From NCBI RefSeq assembly GCF_013284035.1, contig NZ_CP054141.1, forward strand, positions 2,170,001-2,234,000: a DNA stretch of 64,000 bases, read 5' to 3'. Each line of letters begins with the position of its first letter. Position 1 is the first letter of the stretch. The position numbers and the translations under genes were made by a program. Origin of the DNA: Flavobacterium sp. M31R6 (GTDB taxonomy: Bacteria > Bacteroidota > Bacteroidia > Flavobacteriales > Flavobacteriaceae). The notes under the pieces are model-generated. The model ran no database searches. It saw only the letters and a program-made list of their open reading frames with translations, and was not told where the DNA came from. Shown here one piece after another: positions 1 to 64,000 of the stretch.

Positions 1-372
1 GTGGCAAATTATGCCGAAATACATCCTTTCGAAAATGCTGACCGTTGGTTTAAATCAAGAGTTTCTCTAATGGCTTACGACGAAGAAAGTGGCAAAGAAA
101 GAAAGTCAAATATGTATTTGTTGGTGCAAGCCAATGATGTAAAAGAAGCTTTTGATAACACCACTCATGTAATGAGTACCACGATGGGGGAATACACTAT
201 TCCGGCTATTTCGGAATCTCCTATTATGGACGTTTTTCCTTATTTCAGTGGTGAAGAAGGAGAAACAGAACAATTGGAAAGGTTCAATGCGCTGAAAGCT
301 TCGAAACCTGCAACAGTTGAGGTAGAGGATACAACGGAATTTGATCCAGCTTATTTGGAGGAAAGTATTTAA
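1..372 (+). CDS. DUF4494 domain protein, 3' part
   Basis: The reading frame is open at the left edge, so this is probably the C-terminal part of a longer protein; the GTG at base 1 is unlikely to be the true start. The visible residues (RWFKSRVSLMAYDEESGKE, then LLVQANDVKEA and SPIMDVFPYF) match my memory of DUF4494, a Bacteroidota family of about 150-180 residues with no assigned function. The acidic C-terminal tail ends at a TAA, followed by a hairpin terminator. No partner gene is visible upstream. Confidence 0.75.
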   Translation: MANYAEIHPFENADRWFKSRVSLMAYDEESGKERKSNMYLLVQANDVKEAFDNTTHVMSTTMGEYTIPAISESPIMDVFPYFSGEEGETEQLERFNALKASKPATVEVEDTTEFDPAYLEESI

Positions 373-419
373 TTCGAGCGGTAATAGTCCTAGATTTATT
401 TGGGAGTACATTTAAATTT

Positions 420-468
420 TTCGCACCAAAATTCGGAAAGTTTACCGGATTGCGGTGCGAAGTTTTTT
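420..468 (+). terminator. Intrinsic terminator after the DUF4494 gene
   Basis: The arms TTCGCACC and GGTGCGAA enclose a loop that contains a further short stem, and are followed by GTTTTTTAT. It sits 48 bases after the DUF4494 stop codon. Confidence 0.6.
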
Positions 469-496
469 ATAGGTTAATGAGAGATGCCTATATAAA

Positions 497-793
497 TCAG
501 GAAATCTGTTTGAGAATTTCTCTCTCGGAATGGCGAACCAAGACTTTGAATTTTTCATACCATCCTTTCCAGTCTGCGGCACCCATGTCTTTTGCAAGTT
601 CTTTTTCAAAATCTGCAAGTGCGGCATAAGACGATTCAAAAATCAGTCGGTAGCTTTCTCCGGTAAAGTCGGTTAAAACCCGGTTTCCGGGTGTCTGAGG
701 GAACAATCCGCCATGTGTGGCTTCATCAATCAAAACTTTGGCATCTTTATAACGGCCAAATTGCAGATAAAAAATTTCGCGAACTATATACAT
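497..793 (-). CDS. Small conserved protein, possible dimeric alpha-beta barrel
   Basis: 98 residues, read leftward, with ATG at 793. The composition is balanced and soluble, with no signal peptide or membrane segment. The order (start MYIVREIFYLQFGRYKDAK, a middle strand SYRLIFESSYAALADFEKEL, a C-terminal helix) resembles NIPSNAP/ABM-type dimeric alpha-beta barrel proteins, but no catalytic motif is visible. It has no operon partner. The function is unknown, and the fold suggestion is an inference. Confidence 0.6.
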   Translation of the reverse strand: MYIVREIFYLQFGRYKDAKVLIDEATHGGLFPQTPGNRVLTDFTGESYRLIFESSYAALADFEKELAKDMGAADWKGWYEKFKVLVRHSEREILKQIS

Positions 794-1065
794 GAGTACA
801 AAATTTAATTGTTAAACAAATTGATTTTACTCGTATAAAGTTAAGGAATAATGCAATTGAATAGGTTCTAATGTGTTGGTAAACATCGGTTTAGTGCTTA
901 AATAGAAATCAAAGAGCAGTTTGCTTTATCCAAAAGCTATACTTTGTAGGGTTGAATTTTAAGCGTACAGATCTTTTGTTAATATAATGTTGTAATGTAT
1001 TTATTTATAGATGTTTGGCATAGATATTGAAAAGAAGTATCAGTAACTAGTAAAACATATAAATT

Positions 1066-1296
1066 ATGAGTATAGAAGAATTAGGAGCGGTATTGAGTGA
1101 TATGTTTAATAATTCTCCAAAAGAAGATGCAGCGTTAATGATACGTTTATTTGGAATAAGATATGCTGCTGAAATTAAAAAGGATAATTACTCTAATGAG
1201 GAAATTATGAAAGCATCCGGAATTTCGGATGTATATCTTAATGAATTGTCAAAAGGGTTGAAACTGTCAGAATATGTTAGCTCGAAACAATTATAG
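1066..1296 (+). CDS. Small hypothetical protein (76 aa)
   Basis: Starts at an ATG after an AT-rich leader and ends just before a strong terminator, so it looks like a single-gene transcript. The predicted helices with NEEIMKASGISDVYLNELSKG could form a helix-turn-helix, but there is no clear family match. Mixed charge, no signal peptide. The function is unknown. Confidence 0.55.
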   Translation: MSIEELGAVLSDMFNNSPKEDAALMIRLFGIRYAAEIKKDNYSNEEIMKASGISDVYLNELSKGLKLSEYVSSKQL

Positions 1297-1336
1297 ACGA
1301 AATACTGTTTTGGTTTTAAATTTTAACAAAATAAAT

Positions 1337-1380
1337 AAGCTGCAATTCCTAAATTTTATGGAATTGCAGCTTAACTTTTT
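1337..1380 (+). terminator. Strong intrinsic terminator
   Basis: A perfect 13-bp stem, AAGCTGCAATTCC / GGAATTGCAGCTT, with a 10-base loop and the T-rich tail TAACTTTTTT. It lies between the rightward 76-residue gene and the convergent leftward secreted-protein gene, and may serve both. Confidence 0.8.
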
Positions 1381-1410
1381 TAGAAAATAAATCTTCTCTG
1401 ATTAATGCGG

Positions 1411-1830
1411 TTAGTACAACATTTGTACAAGTGGTGTCAAGGTCGAAGCAGATTTTGGCAATAATGCTGTAAGTGCCGTAAATTGTGTTGGACTAACTAT
1501 TTTTTTCATTTTGGCTGTAAATGATTCTCTGTTGGCAGTCATTTTGGATGTATATCCCGCTTTGTCGGTTGCCATGGTTGGCAAAAGATTTTTCTTTTTG
1601 TTCAAGGTTTCGTTAACCAATGAATTTACCGCAGGTTTTTGAGCATCGGTTAATTTTAATTTTGGGGACAATACTTCCATAACTTGATTGGATATGCTCG
1701 CAACATCAAAAGAGCTGGCTGACGCAGTTTTTGCTGTACTGGCTGCTTTTGTAATATCTCCCATGCTTTGTGCATTGGCAAATGAAATGGTTCCTAATAG
1801 AACGGCTGTGATCAATAGTTTCTTTTTCAT
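1411..1830 (-). CDS. Secreted hypothetical protein (139 aa)
   Basis: The N-terminus KKKLLITAVLLGTISFANAQ is a textbook Sec signal peptide with cleavage after AQ. The mature part is about 118 residues, helical and Ala/Ser/Lys-rich. Its repeated spacing (SPKLKLTDAQKPAVNSLVNE and, later, KKIVSPTQFTALTALLP) resembles small periplasmic helical proteins of the Spy/CpxP type, but without their defining motif. It is probably periplasmic. No operon partner. Confidence 0.65.
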   Translation of the reverse strand: MKKKLLITAVLLGTISFANAQSMGDITKAASTAKTASASSFDVASISNQVMEVLSPKLKLTDAQKPAVNSLVNETLNKKKNLLPTMATDKAGYTSKMTANRESFTAKMKKIVSPTQFTALTALLPKSASTLTPLVQMLY

Positions 1831-1934
1831 ATCTAGATAATTATTGGTTTGTTTTTTGAATTATAAAGATATAAAATAAATGTAAGTTTTTAGTGGGTTT
1901 GTTTTGTTTAACTATTTAATAATCAGTGAAAATG

Positions 1935-1968
1935 AAAAAATCCTAGTTTTTAAACTAGGATTTTTTTT
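1935..1968. terminator. Bidirectional hairpin terminator
   Basis: A 12-bp perfect stem AAATCCTAGTTT / AAACTAGGATTT with A-run and T-run flanks, so it can stop transcription from either side. The stop codon of the leftward halogenase-like gene lies inside the right arm. Confidence 0.7.
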
Positions 1969-3205
1969 GTGGACTTTCCATTTGGAGTATGTGAGCCATG
2001 TTTTTGATGAGATTGTCGTGTTTTTTTACAAACGGATTTTCTTCATCCCAAACATAGCCTGCGAGTACGGCACATATTTTTCTTTTTACATCTGGGTTTT
2101 CTGGTTGATGAAAAAATAAAGTCTGTAGGTTTCCTGTGTACCACTCTTTTACGTAAGTGGTAAAAACAGCAATTCCTCTTTTCATGTAACCCGTAAATTC
2201 GGTTTCCCAATCTACTGTTATTCCTTGTGATTCTTTGAGGTATAATTTGGCGGCAAGCATACCTGATTCGGTAGCAAATGCAACACCAGACGAGAAAACG
2301 GGATCCAAAAACTCGGAACTGTTTCCGGTAAGTGCAAAACCATCTCCGTACATTTTTTTGACTGATCGGGAATAATTTTCTAATTTGATTGGTTCAAATA
2401 TAAAATCAACTCCACCAAATCGTTTAATATAAAAATCAGAAAGCTGAATGGCATTTTTCAGCGCTTCGGCATTGTCTTTATTGGCAGAAAGTGAATTGAT
2501 AAAATCCGTTGGGCCCACAACGCCAAGACTTGTATTGCCATTCGAAAAAGGAATAACCCATAGCCACACTTCGGTTTCAAGTATGTCAAATGAAATCAGA
2601 GTGCCTTCCTCTCCTTCGGGACGGTTGATATCTACAACATGCGTAAAAATTGAGGAATGCGGGTCTAATTTAGAAGGCGTGTCCAAATCCAAAAGTCTTG
2701 GTAACACTCTTCCATAGCCGCTGGAATCGATAATGAATTTAGCGTGAATTTCTTTTAGATTCCCTCCCTTTTCTTTTACCACAGTAATCGAATTTTTCCC
2801 TTGAAAAGAAACCGAAATCACTTCTGATTCAAATTCTAAATCAATGCCTTTTCGTATCACTTCTTGAGCCATAGTGTTGTCAAAATCGGCTCTTGGTACT
2901 TGCCATGTCCAATCCCAACCTTCGGAAAATTTATTGCTGAAATCAAAAACACAGATATCTTCTCCTCTTATAAATCGAGCCCCTAATTTTTTTTCAAAAT
3001 TCATGGCATCCAAACATTCGAATAATTCAGCTTCCGCAAAATGATCCATAACTCTTGGAATAAGACTTTCACCTACAACAATTCTAGGAAATTTTGTTTT
3101 TTCTACAACCTTAATTTTGACTCCTTTTTTATGAAGATAAGAGGCAGATACACATCCGGATGGTCCTGCTCCAATGATTAAAACATCTACGAATTCTTGT
3201 AACAT
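1955..3205 (-). CDS. Flavin-dependent halogenase-like oxidoreductase
   Basis: 416 residues. The N-terminus carries an FAD-binding GxGxxG motif (LIIGAGPSGCVSASYL, about residues 9-24). Around residues 93-103 the segment GWDWTWQVPRADFD resembles the WxWxIP signature of flavin-dependent halogenases and related monooxygenases. A second FAD-contact region, GDGFALTGNSSEFLDPVFSSG, follows near residue 290. Such enzymes use reduced flavin and chloride to chlorinate aromatic rings. It lies at the edge of the flexirubin cluster beside an O-methyltransferase, so ring chlorination of the pigment is plausible. Non-halogenating hydroxylation is the main alternative. Confidence 0.7.
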   Translation of the reverse strand: MLQEFVDVLIIGAGPSGCVSASYLHKKGVKIKVVEKTKFPRIVVGESLIPRVMDHFAEAELFECLDAMNFEKKLGARFIRGEDICVFDFSNKFSEGWDWTWQVPRADFDNTMAQEVIRKGIDLEFESEVISVSFQGKNSITVVKEKGGNLKEIHAKFIIDSSGYGRVLPRLLDLDTPSKLDPHSSIFTHVVDINRPEGEEGTLISFDILETEVWLWVIPFSNGNTSLGVVGPTDFINSLSANKDNAEALKNAIQLSDFYIKRFGGVDFIFEPIKLENYSRSVKKMYGDGFALTGNSSEFLDPVFSSGVAFATESGMLAAKLYLKESQGITVDWETEFTGYMKRGIAVFTTYVKEWYTGNLQTLFFHQPENPDVKRKICAVLAGYVWDEENPFVKKHDNLIKNMAHILQMESPQKKS

Positions 3206-3306
3206 TTATTTATTGCAATTAAAGTTTTTGTAAAGAGTGCATAATGGTCTATTAGGATTGAAATACGCTGTAATAGCACAAAACACAAAATTAAAGATTT
3301 ATCGCC

Positions 3307-4374
3307 TTATAATACTCTTTTTTTGCATTTAATCAATGTATGGCTCATTCCAATTATTTCATGTATTTCAGCCACTACAAATCCGGCTTTTTCGATTACT
3401 TTCAAAATGTCCTCTGAATGGAACATTTGACTGTTTCCATTGGCAACCGCAGTAAAGTATAAAGAAGTGGCGTGTAGGCTGTATGTTGATGCTTGAAATT
3501 TTTGCAAATCCCAAAACGTTTCCAAAATATAGAAACTGGCATCGTCTGTCATTGCTTCATAAGCTCTTTTGAAAAGGCTATAAACTTCTTCCAAAGAAAA
3601 GCAATCGATAAACTGACTCATCCAGATAATGTCTGCTCCTTTTGGGAAAGGAATTGAATCGTCCAATAAATTAGCTCCTATTGTAGAAATTCGATCTTCA
3701 AAACCAGCGGCCTCTATATTTTTCTGTGCTACTTTAATCTGTCCCGGCAAATCTAAAATGGTGATTTTTACTGTTGGATCATATTTGGCACATTGCAAAG
3801 AAAATTTTCCGGTATTGCCCCCAACATCCAAAAATGATTTAGGATTATTGTCAAATAAAATGGGCATAATTTCTGGAAAAGTATAGTCCGAATAGAAGTG
3901 GTCAAAGTCAAACCAGCTTTTTTTGATCTTTTCAGGTAATTCAGATAAACCAATATATACGGTATCCCAATTCCCTAATTCTTTCAGACCTTCCGGTTTT
4001 CCATTTTTTATAGATTCTTCCAAATGGTTTATCGCCAGGTAATTTACATCTTGGGTAAAATCCATATTTATATTGGTCATTTTATCCCTTAATATGAAAT
4101 AACCAGTTTTTGTGAGTATGAATTCATTGTCTTTCAAATAAACCATTTCCAAGCTTAAACCTGCTTCGAGTAAAACTTTTACACCATAGACTGACAAATT
4201 CAACTCGGTCGCTATGGTTTCTATACTCGCTTTGTCATTATTAAATAAGTATTCTAAAATACCCAAATTCCGAAGTGATTTTGCTGCTTGAAACATAATT
4301 GGGGCAAAAGCAATTTTTTGTGCGTCTAAATTCGCTTGAACAACATTTTTTTTGTCAGAACCAAAATCTTTCAT
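3307..4374 (-). CDS. SAM-dependent O-methyltransferase
   Basis: 355 residues. An N-terminal winged-helix dimerization region (about 20-110, with SIETIATELNLSVYGVKVLL) precedes a class I SAM-binding domain. Motif I is FLDVGGNTGKFS near residue 180, followed by ITILDLPGQ and a motif IV-like ADIIWMSQFIDCF. This is the layout of O-methyltransferase_2-type enzymes, which methylate hydroxyls on small aromatic molecules. It is transcribed away from the ammonia-lyase gene, sharing a roughly 200-base promoter region, and probably decorates the flexirubin aryl ring. Confidence 0.75.
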   Translation of the reverse strand: MKDFGSDKKNVVQANLDAQKIAFAPIMFQAAKSLRNLGILEYLFNNDKASIETIATELNLSVYGVKVLLEAGLSLEMVYLKDNEFILTKTGYFILRDKMTNINMDFTQDVNYLAINHLEESIKNGKPEGLKELGNWDTVYIGLSELPEKIKKSWFDFDHFYSDYTFPEIMPILFDNNPKSFLDVGGNTGKFSLQCAKYDPTVKITILDLPGQIKVAQKNIEAAGFEDRISTIGANLLDDSIPFPKGADIIWMSQFIDCFSLEEVYSLFKRAYEAMTDDASFYILETFWDLQKFQASTYSLHATSLYFTAVANGNSQMFHSEDILKVIEKAGFVVAEIHEIIGMSHTLIKCKKRVL

Positions 4375-4465
4375 TCTTTTTTGATATTTAAGATGGCGTT
4401 GTAAGTGCTTGTTAATATATTAGTTATGCTTGTTTTTCTAATTTGTAAAACAAAAAAAATATAGG

Positions 4466-4498
4466 TTTACTAATTTTAGCGATATTGTGCTACATTTG
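4466..4498 (+). promoter_or_regulatory. Candidate Bacteroidota-type promoter for the flexirubin operon
   Basis: TACATTTG at 4491-4498 fits the -7 consensus TAnnTTTG, with a TTTAC box about 20 bases upstream. It lies 79 bases before the ammonia-lyase ATG. The -33 box is imperfect. Confidence 0.4.
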
Positions 4499-4577
4499 TT
4501 TATCCAAATTAACCACATTAAATTCTAAATAAAAATTAATTTTTAATATATTTAGTTGAAAAAATAATACAAATTGA

Positions 4578-6098
4578 ATGAATACTATAAAGGAATTTTT
4601 AAGTCTAGAAGAGTTTGAATCTGTAATCTTTAATAATGACAAAATAAATATTAGCCAAGTTGTTTTAGATCGAGTTAATGAAAGTTTTGATTTTCTAAAA
4701 GAATTCTCAGTTAATAAAATTATTTACGGTGTAAATACCGGATTTGGGCCAATGGCTCAATATCGTATTAAAGACGAAGATCGTATACAATTGCAATATA
4801 ATTTAATACGAAGTCATGCTTCTGGTACAGGAAAACCATTGAATGCAACCTGTGTTAAAGCGGCAATTTTGGCTAGGCTAAATACACTTTCTTTAGGTAA
4901 TTCTGGAGTTCATTCTTCAGTGATTCATTTGATGAAAGAATTAATCAATAGAGATATTACTCCTTTAATTTTTGAACATGGTGGAGTAGGAGCCAGTGGT
5001 GATTTAGTGCAATTGGCACATTTGGCTTTGGTTCTTATTGGTGAAGGAGAGGTGTTTTATAAAGGAGAAAGACGACCTACACAAGCCGTTTTTGCCATAG
5101 AAAAACTGGAACCTATTCAAGTCGAAATTAGAGAAGGATTGGCATTGATGAACGGAACGTCGGTGATGACCGGAATTGGAGTTGTCAATGTGCATCATGC
5201 CAATAAATTATTAGATTGGTCAATTAAATTTTCTTGTGCCATTAATGAGCTTGTACAAGCTTACGACGACCATTTTTCGGAAGAATTAAATAATACAAAA
5301 CGTCATAAAGGACAAAGAGAAGTAGCTTCGAGAATGCGAAGAAATCTTGAAGATAGTACTTTAATCAGAAAAAGGGAAGATCATTTATATTCAGGAGAAA
5401 ATACCGAAGATGTTTTCAAAGAAAAAGTGCAGGAATATTATTCTTTGCGTTGCGTTCCTCAAATTTTGGGGCCAATACTTGAAACTATAAGCAATGTTTC
5501 TTCTATTTTGGAAGAAGAATTTAATTCGGCAAATGATAATCCAATTATTGACGTGAAAAACCAGCATGTGTATCATGGTGGTAATTTTCATGGTGATTAT
5601 ATTTCGTTGGAAATGGATAAATTGAAAATCGTAATTACTAAATTAACGATGCTTGCCGAACGTCAGTTGAATTATTTATTGAATTCAAAAATAAACGAAA
5701 TCCTTCCTCCATTTGTGAATTTGGGGACATTAGGATTTAATTTTGGAATGCAGGGAGTACAGTTTACGGCGACTTCTACAACTGCCGAAAATCAGATGTT
5801 ATCGAATCCTATGTATGTTCACAGTATTCCAAATAATAATGACAATCAGGATATTGTAAGTATGGGGACTAATGCTGCCGTAATTACATCTAAAGTTATT
5901 GAAAATGCATTTGAAGTATTGGCTATCGAATTAATCACCATTGTTCAGGCAATTGATTATTTGGAACAAAAAGACCAAATTTCATCTGTAACCAGAAAAA
6001 TATACGATGATATTCGTGTCATTATTCCAAGATTCGAAAAAGATCAGGTAATGTATCCTTTTGTACAAAAAGTGAAAGATTATTTGATTAATAACTAA
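4578..6098 (+). CDS. Tyrosine ammonia-lyase (MIO enzyme)
   Basis: 506 residues, the same length and highly similar to the Flavobacterium johnsoniae tyrosine ammonia-lyase as I remember it. The self-cyclising Ala139-Ser140-Gly141 triad (GGVGASGDLVQLAH) forms the MIO electrophile, and Tyr50 in IYGVNTGFG is the catalytic loop tyrosine. His80 (LIRSHASGTG) occupies the position that selects tyrosine over phenylalanine in known bacterial enzymes. It removes ammonia from L-tyrosine to give 4-coumarate, the expected aryl starter of flexirubin. It is the first rightward gene of the cluster. Histidine ammonia-lyase is excluded mainly by context and by the close resemblance. Confidence 0.9.
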   Translation: MNTIKEFLSLEEFESVIFNNDKINISQVVLDRVNESFDFLKEFSVNKIIYGVNTGFGPMAQYRIKDEDRIQLQYNLIRSHASGTGKPLNATCVKAAILARLNTLSLGNSGVHSSVIHLMKELINRDITPLIFEHGGVGASGDLVQLAHLALVLIGEGEVFYKGERRPTQAVFAIEKLEPIQVEIREGLALMNGTSVMTGIGVVNVHHANKLLDWSIKFSCAINELVQAYDDHFSEELNNTKRHKGQREVASRMRRNLEDSTLIRKREDHLYSGENTEDVFKEKVQEYYSLRCVPQILGPILETISNVSSILEEEFNSANDNPIIDVKNQHVYHGGNFHGDYISLEMDKLKIVITKLTMLAERQLNYLLNSKINEILPPFVNLGTLGFNFGMQGVQFTATSTTAENQMLSNPMYVHSIPNNNDNQDIVSMGTNAAVITSKVIENAFEVLAIELITIVQAIDYLEQKDQISSVTRKIYDDIRVIIPRFEKDQVMYPFVQKVKDYLINN

Positions 6099-6169
6099 AA
6101 AGAGTTTGAAAGTTTAAGGGTTTAAAAGTTTAAATCTAAAATCAGCTATCTGCAATCTAAAATAAAAAT

Positions 6170-6901
6170 ATGAAATGTGCATTGGTAACAGGAGGTTCTA
6201 GAGGAATTGGTAACGCTATTTGTGAAAAACTGTCACAAGACAGCGATTATCATATTTTGATTAATTATTATTCGAATAAAGAAGAAGCCGAAAATACATT
6301 ACAAAAAGTAATGGCAAACGGGGCTACGGGAGAGATTCTAAAATTTGATGTTGCCAATTTTGATGAAGTAAAATCGGTATTGACACAATGGCAAGAGGCA
6401 AATCCGGAAGCAATTGTAGAAGCAATCATAAATAATGCAGGGATTACCAGAGACGGTCTGTTCATGTGGATGAGTCCGGAAGATTGGTCCAGTGTTATCA
6501 ATACCAGTCTGAATGGTTTTTTTAATGTGACTAACTTTTTTATGCAAAAAATGTTGCGAAATAAATACGGCCGAATTGTGAATATCGTTTCACTTTCGGG
6601 AGTAAAAGGAACAGCAGGGCAGACAAATTATTCTGCGGCAAAAGGTGCGTTGGTAGGAGCAACTAAGGCTCTGGCACAGGAAGTTGCCAAAAGAAATATT
6701 ACTGTCAATGCAGTGGCTCCAGGTTTTATAAGAACAAATATGACCAGCCATCTTGATGAAAAAGAATTAATTAAAATGATTCCGGTGAATCGTTTTGGCG
6801 AAGCCGAAGAAGTCGCTGATCTGGTTAGCTTTTTGGTTTCCAAGAAATCAAGCTACATTACTGGAGAGGTTATCAATATAAATGGTGGGATTTATTCATA
6901 A
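6170..6901 (+). CDS. 3-oxoacyl-ACP reductase (FabG-like SDR)
   Basis: 243 residues. The NADPH motif TGGSRGIGNAI (residues 7-17), NNAGITRDGLF, a catalytic Ser in VSLSGVKG, and the YSAAKGA (Tyr-xxx-Lys) motif define a short-chain dehydrogenase of the FabG type. The C-terminus GEVININGGIYS is typical. It should reduce the beta-keto group after each condensation in polyene assembly. It sits 16 bases before a ketosynthase gene in the same operon. Confidence 0.88.
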   Translation: MKCALVTGGSRGIGNAICEKLSQDSDYHILINYYSNKEEAENTLQKVMANGATGEILKFDVANFDEVKSVLTQWQEANPEAIVEAIINNAGITRDGLFMWMSPEDWSSVINTSLNGFFNVTNFFMQKMLRNKYGRIVNIVSLSGVKGTAGQTNYSAAKGALVGATKALAQEVAKRNITVNAVAPGFIRTNMTSHLDEKELIKMIPVNRFGEAEEVADLVSFLVSKKSSYITGEVININGGIYS

Positions 6902-6917
6902 ATAATATTGTAAGGAA

Positions 6918-8153
6918 ATGAATAAAAGAGTTGTCATCACGGGAATGGGAATTTATTCCTGTATCGGAACATCGTTAGACGAGGTAAAAGATTCATTATA
7001 TCAAGGAAAATCTGGTATTTCATTTGATCCAGAACGAAAAGAATTTGGTTTTCAATCCGCCCTGACAGGGATGGTTCCTAGGCCAGATTTGAAGAATTTG
7101 CTTACCAGAAGGCAAAGAATAAGTCTTGGTGAAGAAACCGAATATGCATACATGGCAACGGTTGAAGCCTTAAGAAATGCCAATATTGACGATGCTTTCT
7201 TTGATGAAAATGAAGTTGGGATTATGTATGGCAATGATAGTGCTTCGAAATCTGTTATTGAAGCAACTGACATTATTAGAGATAAAAAAGATTCTGCGTT
7301 AATTGGTTCGGGAGCTATTTTTAAATCAATGAATTCAACGGTAACGATGAATTTATCGACTATTTTTAAAATGAGAGGGATTAATTTAACTGTAAGCGCT
7401 GCCTGTGCAAGCGGATCTCATTCTATTGGATTGGCCTATTTTTTAATAAAAAGCGGTTTTCAGGATGTAATCATTTGTGGTGGTGCACAAGAAATTAACA
7501 AATATGCCATGTGCAGTTTTGACGGTTTGGGTGTTTTTTCCCCTAGGGAAGACGAACCAACCAAAGCCTCAAGACCTTTTGATATTAATCGCGATGGTTT
7601 AATTCCTAGTGGCGGTGGAGCTACTTTAGTTTTAGAATCGTATGAATCTGCTATCAAAAGAGGTGCTCCTATTCTGGCAGAAGTTGTGGGCTACGGATTC
7701 TCGTCGAATGGCGGTCATATTTCCACTCCAAATGTCGAAGGACCATCTATAGCCATGCAAAGAGCGCTCGATGAAGCAGGAATAAACGCAAGTGAAGTAG
7801 ATTACATAAATGCCCATGCAACATCTACACCAGTAGGCGATGATAATGAAGCAAAAGCGATCTTTAAAGTCTTTGGTGAAAGTAATCCTTATGTGAGTTC
7901 GACAAAGTCAATGACGGGTCACGAATGCTGGATGGCTGGAGCCAGTGAAGTCATTTATTCGATTCTAATGATGCAAAACGATTTCATCGCGCCAAACATT
8001 AATTTGGAAACGCCAGATGATGATGCTGCAAAATTAAATTTGGTTAAAACCACTTTAAATAAAAAATTTGACATATTTTTGTCGAATTCCTTCGGTTTTG
8101 GAGGGACGAATTCAGCATTAGTAGTTAAAAAGTATAAAAAAAGTAATGAATAA
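6918..8153 (+). CDS. Beta-ketoacyl-ACP synthase (FabF-like), aryl polyene type
   Basis: 411 residues with a full thiolase-fold ketosynthase triad: Cys163 in SAACASGSH, His300 in NAHATSTPVGD and His335 in TGHECWMAG. It elongates an ACP-bound chain by decarboxylative Claisen condensation. It overlaps the next gene, an ACP, by 8 bases, which points to coupled translation and a dedicated pairing. In aryl polyene systems such enzymes work as type II PKS components; whether this one handles starter or extension steps cannot be told from sequence. Confidence 0.85.
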   Translation: MNKRVVITGMGIYSCIGTSLDEVKDSLYQGKSGISFDPERKEFGFQSALTGMVPRPDLKNLLTRRQRISLGEETEYAYMATVEALRNANIDDAFFDENEVGIMYGNDSASKSVIEATDIIRDKKDSALIGSGAIFKSMNSTVTMNLSTIFKMRGINLTVSAACASGSHSIGLAYFLIKSGFQDVIICGGAQEINKYAMCSFDGLGVFSPREDEPTKASRPFDINRDGLIPSGGGATLVLESYESAIKRGAPILAEVVGYGFSSNGGHISTPNVEGPSIAMQRALDEAGINASEVDYINAHATSTPVGDDNEAKAIFKVFGESNPYVSSTKSMTGHECWMAGASEVIYSILMMQNDFIAPNINLETPDDDAAKLNLVKTTLNKKFDIFLSNSFGFGGTNSALVVKKYKKSNE

Positions 8154-8397
8154 AGAAGCAATCATAGAGAAGATTAATTATTTTTTAATTGATGAGTTTG
8201 AGGTAGATGGAGATGATATTCAGTCAGATGCAAATTTGAAAATCACTTTGGGATTGGATAGTTTAGACTATGTAGATTTAGTTGTTTCTATTGAATCAAA
8301 CTTTGGTGTAAAATTAGTTGAAGCAGATTTTGTAGGAATAGATACATTCCAAGATTTTTATGATCTTATCGAAAATAAATTAAAAGCAAAAGCATAA
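8146..8397 (+). CDS. Acyl carrier protein
   Basis: 83 residues, acidic, with the phosphopantetheine attachment site LGLDSLDYVDL (Ser39). It is the first of two ACPs in the cluster and overlaps the preceding ketosynthase gene. It carries intermediates as thioesters during polyene or alkyl-chain assembly. Confidence 0.9.
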   Translation: MNKEAIIEKINYFLIDEFEVDGDDIQSDANLKITLGLDSLDYVDLVVSIESNFGVKLVEADFVGIDTFQDFYDLIENKLKAKA

Positions 8398-8451
8398 TTT
8401 ATATTTTTTAGATGTCACAAGCATTCTAAAATCTAAAATCTACAATTTAAA

Positions 8452-9333
8452 ATGAGTCAATGGGATGGAAAATCTAAAGGGACTGTTCTAGGATACAAAA
8501 TTTTTGTTTTTTTTATTAAAAAAGTAGGGATTAAAGCAGCTTATCTTGTCCTTTATTTTGTAGCAACTTATTATTTTATTTTCCTAAAAAAAAGCAATAC
8601 CTCAATCTTTTATTATTTTAGAGAAAGATTGGGGTATTCCTATTTTAAATCCAAAAGGATGGTTTTTAAAAGTTATTATACTTTTGGACAGACTATTATT
8701 GATAAAATTGCCATTGGTGCCGGATTGAAAAATAAGTTTACCTATGAACATGATGGAGGCGAAATTATTATAAAACTTTTGAAAGAAAAAAGGGGAGGAG
8801 TACTCATTAGCGCACATATTGGAAATTTTGAAATTGCCGAGCATTTTTTCAGTGAGGTTGATGTTAATTTTCAAATAAACCTTGTCACTACCGATTTAGA
8901 GCATTCTGCAATAAAAAAATATCTAGAAAGTATTACCCAAAAACCAACAATAAACTTCATATTGATTGGTGATGATTTGTCACATATATTTGAGATTAAT
9001 TCGGCTCTAGCCAGAAATGAACTGGTTTGTTTCACCGGAGACCGGTATTTTGAGGGCGTAAAATCATTAAGTGAAACATTATTGGGAGAAGAAGCTCTTT
9101 TTCCGGCTGGACCATTTCTAATATCCTCTCGTTTAAAAGTCCCGGTTGTTTTTGTTTATGTAATGAAAGAGCCCAATTTACATTACCACCTTTATACCAG
9201 AGAAGCTACTGTAAAGCATCGTGATGAAAAGGGGTTGTTGAAAGAATATGCCCAAAGTGTGGAAACGATGGTTAAAAAATACCCTTTGCAATGGTTTAAC
9301 TATTTTGATTTCTGGAATCAGATCGATAAATAA
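8452..9333 (+). CDS. LpxL/HtrB-family acyltransferase
   Basis: 293 residues. An N-terminal hydrophobic segment (about 15-45) is followed by the acyltransferase box GVLISAHIGNFE, a form of the HX4D/E active site. FTGDRYFEG and the C-terminal PLQWFNYFDFW also fit the lipid A lauroyl/myristoyl transferase family. In flexirubin and aryl polyene clusters such proteins probably transfer an acyl chain to, or from, the pigment at the inner membrane. The spacer before it (8398-8451) holds AT-rich words such as TCTAAAATCTA that recur in other spacers here. Confidence 0.8.
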   Translation: MSQWDGKSKGTVLGYKIFVFFIKKVGIKAAYLVLYFVATYYFIFLKKSNTSIFYYFRERLGYSYFKSKRMVFKSYYTFGQTIIDKIAIGAGLKNKFTYEHDGGEIIIKLLKEKRGGVLISAHIGNFEIAEHFFSEVDVNFQINLVTTDLEHSAIKKYLESITQKPTINFILIGDDLSHIFEINSALARNELVCFTGDRYFEGVKSLSETLLGEEALFPAGPFLISSRLKVPVVFVYVMKEPNLHYHLYTREATVKHRDEKGLLKEYAQSVETMVKKYPLQWFNYFDFWNQIDK

Positions 9334-9527
9334 TAACAATTATTTAAATTACTGTTTTTTTGTGAATTTGATATTAGGTATTTGTAATAGCTTAATATTT
9401 AATGGATTAATTTGTGTTGTGAGTCATTTACTAAAGCAATACACTTTTTTGTTTGGAAAGAAATAAATTGTAATTAGGATTAATTATAAATTTTAAGTTA
9501 TTTTCGTTTTTATAAAAATTAACCTAA

Positions 9528-10433
9528 ATGAAAAACGTTCTTGTAATCTACTATTCTCAATCGGGACAACTAGAGTCTATTGCTAGAAATATTGCAAAAC
9601 CACTTTTGAATTCAGATAGTATAAATGTTTTGTTTCATGAAATTCAGCTAGAGAAGCCGTTTCCGTTTCCTTGGAACAATGATGCATTTTTTGGCGCTTT
9701 TCCAGAATCATTTTTGCAGATTCCAGCCGCGTTGAAGCCGGTTTCAGAAGAAATAATGAATACCAAATTTGATTTGATTCTTTTGAACTACCAAGTTTGG
9801 TATTTAACACCTTCAATTCCCACAAATTCTTTTTTGAAGAGCCCGGAAGCTAAAATACTATTAAATAATACTCCCGTTATAACCATAACCGGTTCCAGAA
9901 ATATGTGGGTAATGGCACAAGAAAAAGTAAAGACTTTATTGAAACAAAATAATGCATTGTTAAAAGGAAATATCGCTTTAGTTGATAGAGTAGGAAATTT
10001 AATAAGTGTTATCACTATTGTAGAATGGATGTTTTCGGGAGTGAAAAAAAAATATCTTGGAATCTTTCCTTTACCGGGTGTTTCAGACAAGGATATTAAT
10101 GAATCCACAAAATTTGGGGAAGTAATTCTTTCCAGTTTGAAAGATAATGATTTAGATAATTTGCAATCTAAATTAATTGATATTGATGCGGTTAGGATTA
10201 GTTCATACTTGGTTACTGTTGATAGAACCGCCAATAAGATTTTTGCAAAATGGTCAAATTTGATTATTAATAAAGGAGAATCCAGAAAGTTTTGGATAAA
10301 GGTTTTTAAAGTTTATTTGTTATTGGCTATTTGGTTAATCTCACCAATAGTTTATATCTTGCACGTTCTTACTTATCCGTTAAAAGTTAAAAAAATAAGG
10401 AAAGAATTAGAATATTATAAAGGAGTAAAATAG
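9528..10433 (+). CDS. darA: Dialkylresorcinol condensing enzyme DarA
   Basis: 301 residues. The start KNVLVIYYSQSGQLESIARNI is a flavodoxin-like phosphate-binding loop. YQVWYLTPSIPTNSFLKS and ITGSRNMWVMAQEKV match what I recall of the DarA family. The C-terminus has a hydrophobic segment (VYLLLAIWLISPIVYIL), suggesting membrane attachment. With DarB it forms dialkylresorcinols: DarB makes a cyclohexanedione from two acyl precursors and DarA aromatizes it. The gene lies 6 bases before darB, as expected for the pair. A 194-base spacer upstream may hold a secondary promoter. Confidence 0.85.
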   Translation: MKNVLVIYYSQSGQLESIARNIAKPLLNSDSINVLFHEIQLEKPFPFPWNNDAFFGAFPESFLQIPAALKPVSEEIMNTKFDLILLNYQVWYLTPSIPTNSFLKSPEAKILLNNTPVITITGSRNMWVMAQEKVKTLLKQNNALLKGNIALVDRVGNLISVITIVEWMFSGVKKKYLGIFPLPGVSDKDINESTKFGEVILSSLKDNDLDNLQSKLIDIDAVRISSYLVTVDRTANKIFAKWSNLIINKGESRKFWIKVFKVYLLLAIWLISPIVYILHVLTYPLKVKKIRKELEYYKGVK

Positions 10434-10439
10434 ATTATT

Positions 10440-11573
10440 ATGTTTGATGTATATATTACAAAAGCGGCCAAATGTTTGCCAAATGAAGCTGTTTCTAATG
10501 ACGAAATGGAAGATTATTTGGGTTTAATAAATGAAACCGCATCCAAAGCCAGAAGACTGATTTTAAGAAATAATAAGATTGTTAGTAGGTATTACGCTTT
10601 GGACAAAAACGGGAAAAGCACTCATAATAATGCCGAATTAACAAATAACGCGATTCAAGGATTATTTGATGAAAATTTCACAGCTCAAGATATGGAATTA
10701 TTGTCTTGTGGTACAACTACCCCAGATGTTCTGGTACCTTCTCACGCGTCAATGGTACATGGATTATTGAAGAATAAATCGTTAGAATTAAATTCTTCAT
10801 CAGGAGTATGCTGTGCAGGCATGAATGCCTTGAAATTTGGATATCTTTCTATAAAATCAGGTAATACTAAAAATGCGGTTTGCGCCGGTTCCGAAAAACT
10901 ATCCACTTGGATGTTGGCTGAAAAATTTGAGAATGAAGTTGTGAACTTAAAGAACCTTGAGGAGCAGCCGATTCTGGCCTTCAAAAAAGACTTCTTGCGT
11001 TGGATGTTGTCTGATGGTGCTGGAGCTTTTTTATTAGAAAATAAACCTAACGGCCCAATCTCTTTAAAAATTGAATGGATGGAGGCTTTCTCATACGCAT
11101 ACGAACTGGAAACTTGTATGTATGCTGGAGGAGATAAAATGGAAAACGGTGAAATAAAACCTTGGAACGATTACAATCCAGACCAATGGTTGAATGAATC
11201 TTTGTTTGCTTTCAAACAGGATGTTAAATTATTGGACGAATTTATTTTGGTTAAAGGTTCTCTGAGCATGGAAGATGCTTTGTCTAAAAATAATGTTTCG
11301 GCAGATGAAATTGATTTCTTCCTGCCACACGTTTCTTCTCATTATTTTGTGGATGGATTGAGTAAGTCATTGGCAGAAAGAGGTATGGTGATACCAATGG
11401 AAAAATGGTTTATGAATTTGGCTTATGTAGGGAATGTAGGTGCTGCTTCAATTTATTTGGCTTTAGAAGAATTAATGAATTCTGGTAAATTAAAAAAAGG
11501 AAATAAAATTCTTTTATCAGTTCCTGAGAGTGGTCGTTTTTCTTATGCCTATGCTTATTTAACGGTCTGTTAA
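10440..11573 (+). CDS. darB: DarB, ketosynthase III-type dialkylresorcinol synthase
   Basis: 377 residues, KAS III fold. The active cysteine lies in SGVCCAGMNALKFG, the catalytic His in FLPHVSSHYF, and the Asn region in AYVGNVGAAS, a Cys-His-Asn set like FabH. DarB condenses two acyl intermediates to the ring precursor of dialkylresorcinols. It follows darA closely, and its stop codon overlaps the next start by one base, so the genes are co-translated. This pair is the strongest marker that the cluster makes flexirubin. Confidence 0.88.
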   Translation: MFDVYITKAAKCLPNEAVSNDEMEDYLGLINETASKARRLILRNNKIVSRYYALDKNGKSTHNNAELTNNAIQGLFDENFTAQDMELLSCGTTTPDVLVPSHASMVHGLLKNKSLELNSSSGVCCAGMNALKFGYLSIKSGNTKNAVCAGSEKLSTWMLAEKFENEVVNLKNLEEQPILAFKKDFLRWMLSDGAGAFLLENKPNGPISLKIEWMEAFSYAYELETCMYAGGDKMENGEIKPWNDYNPDQWLNESLFAFKQDVKLLDEFILVKGSLSMEDALSKNNVSADEIDFFLPHVSSHYFVDGLSKSLAERGMVIPMEKWFMNLAYVGNVGAASIYLALEELMNSGKLKKGNKILLSVPESGRFSYAYAYLTVC

Positions 11574-12013
11574 TGATAGGGTTTGGAAATAATCCATTAG
11601 GAGATAAAGATTTTGTCGAAACTTTAATCCCTCAAAAATTCCCATTTGTAATGGTGGATAAATTGTATTCTTACTCAGAAACCGAATTGGTTTCAGGATT
11701 TACAATACAAAGCGATGCTATTTTTCTGGAAAAGGATAATTTTCTAGAGTCAGGGATAATAGAACATATGGCACAATCTGTGGCTTTGCATACCGGCTAT
11801 CAATTTTATTTAAGAAACGAAAAAGCTCCTACAGGGTATATTGGTTCCGTAAAAGATATTGTAATAAATAAATTGCCCAAACTTCATGACGAAATAAGAA
11901 CAACAGTTTCGATATTACAGGAATTTGGAGGAATTACTTTGGTTGATGTTGTGACCAAATTGAACGATGTTGAAATAGCTAAAGGTCAAATGAAGACCGT
12001 TTTGGCTAAATAA
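11573..12013 (+). CDS. Hotdog-fold FabZ-like protein, probably non-catalytic partner
   Basis: 146 residues. It has the FabZ layout (LIPQKFPFVMVDKL, then ESGIIEHMAQSVALH), but the usual LPHR histidine is replaced by Gln in IPQKF, while the acidic residue of IIEHMAQ is kept. The next gene has the histidine. Aryl polyene dehydratases are known to work as heterodimers of two hotdog subunits, so this is likely the structural subunit. It starts at the last base of darB. Confidence 0.72.
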   Translation: MIGFGNNPLGDKDFVETLIPQKFPFVMVDKLYSYSETELVSGFTIQSDAIFLEKDNFLESGIIEHMAQSVALHTGYQFYLRNEKAPTGYIGSVKDIVINKLPKLHDEIRTTVSILQEFGGITLVDVVTKLNDVEIAKGQMKTVLAK

Positions 12014-12024
12014 CTTAGAGCACC

Positions 12025-12495
12025 GTGAGTAAAAAAGAAACCTCAAATCCAGTTGATATAAAAAAGTATCTGCCACATCGAGCTCCGATGCTGATGGTGG
12101 ATCTGATTCTGGAAATGGATGACGAACAAGTGGAAACCTTTTTTGAAATTAAAACAGATAATATATTTCTGGAGAATGGTTTTTTTACAGAATCTGGTTT
12201 AGTGGAGAATATGGCTCAAACCTGTTCATCTGTAGTCGCCAAAGATTATTTTATCGATGAAAATTATAATGATAAAGAGGGCGTGAATGTCGTTGGTTTC
12301 ATTAGCGGTATCAAAACATTGAAAATTCATGCTTTGCCACAAGTTGGTAATGTTATTTATACAAAAGCTTTGTTAGTCTCCAAATTTATTACAGAATCCT
12401 ATAGTTTGTGTACCATGAAATGTCAAACTTTTAGAGCCGATGAATTGCTCTTGGAAGGTGAGATTACATTATTTATTCAAGAAAATAAATCATAG
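12025..12495 (+). CDS. 3-hydroxyacyl-ACP dehydratase, FabZ-like
   Basis: 156 residues, GTG start 11 bases after the previous gene. The motif YLPHRAPMLMVDLI keeps the catalytic histidine, and ESGLVENMAQT keeps the acidic residue, so this hotdog protein should dehydrate beta-hydroxyacyl-ACP to the trans-enoyl form. With no enoyl reductase beside it, repeated action gives a conjugated polyene. It probably pairs with the histidine-less hotdog protein just upstream. Confidence 0.78.
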   Translation: MSKKETSNPVDIKKYLPHRAPMLMVDLILEMDDEQVETFFEIKTDNIFLENGFFTESGLVENMAQTCSSVVAKDYFIDENYNDKEGVNVVGFISGIKTLKIHALPQVGNVIYTKALLVSKFITESYSLCTMKCQTFRADELLLEGEITLFIQENKS

Positions 12496-12502
12496 TAATA
12501 GT

Positions 12503-12907
12503 ATGAAAAAAGAAGAAGTTCCTCAAGACAAAGGCAATCTTTCCAATAAGAACATGAAGGAGTTGGTTTATGCCACAGATGAAAAAGGCAATTATACAAC
12601 TGCTTTGAGCACTGGTTGGGAGCCAAAAACTATTGCGTTATCTAATTCTATTGAAGAAATTAGTGAGCGAATTGCTATTGCAAAAGCGCAAGTGGAGAAT
12701 AATGAGGTGAGTCCCATTTGTTATTATATGGAGTTTTGCAGAATGGATATAGGAGTGCTTTCCAGTTATGTAGGAATGTGGCAATGGCGAGTTAAAAGAC
12801 ACTTCAAACCCAGAGTTTTTGCAAGATTAAGCGATTCCATTTTGAAAAAATATGCGGAATCATTCAATATTACTATCGAAGAATTGAAAAATTTTAAAAC
12901 AAATTAA
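12503..12907 (+). CDS. Conserved flexirubin-cluster protein of unknown function
   Basis: 134 residues from ATG 12503; the frame is open 21 codons further upstream, but that would overlap the dehydratase. It is soluble and charged, with no signal peptide. A core of CYYMEFCRMDIGVLSSYVGMWQWRVKRHF and the C-terminal NITIEELKNFK suggest a small helical protein, perhaps with an HTH-like end, but no family with a known role is recognised. It overlaps the next start by one base, so it is translated with the BtrH-like gene and probably acts with it. Confidence 0.6.
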   Translation: MKKEEVPQDKGNLSNKNMKELVYATDEKGNYTTALSTGWEPKTIALSNSIEEISERIAIAKAQVENNEVSPICYYMEFCRMDIGVLSSYVGMWQWRVKRHFKPRVFARLSDSILKKYAESFNITIEELKNFKTN

Positions 12908-13905
12908 TGGAAACAAATTTTGCACATCATCAATCGGCCCATTGTGAAAATGGAGTTGCTTCCAATTTGTTAAAACATAACGGATTGAACATTAGTGAGC
13001 CTATGGTCTTCGGGATTGGTTCAGGACTTTTCTTCGTTTACTTACCTTTTTTGAAAGTGAATTATGCGCCTGCGATTAGTTATAGGCCCATGCCAGGTTC
13101 TATTTTTAATAAGTTGGCCAAACGTTTAGGGTTAAAAATAAAAAGACAAAAATTTTCCAGTGAAGCTAATGCCATTAAAGCATTGGACGAAAACTTAAAA
13201 AATAATATTCCCTCCGGATTACAGGTGGGAGTGTACAACTTAACGTATTTTCCTGATGAATATCGTTTTCACTTCAATGCCCACAATTTGGTGGTTTATG
13301 GAAAAACGGAAACAGATTATTTAATCAGCGATCCTGTTATGGAAAACGTAACGACACTGACTCATGCCGAATTGAATAAAGTTCGTTTTGCCAAAGGAGC
13401 TTTTGCTCCAAGAGGTCAAATGTATTACCCGATTCAGGTTCCTGCCAATGTAGATTTGAAAGGAGCAATTATCAAAGGAATAAAAAATACCTGTCGTGAT
13501 ATGTTGGCACCAATGCCAATAATTGGTGTACGAGGTATTCGATATGTAGCCAAGCTAATTAAAAAATGGCCAATAAAAGAGGGAACGAAGAAAGCCAATC
13601 ATTATTTGGCTCAAATTGTTAGAATGCAGGAAGAAATAGGAACTGGTGGCGGTGGTTTTCGATTTATATATGCTGCATTTTTGCAAGAAGCTGCGGTTAT
13701 ATTGGGAAATGACGGGCTGAAAACCTTATCATTGGAAATGACCGCTATTGGTGATTTATGGAGAGATTTTGCTGTAGAAGCTTCTCGTGTGTATAAAAAC
13801 AGAAGCACGAAAGTAGATGTTTACAATACGCTTTCAGACGAGCTTTTGGTTATTGCCGATAGAGAAGAAGTGTTTTTTAAGAAGTTGAAAAAAGCAATTA
13901 GCTAA
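12907..13905 (+). CDS. BtrH N-terminal domain protein (acyl transfer candidate)
   Basis: 332 residues. The start FAHHQSAHCENGVASNLL has the Cys-His pattern of BtrH/C39-peptidase-like proteins. BtrH in butirosin synthesis moves an acyl group from an ACP to an acceptor. Further conserved-looking spots are FGIGSGLFFVY, FHFNAHNLVVYG and GTGGGGFRFIYAAFL. In this cluster it could join the ACP-bound polyene to the resorcinol as an ester, or unload the ACP; this is inference. The gene ends 14 bases before an ABC ATPase gene. Confidence 0.7.
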   Translation: METNFAHHQSAHCENGVASNLLKHNGLNISEPMVFGIGSGLFFVYLPFLKVNYAPAISYRPMPGSIFNKLAKRLGLKIKRQKFSSEANAIKALDENLKNNIPSGLQVGVYNLTYFPDEYRFHFNAHNLVVYGKTETDYLISDPVMENVTTLTHAELNKVRFAKGAFAPRGQMYYPIQVPANVDLKGAIIKGIKNTCRDMLAPMPIIGVRGIRYVAKLIKKWPIKEGTKKANHYLAQIVRMQEEIGTGGGGFRFIYAAFLQEAAVILGNDGLKTLSLEMTAIGDLWRDFAVEASRVYKNRSTKVDVYNTLSDELLVIADREEVFFKKLKKAIS

Positions 13906-13919
13906 AAAATATTACTATT

Positions 13920-14672
13920 TTGAAAACCATTATCCAAATATCAAATCTATCTAAAATTTACAAAGATGCAGAAGTGTATTCTTTGGATGATTTTTCTTTG
14001 GATATAAAAGAAGGACAAATCTTTGGTTTATTGGGCCCAAACGGTGCTGGGAAAACCACTTTGATTTCGATACTTTGCGGATTGATAAAACCTACTTCGG
14101 GTTCTTTTACAATTGATAATTTGGTTTATGCTAAAAACGCAAATGAAATCAAAAAAATAATTGGTGTCGTACCCCAGGAATACGCTTTGTATCCAACCTT
14201 AACAGCTAGAGAAAATTTGCTGTATTTTGGAAGTATGTACGGTTTAAAAGGGAATGATCTTAAAGAAAAAGTTATAGATAGTCTTGATTTTTTGGGACTA
14301 TTGAAATTTGCAGATAAGCGTATAGAGACTTTTTCGGGAGGTATGAAACGACGCGTGAATTTGATTGCCGGAATTCTGCATAATCCAAAAATTCTTTTCC
14401 TTGATGAACCAACCGTAGGTGTTGATGTGCATTCAAAAAATGTTATTATCGAGTACTTAACGGAACTTAATAAAACAGGAACTACCATTATTTATACTTC
14501 TCATCATTTATCGGAGGCGCAGGATTTTTGTACCAATATTGCAATTGTAGATGGAGGAATAATTCATGCCGAAGGTACACCAAAGGATTTAATTTCCTCT
14601 ACTGCAAATGCCAGAAATCTGGAAGATGTTTTTATTTCATTAACCGGAAAAGAATTGAGAGATGTTATATAA
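13920..14672 (+). CDS. ABC transporter ATP-binding protein
   Basis: 250 residues, TTG start (no in-frame ATG fits before the domain). Walker A is GPNGAGKTTL, the signature is FSGGMKRRVN, Walker B is ILFLDEPTVGVD, and the switch His is in YTSHHLSEA. This is the drug/lipid-export (DrrA/ABC-2) type. It overlaps the permease gene by 11 bases and surely forms one exporter with it, presumably for the pigment or a lipid-linked precursor. Confidence 0.9.
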   Translation: MKTIIQISNLSKIYKDAEVYSLDDFSLDIKEGQIFGLLGPNGAGKTTLISILCGLIKPTSGSFTIDNLVYAKNANEIKKIIGVVPQEYALYPTLTARENLLYFGSMYGLKGNDLKEKVIDSLDFLGLLKFADKRIETFSGGMKRRVNLIAGILHNPKILFLDEPTVGVDVHSKNVIIEYLTELNKTGTTIIYTSHHLSEAQDFCTNIAIVDGGIIHAEGTPKDLISSTANARNLEDVFISLTGKELRDVI

Positions 14673-15945
14673 ACTTTGGATGTCTGTTTATAAGGAATTC
14701 TTGTTGCTGAAACGAGATATGGGAGGCGTAGTGACGCTATTTTTGATGCCGTTGGTATTAATTATAACGGTGACACTCATACAGGACAGCACTTATAAAA
14801 AAGGCAATGATGTCAAAATACCAATCCTTTTGGTGGATTATGACAAAGGAAATGTCTCAAAAACGATTTTTGATAATTTACAAAAGAGCAATGTTTTTAG
14901 TGTTGTTACTACTATAGACAATACACCAATTACGGAGGCTGTCGCCAAAGAGGCCGTTTTTAAAGGGAAATATCAGTTGGCTATTATTATTCCGTCTCAT
15001 TTAAGTACCGATTTGCAAGCCAAGATTGATCAGAATGTTCAAAAGATTGTCAATAGTCTGGGCTTTGCTGATTCTTTGGCAACAAAATCAAATGCTAAAT
15101 TGGTTGATCAAAAAGAAGTTAAACTCTATTTTGACCCTGCTGTGCAATTGAGTTTTAAAAGCGGCGTAATGAATGGGATTGACAAAATGATTTCTCAAAT
15201 AGAAACCAAATCAATCTATACCACTTTTCAAGAGCAATTAGGGGAGGATGATGCTAAATTTGAGCAAAAAAGTTTTATTACGTTCAAAGAAATTGTTCCT
15301 AAAATAAACAACAAAGATATTACTCCAAACTCGGTACAGCATAATGTTCCGGCTTGGACACTTTTTGCTATATTTTTCATTGTAATTCCTTTGTCAATCA
15401 ACATGGTGAAGGAAAAAACACAAGGTACTTTTATAAGGTTGCGGACCAATCCTGTTTCCAATAAAATTGTTTTGGCGGGTAAAACGGTGATGTATTTAAT
15501 CATCTGTTTGATTCAATTTTATATGATGGTTGCCGTTGCCATATTTCTATTTCCGCATTTGGGATTACCTGCGCTTAATGTAGAAGGAAATCTTATTTTA
15601 ATGAGTGTTGTAGCTTTGTTTTCAGGTTTAGCGGCGATAGGTTTTGGTGTTTTATTGGGAACAATTGCCAAAACGCAAGAGCAATCGGCTCCTTTTGGTG
15701 CTACTGCAGTTATTATTTTGGCGGCAATTGGTGGAGTTTGGGTTCCTGTATTTGCAATGCCTAAAATAATGCAAATCATTGCGCAATCCTCGCCTATGAA
15801 CTGGGGACTGGAAGCCTTTTATGATGTACTTTTGCGCAACGCAACATTTTGGGACTTGGTTCCAGAATTATTTTTATTATTTTTATTTTTCGTAGTTACC
15901 ACAACGTTAGCATTGCTGTATGATAAGAAGAAAAGAGCTGTATAA
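14662..15945 (+). CDS. ABC-2 type transporter permease
   Basis: 427 residues. One N-terminal membrane segment (about 20-42), a periplasmic domain of about 200 residues, then five membrane segments near the C-terminus, including the LSINMVKEKTQGTFIRLRTNP loop common to ABC-2 permeases. It partners the overlapping ATPase. The last 26 bases overlap the thioesterase start. It likely exports flexirubin or an intermediate across the inner membrane. Confidence 0.87.
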   Translation: MLYKLWMSVYKEFLLLKRDMGGVVTLFLMPLVLIITVTLIQDSTYKKGNDVKIPILLVDYDKGNVSKTIFDNLQKSNVFSVVTTIDNTPITEAVAKEAVFKGKYQLAIIIPSHLSTDLQAKIDQNVQKIVNSLGFADSLATKSNAKLVDQKEVKLYFDPAVQLSFKSGVMNGIDKMISQIETKSIYTTFQEQLGEDDAKFEQKSFITFKEIVPKINNKDITPNSVQHNVPAWTLFAIFFIVIPLSINMVKEKTQGTFIRLRTNPVSNKIVLAGKTVMYLIICLIQFYMMVAVAIFLFPHLGLPALNVEGNLILMSVVALFSGLAAIGFGVLLGTIAKTQEQSAPFGATAVIILAAIGGVWVPVFAMPKIMQIIAQSSPMNWGLEAFYDVLLRNATFWDLVPELFLLFLFFVVTTTLALLYDKKKRAV

Positions 15946-16372
15946 AGAGGCAACCGATTTGACCGTTTCAGAAGAGATTCGAGTGCGATTCAACGAAACT
16001 GACCCACTAGGAATAGTATGGCACGGTTACTATATTACTTATTTTGAAGATGGAAGAGAAGCTTTCGGGCGTCATCATGGGATTTCCTATTTGGATATTG
16101 CTGATAGCGGTTATACTACTCCAATTGTAAAATCGACTTGTGAACATAAATTATCACTGCGTTATGGTGACGTGATTCGTATAGAAACCACTATTGTTGA
16201 TTCGCCAGCAGCAAAAATGATTTTTAGATACAAGATATTTGATGCCAAAAATGAAATTGCCTGTACTGGAGAAACTATTCAGGTTTTTTTGGATAATCAA
16301 GGCGAATTAATGTTGACGAATCCTCCATTTTTTGAAGAATGGAAAAGGAAAGTGGGTTTGATAAAAGAATGA
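15920..16372 (+). CDS. Acyl-CoA/ACP thioesterase (4HBT hotdog family)
   Basis: 150 residues. RVRFNETDPLGIVWHGYYITYFEDGRE is the 4-hydroxybenzoyl-CoA thioesterase signature with the catalytic Asp. It should release or proofread acyl chains during pigment assembly. It overlaps the permease gene by 26 bases and the following ketosynthase start by 4 (ATGA), so translation is coupled on both sides. Confidence 0.85.
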   Translation: MIRRKELYKEATDLTVSEEIRVRFNETDPLGIVWHGYYITYFEDGREAFGRHHGISYLDIADSGYTTPIVKSTCEHKLSLRYGDVIRIETTIVDSPAAKMIFRYKIFDAKNEIACTGETIQVFLDNQGELMLTNPPFFEEWKRKVGLIKE

Positions 16373-17499
16373 TAAAAGAAGTATATATAACCGAAACAAA
16401 TTGCATTACACCCATTGGGTTTGATGTGGCTTCCAATACAAAAAACATTGCGGATGCTGTTTCAGGTATTCAATTGCATGAGAAGCCTAAGTTGTTTAAT
16501 GTTCCATTTTATGCTTCCATAATTAATGATGCCGATTTGGATTTGGCTTTCGCCAAAGTGACTTTGGACAAGAATTTTTCCAGATTGGAGAAAATGATGA
16601 TTTTGGCTTTGGAACCAATCATCAAAAAATCAAAAGTTGTTTTGAATGAACGAACTGCATTTATACTTTCTACCACAAAGGGGAATGTTACTGCATTAGA
16701 AAATCAAAATATAGAACCTGCGTATTTGGATCAATTGGCGAAAATTATTGCTGATTTCTTTGGTTTCAAGGTGGAACCGATTGTGGTTTCCAATGCCTGT
16801 GTTTCGGGAATATTGGCGGTTTCTGTGGCCAAAAGATTGATTCAGGCTGAGATGTATGACAACATATTTGTGGTGGCTGGCGATGAAGTTTCGAAGTTTG
16901 TTTTGTCAGGATTCAATTCGTTTCAGGCGATGAGTGACTTGCCATGCAAACCCTATTCAATAAATAGAGCTGGAGTAACCTTAGGAGAAGCTGCTGCTGC
17001 AGTTTTGATTTCTTCAAATAAAGATAATGCCAAAATAAAGATTTTAGGAGATGGTTCTATCAATGATGCAAATCATATTTCTGGACCATCAAGAACAGGA
17101 GAAGGGCTTTATAGAAGCATTCAAAGTGCTTTGGCGGAAGCCAAAATAAACAGCGATCAAATAGATTATATTTCGGCACACGGTACAGCAACTCCTTTTA
17201 ATGACGAAATGGAAGCCATAGCATTGAATAGATTAGGACTTGAGAATGTTCCGCTGAATAGCCTTAAAGGATTTTATGGGCATACTCTGGGAGCTTCAGG
17301 ATTGTTGGAAACCGTTATCGGAATTCAATCGGTACTAGAAAATAAATTGTTTGTTTCATTGGGTTTTGATACCATTGGAGTGAGTCAGCCAATTAATGTC
17401 ATAGAAAAAAATGAAGATAAAAATATTCGTTATTTTCTAAAAACAGCATCAGGATTTGGTGGCTGTAATACGGCAGTTTTATTCGAAAAAGTAAACTAA
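16369..17499 (+). CDS. Beta-ketoacyl-ACP synthase (FabF-like)
   Basis: 376 residues from the ATGA-overlapping start at 16369 (an ATG 30 bases upstream is possible but lies in the thioesterase gene). The triad is intact: Cys144 in SNACVSGIL, His271 in SAHGTATPFND and His305 in YGHTLGASG. It shares the last base with the next gene, a half-size ketosynthase-like protein, which suggests the two act together. Likely chain elongation in polyene or alkyl-chain synthesis. Confidence 0.85.
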   Translation: MIKEVYITETNCITPIGFDVASNTKNIADAVSGIQLHEKPKLFNVPFYASIINDADLDLAFAKVTLDKNFSRLEKMMILALEPIIKKSKVVLNERTAFILSTTKGNVTALENQNIEPAYLDQLAKIIADFFGFKVEPIVVSNACVSGILAVSVAKRLIQAEMYDNIFVVAGDEVSKFVLSGFNSFQAMSDLPCKPYSINRAGVTLGEAAAAVLISSNKDNAKIKILGDGSINDANHISGPSRTGEGLYRSIQSALAEAKINSDQIDYISAHGTATPFNDEMEAIALNRLGLENVPLNSLKGFYGHTLGASGLLETVIGIQSVLENKLFVSLGFDTIGVSQPINVIEKNEDKNIRYFLKTASGFGGCNTAVLFEKVN

Positions 17500-18116
17500 T
17501 GGCGGCAAACAAAACCTATATACAATCCTTTTGCACGATTCAGAATAATCAAATTTCACTGAATGGGGAAGTTGTTTTTAGCACTGAACCGACTGTATTT
17601 AGCGATTTTTCAAAGAAAACGTATCAGTATTTGGAAATGAATTATCCTAAGTTTTTTAAAATGGATAATTTAAGTAAATTGGCTTTTTTGGGGGCAGAAT
17701 TACTTCTGAAAACTGAAGGTGATTCCTCAACAGAAAATAATACGGCATTGGTATTTGCCAATAAATCATCAAGTTTAGATACAGATGTGAAATATCAAAA
17801 TTCAATTTCTGATCTGGAAAATTATTATCCAAGTCCAGCCGTTTTTGTTTATACCTTGCCTAATATATGTTTGGGAGAAATTAGTATTAAGCATCAATTG
17901 AAAAGCGAAAATTCTTTCTTTATATTTGTGGATTACAACCCTGAATTTATGGAGAAATACAGCAACATACTTTTGGAAACCAAAAAAGCGGATAAAGTAT
18001 TGTGTGGCTGGGTTGAATATTATAATGAAGATTACAAAGCTTTTCTGTATTTAGTAGATAAGGAAGGTGAAATAGAACACAATCAAGAAATATTAAAAAA
18101 ACTATACAATCAATAA
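17499..18116 (+). CDS. Half-length ketosynthase-like protein without active cysteine
   Basis: 205 residues. The order of segments (KLAFLGAELLL, NTALVFANKSSSLDTD, a YPSPAVFVYTLPNICLGEISIKH turn, then FFIFVDYNPEF) follows the N-terminal half of a thiolase-fold ketosynthase, but no Cys sits at the nucleophile position and the His-bearing half is absent. It is wedged between a ketosynthase and an ACP. It may be a stabilising or chain-length-setting subunit. The ketosynthase relationship is my reading of the pattern. Confidence 0.6.
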   Translation: MAANKTYIQSFCTIQNNQISLNGEVVFSTEPTVFSDFSKKTYQYLEMNYPKFFKMDNLSKLAFLGAELLLKTEGDSSTENNTALVFANKSSSLDTDVKYQNSISDLENYYPSPAVFVYTLPNICLGEISIKHQLKSENSFFIFVDYNPEFMEKYSNILLETKKADKVLCGWVEYYNEDYKAFLYLVDKEGEIEHNQEILKKLYNQ

Positions 18117-18118
18117 TT

Positions 18119-18376
18119 ATGGAAGCATTAAAGCAAGAATTAAAAAGTAAAATCATTGAAGTTTTAAACTTAGAAGATATAGCAATCGCAGATATAAACG
18201 ATGATGACGCCTTATTTGGTGACGGATTGGGACTTGATTCTATTGATGCATTGGAACTTATTGTGATGCTGGATAAAGATTATGGAATTAAATTAGTGGA
18301 TCCAAAAGAAGGAAAAACTATTTTTAAGTCGATAGAAACTATGGCTGCTTACATAGACGTAAACAGAGTTAAATAA
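18119..18376 (+). CDS. Acyl carrier protein
   Basis: 85 residues, acidic, with phosphopantetheine site GLGLDSIDALEL (Ser41). It starts 2 bases after the previous gene. The two ACPs of the cluster lie in different sub-blocks, which suggests one for the polyene and one for the alkyl/resorcinol branch. The 125-base spacer after it is filled with flavobacterial AT-rich words (ATTTTAGATT). Confidence 0.9.
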   Translation: MEALKQELKSKIIEVLNLEDIAIADINDDDALFGDGLGLDSIDALELIVMLDKDYGIKLVDPKEGKTIFKSIETMAAYIDVNRVK

Positions 18377-18501
18377 TTTTAGATTTTAGATTAACGATTT
18401 TAGATTTCTGAATTATTAGATTCGGATTTTAGAGTATATCAGTTTTTTTTGGTTTTGAACAAATCAAAAATCGTTAATCAACATTCAACATTCAAAAATC
18501 A

Positions 18502-19704
18502 ATGAATATAGGAGTCGCCATAACAGGAATGGGTATCATTTCTTCAATCGGTAATTCGGTTGAGGAGAACTACAATGCATTGCTGAAAAGTCAAGTTGGA
18601 ATTACTACTATCGAAAATATAGCAACAGTACATGTTGATGTAATAAAGGTTGGCGAAATAAAGAAAACCAATCAGGAGTTAATTGAAGAATTGCAATTAG
18701 GGAAAGATAATAATTTTTCCAGAACGGCTATGTTGGGAACAATTGCAGCTAAACAAGCCTTGAAAAATGCAGGTATAACTTCAATTAATGAATACAGAAC
18801 TGGATTAATTTCGGCGACGAGTGTTGGCGGAATGGATATGACTGAACGCTATTACCACGAATATTTTGATAATCCCGAAGTTGTAAAATACATTAGCAGT
18901 CATAATGCCGGTGATAATTCCGAAAAAATTGCCAGTGAATTAGGACTGAAAGGCATGGTAACTACGATTAGCACGGCCTGTTCGTCTGCGGCAAATGCTA
19001 TTATGTTGGGAGCTCGATTAATAAAATTAGGTAAATTAGACAGAGTTATTGTGGGAGGAACCGATGCTTTGTCCAAATTTACTATTAATGGTTTCAAAAC
19101 GCTAATGATTTTATCGGATGGGTATAATAAACCATTTGATAATGACCGAAACGGATTGAATCTTGGTGAAGCTGCTGCTTATTTGGTTTTGGAATCAGAG
19201 GAATTGGTTAAAAAAGAAAATAAAAAAGTATTGGCAAGAGTTTCCGGATATGGAAATGCCAACGATGCTTTTCATCAAACCGCTTCTTCAGAAAACGGAG
19301 ATGGTGCTTTTTTGGCAATGGAAAAAGCTTTTAAAATAGCTCAATTGCAACCAGAACAAATCGATTATATCAATGTTCACGGTACAGCGACTCCCAATAA
19401 TGATTTGTCCGAAGGTAGAGCGATAGCCCGATTGTTTGGAGAAAGTAAAGTACCGGATTTTAGTTCAACCAAACCGTTTACTGGGCATACTTTGGCGGCT
19501 GCGGCTGCTATTGAAGCAGTTTACAGTGTATTGGCTATTCAGAATAATGTGGTTTTCCCAAATCTGAATTTTAAAACACCAATGGAAGAATTTAATCTTC
19601 TGCCACAAACGACTCTAAAACACAAAAACATAGAACACGTACTTTCTAATTCTTTTGGATTTGGAGGAAATTGTTCAACTCTTATATTTTCTAAAAGCGA
19701 ATAA
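18502..19704 (+). CDS. Beta-ketoacyl-ACP synthase (FabF/ApeO-like)
   Basis: 400 residues with an intact triad: Cys160 in STACSSAANA, His293 in NVHGTATPNND and His329 in TGHTLAAAAA. The following gene is a ketosynthase homologue that lacks these residues, so the pair resembles a KS plus chain-length-factor heterodimer as known for aryl polyene (ApeO-ApeC) and type II polyketide systems. This is the best candidate for the main polyene-elongating enzyme. Confidence 0.87.
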   Translation: MNIGVAITGMGIISSIGNSVEENYNALLKSQVGITTIENIATVHVDVIKVGEIKKTNQELIEELQLGKDNNFSRTAMLGTIAAKQALKNAGITSINEYRTGLISATSVGGMDMTERYYHEYFDNPEVVKYISSHNAGDNSEKIASELGLKGMVTTISTACSSAANAIMLGARLIKLGKLDRVIVGGTDALSKFTINGFKTLMILSDGYNKPFDNDRNGLNLGEAAAYLVLESEELVKKENKKVLARVSGYGNANDAFHQTASSENGDGAFLAMEKAFKIAQLQPEQIDYINVHGTATPNNDLSEGRAIARLFGESKVPDFSSTKPFTGHTLAAAAAIEAVYSVLAIQNNVVFPNLNFKTPMEEFNLLPQTTLKHKNIEHVLSNSFGFGGNCSTLIFSKSE

Positions 19705-19713
19705 GAACAACGT

Positions 19714-20778
19714 ATGAAAAAGACATATATCAATGGATTAGGTTGTATTTCGGTTCAAAAAACGTTCGACACTGTTTTTTTGGAAGAAGCAGAATTAAAC
19801 GAAAATGATACTATTTTACCATTAAAAACACCTGTTTACAAAGATTTTATACCTCCAGTTGCCATCAGAAGAATGGCAAAAGGAGTCAAAAATGGTATTG
19901 TGGCTTCTGCTCTTGCTCTTAGAGAAGCAAAGTTGGAAACCGTTGACGCAATAATTACAGGAACGGGAATGGGATGCATTGAAGACTCTGAGAAGTTTTT
20001 GAAAGCCATATTGGATAATGACGAACAATTTTTGACTCCCACTTCTTTTATTCAATCGACGCACAATACGGTTGGAGGTCAAATTGCTTTGGGATTGCAA
20101 TGCAAAGCCTATAATCTGACGTATGTAAATGGTTCTGTTTCTTTTGAATCTGCTCTTTTTGACGCCAAAATGATGATTGAAGAAGAAGAAGCTTCAAGCA
20201 TATTGGTTGGAGGAATTGATGAAACTGCCGATTATACCATGTCATTGTTTAAATTGGCAGGATTTATAAAGAAAGAAAATCAAGGACCATATTCGATTTT
20301 AGGGTCTACTACAAAAGGAGTCGTTTTTGGTGAAGGAGCCACTTTTTTTGCTTTAGAAAACGAAATAAGAGAGAATACAATTGCCGAAATTTTGGATGTA
20401 GAAATCCTTAATAAATTGAATGTGTCGGAAGTTGAAAATAAAATCCTTGCTTTTCTTGCTGCCAATAGTTTAGAAATTACCGATATTGATGCAGTTTTGC
20501 TGGGTTATAATGGAGATGTGGATTCTGACTTATATTATAAAAATCTGTCTAATACAACTTTTGTAAACACACCACAAGTATATTACAAGCATTTGAGTGG
20601 GGAGTACGATACGGCTTCGGCATTTGGGTTATGGGTTGGATCCAAAATTATCCAAACTCAAAATATTCCTGATATTATAAAGCTAAATGCGTTGGATAAA
20701 CAATCCTATAAAACAATTCTTTTGTACAATCAACGCAACGGAATTGATCATAGTTTCACTTTAATCTCGAGCTGTTGA
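19714..20778 (+). CDS. Chain-length-factor-like ketosynthase homologue
   Basis: 354 residues. Thiolase-fold landmarks remain (TGTGMGCIEDS, FIQSTHNTVGGQIAL, GEGATFFALE), but the nucleophile segment reads YVNGSVSFES with Ser in place of Cys, and the His motifs of the C-terminal half (HGTAT, GHT) are missing. It is therefore not expected to condense by itself; it probably sets chain length in a heterodimer with the ketosynthase just upstream (9-base gap). It ends in a TGA overlapped by the next TTG start. Confidence 0.75.
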   Translation: MKKTYINGLGCISVQKTFDTVFLEEAELNENDTILPLKTPVYKDFIPPVAIRRMAKGVKNGIVASALALREAKLETVDAIITGTGMGCIEDSEKFLKAILDNDEQFLTPTSFIQSTHNTVGGQIALGLQCKAYNLTYVNGSVSFESALFDAKMMIEEEEASSILVGGIDETADYTMSLFKLAGFIKKENQGPYSILGSTTKGVVFGEGATFFALENEIRENTIAEILDVEILNKLNVSEVENKILAFLAANSLEITDIDAVLLGYNGDVDSDLYYKNLSNTTFVNTPQVYYKHLSGEYDTASAFGLWVGSKIIQTQNIPDIIKLNALDKQSYKTILLYNQRNGIDHSFTLISSC

Positions 20779-21548
20779 AACATAAAATAGTAAATGCTTT
20801 TTTTGTTTTGGTTTTAATGCTGCTCGTTATGGTAAGTTTTTTTGCAGTGGTAGAAATCAAGTATTTTGCGCTTGTCGCTTGTCTTTGGTTATTGATTGTG
20901 TTTTGGGGTTCTACGTTTATTGCTTCCAATTATCATGTCAAAACCTACTGCAGCAATCCATTCGAAACCGAAAAAAAAATTGCTCTTACCTTTGATGATG
21001 GTCCGAATGAAATGACGTTGTTGGTTTTGGATGTTTTGAGAAAATACAACGCTAAGGCCACTTTTTTTTGCGTTGGAAAAAATATAGAAGTACATCCTAA
21101 TATTTTAAAGAAGATAATAGATGAAGGACATATCGTAGGAAATCATTCCTATAGTCATTCGCCTTTTTTTGATTTTTACAGAAAAAATCAAGTGATTACC
21201 GAAATTAGACAAACCGATGCTTTGATTGAATCTGTTTTAGGAAAAAAGCCAACGCTTTTCAGACCGCCTTATGGTGTTACGAATCCTTCCATTCGTAGAG
21301 CACTATCAGTTACGAAGCACAAGACGGTCGGTTGGAATATTAGATCTTTGGATGGAGTTGTCAAAAATGAAGAATTTCTTTTGAATCGAATTATAAAAAG
21401 AATTAAACCTGGAGGAATCGTACTTTTGCACGATACATCGATTCAAACGGTAAATGTGTTAGAACAATTGCTATCGTTTTTAAAAACCAATAATTATACC
21501 GTTGTTCCTTTAGAAGAACTTCTGAATATAAAAGCTTATGAAGACTAA
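20775..21548 (+). CDS. Polysaccharide deacetylase family protein (NodB domain)
   Basis: 257 residues, TTG start overlapping the preceding stop. Two N-terminal membrane segments (residues 5-50) anchor a NodB domain: ALTFDDGPNE (metal Asp pair), GNHSYSHSP (HxxxH), FRPPYGVT and LLHDTS. All catalytic motifs are present, so it should remove N- or O-acetyl groups on the periplasmic side. Its substrate in a pigment cluster is not known; a glycolipid carrier or cell-wall sugar is possible. Confidence 0.82.
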   Translation: MKHKIVNAFFVLVLMLLVMVSFFAVVEIKYFALVACLWLLIVFWGSTFIASNYHVKTYCSNPFETEKKIALTFDDGPNEMTLLVLDVLRKYNAKATFFCVGKNIEVHPNILKKIIDEGHIVGNHSYSHSPFFDFYRKNQVITEIRQTDALIESVLGKKPTLFRPPYGVTNPSIRRALSVTKHKTVGWNIRSLDGVVKNEEFLLNRIIKRIKPGGIVLLHDTSIQTVNVLEQLLSFLKTNNYTVVPLEELLNIKAYED

Positions 21549-22173
21549 AATTTTTCTATTACTGATTTTTTTGAATATTTCCATTTTTAAATCTTTGGCT
21601 CAAGAACAAAAAATGAGCGAAAGTGAAATTGCTGCATTCAAACAATCTGTTGCGGTAGTGTCCACGAAAATCAAGACTTTGAGTACTGATTTTGTGCAAT
21701 ACAAACATCTTGATTTCCTGTCAAAAGATATTGAAACTTCTGGTAAAATGGTTTTCAAAGAACCTAATTCATTGCTCTGGCAGTACAAAAAACCATACAG
21801 TTATTCGATTGTTTTTAAAAACGGAAAAATACTGATTAATGATGAAGGAAAGAAAAGTGCTGTAGATATTGGAAACAGCAAATTATTTGGAAAAATCAAC
21901 AGACTGATTGTGGGAAGCGTGAGTGGCGATTTATTTGATGATAAGGAGTTTTCTATTTCGTATTTTAAAAACAAAGATCAAAATATTACCAAGTTTATTC
22001 CAAAAGATGCGACGCTCAAAAAATACATCAAGCAAATTGAATTGACTTTTGACAAAGAAGATGCTACGGTTGTTCAGGTCAAATTATTGGAATCATCTGC
22101 AGATTTTACCCGAATTGTATTAAAAAACAAAGTAATCAATGGCAAAGTCGATGAAGCTTCTTTTACGAATTAG
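21538..22173 (+). CDS. LolA-family outer-membrane lipoprotein carrier
   Basis: 211 residues. Signal peptide KTKIFLLLIFLNISIFKSLAQ, then a LolA-like beta-barrel half: TLSTDFVQYKHLDFLSKDIETSG, FKEPNSLLWQYKKPYSY and the late KYIKQIELTFDKEDATV. It binds acyl chains in its cavity and ferries lipid cargo through the periplasm. It overlaps the deacetylase gene by 11 bases. A second LolA homologue, at 43952, lies outside the cluster, so this one is probably dedicated to the pigment. Confidence 0.82.
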   Translation: MKTKIFLLLIFLNISIFKSLAQEQKMSESEIAAFKQSVAVVSTKIKTLSTDFVQYKHLDFLSKDIETSGKMVFKEPNSLLWQYKKPYSYSIVFKNGKILINDEGKKSAVDIGNSKLFGKINRLIVGSVSGDLFDDKEFSISYFKNKDQNITKFIPKDATLKKYIKQIELTFDKEDATVVQVKLLESSADFTRIVLKNKVINGKVDEASFTN

Positions 22174-22786
22174 CAGTATTCTGGTACTTGTTTTATCATC
22201 CTGTTCAGCTAATAAAGTGGTACAAGATTATAAAAGTGCACCTTTAGAAAAAACGTCTTTGGAAGTCCCTTATTTTTCAAATCCCGCAATGGATTATGTT
22301 TACAAAGCAAACATTACAGTTTATGGTAATGAGCTAACGGGTATCTTTATTGCCAAGAAAATAAATGATACCACGCATAGAGTGGTGTTTACTACCGAAT
22401 TTGGAAATAAACTAATGGATTTTGAAATTTCAGAGACTGATTTCAAAGTCAATTTCATTCAGGAAGAACTGGACAGAAAAATAGTGATTAACACTTTGAT
22501 CAACGATTTTAGATTGCTTTTGCGAAGTCATTACACCATAAGCGAACAGTTTGAGAATAACGAAAATAATGTTTATAAGGCATTAGATAAAGACAAAATG
22601 AATTATCTATTCGTTTCAAAAACAACAAATAAAATAAATAGAGTTGTACATGCGTCTAAAAGAAAAGAAATAATAAACCTCATTTATACTTCAGAAAACG
22701 ATATTTTTGCTGAGAAGATTGTTATTCAGCATCAAAACATAAAATTAAAAATAGAACTGAATTATTTTAACCAACAAGCCAATTAA
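22151..22786 (+). CDS. Lipoprotein of the flexirubin cluster
   Basis: 211 residues from ATG 22151 (an ATG 12 bases upstream is also in frame). KLLLRISSILVLVLSSC is a lipoprotein signal with the Cys at the lipobox, followed by SANK, so export to the outer membrane is likely. The mature part is rich in beta strands and has no recognised catalytic motif. It overlaps the lolA-like gene, and the two probably form a LolA-LolB-like relay for pigment delivery. That role is inferred. Confidence 0.7.
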   Translation: MKLLLRISSILVLVLSSCSANKVVQDYKSAPLEKTSLEVPYFSNPAMDYVYKANITVYGNELTGIFIAKKINDTTHRVVFTTEFGNKLMDFEISETDFKVNFIQEELDRKIVINTLINDFRLLLRSHYTISEQFENNENNVYKALDKDKMNYLFVSKTTNKINRVVHASKRKEIINLIYTSENDIFAEKIVIQHQNIKLKIELNYFNQQAN

Positions 22787-22791
22787 CCATT

Positions 22792-23397
22792 ATGAATAAA
22801 AGAACTAAAGGAATACTGATTTTACTTTTTTTGTTTTTTGGAATAGTACAAACACGTGCTCAGGTGAGTTTTAGACCCGGATTTAGAGGAGGAGCCAATT
22901 TTAGTCATTTCACGAAAGGAAGTAATTATTATGCAGATCCTTATGCCCCTGCTTATCCAAGCGTTTCAACTGTCGATTATTCAACTAAAACGGACTTTTA
23001 TATTGGCTTTTATGGCACTTTGAAACTGTCCAAATATTATTCTTTGCAACCGGAAATTGATTATTCATCGCAAGGTTCAAATTATAGATCGGGAACCAAC
23101 AATGAAATTACTTTGGATGTTGATTATTTATCTTTTGAAGTTCTGAATAAATTTACTTTTAACGATAGATTCAATATGCATTTTGGCCCAACCCTTGATT
23201 TTGTAACAAGTACAAACTTCAATACGGATGCGAATGTTGATATGGCTTTTGTTTTGGGAATGGGAATTAATTTAACACGCAATTTTGGAATTGAAGGAAG
23301 AGTTAAAAAAGGAATAATTCCTGTTGTTGATTTTAATGATAACCATACTAATGTGGTCTTTTCGATAGGTGGAACTTATACTTTTGATGTAAAATAA
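22792..23397 (+). CDS. Outer-membrane beta-barrel protein
   Basis: 201 residues. Signal peptide ILILLFLFFGIVQTRAQ, then an 8-strand-type barrel: GFRGGANFSHF, KLSKYYSLQPEIDYSSQGS, FNMHFGPTLDFV and the C-terminal VVFSIGGTYTFDVK ending in an aromatic-hydrophobic strand. This matches the PorT/OMP beta-barrel domain proteins common in Bacteroidota. It starts 6 bases after the lipoprotein gene. It may place or hold the pigment at the outer membrane. Confidence 0.78.
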   Translation: MNKRTKGILILLFLFFGIVQTRAQVSFRPGFRGGANFSHFTKGSNYYADPYAPAYPSVSTVDYSTKTDFYIGFYGTLKLSKYYSLQPEIDYSSQGSNYRSGTNNEITLDVDYLSFEVLNKFTFNDRFNMHFGPTLDFVTSTNFNTDANVDMAFVLGMGINLTRNFGIEGRVKKGIIPVVDFNDNHTNVVFSIGGTYTFDVK

Positions 23398-23401
23398 AGC
23401 T

Positions 23402-23773
23402 ATGTTATTAAAAGATTTTTATAAAATAATTTCATTGGAAAATACTGTCGATTCTAAATATAAGGCAGTGATTTCAATCAATGAGCAGCACGATGTTTTT
23501 AAAGGACATTTTCCTGGAAACCCGATAATGCCGGGTGTTTGTATGATGCAAATTATAAAAGAGCTGACGGAGCAAATTACTGGCAGTTCTTTGTTTATGC
23601 AATCATTATCCAATGTGAAATTTATGGCATTGATTAATCCGTTTCAAACCCCAGAATTACTTTTGGAATTGGATATTACCACAACAGAGGATAATTTGGT
23701 TAAAGTTAAAAATGTGAGCTATTTTGATGAAACCATTGCTTTGAAATTGAGCAGTGTTTACAGAAAAGTTTAG
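23402..23773 (+). CDS. Hotdog-fold 3-hydroxyacyl-ACP dehydratase-like protein
   Basis: 123 residues. FKGHFPGNPIMPGVCMMQII is the FabA/FabZ-like GHFPxxPxMPG motif, which places a His and a Pro-rich loop at the active-site tunnel. It is the third hotdog protein of the cluster and is shorter than FabZ. Dehydratases of this ApeI/ApeP style act on ACP-bound hydroxy acids. It lies 4 bases after the barrel gene. Confidence 0.78.
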   Translation: MLLKDFYKIISLENTVDSKYKAVISINEQHDVFKGHFPGNPIMPGVCMMQIIKELTEQITGSSLFMQSLSNVKFMALINPFQTPELLLELDITTTEDNLVKVKNVSYFDETIALKLSSVYRKV

Positions 23774-23807
23774 ATTAAAAACGTATTAATTTTTTAATTT
23801 TACCTAA

Positions 23808-24290
23808 ATGAAAACTATCTTTTTAGCCTTTTTTTTATTCCTTTTCAGTAGTCCTTCCATTATTGAAATTAGAAAATTGTATGCTGGCGCCAATAACTCG
23901 GAAAGTAATGCCAAAGAGTTTGCTGCAAAGTTGAATGGGGTAAGCAAAGAGGATAGTAAAACTCTGGTTGCCTACAAAGGCGCTTCATTGGCAATTCTTT
24001 CAAAACTGGAAAAGAAAGTATCGGACAAGTCCAAAAAATTCAAGGAAGGTTCGAGTTTAATTGAGTATGCTGTGGCAAATGAACCCAACGCTATAGAAAT
24101 AAGGATGATTAGATTGAGTATTCAGGAAAATGTTCCAAAGATTGTTAATTATAGAGGAAATAAAAAAGAAGACGCAACCTTTTTATTGGATCATTATAAA
24201 GAGCAAACTGGGGCTTTGAGAACCTATATTGGTGATTTTATTGTACAGTCAAAAAGTTTTACAACTGCCGAGAAACAATCAATCAAATAG
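23808..24290 (+). CDS. Exported hypothetical protein of the flexirubin cluster
   Basis: 160 residues. The N-terminus KTIFLAFFLFLFSSPSIIEI is a signal peptide or signal anchor. The rest is helical and lysine-rich, with no Cys lipobox. The segment LIEYAVANEPNAIEIRMIRLSIQENVP gives no catalytic clue. It is co-oriented and close to its neighbours (34 and 16 bases). Function unknown; a periplasmic helper is likely. Confidence 0.6.
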   Translation: MKTIFLAFFLFLFSSPSIIEIRKLYAGANNSESNAKEFAAKLNGVSKEDSKTLVAYKGASLAILSKLEKKVSDKSKKFKEGSSLIEYAVANEPNAIEIRMIRLSIQENVPKIVNYRGNKKEDATFLLDHYKEQTGALRTYIGDFIVQSKSFTTAEKQSIK

Positions 24291-24306
24291 TTAAAGAATC
24301 GAGTAA

Positions 24307-25488
24307 ATGAATACTAGCTTTCCCGAAATGGTAGGTTTTGAAAAATACAAAGTTTGTGTTATTGTGCCCACGTACAATAATCACAAGACTTTAAAACGAG
24401 TTTTGGATTCGGTTTTGCAATATACTTCCAATGTTATTGTGGTCAATGATGGCTCTACAGACAGTACCACTCAGATTCTGGAAACCTACTCTGATTTGGT
24501 TCAAATTCACCATTCCAAAAACAGCGGAAAAGGAATGGCGATACGCAATGGCTTCAAAAAGGCATTGGAATTAAATTACAATTATGCGATTACCATAGAT
24601 TCTGACGGACAACATTTCGCCTCAGACATTCCTAGCTTTATTGAGACTCTAGAAACGAATGAAGATGAGCTCTTGATAGGCTGCCGAAATATGACCCAGG
24701 AAAATGTGCCTAAAAAAAGCAGTTTTGGAAATAAATTTTCTAATTTTTGGTTTTGGTTTGAAACGGGAAATAGGCTCGCAGATACCCAATCGGGTTTTAG
24801 AATGTACCCTTTACGAAAAATTCCGAGGCGCTATTTTACCAATAAATTTGAGTTTGAAATTGAAGTTATTGTTCGGTCGGCTTGGAAAGGTATTCCGGTA
24901 AGGAACATTCCGGTTCAGGTTTTGTACGATCCTGCTGAAAGGGTTTCTCATTTTAGGCCTTTCAAAGATTTTACCCGAATCAGTATTCTAAACACCGTTT
25001 TGGTTACCATTGCTATAGTTTATATCAAGCCGAGAGATTTTTTTCTGAAACTAAAAAAAAAAGGACTTAAGAAATTTTTCCTTGAAAACATATTAGAAAG
25101 CAGTGATTCGAATGCCAAAAAAGCATTTTCAATCGCGCTCGGGGTTTTTATCGGGATTTGTCCTTTTTGGGGATTTCAAACCATTCTTGTCTTGTCTTTG
25201 GCGGTTTTGCTGAAGCTGAATAAAGCCATTGCTTTTACCTTTTCCAATATCAGCTTTCCACCTTTCATTCCGTTTATTATTTATGGTTCGCTAAAAATTG
25301 GCAGTTTTTTTGTTACTAGCGATAAATCTTTGATTTTGAATTCGGATATGACTTTTGTCGATATCCAAAAAAACATAGCCCAATATGTTGTCGGAAGTTT
25401 TATTTTAGCGACTTTTATGGCTATTCTATTTGGTCTTACGAGTTATTTGCTTCTCGCTTGGGTAGATAATTTAAAAAACAAAAAGTAG
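24307..25488 (+). CDS. Family 2 glycosyltransferase fused to DUF2062
   Basis: 393 residues. The GT-A part (about 14-240) has VCVIVPTYNNHKTL, VVNDGSTDST and ITIDSDGQHF (DxD-like metal site), typical of polyprenyl-phosphate sugar transferases. The C-terminal 130 residues hold ALGVFIGICPFWGFQT and three to four membrane segments, as in DUF2062. It could glycosylate a lipid or the pigment at the inner membrane. Aryl polyene clusters also contain a GT2 gene, often fused to an acyltransferase; here the acyltransferase is fused to the next gene instead. Confidence 0.85.
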   Translation: MNTSFPEMVGFEKYKVCVIVPTYNNHKTLKRVLDSVLQYTSNVIVVNDGSTDSTTQILETYSDLVQIHHSKNSGKGMAIRNGFKKALELNYNYAITIDSDGQHFASDIPSFIETLETNEDELLIGCRNMTQENVPKKSSFGNKFSNFWFWFETGNRLADTQSGFRMYPLRKIPRRYFTNKFEFEIEVIVRSAWKGIPVRNIPVQVLYDPAERVSHFRPFKDFTRISILNTVLVTIAIVYIKPRDFFLKLKKKGLKKFFLENILESSDSNAKKAFSIALGVFIGICPFWGFQTILVLSLAVLLKLNKAIAFTFSNISFPPFIPFIIYGSLKIGSFFVTSDKSLILNSDMTFVDIQKNIAQYVVGSFILATFMAILFGLTSYLLLAWVDNLKNKK

Positions 25489-25492
25489 CAGC

Positions 25493-28400
25493 ATGCACAA
25501 TTATCTATTCGATTTATATTCATTCATGACTAAGAGAAAGTTCCTTTCTGCAGGTATAGTAATTGCTATAGCTTTGTTTTTAGGTTTCTTTGCTTCCCAA
25601 ATAACGTTTCAGGAAAATATAAATCAGTTAATCCCGTCCAACGATAAATCTGGAGTGACTTCAAAAGTATTGGAGCAGGTTAATTTTGCCGATAAAATCA
25701 CCATCATTATTTCGACAATAGACAATGGTTCCCCCGAGAATCTGACGGAATATGCCAATGCCTTTATCGATAGTTTGGATGGTAGTTGCAAACCGTTTGT
25801 GGCAAAGGTACAAGGCAAGATTGAAGAAGAAAACATCCAGGAAACCTTTGATTTTGTGTATGCCAATCTGCCACTTTTTTTGGATCAAAAGGATTATGAG
25901 CAAATTCAGAATAAATTACAGAAAGACAGTATCGCCAATAGCGTTGCCTCCGATTACAAATCCATAATTTCTCCAGCGGGATTGGTTTCCAAAGATTTTA
26001 TTCTTCGGGATCCGCTTGGAATTTCGTTTATTGCCTTGAAGAAATTGCAACAACTGAGTGTTGGCGATGATTTTGAGATTCAAAATGGGTTCCTATTAAG
26101 CAAAGACAAAAAGAATTTATTGCTTTTTGTGACGCCTAAATTGCAAACCAATGAAACGGACAAGAATACCACTTTTATTCATAATTTGGAGAAAATCAGA
26201 GTAGATTTGAATGTACAGTTCAAAGGAAAAGTGGAAATGACTTATTTTGGAGCGACACCAGTTGCGGTTGCCAACGCGACCCAAATCAAATCCGATGTGA
26301 AAAATACTTCTATTTTTGCCGGAGTTACGTTGGTTTTAATTTTGGCTTTTTTCTATAGAAACCTGTCAACCCCGATAATTATTTTTATTCCATCTTTGTT
26401 CGGAGCTCTTTTTGCTTTAGCAGTTTTGTATTTCTGTAAAGGGAGTATTTCGGCCATTTCTTTGGGTATTAGTTCTATTTTGTTGGGAGAAACTACTGAT
26501 TATTCTATTTATGTTTTAACCCATTTGAGGAATAATAAAGATGTGAAATTACTCTACCGAGACATTACAAAGCCCTTGTTGCTTTGTGGTGTGACAACAT
26601 CAATCACTTTTTTGTGCCTGTTTTTTATCAAATCAGAAGCTTTGCAGGATTTGGGAATTTTTGCGGGTTTGAGTGTGGTTTCTACATCTGTTTTCTCCTT
26701 GATTTTAATACCGATTTTGTACAAGTCGAATGGAAAATTATTCATTCCAAAGCCTAATGTTATTGATAAACTCGGCGCTTATTCCTATCATAAAAATAAA
26801 TTTTTGGTTGGTTCAATGCTCTTGTTATTGGTCGTTTCGCTTTTTACCTATTCTAAGGTTACTTTCAATAATGATCTTTCGGCTTTAAATTTTATGACTC
26901 CCAAGTTAAAAATGGCCGAGAAACAGTTGGAGCATATTGCCAATGATGACTCATCAAAATCTATTTATTTGGCTACTTACGGAAAGAGTTATGAAGAAGT
27001 TGTAGCCAATAATAATCAACTTTTCAAGACATTGGAAAAGGACAAAAAAGAAAAAGGAATCTTGAATTTCAGTTCGATTGGGGGTATTGTTTTTTCGGCA
27101 GAAGTTCAAAAGCAAAAGATAGCGGAATGGAATACATTTTGGAGTTCCCAAAAAAAATCAAATCTGACGCAAGCCTTAATCAGTGAAGGAAATCAATATG
27201 GTTTTAAAACGACTACTTTTGATAGCTTTTATGAATTGTTGGATAAAAACTTTGGTCCAATATCGATTCAGGAATTCCTCAAGGTGAAATCCTTTTTCTT
27301 GGATGAGTTTATCTCCCAAAAAGACGGCTTTTATACCATTTCTACCTTGGTGAAAGTACCTAAAGTAAAAAGGGATGTCTTTGTGAATCAAATAAAAAAA
27401 CAACCCAATTTAGTTGTTATCGACAGGCAACAAACGAATGAAACTTTTCTTGGAACACTAAAAACAAGTTTTGAAGATCTTGTCAATTATTCTTTTATAA
27501 CCGTATTTTTTGTGTTGTTATTTGCTTTTAGAAAAATAGAATTGGCCATTATCAGCATTATCCCGATATTCATAAGTTGGATTTTTACCACCGGTCTTAT
27601 GGGAATGTTTGGATTACAATTTAATGTTTTTAACATCATTGTCTGTACTTTGATCTTCGGAATAGGAGTGGACTATAGCATCTTTATGACATCGGCATTG
27701 CAAAAGGAATATACTTTTGGAAAAATCGAATTGCCAAGTTACAGAACCTCCATTTTATTATCGGTTGCAACCACAATTTTAGGAATTGGAGTGCTTATTT
27801 TTGCGAAACATCCAGCCTTGAAATCAATAGCTTTAATTGCGATTATTGGGATATTCTCGGCACTGCTGATCACCTTTATTTTACAGCCTTTAGTGTTTCA
27901 CTTCTTTGTTACCAATCGGGTAAAAAAAGGAAAAGCTCCATATGAAATCAGACGATTATTGCATTCAACTTTTTCATTTGCCTATTTTGGTTTGGGAGGC
28001 TTTTTATATTCGATAGTGAGCGGAATTCTGATGAAAATCATGCCTTTTCCAAAAAAATCAAAACTGAGAGTTTTTCATTATATCTTATCTAAGTTTATGA
28101 AATCGGTTTTGATGAGCTATCCATCGATAAGACGAAAAATTATAAATAAATCCAATGAAAAATTTGATAAGCCAGCGGTAATTATAGCCAATCATAGTTC
28201 ATTCCTTGATATTTTGGCAGTAGGATTGTTGAGTCCCAAAATCATTTTTTTGGTAAGTGATTGGGTTTATAATTCACCTGTTTTTGGAAAAGGAGTTCGT
28301 TTGGCGGGTTTTTATCCGGTTTCAAGCGGAATGGATAACGGAGTAGAGCATTTGCGGGCCAAGGTTGAACAAGGATTTTCCATTATGGTTTTTCCCGAAG

Positions 28401-29182
28401 GAACGCGATCTGAGGATAATTCGATAAAGCGTTTCCATAAAGGAGCTTTTTATTTGGCGGAGCAATTGCATTTGGACATTGTTCCAATTCTTATTCATGG
28501 CTATTCCGAGGTTTGTCCAAAAGGGGATTTTATACTCAATGGAGGAAATACTACTGTGACTATTTTGGACCGAATTTCACATGATAATTCAGTTTTTGGA
28601 AACAATTTAGCAGAACGGACAAAAAAAATAAGTACTTTCTTTAAACTAGAATATAAAAAGATACGTTTGAATTCAGAAGGTCCTGATTATTTCAAGGCAA
28701 AGTTGATGAACAGTTATGCGTTCAAGGAAGAGCAAGTTATATTAGCCATAAAAGGAAATTTAGAAAAATATTTAGATTTATACTATAGCTTGAATAAATG
28801 GATTGACTCTAAAGCCAGAATTCTACATTTTGCTAATGATTTTGGACAGTTGGATATGCTTTTGGCTTTGCAGGAACCGCAGAGAAAAATTGAATCCGTA
28901 ATCGTTTTGGATGAAAACAGAGCGGTTGCCCAAACAAATTACATCGTAAAGAAAAGAAAGATTCAGTATTTAAATCCAATTAAACCGATTGTTCCAAATA
29001 AATATGATGTTATTTTGATTTCGGATAAAAACGCCTCAAATAATTTGGAAGCAATTTGTAATTTGGCTACAACCATCATTTTGTTAAATGCTGAAAATCT
29101 AAAAGACAGCGTATTGAATTTTGGATTTGATATTACTTTTGATAATGAAAAACTGATTGTTCTAAAAAAGAAGATACAATGA
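25493..29182 (+). CDS. MMPL/RND exporter fused to a PlsC-like acyltransferase
   Basis: 1229 residues. Residues 1 to about 820 are an RND/MMPL transporter with two blocks of membrane helices (about 15-35 and 265-410; 430-450 and 665-810), including SSILLGETTDYSIYV and IFGIGVDYSIFMTSA with the paired acidic residues for proton flow. Residues about 890-1060 are a PlsC-type acyltransferase with NHSSFLD (near 900) and FPEGTRS (near 967). The last 150 residues (ARILHFANDFGQLDMLLAL) look like a degenerate Rossmann domain, perhaps methyltransferase-derived. It probably exports and acylates pigment lipids in one machine. Confidence 0.88.
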   Translation: MHNYLFDLYSFMTKRKFLSAGIVIAIALFLGFFASQITFQENINQLIPSNDKSGVTSKVLEQVNFADKITIIISTIDNGSPENLTEYANAFIDSLDGSCKPFVAKVQGKIEEENIQETFDFVYANLPLFLDQKDYEQIQNKLQKDSIANSVASDYKSIISPAGLVSKDFILRDPLGISFIALKKLQQLSVGDDFEIQNGFLLSKDKKNLLLFVTPKLQTNETDKNTTFIHNLEKIRVDLNVQFKGKVEMTYFGATPVAVANATQIKSDVKNTSIFAGVTLVLILAFFYRNLSTPIIIFIPSLFGALFALAVLYFCKGSISAISLGISSILLGETTDYSIYVLTHLRNNKDVKLLYRDITKPLLLCGVTTSITFLCLFFIKSEALQDLGIFAGLSVVSTSVFSLILIPILYKSNGKLFIPKPNVIDKLGAYSYHKNKFLVGSMLLLLVVSLFTYSKVTFNNDLSALNFMTPKLKMAEKQLEHIANDDSSKSIYLATYGKSYEEVVANNNQLFKTLEKDKKEKGILNFSSIGGIVFSAEVQKQKIAEWNTFWSSQKKSNLTQALISEGNQYGFKTTTFDSFYELLDKNFGPISIQEFLKVKSFFLDEFISQKDGFYTISTLVKVPKVKRDVFVNQIKKQPNLVVIDRQQTNETFLGTLKTSFEDLVNYSFITVFFVLLFAFRKIELAIISIIPIFISWIFTTGLMGMFGLQFNVFNIIVCTLIFGIGVDYSIFMTSALQKEYTFGKIELPSYRTSILLSVATTILGIGVLIFAKHPALKSIALIAIIGIFSALLITFILQPLVFHFFVTNRVKKGKAPYEIRRLLHSTFSFAYFGLGGFLYSIVSGILMKIMPFPKKSKLRVFHYILSKFMKSVLMSYPSIRRKIINKSNEKFDKPAVIIANHSSFLDILAVGLLSPKIIFLVSDWVYNSPVFGKGVRLAGFYPVSSGMDNGVEHLRAKVEQGFSIMVFPEGTRSEDNSIKRFHKGAFYLAEQLHLDIVPILIHGYSEVCPKGDFILNGGNTTVTILDRISHDNSVFGNNLAERTKKISTFFKLEYKKIRLNSEGPDYFKAKLMNSYAFKEEQVILAIKGNLEKYLDLYYSLNKWIDSKARILHFANDFGQLDMLLALQEPQRKIESVIVLDENRAVAQTNYIVKKRKIQYLNPIKPIVPNKYDVILISDKNASNNLEAICNLATTIILLNAENLKDSVLNFGFDITFDNEKLIVLKKKIQ

Positions 29183-30702
29183 AAATGAAAAAACACTATG
29201 ATGTAGTCGTAATAGGAAGCGGTTTGGGTGGACTCGTTTCGGCTGTCATTTTGGCCAAAGAAGGTTATAGTGTTTGTGTGTTGGAGAAAAACAATCAATA
29301 CGGAGGGAATTTGCAGACTTTTGTGCGTGATAAAACCATTTTTGATACAGGAATTCATTACATAGGAGGATTGAACGAGGGGCAAAATCTGCATCAGTAT
29401 TTCAAGTATATCGGAATTATGGATGGACTGAATCTCAAGAAAATGGATGAAGATGGATATGATATGATTTCTTTCGAGGATCATGAGCAAGAATTTCCAC
29501 ATGCACAAGGATATGATAATTTTAAAAAACAGCTAACCCAATTTTTTCCTGAAGAAAGAGAAGCCATTGAAAAATATTGTGAAGCAATAGTAAATACTTG
29601 TGATCGATTTCCACTTTATAATTTAAGATCGGAAGGAAAATATGACAATGATATTTTAGCTATAAATGCTAAAGAGTTCATCGATGGATTGACTGAAAAT
29701 AAAATTTTGCGGGCAGTTTTTGCGGGCAGTAATTTTTTATATGCAGGAATGGGAGACAAATCTCCTTTTTATGTCCACGCATTGACGGTGAACACCTATA
29801 TGCAAAGTGCTTGGCGTTGTATTAATGGCGGAAGCCAAATAACCAAACAGTTAATAAAAGAACTGAAAAAATACGGAGGCATAGCTTTTAAATACAAAGA
29901 AGTTTTTGAGTTAAGTGTTGAAGATAACGCTATTACAAAAGCCAAAATGAAGGACGGATTAAGTGTTTCTGCCCAATATTTTATTTCTAATATTGAGCCC
30001 AAAACCACTTTGAAAATGGCTGGGGAAGATCACTTCAGGAAAGCTTTTGTCAATAGAGTTTCCAGTTTGGAGGGCGGTGTTTCAGCTTTTAGTCTGTACA
30101 TTGTTTTTAAACCTAAGACTTTCAAATACCTGAACCGAAATTATTACCACTTCAAAAACAGTGACGATGTTTGGACCGCTCAGGATTATACTGAGGAAAC
30201 TTGGCCAAAGGCGTTTTTGGCTTCTATGAATGCCACAAAAAAGGAAGATGGTTGGGCTGAAGGGATGACTTTTATTGCTTACATGAAATTCTCAGATGTA
30301 GAGGCTTGGAAAGATACTTTCAACACGATTGCTGAGGAAAATGAAAGGGGAGAAAGTTATGAAGCTTTCAAAGCGCGTAAAACAAAACGTTTTCTGGAAG
30401 AAATTGAGAAAAAGTTTCCCGGAATTAAGGAGTGCATAAAATCGGTACATACATCGACACCACTGTCTTATAGGGATTATATCGGCGGCCATAATGGAAA
30501 TATGTATGGTTATGAGAAAGATTCCAATAACCCAATGAAAACATTTATTCCCTCAAAAACAAAGCTGGATAATCTTTATCTGACTGGGCAAAGCATTAAC
30601 ATGCACGGGGTCTTAGGCGTAACGATAGGCGCTGTTGTTACTTGTTCGGAGATTTTGGGCAGAGAATATTTAGTCAATAAAATTAATCAAAATACGGATT
30701 GA
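29179..30702 (+). CDS. Phytoene desaturase-like FAD oxidoreductase
   Basis: 507 residues. Starts with the FAD motif DVVVIGSGLGGLVSAVILAKEG and keeps a C-terminal FAD loop, LYLTGQSINMHGVLGVTIGA. This is the CrtI/retinol saturase (NAD(P)/FAD-dependent) family. It overlaps the exporter gene by 4 bases (ATGA). In this cluster it may adjust chain saturation or oxidise the ring system. It is not proof of carotenoid synthesis, as no phytoene synthase is present here. Confidence 0.8.
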   Translation: MKMKKHYDVVVIGSGLGGLVSAVILAKEGYSVCVLEKNNQYGGNLQTFVRDKTIFDTGIHYIGGLNEGQNLHQYFKYIGIMDGLNLKKMDEDGYDMISFEDHEQEFPHAQGYDNFKKQLTQFFPEEREAIEKYCEAIVNTCDRFPLYNLRSEGKYDNDILAINAKEFIDGLTENKILRAVFAGSNFLYAGMGDKSPFYVHALTVNTYMQSAWRCINGGSQITKQLIKELKKYGGIAFKYKEVFELSVEDNAITKAKMKDGLSVSAQYFISNIEPKTTLKMAGEDHFRKAFVNRVSSLEGGVSAFSLYIVFKPKTFKYLNRNYYHFKNSDDVWTAQDYTEETWPKAFLASMNATKKEDGWAEGMTFIAYMKFSDVEAWKDTFNTIAEENERGESYEAFKARKTKRFLEEIEKKFPGIKECIKSVHTSTPLSYRDYIGGHNGNMYGYEKDSNNPMKTFIPSKTKLDNLYLTGQSINMHGVLGVTIGAVVTCSEILGREYLVNKINQNTD

Positions 30703-30718
30703 TGATAAATTGAGGTGT

Positions 30719-32386
30719 ATGAAGAAACATATTCGACATATTGTTTTCATCGTTTTAGCTTTTGTGGTCGTATCTTGCGGTACTTCAAAATCTATGCACC
30801 ATCAACCAGAAATAACAAGTTTTAACAACACCATTCCTGTTGTTACAAAACAATCCAATACCACTTTTTGCACTGGGAATAATTTTTTGCTAAAAAACAA
30901 ACAAAATTTTTGGGAACTTTATGTTGAAGGCGATCCATTGGAACGAGGTTTGGCAATCGGAAGTTTGACAGATTCTTTGCTAAAAAAGCAAGAGTATGTT
31001 TTTTTTGATAGAGTAGATGTTTTGATTCCATCCAATTTTAAGAGGAATGTGATGATGCGCTTTTTAAATTGGTATAATCGAAAATTATACTTGAATGTTG
31101 ATAATGAGTATCAAACCGAAATTTATGGACTTTCGCAATATGCGCCAAAAGATTTAAGTTATATAGCACCCAGTTTTTTAAGAGATATGTATTTGCATGG
31201 TGCTCATGATATAGGTCATGCCGTTCAGGATTTGGCTTTGGTAGGATGCACCTCTTTTGCGGCTTGGGGAAACAAAACGGAAGATGGGAACTTAATACTT
31301 GGTCGAAATTTTGATTTTTATGCTGGCGACGCTTTCGCAAAAGACAAAATAATTGCCTTTATCAATCCAAAAGAAGGATATCCATTCATGATGGTAACCT
31401 GGCCGGGAATGATAGGCGTTTGCTCAGGAATGAATGCAGAAGGGTTGACACTGACAATCAATGCCAGTAAGTCTAAAATTCCGTTGATTGCCAAAACACC
31501 TATTTCTATATTGACACGGGAGATATTGCAATATGCAAGAACTATTGATGAAGCAATTGAAATAGCTAAAACGAAAAAAGTATTTGTATCCGAGTCGATT
31601 ATGGTAGGAAGTGCCAATGATAATAAAGCTGTTTTGATAGAAATCGCACCCGATAATTTAGGGGTTTTTGAAGTTTCAAATGGTAATCAGTTGGTTAGTT
31701 CCAATCATTTTCAAAGTGATGCTTTAAAAGAAAACGATCGAAATAAAGAACAAATTAAAAACAGCCATTCTCAATATCGTTTTGATCGAATGACTCAATT
31801 ATTGGATGAAAATCCAAAAATAACACCTCAAATAGCTGTTGATATACTCCGAAACAAAGAGGGATTAAATAATTTACCTTTGGGATATGGGAACGATAAA
31901 GCGTTAAACCATTTATTAGCTCATCACGGAATTGTGTTTCAACCCTCGAAACGATTGGTTTGGGTATCGGCAAGTCCCTATCAATTGGGTGAATTTGTCT
32001 GTTATGATTTGAATGCCATTTTTAAAAACAGAAAAGTAAATGACAGTATAGTTTCGTTAGAAGATGAAAAACGAAATATTGCCGCTGACCCATTTCTGAA
32101 AACAGTTGCCTATCAAAACTATGAAAGTTTTCGGATTGAGGATAAAAAAATGGATCTCTTATTAAAAAATAAAGAGGATTTACCTACGGATTTTATTGAA
32201 TATTATCAATCTTTAAACCCAGATTATTGGGTTGTTTATTATAAAGTAGGATTGTACTTTTATCAAAATAAAAAATACGTTTTGGCTCAAGAACAATTTG
32301 AAAAAGCATTGACCAAAGAAATTAGTACCCTTCCTGAAAAAGAGGAGATTACCAACTATTTAAAGAAAATTAAAAGAAAACGATAA
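30719..32386 (+). CDS. C45-like/Ntn-hydrolase lipoprotein, candidate acyltransferase
   Basis: 555 residues from ATG 30719, preceded by a GAGGT box (a TTG 9 bases upstream is also open). HIRHIVFIVLAFVVVSC is a lipoprotein signal. The core GCTSFAAWGNKTEDGNLILGRNFDF is the N-terminal nucleophile (Cys) segment of acyl-CoA:6-APA acyltransferase/C45 proteins, followed by WPGMIGVCSGMNAEGL. The last 60 residues are TPR-like (YYKVGLYFYQNKKYVLAQEQFEKAL). Located outside the cytoplasm, it could make or break the ester between polyene and resorcinol. It is separated from the next start by the TAATG overlap. Confidence 0.75.
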   Translation: MKKHIRHIVFIVLAFVVVSCGTSKSMHHQPEITSFNNTIPVVTKQSNTTFCTGNNFLLKNKQNFWELYVEGDPLERGLAIGSLTDSLLKKQEYVFFDRVDVLIPSNFKRNVMMRFLNWYNRKLYLNVDNEYQTEIYGLSQYAPKDLSYIAPSFLRDMYLHGAHDIGHAVQDLALVGCTSFAAWGNKTEDGNLILGRNFDFYAGDAFAKDKIIAFINPKEGYPFMMVTWPGMIGVCSGMNAEGLTLTINASKSKIPLIAKTPISILTREILQYARTIDEAIEIAKTKKVFVSESIMVGSANDNKAVLIEIAPDNLGVFEVSNGNQLVSSNHFQSDALKENDRNKEQIKNSHSQYRFDRMTQLLDENPKITPQIAVDILRNKEGLNNLPLGYGNDKALNHLLAHHGIVFQPSKRLVWVSASPYQLGEFVCYDLNAIFKNRKVNDSIVSLEDEKRNIAADPFLKTVAYQNYESFRIEDKKMDLLLKNKEDLPTDFIEYYQSLNPDYWVVYYKVGLYFYQNKKYVLAQEQFEKALTKEISTLPEKEEITNYLKKIKRKR

Positions 32387-33684
32387 TGATTCCAAAGATA
32401 GAAATTGCCACTACAGCCGAAATAAAATCGTTTCAGGAAGATAAATTGGTAGAACTTTTGCGCTATGTGAATGCCAATTCCCCTTTTTACCGTTCCCTTT
32501 TTACTAAAAAAAATATTGATATTGCCAATATAAAAACAATTGAGGATTTGACTCAGTTGCCGGTTACCACCAAAGAAGATTTGCAAAAACACAATGATTA
32601 TTTTTTATGTGTTCCTGCGAATAAAATTATTGATTATGCTACCACTTCCGGGACTTTGGGAGATCCAGTAACTTTTGGGTTAACCGACAGTGATTTGGAC
32701 AGACTGGCTTATAACGAAGCCATTTCGTTTGATTGTGCCGGTATAAAAGAAGGTGATATTGTGCAGTTGATGACTACAATTGATCGCCGTTTTATGGCAG
32801 GATTGGCTTATTTCTTGGGTCTCCGAAAGATGAAAGTTGGTGTTATTCGTGTTGGTGCCGGAATTCCGGAACTGCAATGGGATTCCATTTTAAAATACAA
32901 ACCGACCTATTTAATTACGGTTCCTTCCTTTTTGCTAAAAATGATTGAATATGCCGAAAACCATAACATTGATTTCAATAATTCCAGTGTTAAAGGTGCT
33001 ATTTGTATTGGTGAATCACTTAGGAATCAAGATTTCACGATGAATGCGCTGTCCAAAAAAATATCGGATAAATGGAAAATAAAGTTGTTTTCTACTTATG
33101 CTTCGACCGAAATGAGTACCGCCTTTACCGAATGTCAACACGGAGTAGGTGGGCATCATCATCCCGAATTGATTATTGTGGAAGTGTTGGATGAAAATAA
33201 TAATCCCGTAAAAAATGGTGAGTCAGGGGAATTAACTTTTACCACTTTAGGGATTGAAGCTATGCCTTTGGTTCGTTTCAAAACGGGTGATATTGTTCAG
33301 TTGCACACTGATCCTTGCCTGTGTGGACGAAACACGTTGCGGGTTGGCCCCGTTATCGGAAGAAAACAGCATATGATAAAATACAAGGGAACGACTTTGT
33401 ACCCACCTGCAATGCACGATGTTTTGAATGATTTTGATACTATAGAAAGTTACATCATTGAGATTGGAACTAATGATTTGGGAACAGATGAGATTCTGAT
33501 CAAGATTGCGGTAAAAGATCCCACACCAATTTTTCTGCAGGAATTAAAAGATCATTTTAGAGCCAAATTGCGCGTCACTCCAAAAATTGAATTCACTACG
33601 AATGAAGTTCTAAGACCTATTATTTTCAACCCCATGAGCAGAAAACCGATTCATTTTTTTGATAATAGGAAGAGTGTTGTTTAA
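32386..33684 (+). CDS. PaaK-like AMP-binding ligase
   Basis: 432 residues. Motifs of phenylacetate-CoA ligase-type adenylate enzymes: YATTSGTLGDPVTFGL (P-loop-like), YASTEMSTAFTEC, VRFKTGDIVQL (Asp for ribose) and the C-terminal RPIIFNPMSRKPIHFF. A CXCGR segment (DPCLCGRNT) fits the PaaK group. It may activate 4-coumarate or another aryl acid for loading on the ACP, in line with the ammonia-lyase at the other end. It is the last gene of the cluster. A decayed copy of its 3' end lies at 35473. Confidence 0.82.
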   Translation: MIPKIEIATTAEIKSFQEDKLVELLRYVNANSPFYRSLFTKKNIDIANIKTIEDLTQLPVTTKEDLQKHNDYFLCVPANKIIDYATTSGTLGDPVTFGLTDSDLDRLAYNEAISFDCAGIKEGDIVQLMTTIDRRFMAGLAYFLGLRKMKVGVIRVGAGIPELQWDSILKYKPTYLITVPSFLLKMIEYAENHNIDFNNSSVKGAICIGESLRNQDFTMNALSKKISDKWKIKLFSTYASTEMSTAFTECQHGVGGHHHPELIIVEVLDENNNPVKNGESGELTFTTLGIEAMPLVRFKTGDIVQLHTDPCLCGRNTLRVGPVIGRKQHMIKYKGTTLYPPAMHDVLNDFDTIESYIIEIGTNDLGTDEILIKIAVKDPTPIFLQELKDHFRAKLRVTPKIEFTTNEVLRPIIFNPMSRKPIHFFDNRKSVV

Positions 33685-33729
33685 GAGTTTTTTTTGGAAT
33701 AATTGCAAAAATGCAAAATACTTCACTTT

Positions 33730-33810
33730 AGCCCCGGTAGCAGTGGAAATCCTTTTGTGCCGGTGTTCGGTACAAAAGATTGCAACGAATAGCGGGACCC
33801 ATGCCTGCTA
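33730..33810. repeat. Structured flavobacterial intergenic element, short variant
   Basis: The core AGCCCCGGTAGCAGTGG ... GCAACGAATAGCGGGAC surrounds a 9-bp hairpin TTTTGTGCC/GGTACAAAA. It shares the paired internal-loop layout (GATAGAAG-like opposite GGATAGC-like) with the elements at 38515 and 43771. It lies between the convergent PaaK-like and dipeptidase genes. Confidence 0.55.
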
Positions 33811-33857
33811 AAAAAAGCCAAATCTTTCTGCTCCAAAAAATTATAACAGAATTTAGG

Positions 33858-35285
33858 TTAATGGTAGTTTTTCTGTATAAACTGATACGTATTAATACCC
33901 ATTATGCGGTCAACGATTTCTTCGGGATCAATACGGTTATGACTTTGGGTTAAATTGTTTGGGAAGTCTTTCCTGTAGTTATGGGCTTGTATTAAGAGGT
34001 AATCCGAAAGAGTAGGGTAGTTTTCTACTGTCCAATATCCGTTGAGAGGATTAATCATTCCATCAAAATCACTGCCGAGACTTTGAATTCCCCAAGCAAA
34101 AAGACCTTTGGAGTCCAATAATTCGGCAATATGTTGTATTTGCCTCCAAATTAAAACGGATGAATGAAATAAAACTTTTCGTCTTTCCATCCCATGAGAT
34201 TTTTTTAATTCCTTATCTCCCGGTGCTACGATGCGTCTTTCGTCGAGTTGTATGCCAAACAAACCATTGGTTTCAGCTATCTTGATTATTTCATCATCAT
34301 AAAAATTAATATCTTCCTGCAGAAATAAATGTTTGTCTTTTTCATTGCCAATTACAGCACCATGACTGACAATTATAGGGATGTTTTCATTTTTATATTT
34401 TGTTTCCAATAACTTAAAATATTCAAGGCGTGATTTCCTGCTCATGTGTTTGATGTCAATTAGGATTCTTTTGTTATTGGAGTTGTCGAGCAATTTTTCA
34501 AGGACAACAAGACCTAATGGGGTAAATCCTTCGTTCATACCATAGCTTTGGTCTGTAGCTTTTTTTACAATTCCTGTTAGACTTTTGGCATGGCCACATA
34601 ATTCGTTGTAAAAGTGATGCGTCAGGGTGATAAATACAGGACGATGTTCCCAGTTTTTGACTTTATCTACATTGGCAAGAACCTGTTTTGGGTCGGTAGG
34701 ATTCGTTTTTGGTTTTATTCCTGTTCCAAATGCATGAGCGCCTTCAATAGTGATGAATACGGCTATTGAGCTTACTTTTTTATTATTTATAGCATCTTGA
34801 TTCAGAATTGCGTCTAGATGACTTGCACTTTTTGCAAGTGTATATTGATAGTTTGCCCGATCCGCAAGCGTAACTGTTTTGCCGTCTAACTGTTTTAGGT
34901 AATTGTATTCATTTTCAAGATCAATAAAATAATCGGTAATAGACTGAATATAATCAATTCTGCTTTTACCTACTGACGTTATAAAATTCAAGAGCATATC
35001 GTTGAAGTCTCCCGTTTTTAGCTTGTTGTCAAAGAAACTCCGCTCCATTGGATATAATGAGACAAATACAATTCCAGTGTTACCAAAACCCATAGCCGAA
35101 AAATTGCTCTGCCGGTATTTTACAATTCCTCCTAAAAGATCAATAAGTTTTTCAAAAAGATTAGGAGGATCATAATACCAAATGGAACTGTTAGATAATG
35201 GATTTTGACTATTTTCTTTTGATGGAAAGCTATGTCCATAGGACTTCATGGTGGGATGACTGTGAATGTCTGCAAAGTATTTCAT
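33858..35285 (-). CDS. Membrane dipeptidase family (M19) hydrolase
   Basis: 475 residues. The N-terminal metal motif is DIHSHPTMKSYG (HxH-like, in place of DxHxD). Further metal and substrate regions are ITIEGAHAFG, ITLTHHFYNELCGHA, IVSHGAVIG and SLGSDFDGMINP, the order expected in renal-dipeptidase-type enzymes. There is no signal peptide, so it is probably cytoplasmic. It should hydrolyse dipeptides or related amides with two zinc ions. It stands alone and is convergent with the pigment cluster. Confidence 0.8.
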   Translation of the reverse strand: MKYFADIHSHPTMKSYGHSFPSKENSQNPLSNSSIWYYDPPNLFEKLIDLLGGIVKYRQSNFSAMGFGNTGIVFVSLYPMERSFFDNKLKTGDFNDMLLNFITSVGKSRIDYIQSITDYFIDLENEYNYLKQLDGKTVTLADRANYQYTLAKSASHLDAILNQDAINNKKVSSIAVFITIEGAHAFGTGIKPKTNPTDPKQVLANVDKVKNWEHRPVFITLTHHFYNELCGHAKSLTGIVKKATDQSYGMNEGFTPLGLVVLEKLLDNSNNKRILIDIKHMSRKSRLEYFKLLETKYKNENIPIIVSHGAVIGNEKDKHLFLQEDINFYDDEIIKIAETNGLFGIQLDERRIVAPGDKELKKSHGMERRKVLFHSSVLIWRQIQHIAELLDSKGLFAWGIQSLGSDFDGMINPLNGYWTVENYPTLSDYLLIQAHNYRKDFPNNLTQSHNRIDPEEIVDRIMGINTYQFIQKNYH

Positions 35286-35472
35286 GGCTTTACTATTTAA
35301 GAATTTATCCTGTTGATAGTTTTTTGCTTTTATACCAATTTTTTTTGTAAATATTAATTAAATGTAGTTATTATTTTCATATGTTCGTAATGTTATTCTT
35401 TAATAATGAAGCAATTATGATTTACAGGTACGGTTGTTAGGAGTGAATAACATATAAAGGGACAACTTTTAA

Positions 35473-35565
35473 TTCGCTACTAATGAAGCTCTGAGGCCTC
35501 TAATTTATAATCCAATGAGCCGAAACCTGTTCATTTTTTTTGATAGCAGAAAAACGGTTCTTTAA
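35473..35565 (+). pseudogene. Decayed 3' end of a second PaaK-like gene
   Basis: These bases read in one frame to a TAA and give TNEALRPLIYNPMSR followed by an FFDSRK-type ending. The living gene ends with TNEVLRPIIFNPMSR and FFDNRK. About 19 of 30 residues match, over the very last codons including the stop. Nothing upstream of 35470 continues the similarity as far as I can see. The TAA overlaps the end of the copper-chaperone gene. This is a relic of a lost or rearranged ligase gene. Confidence 0.75.
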
Positions 35566-35798
35566 TCTAAAACTTCAATTTTAAACCCTGCCTTTTGAAC
35601 CGTATCAATAATTTCGTTTTTTGAAATACCGTCGGAGGTAACGGATAGAATTTTGTCATTATCTGTTGTGTCAACTGACCATTGACTAATGCCTTTTGCA
35701 GCATCTAGAAATGGAGTTACTGTGGCTACGCAACCACCACATTTTATATTTGTTTTGAAATGAAATGTGGTTTCTTTTTCGTTTAAATTAGTGTTCAT
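35562..35798 (-). CDS. Heavy-metal-binding (HMA) protein, copper chaperone-like
   Basis: 78 residues. FKTNIKCGGCVATVTPFLD has the CxxC metal site in HMA context, followed by WSVDTTDNDKILSVTSDG and an EIIDTVQKAGF helix, the usual beta-alpha-beta-beta-alpha-beta order. It should bind Cu(I) and hand it to the copper ATPase encoded 200 bases downstream on the same strand. The intergenic stretch between them may hold a separate promoter, as it is too long for tight coupling. Confidence 0.85.
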   Translation of the reverse strand: MNTNLNEKETTFHFKTNIKCGGCVATVTPFLDAAKGISQWSVDTTDNDKILSVTSDGISKNEIIDTVQKAGFKIEVLD

Positions 35799-35999
35799 TG
35801 TTCGTTTATTTTATTGTTGTTTTAAATTTTGTATTAGTCAGTTTGTAAATTTATTATTAGCCTTAAGAGCGCCTTAGATGCAATCAACTGTCCGAGATAA
35901 TTTTTATCTGTGATCTGCGTAAATCTGCGTGCTAATTATTTTTAAAGCAGATTAATAATTGAATTTTAAAATTTATATGACTTACATGTTTAAGCGATG

Positions 36000-38411
36000 T
36001 CACTTCCATTTTAATCTAAGACTGTTGCTCACCACACTTACGCTGCTCAATGCCATCGCTGCTCCGGCAATCATTGGATTCAGCAGGAATCCATTGATCG
36101 GGTACAAAATACCCGCAGCTATCGGAATACCGATGACATTATACAGCAAGGCCCAAAATAGGTTTTGTTTGATGGTTGCAACGGTTTGTTTTGAAAGTTT
36201 TATGGCTTCTGGAATTTTGTTAAGATCGGACGAGATGATAGTCATTTTTGCCACATCCATAGCAATGTCACTTCCTTTTCCCATGGCAATGCTCACATCG
36301 GCTTGAGCCAGTGCAGTGCTATCATTGATTCCGTCTCCAACCATCGCTACAATTTTTCCTTCGCTTTGCAATTGTTTTATGAAAGCTGCTTTTTGTTCGG
36401 GCAAGACTTCGGCTTTGTAGTTGGTGATTCCTGTTTTTTGGGCAATTGAAGAAGCCGTAACTTCATTGTCGCCGGTAAGCATATAAATCGCAATTCCCGA
36501 TTCCTTTAATTGCTGAATAGCCTCAATAGATGTTTCTTTAATTTTATCTGCAATGGCGATTATTGCTATTGCTTGGCTGTCATCCGAAAACCAGATAACC
36601 GTTTTCGATTCGGCACTCCATTGATTGGCTTTTGTAATAAGTTCATCCGAAAGTTTAATGTTCTTTTCTAACAACAGTTTCTTGTTTCCAACCAAATACA
36701 TTTTATCTGCTACGTTTGCTGCAACTCCTTTCCCTGTAATGCTTTCAAAATGTTCCAATGAAATACTGTTATTGTCATCAAAATGTTTGATTACGGCTTC
36801 CGCCAAAGGATGTTCGGATTGTTTTTCGATGCTTGTTAAGATTTGTTTTAAAAATGTACTTTCGTCTATCCAATGCGAATCAGTTACAACGGGTTTGCCT
36901 TCGGTAATAGTACCCGTTTTGTCCAGAACAACGGCATTCACTTTTTGAGCCAATTCCAGACTTACCGCATCTTTAATCAATATTCCGTTTTCTGCACCTT
37001 TACCAATTCCGACCATAATCGCGGTAGGAGTGGCCAAGCCCAAAGCGCACGGACAGGCAATGACCAAAACGGTAGCAAAAGCTATCAAACCTTGGGAGAA
37101 TCCGTTTTCTCCGCCTAAAAGAACCCACGAAACAAAAGCAATAATCGCAATCACAATTACTATTGGAACAAAAATTCCCGCTATTTTGTCTACGAGTTTT
37201 TGGACGGGCGCTTTGCTTCCTTGTGCTTCCTGAACCATTTTGATGATGCTGGCCAACATCGTTTCGGAGCCCACTTTCTCGGCACGGAATTGAAAACTTC
37301 CTTTTTGGTTAATGGTTCCGGCATAGACTTTTTCGTTTTCTTTTTTCAAGAGTGGAATTGGTTCACCGCTCAGCATACTTTCGTCCACGTACGAGTTTCC
37401 CTTGGTCACGATACCGTCCACCGCAATTTGTTCCCCCGGTTTTACAAGAATAATATCTCCGTGCTTAACTGTATCGATCGGTATCGTGCATTGTTGTTCA
37501 TCACCTGTAATAATGGTTACCGTTTTGGGCTGTAATCCCATCAGTTTTTTAATGGCAGTCGAAGTGTTTCCTTTGGCTTTTTCTTCCAATAATTTGCCCA
37601 ATAATATAAACGTAATGATTACCGCTGCTGCTTCAAAATAAACATGGGCGTGCAATCCTCTTTCGTGCCAAAAATGAGGAAATAAAGTATTGAATACACT
37701 AAAAACATACGCTACTCCTGTTCCCAAAGCCACTAACGTATCCATATTAGCCGAACGGTGTTTGGCTTGTTTCCAAGCATTGATGTAAAAATTTTGACCA
37801 AACCAAACAACCACAGGAGTCGATAAAACCCACATGATTTCGTTGGCGTAGGGAATATCCATGAAAAACATCCCAATGATCACCACAGGAACTGTAAGCA
37901 ATCCCGCCCAAAGCGTTTTCAATTTCAATTGGCTGAATTTTTTTTCGTGTATTTCTTCCAGCGATTCCTGTTCTTTATTGGCCTCTTCTATAAACAAATC
38001 ATAACCGGCCAGCTGAACCGCTTTCTTGATTTCGTCTACAGAAATCATATTCGGTAAATATTCTATCGCCACAGTTGCAGTGGCAAAATTGACTGATGCC
38101 GAAACAATTCCAGGTTGTATTTGTATAGCGGTTTCTACCCCAATTGCACACGAGGCGCAACTCATCTCCAGAACGGGAACCGTTTTCTTTACCGTGGTCA
38201 CGCCGTAACCCAAATCCCGAATCGCACTCACAGCTTCCGGTAATGCTTCGGGTTTCGAAGTCGTAATCACGGCTCTGTTATTGTTGAGTTCCACTTTATG
38301 GGAATCAATATTTTTTAATTTCCCCAAGCCGTTATCAACGATAATCGCACAATGTTCGCTCTCGACATCTTCCAGTGGAATATAAAATGTATTATTTATA
38401 GGAGTTGCCAT
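36000..38411 (-). CDS. copA: Copper-translocating P-type ATPase
   Basis: 803 residues. Two N-terminal metal-binding domains: the first (1-75) has lost its CxxC (a single Cys in SEHCAIIV), the second has EMSCASCAIG near 84. Eight membrane segments include the ion-site motif ACPCALGLATP. The catalytic parts are LSGEPIP (actuator), DKTGTIT (phosphorylated Asp), SEHPLAEA (nucleotide site), MLTGDN and GDGINDSTAL. It pumps Cu(I) out of the cytoplasm. The partner chaperone gene follows downstream. Confidence 0.92.
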   Translation of the reverse strand: MATPINNTFYIPLEDVESEHCAIIVDNGLGKLKNIDSHKVELNNNRAVITTSKPEALPEAVSAIRDLGYGVTTVKKTVPVLEMSCASCAIGVETAIQIQPGIVSASVNFATATVAIEYLPNMISVDEIKKAVQLAGYDLFIEEANKEQESLEEIHEKKFSQLKLKTLWAGLLTVPVVIIGMFFMDIPYANEIMWVLSTPVVVWFGQNFYINAWKQAKHRSANMDTLVALGTGVAYVFSVFNTLFPHFWHERGLHAHVYFEAAAVIITFILLGKLLEEKAKGNTSTAIKKLMGLQPKTVTIITGDEQQCTIPIDTVKHGDIILVKPGEQIAVDGIVTKGNSYVDESMLSGEPIPLLKKENEKVYAGTINQKGSFQFRAEKVGSETMLASIIKMVQEAQGSKAPVQKLVDKIAGIFVPIVIVIAIIAFVSWVLLGGENGFSQGLIAFATVLVIACPCALGLATPTAIMVGIGKGAENGILIKDAVSLELAQKVNAVVLDKTGTITEGKPVVTDSHWIDESTFLKQILTSIEKQSEHPLAEAVIKHFDDNNSISLEHFESITGKGVAANVADKMYLVGNKKLLLEKNIKLSDELITKANQWSAESKTVIWFSDDSQAIAIIAIADKIKETSIEAIQQLKESGIAIYMLTGDNEVTASSIAQKTGITNYKAEVLPEQKAAFIKQLQSEGKIVAMVGDGINDSTALAQADVSIAMGKGSDIAMDVAKMTIISSDLNKIPEAIKLSKQTVATIKQNLFWALLYNVIGIPIAAGILYPINGFLLNPMIAGAAMALSSVSVVSNSLRLKWK

Positions 38412-38514
38412 TTTTGTATTTCTTTTAATTTATAGTACAAAGCTCAGCAGATAATCTTCTAATAAGTTACAGATTCTTGTGAAAGAGTTGCAAGACTTTG
38501 GTGGGTTTCAATTT

Positions 38515-38660
38515 GGGCATGACCTCGTTGTACAGCATTTGTTTTCTTAACATCAATTTTGGCAACGAGGTCGGGCTCTCCACTATATTCCCGATTTAGA
38601 AAAACTACGGCAAAAGCCTTGTTTTTCTAAATCGGGAGATGCCGTTGCGATCCCTCATGC
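38515..38660 (+). repeat. Structured flavobacterial intergenic element, long variant
   Basis: It fills most of the 374-base gap between the divergent copper ATPase and pirin genes. Order: GGGCATGACC, a hairpin closed by CCTCGTTG/CAACGAGG, then GTCGGGCTCTCCAC, a long stem CCCGATTTAGAAAAAC/GTTTTTCTAAATCGGG, and the closing GCGATCCCTCATGC. The same order is seen in reverse at 43771-43885. The rest of the gap is AT-rich and holds no gene that I can see. Confidence 0.65.
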
Positions 38661-38785
38661 AAATCCATTTGCATAACAATATTTTGATTTCATTCCCAAT
38701 TCCTTTGTTTTTTTAATTAATTTAGTTTGTCTTTTGAATGACATTATTCCATTCCTAAGGATTTTAAACTCTCAAACAATATGTT

Positions 38786-39667
38786 ATGTCAAATATTGGA
38801 TTAATAATAGAAGAAAGAGCTGCCGATATAGGGAACTTTCTAGTGGGCAGATTGTTACCCTTCCGTGAAAAGCGTGCCGTTGGGCCTTTTGTTTTTTTGG
38901 ATCATATGGGGCCTGCAAAACTAAAACAATACCAAAACTTAGATGTCGGACCCCATCCGCATATTGGTTTATCGACACTTACATATTTGTTTGAGGGAGC
39001 GATACTGCATAGGGACAGCCTTGGCACCGAAATGGAAATTACGCCAGGAGCCGTCAATTGGATGACCGCAGGAAAAGGAGTAGTCCATTCGGAGCGAACA
39101 CCAGAGCGTTTGAGAACTACCGATAAAAGTCTGCATGGTTTGCAAATTTGGGTAGCCTTGCCCAAAGCAATGGAAAATATAGAACCTTCTTTTTTTCATA
39201 TTGAAGCCAAAGACATACCCGAATGGCAACAGGATAATGTCTCCATAAAACTCATTGCAGGTAAAGCTTTTGGAAAAGAATCACCTGTTCCCGTTTACAG
39301 CCCTTTGTACTTAATCGAAATTAAAAGTACCAGTCCAGCCATACTGAATATTGGCAAAGACCTGTTTGGGGAAAGTGCTTTGTATATTTTGGAGGGCGAA
39401 ATCAAAAATGACGGCAACACTTACGGATCAAAGCAAATTTTGGTAGCCAAGGAAAGCAGTCTTTGCCAGTTTGAAATGAGCGAAAACTGCACAGTCTATA
39501 TTTTTGGAGGCGAACCCTTTCCAGAAGAGCATTTCATCTATTGGAATTTTGTTCATTCCGATAAAACCGTAATTGAAAAAGCAAAACAGGATTGGATTGA
39601 TCAAAAGTTTCCAAAAGTACCCAATGAAACCGAGTTTGTACCCTTACCACAACCTAAATTCAGATAA
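38786..39667 (+). CDS. Pirin family protein
   Basis: 293 residues, two cupin domains. The N-terminal domain has the pirin metal motif HIGLSTLTYLFEGAILHRDSLG with GPHPHIG just before it and VHSERTP later; these His and Glu residues bind iron in pirins. NWMTAGKGVVHSE is a classic signature. Pirins act as quercetinases or regulators; the exact role here is unknown. The OsmC gene follows after 5 bases, and both likely belong to a stress-linked operon. Confidence 0.88.
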   Translation: MSNIGLIIEERAADIGNFLVGRLLPFREKRAVGPFVFLDHMGPAKLKQYQNLDVGPHPHIGLSTLTYLFEGAILHRDSLGTEMEITPGAVNWMTAGKGVVHSERTPERLRTTDKSLHGLQIWVALPKAMENIEPSFFHIEAKDIPEWQQDNVSIKLIAGKAFGKESPVPVYSPLYLIEIKSTSPAILNIGKDLFGESALYILEGEIKNDGNTYGSKQILVAKESSLCQFEMSENCTVYIFGGEPFPEEHFIYWNFVHSDKTVIEKAKQDWIDQKFPKVPNETEFVPLPQPKFR

Positions 39668-39672
39668 TTATC

Positions 39673-40062
39673 ATGGCAAAAGTAATCGCTCATATTAAAG
39701 AAGTTCCTTTTAAAATAGAAATCAAATCTCCTACCGGAAATACCGTCATTGCTGACGAACCAGTTGAGAAAGGAGGGAAGGACATCGGATTTTCACCCAA
39801 AGAATTACTTACGGCATCATTAAGTGCCTGTACCTCGGCAACACTGCGGATGTATATTGATAAGAAAGGCTGGGACATACCCGAAATAAAAGTAGAAACA
39901 GAACTAATCGAAATGGAAGACAAAACGCTTTTTGCCAGAAAATTGGAGTTTATGGGCACAGTTGATGAAGATCAGAAAAAGCGTTTGATTTTAGTAGCCA
40001 ATGCTTGTCCGGTTCATAAGATACTGTCCGGTACCATTGAATTCGAAACTGAATTAATATAA
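39673..40062 (+). CDS. OsmC/Ohr-family peroxiredoxin-like protein
   Basis: 129 residues. FSPKELLTASLSACTSATLRMY holds the first cysteine on the central helix, and LILVANACPVHKIL holds the second, the redox pair of OsmC proteins that reduce organic peroxides. GTVDEDQKKRL is also typical. It is co-directional with the pirin gene and precedes a thiol peroxidase gene, so a peroxide-defence group is plausible. Confidence 0.87.
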   Translation: MAKVIAHIKEVPFKIEIKSPTGNTVIADEPVEKGGKDIGFSPKELLTASLSACTSATLRMYIDKKGWDIPEIKVETELIEMEDKTLFARKLEFMGTVDEDQKKRLILVANACPVHKILSGTIEFETELI

Positions 40063-40162
40063 TAGTCAATACTATTTTGGTGCAAAATAACGTAATAATA
40101 TTTCAGAACTCTCAAGCCACAACTCAAAAAAACAAATCCTTTTAGATTCAAATATTAATCCT

Positions 40163-40170
40163 TACTTTTG
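40163..40170 (+). promoter_or_regulatory. -7 box for thiol peroxidase gene
   Basis: TACTTTTG fits TAnnTTTG and lies 24 bases before the ATG at 40195. It overlaps the alternative upstream ATG (40168), which supports the downstream start. Confidence 0.5.
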
Positions 40171-40194
40171 AACCTCATTAAAAAAACAAACATT

Positions 40195-40692
40195 ATGGCG
40201 TCTATAACATTAGGTGGAAACCCAATACACACTTCAGGTGAATTACCAAAAGTTGGTTCAAAACTGGCTGATTTTAAATTAGTTCAAAACGATTTATCTG
40301 TTGCTGATTTAAGCACTTTTGCAGGTAAAAAATTAGTTTTAAATATTTTTCCAAGTATCGATACAGGAACTTGTGCAACATCAGTTAGAAAATTCAACGA
40401 AAGTGCAAGTAACTTAGCAAACACCACTGTTTTGTGTATTTCCAGAGATTTACCTTTTGCCCAAAAACGTTTTTGTGGTGCTGAAGGACTTGAAAATGTG
40501 GTGAATCTTTCTGATTTTCAAGATGGAGCTTTTGGAAAAAATAATGGTTTAGAGATTGTTGACGGCCCATTGGCTGGTTTGCACTCAAGAGTGATTATCG
40601 TTGTTGATGAGAACGGTGTGGTAACTCACACGGAACAAGTGGGTGAAATTGCAAACGAACCGAATTACGAAGCCGCTTTAGCTGCACTTTAA
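40195..40692 (+). CDS. tpx: Thiol peroxidase
   Basis: 165 residues from ATG 40195, the family's normal length; an in-frame ATG 27 bases upstream would add nine residues that the family lacks and lies in the promoter. Peroxidatic Cys in DTGTCATSVRKFN (about residue 60) and resolving Cys in FCGAEGLENV (about 94) are 34 residues apart, as in Tpx. It reduces alkyl hydroperoxides using thioredoxin. It is 9 bases before the diacylglycerol kinase gene. Confidence 0.92.
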   Translation: MASITLGGNPIHTSGELPKVGSKLADFKLVQNDLSVADLSTFAGKKLVLNIFPSIDTGTCATSVRKFNESASNLANTTVLCISRDLPFAQKRFCGAEGLENVVNLSDFQDGAFGKNNGLEIVDGPLAGLHSRVIIVVDENGVVTHTEQVGEIANEPNYEAALAAL

Positions 40693-40701
40693 TAGTATAT
40701 A

Positions 40702-41076
40702 ATGGAATTTCAAAAAGACAATACATTACTTACGGGCCGATTGAAAAGCGTAAAATTCGCTTTTCTGGGTGCCGTAAAATTAATTACCACCGAGCACAGT
40801 ATTATGGTTCAATTTTCAATTGGAATCTTAATGACCATTGCCGGTTTTTATTTTCATATCTCCACTACCGAATGGCTTTTTCAAACGATGGCCATTGGTT
40901 TAATTATGAGCATTGAAGGATTGAATACAGCTGTTGAAAAAATAGCTGATTTTATTCACCCTAATTATCATGAAAGAATCGGTTTTATAAAAGATATTGC
41001 TGCTGGAGCAGTATTTTTTGCTGCATTAACAGCAATCGCAATTGGTCTAATTATTTATATTCCAAAATTTTTATAG
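40702..41076 (+). CDS. Diacylglycerol kinase, DgkA-type
   Basis: 124 residues, three membrane segments. The signatures STEWLFQTMAIGLIMSIEGLNTAVEKIADF and HERIGFIKDIAAGAVFFAA are those of prokaryotic diacylglycerol/undecaprenol kinases. It phosphorylates diacylglycerol or undecaprenol at the inner membrane. It lies between tpx and ftsK, a common order in flavobacteria as I recall. Confidence 0.9.
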   Translation: MEFQKDNTLLTGRLKSVKFAFLGAVKLITTEHSIMVQFSIGILMTIAGFYFHISTTEWLFQTMAIGLIMSIEGLNTAVEKIADFIHPNYHERIGFIKDIAAGAVFFAALTAIAIGLIIYIPKFL

Positions 41077-41094
41077 GTTCAATTAAATTCAAGA

Positions 41095-43536
41095 ATGGCA
41101 AAATCTACAAAAAAAGAATCTTCAGATACAAAAAAAGAATCGGAATCTAAAGGCATAAGATCATGGGAATTCACCAAACAACACAAAATTGTTTTGGGAT
41201 CTCTTTTGGTATTATTTTCAATCGCTTTATTAGTCGCATTTGTTTCCTTTTTTATCTATGGAAAAATCGATCAAAGTGCTGTTTCCGAATTAACAGACCG
41301 CAAAGAAGTGGTTCAAAACTGGCTGGGTAAATTTGGTGCTTATCTTGCCGATTTATTCGTGTACAGAGGTTTTGGTATTGCTTCCTTTTTATTTGTGCGT
41401 TTATTTTTCTTGACCGGTATGTATTTGGTTTTGAGTCTTTCAATAAAAAAACTAAAAGGAGTTTGGTTTTGGGATTTATTTGCTGTTATTATTTTATCTG
41501 TTCTATTTGGCTTTTTTGCCACTTCAATGCCTGAATTGGGCGGAACAATTGGATATGAATTGAATTTATTCTCTCAAGATTACATCGGAAAAACAGGAAC
41601 CCTTTTGGTTCTGATTTTTGGTTTGATTATTTATTTGATTTTCAAATTGCAGGTATCACCAGAAAAAGTGCAATCTTTTTTTGAAAGCACCAAAAAAGAA
41701 ATTAAAGAGGACTTGGCTACAAGCCCAATATTGACGTCTAATGACAGTGTCTATAATCTTGAGGAATTTGCAGTTGAAGAAACTGAAGAAGAAGAATTGG
41801 ATGATATCCATTTGAAAACAACAGGATCTCAGTTTGAAATCAACAAAGAAGCTTTGAAACCAACAATTTCAAATGCTTCCGAAATTAATTTGGAACCTAC
41901 TCTTAAACCGCTTCCAATGGAAATTTTGCCAACGGCTGCACCTGTTAAAGAAGAATCATTTGTTATTGAAAAAGCAGTAGAAGAAGATATTATTGAAGAT
42001 AATCTGGCTTCACGCTTGGTGTCGGATTTTGGTTTGTTTGATCCTACTTTGGATTTATCGAATTACAAATTTCCAACCATTGATTTATTAAAAGAATATT
42101 CGACTGGTGGTATTACCATCAACCAGGAAGAACTGGAAGAAAACAAAAATAAAATTGTTGATACCCTTCGCAATTACAAGATAGAAATAGCACAAATCAA
42201 AGCGACTGTTGGTCCATCCGTAACTTTATATGAAATTGTACCCGAAGCGGGAATTCGTATTTCCAAAATTAAGAGTTTGGAAGACGATATTGCCTTGTCA
42301 CTTTCGGCATTAGGGATTCGTATTATTGCTCCAATTCCAGGAAAAGGAACTATCGGTATCGAGGTTCCGAACAAGAATCCAACGATGGTTTCGATGAAAA
42401 GCGTTATTGGTTCCGCTAAATTCCAAGAAGCGGAAATGGAATTGCCTATTGCTCTTGGAAAAACTATTTCGAACGAAACTTTTGTGGTTGACTTGGCCAA
42501 AATGCCCCACTTATTGATGGCAGGTGCTACCGGACAGGGGAAATCGGTAGGATTGAATGCAGTTTTGACTTCGCTTTTATACAAAAAACACCCAGCCGAA
42601 GTAAAATTCGTATTGGTTGACCCGAAAAAAGTAGAGCTTACGCTTTTCAATAAAATCGAAAGACATTACCTAGCTAAATTACCCGATACCGAAGATGCCA
42701 TTATCACTGATAATGCTAAAGTTGTTGCCACATTGAATTCACTTTGTGTGGAAATGGACAACCGTTATTCGCTATTGAAAGATGCGATGGTGAGAAACAT
42801 CAAGGAGTACAACGAAAAATTCAAGGGAAGAAAATTAAATCCAGAGAATGGACATCGATTTTTGCCTTATATCGTATTGGTAGTCGATGAGTTTGCCGAT
42901 TTGATTATGACAGCCGGTAAGGAGGTTGAAGTACCTATTGCGCGTTTGGCACAGTTAGCCCGTGCTATCGGTATTCACTTGATTATTGCGACACAAAGAC
43001 CGTCGGTGAATGTAATTACAGGTTTGATAAAAGCCAACTTTCCTGCGAGAATTGCTTTTAGGGTAACCTCCAAAATAGACTCCAGAACAATCTTGGATAC
43101 ACAGGGTGCGGATCAATTGATAGGACGGGGAGATATGTTATATACGAACGGAAATGATGTGGTTCGTGTACAGTGCGCCTTTATTGATACTCCAGAAGTA
43201 GAAAAAATAACCGAATTTATTGGGTCACAAAAAGCGTATGCCACTGCTTATTTACTTCCTGAATTCGTAGGAGAAGATGGAGGAATTAGTTTGGAAATGG
43301 ACATTTCTGAAAGAGATACTTTGTTTAGAGAAGCAGCTGAAGTAATTGTAAATGCACAACAGGGATCGGCTTCGTTATTGCAACGCAAACTGAAACTGGG
43401 TTACAATAGGGCAGGGCGATTGATTGATCAACTGGAAGCTGCCGGAATTGTTGGTCCTTTTGAAGGAAGTAAAGCCAGAAGCGTGAACATACAGGATATG
43501 ACGGGGTTGGATCAGTTTTTTAATAATGAAAGTTAG
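41095..43536 (+). CDS. ftsK: DNA translocase FtsK
   Basis: 813 residues. Four N-terminal membrane segments (about 35-185), an acidic linker (about 200-320), then the motor: MAGATGQGKSVGLNA (Walker A), VLVVDEFADLIM (Walker B) and IHLIIATQRPSVNVITG. The C-terminal gamma winged helix reads AEVIVNAQQGSASLLQRKL, which binds KOPS-like DNA sites. It pumps chromosome DNA at the division septum for dimer resolution. Confidence 0.93.
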   Translation: MAKSTKKESSDTKKESESKGIRSWEFTKQHKIVLGSLLVLFSIALLVAFVSFFIYGKIDQSAVSELTDRKEVVQNWLGKFGAYLADLFVYRGFGIASFLFVRLFFLTGMYLVLSLSIKKLKGVWFWDLFAVIILSVLFGFFATSMPELGGTIGYELNLFSQDYIGKTGTLLVLIFGLIIYLIFKLQVSPEKVQSFFESTKKEIKEDLATSPILTSNDSVYNLEEFAVEETEEEELDDIHLKTTGSQFEINKEALKPTISNASEINLEPTLKPLPMEILPTAAPVKEESFVIEKAVEEDIIEDNLASRLVSDFGLFDPTLDLSNYKFPTIDLLKEYSTGGITINQEELEENKNKIVDTLRNYKIEIAQIKATVGPSVTLYEIVPEAGIRISKIKSLEDDIALSLSALGIRIIAPIPGKGTIGIEVPNKNPTMVSMKSVIGSAKFQEAEMELPIALGKTISNETFVVDLAKMPHLLMAGATGQGKSVGLNAVLTSLLYKKHPAEVKFVLVDPKKVELTLFNKIERHYLAKLPDTEDAIITDNAKVVATLNSLCVEMDNRYSLLKDAMVRNIKEYNEKFKGRKLNPENGHRFLPYIVLVVDEFADLIMTAGKEVEVPIARLAQLARAIGIHLIIATQRPSVNVITGLIKANFPARIAFRVTSKIDSRTILDTQGADQLIGRGDMLYTNGNDVVRVQCAFIDTPEVEKITEFIGSQKAYATAYLLPEFVGEDGGISLEMDISERDTLFREAAEVIVNAQQGSASLLQRKLKLGYNRAGRLIDQLEAAGIVGPFEGSKARSVNIQDMTGLDQFFNNES

Positions 43537-43558
43537 AATATTAGAATGCAGATTTCAG

Positions 43559-43600
43559 AATAAAGATAAAAGAATAAAGATAAAAGAATAAAGATAAAAG
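43559..43600. repeat. Tandem repeat, three 14-bp units
   Basis: AATAAAGATAAAAG occurs three times in perfect tandem, 22 bases after the ftsK stop codon. The flanks are AT-rich words common to flavobacterial spacers. The rest of the 415-base gap (43537-43951) holds a -7 box and the structured element listed separately, and no gene that I can see. Confidence 0.8.
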
Positions 43601-43738
43601 AATTTAGGTTGCAGATTTTGGATAATTAGACTTTTAAATCTTTCAATCTTTCAATTTATAAATTTTTTCAATATTACAAAAGAGCGTTGATAACAGAAAT
43701 TTAGCTTTTTTTTAGATGCTTTTCATTTTTTAGGTCTT

Positions 43739-43746
43739 TACATTTG
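43739..43746 (+). promoter_or_regulatory. -7 box upstream of the lolA gene
   Basis: TACATTTG fits TAnnTTTG. Transcription from here would give a leader of about 200 bases that contains the whole structured element before lolA. No good TTG box is seen at the -33 distance, so confidence is limited. Confidence 0.4.
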
Positions 43747-43770
43747 CACCAAATATGATATTGCACGGAT

Positions 43771-43885
43771 GCGTGAGGGATAGAAGCTAGTTACCGAAGT
43801 AACGCGGATAGCCCGACGCCGTTGAGGAAAGGGGCTTTGTAAGCGTTGCTATCAGTAAGCCCCTTTTCTCAATGGGGGCACGCCC
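43771..43885 (-). repeat. Structured flavobacterial intergenic element, long variant
   Basis: Read on the minus strand: GGGCGTGCCCCC, a hairpin closed by AAAGGGGCTT-type arms (AAGCCCCTTT pairing), CGTCGGGCTATCCGCG, a short GTTAC/GTAAC hairpin, then GCTTCTATCCCTCACGC. It has the same order as the copy at 38515. On the plus strand the AAAGGGGCTT...AAGCCCCTTTT hairpin could also act as an attenuator ahead of lolA. Confidence 0.65.
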
Positions 43886-43951
43886 AAGTGATTTCAATAT
43901 TCAATTACGTACAAAAAATCATTAATAAGCATACAACAAAACACAGAACAA

Positions 43952-44617
43952 ATGAGATTACAAAACAAAATGGGAGTGAAAATGGTGATGGGACTTTTGG
44001 TTGCCTTTTTTATAGGATTTACGACTCAGGCACAAGATAAAAAAGCAAAAGATTTACTGGATAAAGTAACTGCCAAAGTAAAAAGCTACGAGAATATTAC
44101 AATCGATTTTAAATATTCTTTGAACAATGCCAAGGAAAATATCAATCAGGACAGTAAAGGAACCGTGGTGATGAAAGGGAATCAGTATGTGTTGAATTTT
44201 ATGGGAATCACCAAGATTTTTGACGGTAAAAAGAATTATACTATTGTTCCTGAAGATGAAGAAATCACTATTTCGAAAGTGGATGAGAAAGACGATTCGG
44301 CTATCACACCATCAAAAATGCTGACTTTCTTTAATACGGGTTATAAATTCTCAATGGATATTGCCCAGAATGTAAGCGGTAAAAAAATACAATACATAAA
44401 ACTGACTCCTACCAATGCGAAAGATCAAAGAAAAGAGATTTTGGTGGGTATTGATTCTAAAACCAACAATATTTACAATGTAATAGAAATTGCCAAAAAG
44501 GGAACGAAAACAACATTGACGGTTAATTCTTTTAAAACAAATCAGACATTGCCGAAAAATCAGTTTACCTTTGTTGCAAGCAAATATCCCAATTATTACA
44601 TCAATAAATTAGACTAA
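43952..44617 (+). CDS. lolA: Outer-membrane lipoprotein carrier LolA
   Basis: 221 residues. Signal peptide region VKMVMGLLVAFFIGFTTQAQ (start may be any of three Met codons within 11 codons). The mature part shows the LolA pattern: AKVKSYENITIDFKYSLNN, GTVVMKGNQYVLNF, KMLTFFNTGYKF and NSFKTNQTLPKNQFTF. It carries lipoproteins across the periplasm to the outer membrane. It precedes an LptG-like permease by 8 bases. Confidence 0.87.
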   Translation: MRLQNKMGVKMVMGLLVAFFIGFTTQAQDKKAKDLLDKVTAKVKSYENITIDFKYSLNNAKENINQDSKGTVVMKGNQYVLNFMGITKIFDGKKNYTIVPEDEEITISKVDEKDDSAITPSKMLTFFNTGYKFSMDIAQNVSGKKIQYIKLTPTNAKDQRKEILVGIDSKTNNIYNVIEIAKKGTKTTLTVNSFKTNQTLPKNQFTFVASKYPNYYINKLD

Positions 44618-44625
44618 TTATTTAG

Positions 44626-46077
44626 GTGAAGATTCTAGACAGATACTTATTAAAAACATTTCTGGGTACATTTGCTACGGTATTTGTTATCCTTTTTTTT
44701 GTGTTCATACTGCAAACCGTCTGGTTGTTTATTGCCGAATTGGCCGGTAAAGATTTGGATTTCGTAATGGTTATTAAATTTTTGGCGTTCTCCATGCCTC
44801 GAATCGTGCCTTTGGTTTTACCGTTATCTATTTTATTGGCTTCGATAATGTCTTTTGGAAACCTATCTGAACATTATGAATTTGCGGCTATGAAATCTTC
44901 AGGGATTTCGTTGCAAAGAGCGATGCGAAGCTTGACTATTGCTATAGCGATATTGAGTATAGTCGCTTTTTTATTTGCCAATAATGTTATTCCGTATGCC
45001 GAATTTAGATTTGTCAATTTTAGAAAAAATATTGCCCAAGCCAAACCGGCTCTTGCCATTACCGAAGGACAATTTAGCGACGTTGGCACGTATAATATTA
45101 AAGTGAATAAAAAGTCGGGAGAAAATGGAAATCACCTTACCGGAATTACCATTCATCAAAAATCCGTAAATGGTGACGGCAGCAAAACGGTGATTCGCGC
45201 CACGGACGGAGAATTAATCAGCAGTGATAAAACAAGTATTTTACAGTTGGTTTTGAATGACGGAAATTATTATCAGGATATTGTGCCTAAAAAATACGAG
45301 GATCGAGATAAATTGCCTTTTGCCAAAAGTTCCTTTAAGAAATACCGCATCAATATTGATCTGTCCCAATTGAATAAAGTGGATACAAAAGATGAGAGCG
45401 TATCCAATACCAGTACTATGTTGACGGTGGGTGATTTGAAGTACACTTTGGATTCCTTGACTAAGAACAGGAACACCGAAATTGTTTCATTTTCTGAAAA
45501 CAGCGGAGCAAGAATAGGTACCCTAACCAATAATAATGCTCCTCAAGTTGCAAAGAAAAAGGCTCTGGTTAAAAATTTGTTGTCAATCTACGATAACAAA
45601 CAAAAAGTTGAAATTTTAAAAGCTGCCAGCAGTAATGCGCAAAGCACATTGTATACTATTGACGCTACCAGAAGCGAACTGGACAATAAAAAGAAAAACA
45701 TAAACAGTCATATTTTGGCACTTTATGATAAATTTGTTATCGTTTATGCTTGTTTCCTGATGTTCTTTATTGGAGCTCCGTTGGGAGCCATTATACGAAA
45801 AGGAGGTCTTGGTTTGCCTATCGTATTCGCCGTTTTAATTTTTATATCCTTCCATTTTATCAATACTTTTGGGAAGAGGATTTCTCAGGAAGACGGTTTG
45901 CCGCCTTTCTTTGGGGCTTGGATGTCGTCTATGATCCTGACGCCGTTGGCCGTTTTATTGACTTATCGTGCCACCAATGATATTGGTTTAATCAATATGG
46001 ATGTACTATTGGCACCTGTACAAAAAGTATTTCAAAAGTTGTTTCAAAAAATAATTCCATCTCAAAATAAAGAATAA
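44626..46077 (+). CDS. LptF/LptG-family lipopolysaccharide export permease
   Basis: 483 residues, GTG start. Begins KILDRYLLKTFLGTF, typical of YjgP/YjgQ proteins. Three membrane segments at the N-terminus (about 10-115), a periplasmic domain of about 240 residues, and three more at the C-terminus (about 375-455, with FIGAPLGAIIRKGGLGLP). It works with LptB and a partner permease to lift LPS from the inner membrane. It is longer than E. coli LptG because of an insert near 260-330. Confidence 0.88.
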   Translation: MKILDRYLLKTFLGTFATVFVILFFVFILQTVWLFIAELAGKDLDFVMVIKFLAFSMPRIVPLVLPLSILLASIMSFGNLSEHYEFAAMKSSGISLQRAMRSLTIAIAILSIVAFLFANNVIPYAEFRFVNFRKNIAQAKPALAITEGQFSDVGTYNIKVNKKSGENGNHLTGITIHQKSVNGDGSKTVIRATDGELISSDKTSILQLVLNDGNYYQDIVPKKYEDRDKLPFAKSSFKKYRINIDLSQLNKVDTKDESVSNTSTMLTVGDLKYTLDSLTKNRNTEIVSFSENSGARIGTLTNNNAPQVAKKKALVKNLLSIYDNKQKVEILKAASSNAQSTLYTIDATRSELDNKKKNINSHILALYDKFVIVYACFLMFFIGAPLGAIIRKGGLGLPIVFAVLIFISFHFINTFGKRISQEDGLPPFFGAWMSSMILTPLAVLLTYRATNDIGLINMDVLLAPVQKVFQKLFQKIIPSQNKE

Positions 46078-46078
46078 G

Positions 46079-47212
46079 ATGTCTACCACAAAAATACAAC
46101 TCAACACAATAGAAGAAGCTATTGAAGATATTCGTCAAGGCAAAGTAATTATTGTGGTTGATGATGAAGACCGTGAAAATGAAGGTGATTTTCTGGCCGC
46201 TGCCGAAAAAGTAACGCCCGAAATGATTAACTTTATGGCTACGCATGGCCGCGGTTTGATTTGCGCACCATTAACGGAAAGCCGTTGTAAAGAACTTGGA
46301 TTGCATGTGATGGTAACTAACAATACCGATCCTATGGAAACTGCTTTTACGGTTTCGGTAGATTTAAGGGGTAATGGAGTAACCACAGGAATATCCGCTT
46401 CTGATAGAGCCAAAACAATACTTTCGTTAGTTGATTCAAATACAAAACCACATGATTTGGCGCGTCCTGGACATATATTTCCGTTGATAGCCAAGCAAGG
46501 AGGCGTTTTGAGAAGAACGGGACATACCGAAGCTGCCATTGATTTTGCACGTTTGGCAGGGTTTAAATCGGCCGGAGTAATTGTCGAGATCATGAATGAA
46601 GACGGTTCTATGGCGCGATTACCACAATTGGTAAAAGTGGCCAAGAAATTTGACTTAAAATTAGTCTCAATTGAAGCATTGGTTGCCTATAGAATGCAAC
46701 ACGACAGTTTGATTGTCAAGAAAGAAGATTTTGATATCGAAACCCGTTTTGGTACTTTTAGACTTAGAGCGTATCAGCAAACAACCAACAAGCAAATACA
46801 TATTGCCTTGACCAAGGGAACTTGGAATATTGGTGAACCAATTCTAACCCGTATCAACTCCACTTCGGTGAACAATGATATTTTAGGTACATTGACCAAT
46901 GATGCCCATAAAAAGTTGGATGATATGTTTCAAATAATCAATGCAGAAGGCAAGGGGGCAGTATTGTTTATTAATCAAGAATTGCAATCAATAGATTTAT
47001 TGAATCGCATTGTTGAATTGAAAGAATTACAGGCGAAAGGTGAATTCAAAGCGCCACAAATCAAGATGGATAATAAAGATTTTGGTATTGGTGCCCAAAT
47101 ATTGCACGATATAGACATTTCCAAAATTCGATTATTGTCTAATACCGAACAAACCAAACGCGTTGGTATGATAGGATATGGCTTGGAAATTAAAGAATAT
47201 GTGAAGTATTAG
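46079..47212 (+). CDS. ribB: 3,4-dihydroxy-2-butanone 4-phosphate synthase with degenerate GTP cyclohydrolase II domain
   Basis: 377 residues. The N-terminal 200 residues are complete RibB: VDDEDRENEGDFLAAAE, THGRGLICAPL, RPGHIFPLIA and RRTGHTEAAIDFARLAG. It converts ribulose 5-phosphate to the four-carbon riboflavin precursor. The C-terminal 170 residues keep the RibA fold (ETRFGTFRLRAYQ...NINSTSV-like region, LFINQELQSIDLLNRI), but the three zinc cysteines are absent (no Cys between residues 210 and 377). GTP ring opening is thus unlikely, and a separate ribA is expected elsewhere. It starts one base after the permease stop. Confidence 0.88.
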   Translation: MSTTKIQLNTIEEAIEDIRQGKVIIVVDDEDRENEGDFLAAAEKVTPEMINFMATHGRGLICAPLTESRCKELGLHVMVTNNTDPMETAFTVSVDLRGNGVTTGISASDRAKTILSLVDSNTKPHDLARPGHIFPLIAKQGGVLRRTGHTEAAIDFARLAGFKSAGVIVEIMNEDGSMARLPQLVKVAKKFDLKLVSIEALVAYRMQHDSLIVKKEDFDIETRFGTFRLRAYQQTTNKQIHIALTKGTWNIGEPILTRINSTSVNNDILGTLTNDAHKKLDDMFQIINAEGKGAVLFINQELQSIDLLNRIVELKELQAKGEFKAPQIKMDNKDFGIGAQILHDIDISKIRLLSNTEQTKRVGMIGYGLEIKEYVKY

Positions 47213-47258
47213 ATTTTTAGTGAATTGTGAATTGCGAATCGCTAAAAGTGAATAGTAG

Positions 47259-47292
47259 AATCCTTCGGAAATAATTTCGAAGGATTTTTTTT
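47259..47292 (+). terminator. Intrinsic terminator after ribB
   Basis: The stem AATCCTTCG/CGAAGGATT is followed by eight T residues. The remainder of the gap up to the tRNA (47213-47534) is AT-rich and contains the tRNA promoter. Confidence 0.75.
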
Positions 47293-47472
47293 GATCCTTT
47301 TTATTCTGAATGAGCAATTGTATAAGGGGTCGAAGTCAATTATTAATCACTATTTATAAATCATACCGTTATTGTAAAAACTTTTTTTAAAAATATTTCT
47401 ATTCTAAAACAAAGCAAATGAAACAATTAAAAAGTTACTTGTAAAATAGATGTAAATTTTATAAAAATACAT

Positions 47473-47502
47473 TTGCATAACCAAAAAAGGTTCTTATATT
47501 TG
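47473..47502 (+). promoter_or_regulatory. Promoter of tRNA-Ser
   Basis: TTG at 47473-47475 and TATATTTG at 47495-47502 are separated by 19 bases, a full match to the Bacteroidota TTG/TAnnTTTG promoter. The tRNA begins 32 bases downstream. Confidence 0.75.
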
Positions 47503-47534
47503 CACTCGCAATCAGGTAATGAAAGCGACATACT

Positions 47535-47622
47535 GGAGAAATGGCAGAGCGGTCGAATGCGGCAGTCTTGAAAACTGTTGACTGTAACAGGTCCGGGGGT
47601 TCGAATCCCTCTTTCTCCGCCA
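47535..47622 (+). tRNA. tRNA-Ser (UGA)
   Basis: 88 bases including the encoded CCA. Acceptor stem GGAGAAA/TTTCTCC, D-arm AGCGGTCGAATGCGGCA, anticodon loop CTTGAAA with TGA, a long variable arm typical of serine tRNA, and T-arm GGGGGTTCGAATCCCTC. Its 3' end is a usual integration target; an integrase gene follows 260 bases later. Confidence 0.96.
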
Positions 47623-47652
47623 GTAGAAGTTTCAAAAGAAACTTTAAAAATC

Positions 47653-47690
47653 AAAACCCTTTAAATACTAGTATTTAAAGGGTTTTTTCT
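47653..47690 (+). terminator. Terminator after tRNA-Ser
   Basis: A 34-bp perfect palindrome centred on ACTAGT (AAAACCCTTTAAATACT and its complement) followed by TTCTTTTTT. Confidence 0.85.
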
Positions 47691-47732
47691 TTTTTACAAT
47701 ATGTCAAAAAACACATATTAGAGCAAAGCGTG

Positions 47733-47788
47733 GTACACTTTTTAGTACACTTTTATTTTTTTGATTTTTGCGTCAAAAAAAAGTGTAC
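47733..47788. repeat. Three GTACACTTTT sites, candidate integrase arm sites
   Basis: GTACACTTTT occurs at 47733-47742 and 47745-47754 in direct orientation and at 47779-47788 inverted. The outer pair makes a 14-bp perfect inverted repeat, TTTAGTACACTTTT/AAAAGTGTACTAAA. They lie between the tRNA and the integrase gene, where arm-type integrase sites are expected. A 17-base palindrome GAATTCCCCGGGAATTC follows at 47799. Confidence 0.5.
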
Positions 47789-47882
47789 TAAATTGAAAGA
47801 ATTCCCCGGGAATTCCCTGTAAACAAAGGTGTCCTTCGAAATTTTTAAATCAATTTGAGTATTAATTTAAAAACTAGAAAAC

Positions 47883-49103
47883 ATGTTAAAAGTAATTTTT
47901 TACCTTAAATCCGAAAAAGCAGATAAAAACGGAGAATGCTCCATATTTGCGCGCATTACCTACAAAACCAACAGAGTTTCTCTCAGCACAGGAAAAACTA
48001 TTTCCAAAGAAAGATGGATTTACACCAATAACCTCAGGAATCTGCTGCGACTCGAAAAAGAAAAGATCCTTAAAAATTATCTTGAATTATACCGCCTTAA
48101 TGTCGAGAAAAAATTTAACCACCTTTTCAACATTGATCCCGAGGTATCTTTAGAAATGCTTAAAGCCGAACTTACCGGAAAATCTAAAATCCTAACAAGT
48201 AAAACAACAATCAATGAAGCTATGCAACGGCATAACAAATTTTTCAAAAGAAAAGTGGACGCAGGTGAAAGGTCAGCTGCATCACTTCAGAAGTACAAAC
48301 GAAGTGGTGAGCTTTTGACCGCATTTATGAAAAAACATTATACTGTAGAAGATATGCCGGTCAGCGAAATTTCAAATTCGTTCGTTTATAATCTTGAAGA
48401 ATACTTAAAGTACGAGAGTTCATTTAAGGGGCAGGTCGGAATAAAAAACAACTCTGTGGTTAAATATATGAAAATGTACAAAACAGCCTGCAACTATTGC
48501 ATACGGATGGATTTGTTTGCCCGCAATCCCTTTGATGCCTACGACGGAAAATTAAGCGTAAAGGACGCGGTATTTCTAACCCAACATGAACTTAAACTTA
48601 TTGAAGAAAAGCCAATCTTTATGGAGCGCCTACAGAAAGTCAGGGACATATTTCTTTTTTGCTGCTACACAGGATACGCACCGGTGGATGCTTTGAACCT
48701 GACCCCTGCAAATCTCTTCGAAGACAATGACGGTAACCTTTGGATAATGACAAACAGGACAAAAACTGCGATTAGGGAAAATGTACCTGTGCTTCCTCCT
48801 GCCATGGCTGTGATCAAAAAATATAAAAATAAACAGATAGGGCTGCTTCCGCAGATTTCAAATCAAAAGATGAATGCTTACTTAAAGGAGATTGCGGATA
48901 TATGCGAGATCAATAAGCATCTGACTTGGTATGTTTCAAGACATACCTTTGCTACTACTGTCACTCTAGGAAATGGCGTTCGTCTGGAACATGTCTCAGC
49001 AATGATGGGTCATACAAATATTAAGCAGACACAGCACTATGCTAAAGTTTTAGATGTTAATATAATGGAAGATATGGAGAAACTGAAACTAAAGTACAAG
49101 TGA
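47883..49103 (+). CDS. Tyrosine recombinase/integrase of a mobile island
   Basis: 406 residues. N-terminal arm-binding domain (about 1-95, VIFYLKSEKADKNGECSIFARI), core-binding SAM-like domain (about 105-215), catalytic domain after 220. The C-terminal boxes are Arg353 in LTWYVSRHTFATT, His377 in MMGHTNIKQTQ and Tyr386 in HYAKV. The usual first Arg (TGLR) is not seen; the box reads YTGYAPVDALNL, a variation also known in Bacteroidota integrases such as IntDOT. It should integrate the element at the tRNA-Ser 3' end. A strong terminator follows. Confidence 0.9.
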   Translation: MLKVIFYLKSEKADKNGECSIFARITYKTNRVSLSTGKTISKERWIYTNNLRNLLRLEKEKILKNYLELYRLNVEKKFNHLFNIDPEVSLEMLKAELTGKSKILTSKTTINEAMQRHNKFFKRKVDAGERSAASLQKYKRSGELLTAFMKKHYTVEDMPVSEISNSFVYNLEEYLKYESSFKGQVGIKNNSVVKYMKMYKTACNYCIRMDLFARNPFDAYDGKLSVKDAVFLTQHELKLIEEKPIFMERLQKVRDIFLFCCYTGYAPVDALNLTPANLFEDNDGNLWIMTNRTKTAIRENVPVLPPAMAVIKKYKNKQIGLLPQISNQKMNAYLKEIADICEINKHLTWYVSRHTFATTVTLGNGVRLEHVSAMMGHTNIKQTQHYAKVLDVNIMEDMEKLKLKYK

Positions 49104-49117
49104 AATTCGTTAAAAAA

Positions 49118-49141
49118 AAAGGCTCCAAATTTGGAGCCTTT
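49118..49141. terminator. Bidirectional terminator after the integrase
   Basis: AAAGGCTCC-AAATTT-GGAGCCTTT, a perfect palindrome with A-run and T-rich flanks, between the rightward integrase and the leftward HTH gene. Confidence 0.8.
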
Positions 49142-49174
49142 ACTTTGACATTGTTGTGACTGAATACACTTTTG

Positions 49175-49483
49175 TTAGCCATTATTTTCGTCAAGAATTT
49201 TATCTATTTTTGCTGCATCGTACAGAAATATATCCCCCAGTTTAGTAAATGGGAGTATTCCTGTCTGCCTGTATTTTATAATAGTATTGCTAGACAATCC
49301 AAATATCTTTTTTAAATCTTCATTTCTATAATATACAGGTATCACGCCTTTACCCTGTCCGCTGATTTTTGAATCAATTGTTTCCAGCCTCAACAGTACA
49401 GGCTCTATTAATTGTTTTACTCTCATTACAAAAGAGAGTTTTCTTTCTTTTTTTGTCATAACTAAAGATTTAAATTTTGACAC
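49175..49483 (-). CDS. Excisionase-like helix-turn-helix protein
   Basis: 102 residues. Residues about 50-100 form an HTH_17/MerR-like domain: YRNEDLKKIFGLSSNTIIKYRQTGILPFTKLGDIFLYD. Proteins of this type beside Bacteroidota integrases serve as excisionases or as regulators of transfer genes. The N-terminal 45 residues are a charged helix. It is the last gene of the leftward mobilization block. Confidence 0.75.
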   Translation of the reverse strand: MSKFKSLVMTKKERKLSFVMRVKQLIEPVLLRLETIDSKISGQGKGVIPVYYRNEDLKKIFGLSSNTIIKYRQTGILPFTKLGDIFLYDAAKIDKILDENNG

Positions 49484-49502
49484 TAAACTATTTTACAAGC
49501 TC

Positions 49503-49928
49503 TTACCAGCTTTGAAGTCTTCTTTTTCTTTCCTGCATTTTTGTAATGAGTTCTTCTAAAAATGTAATCTGCTTCCCTTTATACGTATAACCTTTACATT
49601 CGGAGAACTGTCTGCTGATCGACTTAATTTTCGACTGTCCCCCATCATCGCCGGCATATGTGAAATTATTTTCGAGGAAAAGCTGAAACTTACTTCTATT
49701 ATTTTTTTCATCTGCATTATCAAAAAACAATAGACCTTCATCCATTAAGATATAAAAGAGCTGGGCAAAGTCAATTTTACTGTAACAGGATTTACATTTT
49801 TCTTTTGAAAAAACAGATTGCACTTTGTTGTCCATGTCAGTTTCGCTGACTAGATTTTCTAATAATCGTAACCTTTCATCATATTTCAATATAACATTAA
49901 AGAACTCTATTTGCTTACCCCTTTTCAT
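49503..49928 (-). CDS. RteC-like small protein
   Basis: 141 residues. KIDFAQLFYILMDEGLLFFDNADEKNNRSKFQLFLENNF resembles the C-terminal part of RteC, the transcription activator of excision genes in Bacteroides conjugative transposons, and FLEELITKMQERKRRL fits the end. RteC is usually longer (about 270), so this is either a shortened relative or only a similar fold. It sits 20 bases before the HTH gene in the same direction, in keeping with a role in excision control. Confidence 0.5.
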   Translation of the reverse strand: MKRGKQIEFFNVILKYDERLRLLENLVSETDMDNKVQSVFSKEKCKSCYSKIDFAQLFYILMDEGLLFFDNADEKNNRSKFQLFLENNFTYAGDDGGQSKIKSISRQFSECKGYTYKGKQITFLEELITKMQERKRRLQSW

Positions 49929-50172
49929 TGCTTCTAAAATTTAGTCATCATTCTTTAAATATGAACTATATCGTTTATTTGTATTCCTTGTCAGGGCATA
50001 CAAAGAATTTCTACACTAATGCCAAATAGCATTGATGTAATTAAGACACCAATCTCATTACAGTAGTAAAGCGAATTTAAAAAGTAAAAGTATATCTCAG
50101 CTTTTTATTGTTTTCAAAGGAATATAATGACTTTATTTGGCATTGTTAGAAAATATAAAACATTGGCAATTC

Positions 50173-50622
50173 CTATTTCTTCAGGTGCTTTTCTTCAAAT
50201 TCCTCAGTAAGTGATATGATTTTTTGGGATAAAACGGCAAATTCTGCGGTTTTTTTTTCCAGTTTGTACAGATATGCCAAAGCTTTCTTTTCGGAAAATT
50301 TTTGATATAAAATCTTTACCACCTGATTATAATTAACCCCGATAGCCCTAAACTGGCTGTAAAAAGAGGTCAGGCGCATATAATAATCCATTGTTGCTTT
50401 ATCAATCTTGACTGTTTTTATGCCTTTTTGAAAAACACACGCTGTAATAAAGTGCGCCTTTATATTCATACCCGATGTTTCAAAAAGAGTCAGAAAACGG
50501 GCGTTTTCCTGAGCGGTAAGACTGATCGAATAGCGGTGGACGGCGGGATCATCTTTGGGATTCCTGCCTCCTTTGTGCGGGTTGGTTTTACCATTGTTTT
50601 CCATGACTTTTATTGCTGGCAT
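50173..50622 (-). CDS. MobA/MobC-like mobilization protein
   Basis: 149 residues (ATG at 50604 is an alternative start). KGGRNPKDDPAVHRYSISL followed by a ribbon-helix-helix-like LTAQENARFLTLFETSG, then the typical GVNYNQVVKILYQKFSEKKALAYLYKLEK, place it in the MobC/Bacteroidota MobA group that binds oriT DNA and helps the relaxase. No relaxase gene follows within the window, so the element may be decayed for mobilization or use a relaxase supplied elsewhere. Confidence 0.7.
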   Translation of the reverse strand: MPAIKVMENNGKTNPHKGGRNPKDDPAVHRYSISLTAQENARFLTLFETSGMNIKAHFITACVFQKGIKTVKIDKATMDYYMRLTSFYSQFRAIGVNYNQVVKILYQKFSEKKALAYLYKLEKKTAEFAVLSQKIISLTEEFEEKHLKK

Positions 50623-50769
50623 TATTTAAAAACCAATATATTTTATTATCAGCATTGACGCTCAAATGTGGAAGCATTTGGAAGCAATCGGCTTCTTATT
50701 TCTTAAAGAAAAGGACGATTTCCACAGGCAAACGTTGCATAAGTCACTGAAAATCATTAAATTTAAAGT

Positions 50770-51087
50770 ATGAAAAAGACAAAAAAACACAAAGAAATCC
50801 CCAATCTTCATCCCAAATTCTTTTGGGAATTCATATTTGATAAGATTGATTGGGATGGGGGATATAAAATGGTAATTGCTCGTATTATAGAGCGTGGAGG
50901 TCAGGATCAAATTGACGAAATTGTCCGTTTTTATGGTCGTGAAAAAGTGATTACGGCTGTCCGTGATGAGATTTACTTTCTGCCCAACTATGCCATTGAA
51001 GATGCCCTTAAATTCTTTCCCGAACTCAAAAAAGAAGAGATGTACTGCTACCTGAACCGCAAGGACAAACCGTATCACTGGATTTAG
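50770..51087 (+). CDS. DUF6922-like small protein
   Basis: 105 residues, rightward, opposite to its neighbours. LHPKFFWEFIFDKIDWDGGYKMVIARIIERGGQDQIDEIVRFYG resembles a family (DUF6922 as I recall) of about 100 residues common in Bacteroidota accessory DNA, often with toxin or abortive-infection partners. No partner gene is visible here on the same strand. The competing leftward frame over the same bases is poor coding sequence. Function unknown. Confidence 0.6.
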   Translation: MKKTKKHKEIPNLHPKFFWEFIFDKIDWDGGYKMVIARIIERGGQDQIDEIVRFYGREKVITAVRDEIYFLPNYAIEDALKFFPELKKEEMYCYLNRKDKPYHWI

Positions 51088-51094
51088 TGAATAC

Positions 51095-51511
51095 CTAAAT
51101 TCCTAAACGACTTTTTCTTGGTTGATTTACTTCCTCGTCTTTACTCTGCTGGGTCTTAATGTCAATATTAAGTGGCTGGTTTGTACGCTGTCTCAATGAT
51201 TCTTTTTCGCTTGGAGTTAAATTGTCCGTGCTATTATTGTTTACATAACGAAAAACCGTTTTTACAGACCCCATTATATCCAAAGGCTTTTCAGGCTTCT
51301 CTGCTGGCTTCTTTTCACTTTCCTTAATTTTAATAACCAATAGCTTATCTAACAGTTTGCTTAGCCCTGTTTTTGTTGGATTTTTAAATTGTTTGAGAAA
51401 ATTAGAGAAGAAATTTGTAAAGATGTTTCCACCCCTGTCTACCTGCATAAATGGAATATTTTTCTTATTCTTTTTTTTCTGCTCTTGATTTTTGTGCTTA
51501 TCTTTTTTCAT
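51095..51511 (-). CDS. Lysine-rich hypothetical protein
   Basis: 138 residues. Very basic N-terminus (KKDKHKNQEQKKKNKKN), a helical middle with GLSKLLDKLLVIKIKESEKKP, and a C-terminal disordered tail. No known domain. Its position next to mobilization genes and its charge suggest DNA binding, but this is a guess. It begins after a 900-base gene-poor region. Confidence 0.5.
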   Translation of the reverse strand: MKKDKHKNQEQKKKNKKNIPFMQVDRGGNIFTNFFSNFLKQFKNPTKTGLSKLLDKLLVIKIKESEKKPAEKPEKPLDIMGSVKTVFRYVNNNSTDNLTPSEKESLRQRTNQPLNIDIKTQQSKDEEVNQPRKSRLGI

Positions 51512-52250
51512 GATTTTGATTTTAAGGCAAAAGGTAATTAACAGACTTTTACATTCTTCTTTCTGGCACTTTAAGGCTTCGATCGGCTGAATATGTCAGA
51601 CTTTGGACGGGTTGGACTTTATATTTTATACAAAGAAATAATAAAAAGAAAACCAAGGTAGGACGTGATGGATCAGCCTGTCCAAAAGACTTCGGCATAA
51701 TGTTTTGCTCGTTCCTCACAAACCACCCTTCGGGACTTATTCCGATTCCTTTTAGTCTGTCTGCATCCCGTCCTTTAAAATTGCTTTCTTTTTCTTTTTT
51801 TCGGTTTTTCTGTTTTCTTTTGAAAATATATTTATGTTTTTAGATATGGATATATGTGTGTATTTGAAAGTCTATTTATTTACATAAGGGAGCATCCATG
51901 ACTATGCGTAAAAGCATACATATATAAAAGAATAAAATTGTAAAAACGTACATACATACAGCTATACAAGCGCATTTACTTATAGGATTAAGTACTTCTT
52001 TAAATCTGCCCGTCCGTACAGAATTGCATTTATACGCAAATAGTCATGAGAAGATGTATTTAAATTTTAATGTACGCATCTGTATATTTCCAATTCGGCA
52101 GAGAATTGCAGTTAAATTTCTCTAGAATTTATGAACTTAAACGCATAAAGCCTGGACTGCCAATACTATCGTGTTTCTAAACAGCTATATCAAGGCTGAT
52201 TTTGATCAAACGAATCACAGTACATAACATTCCTAAATAACTCCAAAACA

Positions 52251-52273
52251 AAAAAAAGGGCCTCAAGCCCTTT
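52251..52273 (-). terminator. Terminator of the leftward unknown-gene block
   Basis: AAAGGGC-CTCAA-GCCCTTT; on the minus strand the stem is followed by TTTTT. It lies 160 bases past the stop of the 113-residue gene. Confidence 0.6.
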
Positions 52274-52313
52274 CAATTAAAACCATCGGTAATAATGTTT
52301 TCGAAAGAAAACA

Positions 52314-52379
52314 GCAAGTTGTGTTTTGAGATGCTTGAAATGAATTCAGCATCTCAAAACCACTTGCCCCTGCAGGGGG
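52314..52379. repeat. Long inverted repeat plus CCCCTGCAGGGG, possible oriT
   Basis: GTTTTGAGATGCT (52323-52335) and AGCATCTCAAAAC (52348-52360) pair perfectly; GCAAGT/ACTTGC extends the stem with a small bulge. CCCCTGCAGGGG follows at once. The size and the asymmetric end resemble hairpins at nick sites of mobilizable elements, but a transcription hairpin is equally possible. Confidence 0.35.
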
Positions 52380-52432
52380 CTGGAAAACGTCTCCAAAGTC
52401 GCCGTTTTATTAAATTTACAATTGGAAACAGG

Positions 52433-52774
52433 TTAATTGGAATCACTCTTATTTTTTTCATTTAAATGTTTTCCATAAAGTATGTCCAGTAATTCCGCTT
52501 CTTCCAATGGGATCAGCATTTCTATTATTCTTAAAAGACTTCCAACATATCTTTCAGTATTTTTTGTATTTTCAATATTGACTTCAATTCCGTCTAAAGC
52601 AAATTTTGCTGTTTTAAGTAAATCCATTATCATACAAAACAGGTCTCTATATCCTTCCACATTTATTTCGATAATGTGTATATCATTTCTTGTTTCTAAT
52701 GCTGGTTTTAGCAGTACAAAATAATGCTCTGGGTTCTCTATGAACTCGTTTAATTTGATTTTATCTTTTTCCAT
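52433..52774 (-). CDS. Hypothetical island protein (113 aa)
   Basis: 113 residues, acidic, no signal peptide. Predicted mostly helical (FCMIMDLLKTAKFALDG, YVGSLLRIIEMLIPLEEAELL). No family is recognised. It is the last gene of a leftward block of four that ends at a terminator, so it is probably co-transcribed with the three upstream genes. Confidence 0.55.
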   Translation of the reverse strand: MEKDKIKLNEFIENPEHYFVLLKPALETRNDIHIIEINVEGYRDLFCMIMDLLKTAKFALDGIEVNIENTKNTERYVGSLLRIIEMLIPLEEAELLDILYGKHLNEKNKSDSN

Positions 52775-52829
52775 AATCTTTATTTTAAATCGATTAATAA
52801 TTTATCTAGCGGACTGTTTGAAGTTTTCA

Positions 52830-53387
52830 TCAAGTCGTGTTTTTGAAGTTTTTATCAGGACTATTGAAATAAGTATAAACCGATTCTAAAAATAGCCTCA
52901 CTAACGCAAACCATGTCATCAGATCAATATGCTCATTCAGTTCAGGATCGTTTTGCAGTTCTATTGCGCTTTCTGAATCAAAATTTAAATTTTGTATTCT
53001 CTGCTGAAACTTTTGGTAGTAGTCTGTTCCAACCAGCGATATAACAACATAGAGCAGTTCATGTACAAACTGGGAGCAGGTAATAGATTTTAAAATATAC
53101 CTGAGACTATCAAACCGCTTATCAGCTGGATTTGGATTTTCTTTTAGTTCATAACAAAAATGTAGCAGTAATTGCAGGCAAGACAGCAATCCTGCTGTCT
53201 TGACGTCCTGTGTCTCCGCATCAATGATTTCAAGATCACCTGAAAGCAATTCTTCCAAATCGTATTCCTGCAAAAGGTCAGGATATCTGTCAAGTAGCAA
53301 ATCGAGCTTGGGATTTTTTAATTTATCGAGAAGTTCTGAAATCCCGCTTTCGAGATTCTTTTTTGAATTCTGCAAAAGCATATTCAA
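52830..53387 (-). CDS. Hypothetical island protein (185 aa)
   Basis: 185 residues with a TTG start; the first ATG is two codons later (53381). Leu-rich helical repeats (SELLDKLKNPKLDLLLDRYPDLLQEYDLEELLSG) and a helical C-terminal half with HELLYVVISLVGTDYYQKF. There is no membrane segment or known motif. It belongs with the neighbouring genes in one leftward block. The function is unknown. Confidence 0.55.
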   Translation of the reverse strand: MNMLLQNSKKNLESGISELLDKLKNPKLDLLLDRYPDLLQEYDLEELLSGDLEIIDAETQDVKTAGLLSCLQLLLHFCYELKENPNPADKRFDSLRYILKSITCSQFVHELLYVVISLVGTDYYQKFQQRIQNLNFDSESAIELQNDPELNEHIDLMTWFALVRLFLESVYTYFNSPDKNFKNTT

Positions 53388-53525
53388 TACTTTCTTTGCC
53401 TGTTCTGTTGATTTTACAAGTTTTTTTCTTTCTTAACGTTTTTATTATTTTTCATATTAAAAAAATTATAGTTTTTACAGTTGAGAATGTGCAGATATTA
53501 TATTCCGTTACTGGAAATGTTATCT

Positions 53526-54071
53526 TTAAGACTGTACATTATTTTTGATCTTTTCAATCCCTCTTTCACGCATAAGCTGACTTGCATCCAGCATTTTGAT
53601 TAAATAGATGTAGGGTGTGATCAAGTCATAATCAAATTCTTCGGTGCATCGAGACAGTGACAGGTGTATAACTTCAAATAGGAAGAATTCGAATTCATCA
53701 ATGGTTTTCTCGGCAAATGCTTTTTTAAATACAAGGAAAGGATTCTCATACTCTTCCATTGTCAAGGATGCCAGATGAAGTTTTGACTTACAGTCAGATG
53801 GTTTCTTGACTTTCCATTTTTTATTTTTGTACTGCAGGAGAAAACAAACTTTAAGAAAAGAGCGCAGAGCAGTATAGAAAACAATTACCTGTCCGGGATA
53901 ATCTTTTTTATACACTTTCTTTTTATGGACATATAAAAATGCTTCGCACAGTATCTCTTTATAGCAATCAAGATGGGCAAAGTCAAAAAAAGCCTCCAGC
54001 ACTTGAGAAGAACTTTTAATCTCATGGCCTGCCCAAAAAATAGATTCAAAGGATATTTTATTCTTTTTCAT
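53526..54071 (-). CDS. Hypothetical island protein (181 aa)
   Basis: 181 residues, basic and aromatic-rich (YKKDYPGQVIVFYTALRSFLKVCFLL). It begins 3 bases after the stop of the HEPN-like gene, so the two are translationally linked and probably act together. The helical content, with two long helix pairs, could be a second HEPN-like or partner domain, but no RxxxxH motif is visible. Unknown function. Confidence 0.55.
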   Translation of the reverse strand: MKKNKISFESIFWAGHEIKSSSQVLEAFFDFAHLDCYKEILCEAFLYVHKKKVYKKDYPGQVIVFYTALRSFLKVCFLLQYKNKKWKVKKPSDCKSKLHLASLTMEEYENPFLVFKKAFAEKTIDEFEFFLFEVIHLSLSRCTEEFDYDLITPYIYLIKMLDASQLMRERGIEKIKNNVQS

Positions 54072-54074
54072 AAT

Positions 54075-54950
54075 TTATACAGGTTCTTTATCGGTTTTCT
54101 CGGGTTCATTTTCCAATTCATTTTGTCGGTTAATTTCATTTTGTATCAAAATTTCCGCTTGCTCTTTGAATTTTTTGCACCTTTCTTCCACTATCTGATA
54201 ATATAAATAATCAACTTCGTTAGCCTTACTAAAACGCAATGTGTTGGGCTGTTGCTTAAGAAGTTTGAATATGGATTTGTCTTCACGGGTTTGTCGGGGG
54301 AAAAAATCTGCAGTTATGGTAGTAAAGTATTCGCAGAGATTAAATAAATACTCCAGTGCAAAATGATTAGGAGTGTAACCTATAAAGACACGGATCAAAG
54401 ACAAACAGATTTGCTCCACTATTTGATGAAGAGCGGACATTTTTACTTCATCTGAACTATAAGCATCATCATCATTATACACCCAGCCCCAGATTGTAGC
54501 AATATTATTCTTCCTCCATGCTATATAATGCGATGTGGATTTTAAATTTCTTTTTGGAGTTTCGCTAATATTTAAATAAGGAGGCTTGTTAATATCTTGA
54601 AATAACAGCTCTGCGTTCCGCATGATCTGCCAAAAGAAAAACTGCTGGTCTTGGCAAAGGTCTTTAAGACTCTGTACGTGGTGTATAAGAACAGTAGCGG
54701 TCAAAGAACCCTGAGTCTTTGTTTTTATCTTATCACTTATATCACTGCCCGCATTTTCTTTGGTCTCCTGTACAAAAACTAAGAGGTATAAATGACTATG
54801 TTCTTTTTGAAGTTCTTTATCAGGATAAATTTTCCTGCTCGAACTATAAATTGTTTCCTGCCTGCCAAAACAATAAATAGCAGATGTTTTAATGTGGTCT
54901 GTAATTACTTCCTTCAACTCTTTTTGCTGTGAAAATTCAATTGCATTCAT
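54075..54950 (-). CDS. Nucleotidyltransferase-like/HEPN-like fusion protein
   Basis: 291 residues. Residues 1 to about 115 follow the layout of a nucleotidyltransferase domain (IYCFGRQ in place of the FGSR loop, HLYLLVFV strand), but the GS and DxD catalytic residues are lost. Residues about 165-265 match the HEPN pattern: SALHQIVEQICLSLIRVFIGYTPNHFALEYLFNLC and then DFFPRQTREDKSIFKLLKQ. The RX4-6H RNase motif is not clear, so it may be a sensor or antitoxin-like form. It heads the leftward block of four. The assignment rests on pattern memory. Confidence 0.5.
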   Translation of the reverse strand: MNAIEFSQQKELKEVITDHIKTSAIYCFGRQETIYSSSRKIYPDKELQKEHSHLYLLVFVQETKENAGSDISDKIKTKTQGSLTATVLIHHVQSLKDLCQDQQFFFWQIMRNAELLFQDINKPPYLNISETPKRNLKSTSHYIAWRKNNIATIWGWVYNDDDAYSSDEVKMSALHQIVEQICLSLIRVFIGYTPNHFALEYLFNLCEYFTTITADFFPRQTREDKSIFKLLKQQPNTLRFSKANEVDYLYYQIVEERCKKFKEQAEILIQNEINRQNELENEPEKTDKEPV

Positions 54951-55110
54951 AATTTTAAATTTTTAGTTAATAATTATTTGAAAAATTGTATTTTTGTTTA
55001 AATACATAGCAAGTAAGCAATAGATTGTACCGTACCGAACTAACGGGAATTGTATCTCACAAAAGCGGGCTTGTTTTTTACCATAGCCTTTTTTTTAAAA
55101 GAATTTTAAA

Positions 55111-55118
55111 TACCTTTG
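55111..55118 (+). promoter_or_regulatory. -7 box immediately upstream of the XRE gene
   Basis: TACCTTTG fits TAnnTTTG and ends 4 bases before the ATG at 55123. Transcription would begin at or next to the start codon, giving a leaderless message. Confidence 0.45.
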
Positions 55119-55122
55119 AGTT

Positions 55123-55518
55123 ATGAATACAGCAACAAAACCAAAACATATTGGCAGGAATATCAGCCGAATTAGAGAGCTTAGAGGTATGAAACAAGAA
55201 GCATTGGCTAACGCTATTGGTGTAAGCCAACAATCTGTTTCTAATATTGAAGGAAGTGAAACTGTTGACGAAGAAAAACTACAAGCAATTGCTGAAGTGT
55301 TAGGCGTTTCAGCTGAGGCAATTAAAAACTATAGCGATGAAACGGTATTAAATGTTATAAATAATACTTTTACTAGTCATGATAGTTCAACAATTAATGC
55401 AATTAATATTCAACCAAATTTTAATCCCCTAGATAAAGTTGTTGAGTTATACGAACGTTTAGTTCAGACTGAAAAAGATAAAGTCGAGTATTTGGAAAAA
55501 TTACTAAAAGGAAAATAA
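55123..55518 (+). CDS. XRE-family transcriptional regulator
   Basis: 131 residues. The HTH lies at about 12-65: ISRIRELRGMKQEALANAIGVSQQSVSNIEG, a standard Cro/C1 domain. A middle linker rich in Asn/Thr and a C-terminal coiled coil (VVELYERLVQTEKDKVEYLEKLL) suggest dimerization. It is divergent from the HEPN-like block and may repress it or itself. A hairpin terminator follows directly, separating it from the defence-like cassette. Confidence 0.85.
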   Translation: MNTATKPKHIGRNISRIRELRGMKQEALANAIGVSQQSVSNIEGSETVDEEKLQAIAEVLGVSAEAIKNYSDETVLNVINNTFTSHDSSTINAINIQPNFNPLDKVVELYERLVQTEKDKVEYLEKLLKGK

Positions 55519-55546
55519 TCTTTTATAAAACATATATTAATTCAAA

Positions 55547-55578
55547 GAAAGAGACCCTCACGAGTCTCTTTCCTGTTT
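55547..55578 (+). terminator. Terminator after the XRE gene
   Basis: A 9-bp stem GAAAGAGAC/GTCTCTTTC with an 8-base loop, followed by CTGTTTT. The remaining spacer to 55784 is AT-rich with no gene. Confidence 0.7.
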
Positions 55579-55784
55579 TAGGCTATTGTTAAATTTTACT
55601 ACAGATCATTACAAATAAAACTAACACAATGGATAAAACTCTGTGTTTTTCCCTTACACCCTACACCCTAAATTTATTTTCACTATTTTTCACTTATTTT
55701 CACCAGTTTACGGTTTTCCACAAAGAACTATAGATTACTTTTTTGTAAGTTTGTAAGAATATGTCTTTTTTAAAATAAATTGAT

Positions 55785-56783
55785 TTGTCTACAAATAAAC
55801 ATGCTATAATCAGATATCAAACTTTAGATAGGTGCTTCCGGAATTCAGGGAGAAATTACGCTATTGACGATCTTGTAACGGAATGCAATAAATCAATTTA
55901 TGAATATTCAGGAATGGATGATGGAGTGAAGAAAAGACAGCTTTACGATGATATTAGATTTATGGAAAGTGATCAAGGTTGGAGCATAGAACTAAAAAAA
56001 GTAAAAGATGGTAGAAGAGTTTTTTACAAATATGAAAATTCTAACTTCTCTATTTCAAATCAACCATTAAATGAAACGGAAGCTAATCAACTTAGAGAAG
56101 CTTTATTAACATTAGATAGATTCAAAGGTTTACCACAATATAATTGGATTAATGAAATAAATGCAAGATTAGAATCTTCATTTAATTTAAAACAACAAAA
56201 CGATATTATAATCAGTTTTGAACAAAATGAGTACTTAAAAGGATTAGAATATATTCCAGAAATTTATAATGCAATCCTATATAAAAAAGTATTACATATT
56301 GAGTATAAGAATTTCAAAACTGAAAATTCAACTACTATTATAATCAATCCATATTATCTAAAGCAATATAACATGCGCTGGTTTTTATTTGGAAAATCGC
56401 ATGGCTATGAGACTATCACTAATTTGGCATTAGATCGAATAGAAAAAATTGCTTCAGGCAGTGAAGAATATATGGAAACAGATATCAATTTTAGCGAATA
56501 TTTTGAAGACGTTATTGGAGTTACAATTCCAAATGAAAATATTGTCGATATTGTTCTCAAAGTGGATAAAACATTAATTCCTTACATAACAACAAAACCA
56601 TTACATGGATCTCAAAAAATCAAAGAAAAAGATAATGATATTGAAGTTCACTTAAAATTAATTCCTAATTATGAATTAGAAACATTGATTTTATCTTTTG
56701 GCGAAAAAATTCAAGTTTTAAAGCCAATTACTCTAGTTGAAAAAGTAGAGGATAGAATCTATAAAATGATGAACAATTATTAA
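55785..56783 (+). CDS. WYL-domain transcriptional regulator
   Basis: 332 residues, TTG start (no in-frame ATG upstream of the HTH). An N-terminal winged helix (about 8-85, with a DDIRFMESDQGWSIE-like turn) precedes a WYL domain at about 165-230: LHIEYKNFKTENS, INPYYLKQYNMRWFLFGKSHG and LALDRIEKI. A C-terminal extension (WCX) ends in EKVEDRIYKMM. WYL regulators commonly head phage-defence operons (BrxR, CapW) and release their operator on sensing a nucleic-acid or nucleotide signal. A palindrome lies directly after its stop codon, ahead of the methyltransferase gene. Confidence 0.85.
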   Translation: MSTNKHAIIRYQTLDRCFRNSGRNYAIDDLVTECNKSIYEYSGMDDGVKKRQLYDDIRFMESDQGWSIELKKVKDGRRVFYKYENSNFSISNQPLNETEANQLREALLTLDRFKGLPQYNWINEINARLESSFNLKQQNDIIISFEQNEYLKGLEYIPEIYNAILYKKVLHIEYKNFKTENSTTIIINPYYLKQYNMRWFLFGKSHGYETITNLALDRIEKIASGSEEYMETDINFSEYFEDVIGVTIPNENIVDIVLKVDKTLIPYITTKPLHGSQKIKEKDNDIEVHLKLIPNYELETLILSFGEKIQVLKPITLVEKVEDRIYKMMNNY

Positions 56784-56798
56784 TGCACGTATAGTGCA
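56784..56798. promoter_or_regulatory. Candidate WYL-regulator operator
   Basis: TGCAC-GTATA-GTGCA is a perfect inverted repeat that begins at the base after the regulator's stop codon. It occupies the -33 region of the downstream TACATTTG box, where a bound repressor would block transcription. Confidence 0.5.
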
Positions 56799-56809
56799 CA
56801 AATACAATA

Positions 56810-56817
56810 TACATTTG
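56810..56817 (+). promoter_or_regulatory. -7 box of the methyltransferase gene
   Basis: TACATTTG, a full TAnnTTTG match, lies 20 bases before the ATG at 56838 and 11 bases after the palindrome. Confidence 0.5.
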
Positions 56818-56837
56818 CAAAGCAATTAGTAAAACAA

Positions 56838-59300
56838 ATGTTTATGTCAGATAAGTTAGGTATGGTAGATAATAAAATGATAAATGAAATTTCAGAAAAA
56901 ATTTGGTCATCTTTTAATATTTTAAGAGGTGAGATTAGTTCTGATGATTTTCATTTGGTATTATTTTTATTAACTATTAAGAGAATGGGTTTTAAATCAG
57001 AGTTTTTTTCAAATTCTATGGAAAACCAAGTTGCTCTTCTAGATTTTTTAAGTGACTATGACAATGTTAATGCTTCAAATATTATTGATGTTTATGGAGT
57101 TTATGATTCTTTGATCTATCGCTTACCAAACGAAAAACTCATACAATTATATTTCGTTATTGATTCTATAGATTCTAAAATATTGGATGACAATTTCTTA
57201 GAAATATTTGATTATATTTTATATAAGTTCTTACAATCTCTTGGTAAATTTTCTGGCGAATTTATTTTACCTATTGAGTTAAGTAGATTTATGATAAATA
57301 TTGCTAATCTTAAACATAAAGGAAGTATTTATAATCCTTTTGCTGGAGCAACTTCTTTCGGAGTTTTAGCTCCTGAAAACAGTAATTACATAGGTCAAGA
57401 AATTAATCAAACAACCTGGGTTGTAGGGGTGTTAAGATTATTAGCCACAAATTCATTTCATTCCAAATCATTGATTTTAGGAGATTCTATTAAACAATGG
57501 AATCCAAACAGCTTAAAGTATGATTTAATAATTGCATCACCACCTTTTGGAATGAGATTACCTTTTGGTGTTTCAGGAAAATGGGGAACAATCAGAAACT
57601 TTGAAAATTTTGCTATCGAAAAAGGGTTAGATGATTTAAAGAATGATGGTAAACTGGTTATTTTAGTTCCAGAAAGCTTCCTGTTTTCTAGTGGACAAAT
57701 TGCAAATTTGAGATACCATTTAATTGATCAAGATTTAATAGAATCGGTTATTTCATTTCCAAATGGAATTTTGCATCATACTGCTATCAAAACTTCTGTT
57801 TTAGTGATTAACAAATCTAAAAAAAATAAGGGATTTATTAATTTCATTATTGCTGATGATTTTGTAATTAATGGTGTGAATAGATCTAAAATTCTTAAAG
57901 ATTTAGATTTTGTTGAAACTATTTCAAAAGGAAAAGAAAGTAGTTTTTTAAGGAAAATTTCTATTGAAGAGGTTAAATCTCAGGATAGAGTTTTAGATTG
58001 TCAAAGATATTTTTTAGAAAATTTTGATGGTGTTAAATTAAATGAATTTGTAACTAGAATAAGGGGACAAAGATTCAATTCGGGTGAAAATGGTAAGTGG
58101 GTTAAAATTAAAGACCTAAAGGATGACAACCATAATTTTTATTTAGATGTTGATAAAGTTGAAGAAATTCCATTTATCAGACAAGTAAGTAAAATTGAAG
58201 AGAACTGTATATTGATTTCTAAAATTGGTAGAACTTTGAAACCTACTTTTTTTGAATTTAGTGGCGAATCTATTTATATTAATGATGATATTTTAGCATT
58301 AAGAGTAGATAAGAAAATTGCATTACCAATTTTTGTTGTAATGGAATTCTACAAAGATTATGTTGTAGAACAAGCTAATTCATTTAGAAAAGGTGCTGTT
58401 ATACCATTTTTAAAAGTTTCAGATATTTTATCCATAAAATTTGATTTACCTAATCTGCTTGAACAGCAAAAACAATTAGATTATTTTATTGAATTGACCT
58501 CTAAACTATATGATTTAGAGCAACAAAGAGACAATCTAAAGAGTGGTTTTAAAAAATATCAATTTGACGAATTTGCTTCGTTAAAGCATTCATTAGGAGC
58601 ACCAAGGCAAAATATTTTATCAAATTCAAAAACTTTAATTAGGTTTTTTGAGAATGACAATTCAAATGAATTTAAAGTAGTTAGTGCCAAGTTTTTTGAG
58701 CATTATGGTATTGAATTGCAAGAAGTTTTTAATCAATTTAAAAATGATATTAATCAAATAAGTACCATTCTTGAAAAAGGAGAAAATGGTCTGTTAGTTA
58801 ATGATTATAAGAAAGAACTAATTTCTTTATTTGAAATTAATAAATTTATAAATGGGCTATCAGATAATGGTTTTAATTTTAAAATTAGACCCAAACCTTT
58901 AAGCGAAGTTGATACTATTGAGAAATATTTTGAGTGTAATTTAACATTGTTGAAAATCCTTTTTGATAATATTTTTACAAACGCAAATAAATACGCTTTC
59001 GATAGTTTCGAAGAAACAAATGAAGTAGTCATTGAATTAGCTTTAATTGGTAATCAATTAGAGGTTTCTATAAAAAATAATGGTAGGCCTTTCCCTAAAA
59101 AATATAGTAAGGAGAAGTTTATTTCGAAATTTAGCACGAATAACACTAATAAAGGAAAAGGTATTGGTGGTTACGATATTAATAGAATAGCCGCATATTT
59201 TGAAAATGAGGATTGGACTATTGACTTAAATACAAATCCATTATATCCAGTAGTTTTTAAATTTTTATTCCCTATAAAAAATAGTGTAAATGAGCAATAA
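56838..59300 (+). CDS. N6-adenine-type DNA methyltransferase fused to a specificity domain and a histidine-kinase module
   Basis: 820 residues. The HsdM-like part has a helical N-terminus (1-150), SAM motif I IYNPFAGATSFG (residue 166 on) and motif IV ASPPFG (234-237; the usual NPPF Asn is Ser). Residues about 395-555 look like one type I specificity (HsdS) half: LNEFVTRIRGQRF and a closing PFLKVSDILSIKFDLP. Then come a coiled coil (about 555-575), an H-box-like ASLKHSLGAPRQNI with His584, and a GHKL ATPase with N-box DNIFTNANKYAF (near 710) and G-box NKGKGIGGYDINR (near 775). It starts an operon with a receiver protein, overlapping it by 11 bases. The likely role is DNA modification or sensing linked to phosphotransfer. 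Confidence 0.8.
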   Translation: MFMSDKLGMVDNKMINEISEKIWSSFNILRGEISSDDFHLVLFLLTIKRMGFKSEFFSNSMENQVALLDFLSDYDNVNASNIIDVYGVYDSLIYRLPNEKLIQLYFVIDSIDSKILDDNFLEIFDYILYKFLQSLGKFSGEFILPIELSRFMINIANLKHKGSIYNPFAGATSFGVLAPENSNYIGQEINQTTWVVGVLRLLATNSFHSKSLILGDSIKQWNPNSLKYDLIIASPPFGMRLPFGVSGKWGTIRNFENFAIEKGLDDLKNDGKLVILVPESFLFSSGQIANLRYHLIDQDLIESVISFPNGILHHTAIKTSVLVINKSKKNKGFINFIIADDFVINGVNRSKILKDLDFVETISKGKESSFLRKISIEEVKSQDRVLDCQRYFLENFDGVKLNEFVTRIRGQRFNSGENGKWVKIKDLKDDNHNFYLDVDKVEEIPFIRQVSKIEENCILISKIGRTLKPTFFEFSGESIYINDDILALRVDKKIALPIFVVMEFYKDYVVEQANSFRKGAVIPFLKVSDILSIKFDLPNLLEQQKQLDYFIELTSKLYDLEQQRDNLKSGFKKYQFDEFASLKHSLGAPRQNILSNSKTLIRFFENDNSNEFKVVSAKFFEHYGIELQEVFNQFKNDINQISTILEKGENGLLVNDYKKELISLFEINKFINGLSDNGFNFKIRPKPLSEVDTIEKYFECNLTLLKILFDNIFTNANKYAFDSFEETNEVVIELALIGNQLEVSIKNNGRPFPKKYSKEKFISKFSTNNTNKGKGIGGYDINRIAAYFENEDWTIDLNTNPLYPVVFKFLFPIKNSVNEQ

Positions 59301-60456
59301 AGTATATCATATTCTTTGGGTAGATGATGAACATGAAGTCATGCCTGCATTTAAGCGACTAGCATTAGATTATGATTTAAAATTAGTGCCTTTTAAATCA
59401 TTAGAAGCTGGAATGGCTGAACTAGAAAAAAATCTTGTTTTATATGATGGGGTTTTACTAGATGCAAAATTCTTTGAGAAAGAAGATGATATTCCAGACA
59501 CAGAAGATACAGATTATGTTCATAGAGCAAAGGAGCGTATTTTACAACTTCCAAAGAAATTTGATATTCATATTCTAACAGGTCAAGCCGAAGCTTTTGA
59601 TAGTCGAACTTTTAAACAAGCTTTTACGAAAGTGTTCCGTAAAGGTATTTCTGATGATGAAGATGCCATGTTTAATAGTTTGAAAGTTACAGCTGAGGGT
59701 CAGTTAGATTTTCAAATAAGAAATGAATACAAACGAGTATTTGAAATTGGTAATGAAAAATATTTAGGCTCAAAAATCTATGAACCAATAATCAATCTAT
59801 TGAAACAAATTAAGTCAACAAATGATTTTGAACCAACCAAGGATAATTTGTTGCCATTAAGGAAAATTATTGAAAATAGTTTTGATAAATTATTTGAATT
59901 GGGAATAATTCCAGAAGAAATCTACAAAGCTGGGTTAAATCCAACAGTTAAATTTTTGAGTAATAACAAAAATAATTCTGGATATAGTGCAGTTAAAGAT
60001 TTTATGCATCCATTTATGGCCTATTTCTTTGACAATCTAGTTTTTATTACCCAAGACAGTCAGCATGATAAAAAAGGATTAAAACTAAATGTGGATGAAT
60101 ATATTTCAAATATAAAATCACCTTATTTATTTAAGAGTTTAGTTTTTCAATTACTTGATTATTTGATTTGGTTAAAACAGTTTATTGACGAAAATTCTAA
60201 TCCAGAGGTTAATTCAAATTTGTGGACTAAAGAGAATATTGTTGAAATAGCTATAACTGAAACCGTTCTAAGAGGTCAATTACAACAAGATGAAAGACGT
60301 AATTACTACATTGGTCAGTGTTTATTTCCTTACACTAAAGTGGATGGAAAATATAATATTGGTGATACGTTAGAAATCACAAAAACAACACTAAACGATA
60401 AAACAACAAAAGATAAATATCCATTATTTGTTTTTAGTTTCAACAAACCTGACTAG
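59290..60456 (+). CDS. Receiver-domain protein with unknown output domain
   Basis: 388 residues, start inside the end of the methyltransferase-kinase gene. Residues 1-125 have the full receiver set: the acidic pair Asp12-Asp13 in ILWVDDEHE, phosphoacceptor Asp58 in VLLDAKFFE, Thr97 in HILTGQAEA and Lys118 in KVFRKG. The remaining 260 residues are helical with no known DNA-binding or enzyme motif. It should accept phosphate from the fused kinase module and pass a state change to an effector. This assignment is strong for the receiver and open for the output. Confidence 0.82.
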   Translation: MSNKVYHILWVDDEHEVMPAFKRLALDYDLKLVPFKSLEAGMAELEKNLVLYDGVLLDAKFFEKEDDIPDTEDTDYVHRAKERILQLPKKFDIHILTGQAEAFDSRTFKQAFTKVFRKGISDDEDAMFNSLKVTAEGQLDFQIRNEYKRVFEIGNEKYLGSKIYEPIINLLKQIKSTNDFEPTKDNLLPLRKIIENSFDKLFELGIIPEEIYKAGLNPTVKFLSNNKNNSGYSAVKDFMHPFMAYFFDNLVFITQDSQHDKKGLKLNVDEYISNIKSPYLFKSLVFQLLDYLIWLKQFIDENSNPEVNSNLWTKENIVEIAITETVLRGQLQQDERRNYYIGQCLFPYTKVDGKYNIGDTLEITKTTLNDKTTKDKYPLFVFSFNKPD

Positions 60457-60482
60457 CGCACATCTGCCGCACACATTAATTA

Positions 60483-60490
60483 TAGATTTG
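60483..60490 (+). promoter_or_regulatory. Internal -7 box before the STY4851-like gene
   Basis: TAGATTTG fits TAnnTTTG and lies in the 50-base gap. Just upstream, GCGCACA and CGCACAC form direct GCACA repeats, similar to half of the palindrome at 56784. Confidence 0.35.
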
Positions 60491-60506
60491 ATGAAAATTG
60501 AAATAT

Positions 60507-63500
60507 ATGAGCGAATTTTACAAAATCTTAAAAACACGAAAGCTTGAATTTCATTCAGGTCAGCCAGTGTGGAAATATTCTATTTCTGATTTAGAGTTTA
60601 ATCAACTAAAAGAGCGATTTAAAATTGTTCAACGTTTTTCTGAACTTGACTCAAGGGATTGTGCAATCTATTTTGCAGAATGGTGGAAAAGAATTTTCAA
60701 TGGTGGATATCCATCAAAAGATGAAATTTATAATTCATTAGGTTCACAAAATTTGTGTTTTGATGTTAATGACTTTTATGAGTCAGCAAAAAAAGGTGGA
60801 AATCTTTTAAATTATAAATGGATTAAAATTCAAAATACTCATTACCTCAAAACCTTATTATTGCAAGGTGGCCTTCCGTTAAAACATATACAAAATAATA
60901 GCGGTAAGTACAGGGATTTTCTTTTAAAAATTATCCATTTAAACCCTAGCTCAATTGAAGATTTTTCTTCTAATACTGAATTAACTAGTTTTCTTCCTAA
61001 GTCTAGTCAAAATGAAATTATTTATAGTAGTTGCCTCGAAATTGTTCGTGCCGTATTAGATAATGATGAAAATGAACTGTTAAGTTTTAGAACTAATGCA
61101 TATTTAAAACAAATTACCGAGGAGTTAATTATTGAAAGAGATAAGGTTAGAAAAAAAAATAATGCTATTAAATTTAAATGGAATTTTAATTCCAAAAGCA
61201 AAACTTTTTTTCTCAGTACTATTATTACTTCAAAAATAGGATTTGAAGAACTGAATTACATTTTAGATGATCAAATTGATGATTTTCATAATGAATATAA
61301 ATTATTCGTTGGTGTAGATTTAATTGCTAAGATGATAAAAAGAAATAATGAAACATACAAAGTAATCCAGTTTAAAGATTTTGTCAGTTTTAAAGAAGAT
61401 TTTGATACTGAAATTTATGTAATTGATAGTTCTGACAAAATTTATTATGCTAATCATTTACTCTATTCCAGATTAAACTTGGATTTTCCAACATTATGGG
61501 CATCAGGTAATAATGAAAATTTTGTTTTAGAAAAATCTAGACACACAAATAATAATTATGGTTACGTATTATCAAATGATGCTTTTTCAATAGATGGAAA
61601 TTTTGAAGAAAAAATAGTAATAGAGATAAATAGTAAAGCTTTCTCTATTATAAAATTTCAAAATGAAATCAAATTAAAGAAGCCTGATGGTAATACAATA
61701 AAATTCAAAACAAATACGGAGAACATATTTGAATGGACAATACTATGTGAAAAACCAAACTGGTTAGTCAAAGGAAACTTAAACGTTGTAAAAGATAGTT
61801 TAAGAATACTTGTTTACGACAAGAATGGACAAAGGATAAATAATCCGAATATAGAATGGAAGTCAGTTAATAAAAATAATTGGAATTCAAAAAACACTGC
61901 ATTAGAATTAGGAACTTTAGATGTCAAAATATCTCATGATGGGATTAATGAATTTGATAGAGTTTTTAATATTGGTAATTTATGTTTGTTGAGTTGTTCA
62001 GATCATAATAATCCTCAATTAACTGTTAATAACAATTCTTTTATTTTGGAAATATATAAATCTGAATTTTTTGATTTTAACATAAACCAAAATAAAATTA
62101 ATTTTATTATAATAAATCCCGCCAAATTTCCTGCTTCAATTAAAACTAGAATTAGAGTTAATAATCAAAGTTTCGGTTTAATTGCTAATGTTCAATCACC
62201 TTTTCAAGGTGTTCTTTTGGTTGACCAAAATGAAAATATCATTGAGGAAGATGAAATATATTTGGATAAAATAAAAGGTTGGCGATTAATTACAAATTCT
62301 CACAGTAAAGAGTACGAAGTAAGAATTTCGAATAATAAAAATCATGAAATTATAATATCAAAAAAGATTAAAAGAAATATAAAACCTTTATTTGAGTTTT
62401 ATGATACTTTTAAATCACTATTTCAACTTTTTAATATTATCGATTCTGATAATTTCTTAAAAATGGATATTTGTGAAATTCTCCCGAATAGAAGAAGCAA
62501 AACAATTAAAAGTTATAGTATCAAGCAGTTTTCTGAAACAATAAAATGGGAAATAAATTCTGAAAATGTTATAAAATTTACTGAAATCGAAAGTGTAGAT
62601 ATTTCAAGCAGTGTGTATGCTTTACCAATAGATTGTGATTTAGAGTATATCGATAAGATCGAAATAAAAAAAGATTCAGACTTTTATTCAATTAATACAA
62701 CTAACGTCAATAAATTTATTCTCTTCTCTGATAAAAATTCAAAATTCAAAATTAAACCCGAGTTTATCTCAGTTAATCCCGAAAATGAATTAACTACAAT
62801 TGAGGATAGAAATATTCGAATAATGAACTATTCAAAGCTGCTTTTAACAGAAGATTTTAGTTGTGATATATGGAACAAGTTTTGGGTTTATTATTATTTA
62901 TGTAAAGAAAATGATCTGCCTTTTGCAACATTTGATATTATAAAAGCAATTACAACATCATCCGAATTAGCAGCAAAGGCATTTACTTTTTTATCGTTAA
63001 AATTTGATTCTGGTGAATACAAATTTTCAGGAAATGATTTTATTGAATTAGAAAATGACTTAGGATTCTCTTTCCATTGGGTTAAACTATCTGATTGGGA
63101 GAATATCTGTCAAATTTATCCAGATACTTATGGAGCTATTGCCATTATGTTTAGTTTGAATTGGAATATGCTTAAAGTTTGTCTACTACAAAATGGTAAA
63201 AACAACAATTTTGTTTTTCATGCAGAATTGAACAATGTTAGAGAACGTTTAGGTGAAAGGGTATTAAATCAACTACCTTCTTATGAAATAGAAAAAGATA
63301 GAAATAAATATGTTAAACCTATTCCGCAAAAACAATGGAATAATCAAGTTAATATTCTTGTTATTGCACCTTTAACGGTTGCATCATCTATTTCGGGTAT
63401 TAATACAGGTCTTTGGCATGTCAATGGGGATAATTTCAGAAGAAGAATTAGGTATGTAGAAGACCTTGATAAAAAGTGGTATGAAGAATCATTAATTTAT

Positions 63501-63512
63501 TATTTAAATTAA
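60507..63512 (+). CDS. STY4851/ECs_5259-family large protein, probable helicase partner
   Basis: 1001 residues from ATG 60507 (a TTG 9 bases upstream is open too). The N-terminus VWKYSISDLEFNQLKERF, CAIYFAEWWKRIFNGGYPS (about 52-70) and HYLKTLLLQGGLPL (about 110) match what I recall of the STY4851/ECs_5259 (YjiT-like) family, which sits beside large DUF1998-type helicases in defence islands. The middle is beta-rich with many Asn and Lys; the end reads VNILVIAPLTVASSISGIN. No nuclease or ATPase motif is visible. The next gene is a helicase 8 bases away, as in the known pairs. Confidence 0.7.
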   Translation: MSEFYKILKTRKLEFHSGQPVWKYSISDLEFNQLKERFKIVQRFSELDSRDCAIYFAEWWKRIFNGGYPSKDEIYNSLGSQNLCFDVNDFYESAKKGGNLLNYKWIKIQNTHYLKTLLLQGGLPLKHIQNNSGKYRDFLLKIIHLNPSSIEDFSSNTELTSFLPKSSQNEIIYSSCLEIVRAVLDNDENELLSFRTNAYLKQITEELIIERDKVRKKNNAIKFKWNFNSKSKTFFLSTIITSKIGFEELNYILDDQIDDFHNEYKLFVGVDLIAKMIKRNNETYKVIQFKDFVSFKEDFDTEIYVIDSSDKIYYANHLLYSRLNLDFPTLWASGNNENFVLEKSRHTNNNYGYVLSNDAFSIDGNFEEKIVIEINSKAFSIIKFQNEIKLKKPDGNTIKFKTNTENIFEWTILCEKPNWLVKGNLNVVKDSLRILVYDKNGQRINNPNIEWKSVNKNNWNSKNTALELGTLDVKISHDGINEFDRVFNIGNLCLLSCSDHNNPQLTVNNNSFILEIYKSEFFDFNINQNKINFIIINPAKFPASIKTRIRVNNQSFGLIANVQSPFQGVLLVDQNENIIEEDEIYLDKIKGWRLITNSHSKEYEVRISNNKNHEIIISKKIKRNIKPLFEFYDTFKSLFQLFNIIDSDNFLKMDICEILPNRRSKTIKSYSIKQFSETIKWEINSENVIKFTEIESVDISSSVYALPIDCDLEYIDKIEIKKDSDFYSINTTNVNKFILFSDKNSKFKIKPEFISVNPENELTTIEDRNIRIMNYSKLLLTEDFSCDIWNKFWVYYYLCKENDLPFATFDIIKAITTSSELAAKAFTFLSLKFDSGEYKFSGNDFIELENDLGFSFHWVKLSDWENICQIYPDTYGAIAIMFSLNWNMLKVCLLQNGKNNNFVFHAELNNVRERLGERVLNQLPSYEIEKDRNKYVKPIPQKQWNNQVNILVIAPLTVASSISGINTGLWHVNGDNFRRRIRYVEDLDKKWYEESLIYYLN

Positions 63513-63520
63513 ACTAATAT

Positions 63521-64000
63521 ATGAGCCAAGAAATTAAATTTACAAAAATATATAGCGAAATTCAAGAAAGGTTAAAAGATTCTATTTTATCACTTTGGGC
63601 AACGGGGGACGCTCAATTTCAAGACTATTTAACAAATTTGTTTGAAGAAGAAAAATTGTTAGCCGAACCAGTTTTTCAAAATACTTTCCCTTGGACACCT
63701 GCAAAAGAAACTTTTGGGGATCTATCTAATTTATTTGATAACAAATTTATCAGCAAACTAGATAAAATTAAAGGTGAATATGAGTTTCCTAAAAATAGAA
63801 ATCCATATGAACATCAAATTAGAAGTTGGAATGCCCTTTTAAAAGAAAAAAAGTCTATTGCCGTTACAACAGGAACAGGCTCAGGTAAAACTGAATGTTT
63901 TATGTTGCCCGTTTTACAGGATTTGTATGAGAACTGTCAAGATGAACCAGGTATAAGAGCCATATTCTTATATCCTTTAAATGCATTAATTGGTAGTCAG
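63521..64000 (+). CDS. DEAD/DEAH-box helicase, N-terminal part, cut by the window
   Basis: The first 160 residues of a longer protein, from ATG 63521. A Q-like motif is NPYEHQIRSW (95-104), the Walker A is TTGTGSGKTECF (117-128), and motif Ia is FLYPLNALIGSQ (149-160). This wording resembles the large DUF1998-carrying helicases of defence systems (DruE- or DrmA-like). It follows the STY4851-like gene by 8 bases and is surely in the same operon. What lies beyond is unseen. Confidence 0.85.
   Translation, partial: MSQEIKFTKIYSEIQERLKDSILSLWATGDAQFQDYLTNLFEEEKLLAEPVFQNTFPWTPAKETFGDLSNLFDNKFISKLDKIKGEYEFPKNRNPYEHQIRSWNALLKEKKSIAVTTGTGSGKTECFMLPVLQDLYENCQDEPGIRAIFLYPLNALIGSQ

What the first reader, a model, noticed from the sequence alone, without database searches (positions are those of the whole stretch)
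55785..64000. Candidate new defence-type cassette: DNA methyltransferase wired to a two-component phosphorelay and a helicase pair
Seen: five rightward genes in the order WYL regulator, methyltransferase-specificity-kinase fusion, receiver protein, STY4851/ECs_5259-like protein, DEAD/DEAH helicase, with short gaps or overlaps, inside a tRNA-integrated island. Known: WYL regulators and STY4851-helicase pairs are typical of phage-defence loci; methylases mark self DNA. Inference: modification status or stalled modification may be turned into a phosphorylation signal that switches the helicase arm on. I do not know a described system with a histidine kinase and receiver joined to a methylase this way.
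Basis: partly seen in the sequence, partly recalled or inferred. Interest (0 to 1): 0.9.

Follow-up and report, generated by a model that had tools for sequence, protein, structure and literature searches.

The report
Methylase-fused kinase switch beside restriction operons
A pair of bacterial genes, one a DNA-methylase-like protein fused to a signalling kinase and the other its apparent receiver partner, sits as a movable two-gene unit beside different virus-defence gene sets, which suggests a DNA-sensing switch for immunity; its function has not been tested.

Summary
The five rightward genes are really there. The helicase pair is ordinary Druantia type III (DruE3 2484 bits, DruH3 101 bits), followed beyond the window by type I restriction-modification (RM) genes, in a 57-kb tRNA-Ser-integrated element. 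The new part is the two genes between the WYL regulator and DruH: an N6-methylase / recognition-domain / histidine-kinase fusion (MTHK) overlapping a receiver protein (REC). They are adjacent in all 48 loci read. They are not a Druantia part: DruH/DruE lie beside them in 4 of 48 loci, type I RM is the usual neighbour, and 5 of 6 genomes with full-length DruE3 among 299 same-family genomes lack REC. Kinase and receiver co-vary (r=0.95) but not with neighbouring HsdM/HsdS (r about 0). Kinase histidine and receiver aspartate are invariant, whereas methylase motif IV is non-canonical in 17 of 46 loci, and the recognition domain is conserved instead of hypervariable. Best reading: a modular DNA-reading two-component switch that licenses adjacent restriction effectors (confidence 0.5). 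Phosphotransfer, signal and output are inferred. Ten literature searches listed no description; one 2026 figure legend names a predicted HATPase/REC system that I could not inspect.

The parts
47535..47622 (+). tRNA-Ser (TGA anticodon), integration site of the island
   Evidence: ARAGORN
47603..47625 (+). left 23-bp direct repeat of the island; right copy at genome 2274773-2274795, outside the window
55785..56783 (+). WYL-WCX regulator, TTG start as listed
   Evidence: Pfam WYL 1.4e-12, WCX 6.3e-10
56838..59300 (+). MTHK: methylase - recognition domain - histidine kinase fusion, 820 aa
57168..58022 (+). MTHK methylase domain (residues 111-395); motif I NPFAGATS at 166-173, motif IV SPPF at 234-237
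58023..58472 (+). MTHK HsdS-like recognition domain (residues 396-545)
58473..58787 (+). coiled coil and DHp-like helices (residues 546-650) with putative phosphoacceptor His584 (codon 58587-58589)
   Evidence: conservation; helices in the model, where 571-593 and 640-651 have pLDDT under 50
58788..59282 (+). HATPase_c kinase domain (residues 651-815)
59290..60456 (+). REC: receiver protein, 388 aa; start overlaps the end of MTHK by 11 bp
59290..59709 (+). receiver domain (residues 1-140); phosphoacceptor Asp58 codon 59461-59463, Lys118
60223..60453 (+). C-terminal beta domain of REC (residues 312-388); OB/cold-shock-like in some relatives, missing in others
60498..63512 (+). DruH (Druantia type III), 1004 aa
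   Evidence: PADLOC DruH3 8e-30 over residues 9-870
63521..64000 (+). DruE (Druantia type III helicase), cut by the window end; complete, 1966 aa, at genome 2233521-2239421

Best explanation
MTHK and REC form a movable two-gene two-component switch, usually placed behind a WYL regulator and in front of a restriction-type defence operon (type I RM most often, Druantia III here). Anatomy, conservation, adjacency and modularity are shown. The rest is inferred: MTHK dimerises through its coiled-coil/DHp-like helices and uses its methylase fold and a fixed recognition domain to read a particular DNA site or its modification state; a change of that state (unmodified or invading DNA) drives ATP-dependent phosphorylation of His584; the phosphate passes to Asp58 of REC; phospho-REC, which has no recognisable DNA-binding output domain, licenses or restrains the adjacent effectors (HsdR, DUF2130, DruH/DruE), while the WYL protein sets transcription. 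In this island the switch would gate Druantia III and possibly the type I RM behind it.
For: MTHK and REC adjacent in 48 of 48 loci, spacing -25 to +6 bp in the 34 measured. Distances of HATPase and receiver correlate at r=0.95 (39 loci), against -0.01 with HsdM (28) and -0.16 with HsdS (29) of the same loci; HsdM with HsdS 0.84 (26). His584 and Asp58 invariant in 39 of 39 loci and in 7 of 7 divergent ones; a plasmid copy has a textbook HEIAGPL H-box. Methylase motif IV non-canonical in 11 of 39 and 6 of 7, against 0 of 26 in HsdM of the same loci. Recognition domain identity 0.476 (no pair under 0.3) against 0.191 for HsdS over the same 406 locus pairs. The next gene after REC is within 100 bp and is HsdM, DUF2130, DruH or HsdR in 25 of 35 loci.
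Against: No biochemistry. The DHp stretch is low-confidence in the model. In the close family the residue after the His is S or T, where canonical HisKA kinases as I recall have E or D. The C-terminal beta domain of REC is missing in several members (REC of 300-316 aa in L032, L045-L047, L058-L060), so it cannot be the common output. Loci L009, L016, L032, L047 and L059 have no recognised RM or Druantia gene next to the cassette. The focal motif IV (SPPF) is compatible with catalysis. Decoupling from HsdM/HsdS could reflect RM turnover in islands without functional coupling. The distance test does not correct for phylogeny.
Confidence: 0.5

Rival explanations
1. The cassette is a self-contained defence system (DNA reader, kinase, REC as effector) that only shares islands and promoters with RM and Druantia.
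For: Some cassettes have no RM or Druantia gene next to them (L009, L016, L032, L047, L059), and MTHK/REC evolve independently of HsdM/HsdS.
Against: The next gene is within 100 bp and of restriction/defence type in 25 of 35 loci, a tight operon link; REC shows no recognised effector domain.
Confidence: 0.2
2. The output is purely transcriptional: phospho-REC acts with or on the WYL regulator to derepress the operon, and the nucleases themselves are not touched.
For: WYL directly upstream in 28 of 34 loci and in 5 of 5 further family loci; WYL distances correlate moderately with receiver (0.51) and HsdM (0.35). CapK-CapS is a precedent for kinase control of immune operon transcription (PMC13373217, passages).
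Against: WYL also heads the five Druantia III loci that have no REC, so WYL does not need the cassette; some cassettes have no recognised WYL gene nearby (six of 34; L054, L060); REC has no recognised DNA-binding domain.
Confidence: 0.18
3. MTHK is simply an orphan methylase/modification enzyme (epigenetic mark or protection of the element), with a vestigial kinase.
For: Motif IV canonical in 122 of 152 homologues including the focal SPPF; methylase fold closest to PacII and other type I M subunits.
Against: Kinase residues are more conserved than methylase ones; 17 of 46 loci lack a canonical motif IV; the receiver gene always follows.
Confidence: 0.06
4. One reading: a dedicated five-gene system in which the phosphorelay is the specific on-switch of the helicase pair.
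For: Focal locus and L004 have identical gene order with short gaps.
Against: DruH/DruE beside the cassette in only 4 of 48 loci, upstream of it in two of those (L005, L022); 5 of 6 genomes with full-length DruE3 in the family sample have no REC.
Confidence: 0.06

Closest known systems
Druantia type III (DruH + DruE)
   Same: DruH and DruE of the window match the PADLOC type III models; five relatives in the family sample have WYL-DruH-DruE.
   Different: MTHK and REC stand between WYL and DruH; they were absent from those five loci.
Type I RM (HsdM/HsdS)
   Same: MTHK has an N6 methylase and an S-type recognition domain.
   Different: Both are in one chain fused to a kinase; NCBIfam hsdM 63.5 bits against a cut-off of 242.75; recognition domain conserved, motif I begins NPF (152 of 152) where HsdM of the same loci begins D (26 of 26).
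CapK-CapS (PMC13373217; passages seen)
   Same: A GHKL kinase and its substrate in front of diverse immune operons; 88 of 443 lie just downstream of a predicted R-M system; works as a DNA-state sensor (single-stranded DNA).
   Different: CapK phosphorylates a serine of a STAS-wHTH repressor; here a conserved His and a receiver Asp, with a methylase/recognition sensor.
CoCoNuT type I-B CnuA (PMC11090510; passages seen)
   Same: A receiver domain in a restriction-type defence operon.
   Different: REC is fused to a PYD/CARD-like and coiled-coil protein; no fused methylase-kinase partner mentioned in the passages seen.
Detocs (recalled, nothing read)
   Same: As I recall, a kinase and receiver proteins used in anti-phage defence.
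   Different: As I recall, a TPR-type sensor kinase and an effector receiver protein, no methylase.
Kinase/response regulator pair controlling CRISPR-Cas in Marinomonas (PMC8523701; search listing only)
   Same: Two-component control of a defence system.
   Different: Sensor architecture not seen by me.
HATPase/REC predicted system in DefensePredictor Fig. 6F (PMC13092281; legends and passages seen)
   Same: The legend lists HATPase and REC among the domains of predicted, unvalidated systems.
   Different: Unknown: the figure is not held, so I cannot tell whether it is this family.

Membership tests
Druantia type III | DruE helicase of the type III clade | tested here: met
   PDLC00036 DruE3, residues 4-1964, 2484 bits
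Druantia type III | DruH next to DruE | tested here: met
   PDLC00045 DruH3 8e-30 over 9-870, 8 bp before DruE
Druantia type III | MTHK/REC as components | tested here: not met
   no REC in 5 of 6 genomes with full-length DruE3; not seen in their loci
Type I RM M subunit (for MTHK) | hsdM equivalog score | tested here: not met
   TIGR00497 63.5 bits, cut-off 242.75
Two-component system | conserved phosphoacceptor His and N/G boxes in the kinase | tested here: met
   His584, N711, N715, G749, G775, G777 in 39 of 39 loci; His, both Asn and two G-box glycines in 7 of 7 divergent ones
Two-component system | receiver fold with acidic pocket, phosphoacceptor Asp and Lys | tested here: met
   D13, D58, K118 in 39 of 39 and 7 of 7; fold
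Two-component system | phosphotransfer between the two proteins | not testable with these tools
   only co-variation, r=0.95
CapK-CapS | STAS-wHTH substrate phosphorylated on serine | tested here: not met
   partner is a receiver-fold protein with no Pfam match at E<=0.1
DISARM | DrmA/DrmB as best-matching helicase components | tested here: not met
   helicase scores 2484 bits on DruE3 and 45 on DrmA
MADS | mad gene set | tested here: inconclusive
   no mad model among the 25 listed of 38 PADLOC matches of MTHK, nor among those of WYL, REC and DruH
TOTE conflict systems | S1/CSD-TOTE domain with TPR and TBP partners | tested here: inconclusive
   5 of 8 REC relatives match S1CSD-TOTE-2, one above cut-off; focal REC does not; TPR/TBP partners not searched for
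Detocs | DtcA/DtcB/DtcC | not tested
   known to me from recall only; no Detocs name appeared in the PADLOC output, but I did not check that the library holds it

The most novel reading that the evidence does not exclude
A DNA-modification-sensing two-component system: a methylase that has become a reader of DNA state signals through its fused histidine kinase to a receiver that post-translationally arms whichever restriction machine is plugged in behind it; an interchangeable phospho-switch for nucleases shared by type I RM, Druantia III and others in Bacteroidota.
Probability: 0.35. Interest if true: 0.87.

Novelty: new variant of a known kind. Interest (0 to 1): 0.68.

Why it matters
How restriction systems avoid cutting unmodified host DNA and are switched on only when needed is a long-standing question. 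A cassette that joins a DNA-modification fold to a phosphorelay and is swapped between unrelated restriction systems would be a direct molecular handle on it, and would show a DNA methylase used as a signalling sensor. A natural Druantia III operon without the cassette (L038, DruE 82% identical) makes a clean comparison possible.

Tried and rejected
Rejected: a Druantia-specific kinase arm; DISARM; a vestigial kinase on an orphan methylase. That methylation is needed across the family is disfavoured by motif IV; for the focal copy it stays open.

Led nowhere: REC scan of viral contigs (7 pattern matches, no relative) and of phage records (none). Plasmids: 3 Myroides records of equal length, one read. 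REC profile against PDB sequences: none at E<=0.01. Rfam on 55000-64000: none. Inverted repeats before WYL were short and not followed. The second structural look covered only residues 3-144 of REC well; its middle and C-terminal parts are barely tested. A search with the kinase part alone gave 40 hits, many on short contigs, and no clear other fusion partner; their contexts were not read.

Literature searches. None of their listings showed a methylase-kinase fusion with a receiver; one search matched 3,853 papers of which 15 were listed, so it tests little; most subscription papers are not in the library.

Counts and what was left out: 48 loci = focal + 34 + 5 + 7 + 1 plasmid. L043 has the same MTHK as L037 (tree), so about 47 are independent. 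The scan used two short peptide patterns, so it favours close relatives. L015 (MTHK in two frames) was left out of the 34-locus and 39-locus statistics. The 152 sequences are 34 loci plus 118 of the 120 listed hits, whose query was residues 400-820: that set is selected for similarity in recognition domain and kinase; the 39 loci and the 7 divergent ones, found through REC, are not. The motif IV reading of the 7 divergent ones depends on their alignment; 9 of 299 genomes matched; G127 (C-terminal piece), G035 and G281 (54-58 residue receiver pieces) and a second C-terminal match in G000 were not counted; 241 of 299 matched, nearly all weakly to other helicases; only the 6 end-to-end hits count as DruE3; 12 of 395 matched at E<=1e-10, three of them only the C-terminal domain.

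Full report
WHAT IS THERE. The window is bases 2170001-2234000 of a one-contig genome of 4,464,517 bases. The five ORFs of the finding exist with the stated order and strand. To the right the helicase is complete at 1966 aa and is followed by DUF2130, a 5'-nucleotidase family gene, HsdM and HsdS and an HsdR ORF that reaches L003:3315, whose start I did not fix. The nearest MTHK relatives on the tree, L004 and L005, are from Flavobacterium.

ISLAND. An 18-base stretch of the tRNA-Ser 3' end occurs exactly twice in the genome and extends to a 23-bp repeat. The copies lie about 57.2 kb apart, with a phage-type integrase gene just inside the right one. The same element carries an AbiEii-like gene, a DpdF-like helicase, an EVE-AAA protein beside a McrBC component, and a second methylase/specificity set.

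THE HELICASE PAIR IS KNOWN. DruE matches PADLOC DruE3 end to end (2484 bits), and DruH matches DruH3 over residues 9-870 at 8e-30. This is Druantia type III. [quoted passage not shown] PMC12458937 (abstract, two results sections and the figure legends read) classifies YprA helicases including Druantia; its main text does not contain the words kinase, receiver or HATPase.

TWO GENES THAT TRAVEL TOGETHER. A genome-collection scan gave 34 loci with REC, and all 34 have MTHK next to it (in L015 it is in two frames). Five further loci from same-family genomes (L043 has the same MTHK as L037), seven from a phylum-wide sample of 395 genomes and a Myroides plasmid add 13 of 13; with the focal locus, 48 of 48. 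Spacing in the 34 measured is -25 to +6 bp, and WYL is directly upstream in 28 of 34. In the five family loci WYL is adjacent in all. In the seven phylum loci it is adjacent on the same strand in one, adjacent but divergent in three, about 4 kb away in one and not recognised in two. In the phylum sample 9 of 395 genomes have REC, the focal one included.

NOT A DRUANTIA COMPONENT. DruH/DruE lie beside the cassette in 4 of 48 loci: focal, L004, L005 and L022. In the last two they are upstream of it. The four fall in two places on the MTHK tree. In 299 same-family genomes, REC occurs in 6 and end-to-end DruE3 in 6; only the focal genome has both. The five other Druantia III loci have a WYL gene upstream of DruH, adjacent in four and with a small ORF between in L040, and no MTHK or REC; four have type I RM genes downstream and L040 a GmrSD-like gene. 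The simplest reading is WYL-DruH-DruE as a basic operon with MTHK-REC as an optional insert.

MOSTLY BESIDE RESTRICTION. Of 35 loci (focal plus 34), genes of the HsdM, HsdS or HsdR clusters lie downstream on the same strand in 28 and only upstream in two (L013, L026). The next gene after REC is within 100 bp and is HsdM-type in 16, DUF2130 in 6, DruH in 2 and HsdR in 1. L008 and L015 end about 0.3 and 1 kb after REC; L009, L016 and L032 have no RM gene in the stretch read. Other neighbours in some of the loci match GmrSD, KAP NTPase, reverse transcriptase, Piwi and HerA families. Of the five family loci, three have RM genes downstream (L043, L045, L046), L044 has an HsdR upstream and HsdM pieces about 8 kb away, and L047 has none. 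Of the seven phylum loci, six have HsdM next and L059 has none. The plasmid has HsdM and HsdS next and HsdR further on.

CO-EVOLUTION. Pairwise distances over 39 loci: HATPase with receiver r=0.95, DHp region with receiver 0.94, methylase with recognition domain 0.92, methylase with receiver 0.82. HATPase with HsdM is -0.01 (28 loci) and with HsdS -0.16 (29); receiver with HsdM 0.04 and with HsdS -0.09. HsdM with HsdS is 0.84 (26). WYL is intermediate: 0.51 with receiver (33) and 0.35 with HsdM (24). The pair behaves as a unit that is reshuffled among RM systems. The test does not correct for phylogeny; HsdM/HsdS of the same loci are the control.

READER RATHER THAN WRITER. In 39 loci His584, N711, N715, G749, G775 and G777 of MTHK and D13, D58 and K118 of REC are invariant; other tallied positions vary slightly (K718 36 of 39, P589 35 of 39). 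Seven divergent loci keep the His, both asparagines, two G-box glycines, D58 and K118 in 7 of 7. Methylase motif IV ([NDS]PP[FYW]) is non-canonical in 11 of 39 loci, with at least 8 changes on the tree, and in 6 of the 7 divergent ones: 17 of 46, or 16 of 45 without the near-duplicate. The plasmid copy reads NPPL. HsdM of the same loci is NPPF or NPPY in 26 of 26. In a set of 152 homologues, which favours the kinase half because of how it was collected, His584 is 152 of 152 and motif IV canonical in 122. Motif I begins NPF in 152 of 152, where HsdM begins D in 26 of 26. The recognition domain has mean pairwise identity 0.476 with no pair under 0.3; HsdS over the same 406 locus pairs averages 0.191 with 90% under 0.3. 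A fixed recognition domain beside hypervariable HsdS is what one expects of a sensor. The focal motif IV, SPPF, is compatible with catalysis, so the focal protein may still methylate.

MECHANISM. Shown: domain content, conservation, adjacency, co-variation, modularity. Inferred: dimerisation, sensing of a DNA site or its modification, phosphotransfer from His584 to Asp58, and action of phospho-REC on neighbours. Weak points: low model confidence at the DHp stretch, and S or T after the His in the 152-sequence set, where canonical kinases as I recall have E or D. Divergent members do have an acid there: L058-L060 HD and the plasmid HE, in HEIAGPL.

RELATION TO KNOWN SYSTEMS. CapK-CapS (PMC13373217, passages) is the nearest functional parallel: a kinase and substrate in front of varied immune operons, answering to DNA damage, in 88 of 443 cases just downstream of a predicted R-M system. 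It uses a serine and a STAS-wHTH partner, so this is not a member. WYL regulators of the BrxR family are reported beside type IV and type I enzymes (PMC9122601, passages). A receiver domain occurs in CoCoNuT type I-B CnuA (PMC11090510, passages). Schlafen RNases fused to a minimal histidine kinase are reported beside BREX (PMC12839542, passages). Detocs is recalled only. The ten literature searches listed no paper describing this fusion. DefensePredictor (PMC13092281, legends) names HATPase and REC among predicted systems in a figure that I could not see, so earlier notice of this family cannot be excluded.

VERDICT. Observation confirmed; interpretation partly supported. The finding is better stated as a modular methylase-kinase/receiver cassette of Bacteroidota defence operons that here stands in front of Druantia III and a type I RM system.

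Noticed in passing
L003:16281-19948 and L053:500-5601 (right part of the same island, outside the window): A McrBC component beside an 877-aa EVE-AAA protein, and a second set of N6 methylase (725 aa), 515-aa protein of unknown family and S-like subunit on the - strand.
   Followed up: partly
L003:3338-7882: A 1514-aa helicase directly after HsdR that matches PADLOC DpdF models only in its helicase core; possibly another defence effector behind the type I RM.
   Followed up: partly
L061:2881-3165, L063:3194-3478 (also G464 and, with a stop, genome 2751427-2751675): The C-terminal beta domain of the focal REC resembles a small stand-alone protein encoded at a similar place in same-genus genomes, near a DnaJ-like gene; no Pfam match for it.
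   Followed up: partly
L018, L019, L022, L030, L036, L037 and L002:14488-15750: DUF2130 is the first gene after REC in six loci and follows DruE in the focal locus; its link to this cassette and to type I RM deserves a look.
   Followed up: no
L005 versus L002 and L004: A closely related cassette lies after DruE in L005 but before DruH in L002 and L004, so its place in one kind of operon has changed recently.
   Followed up: partly
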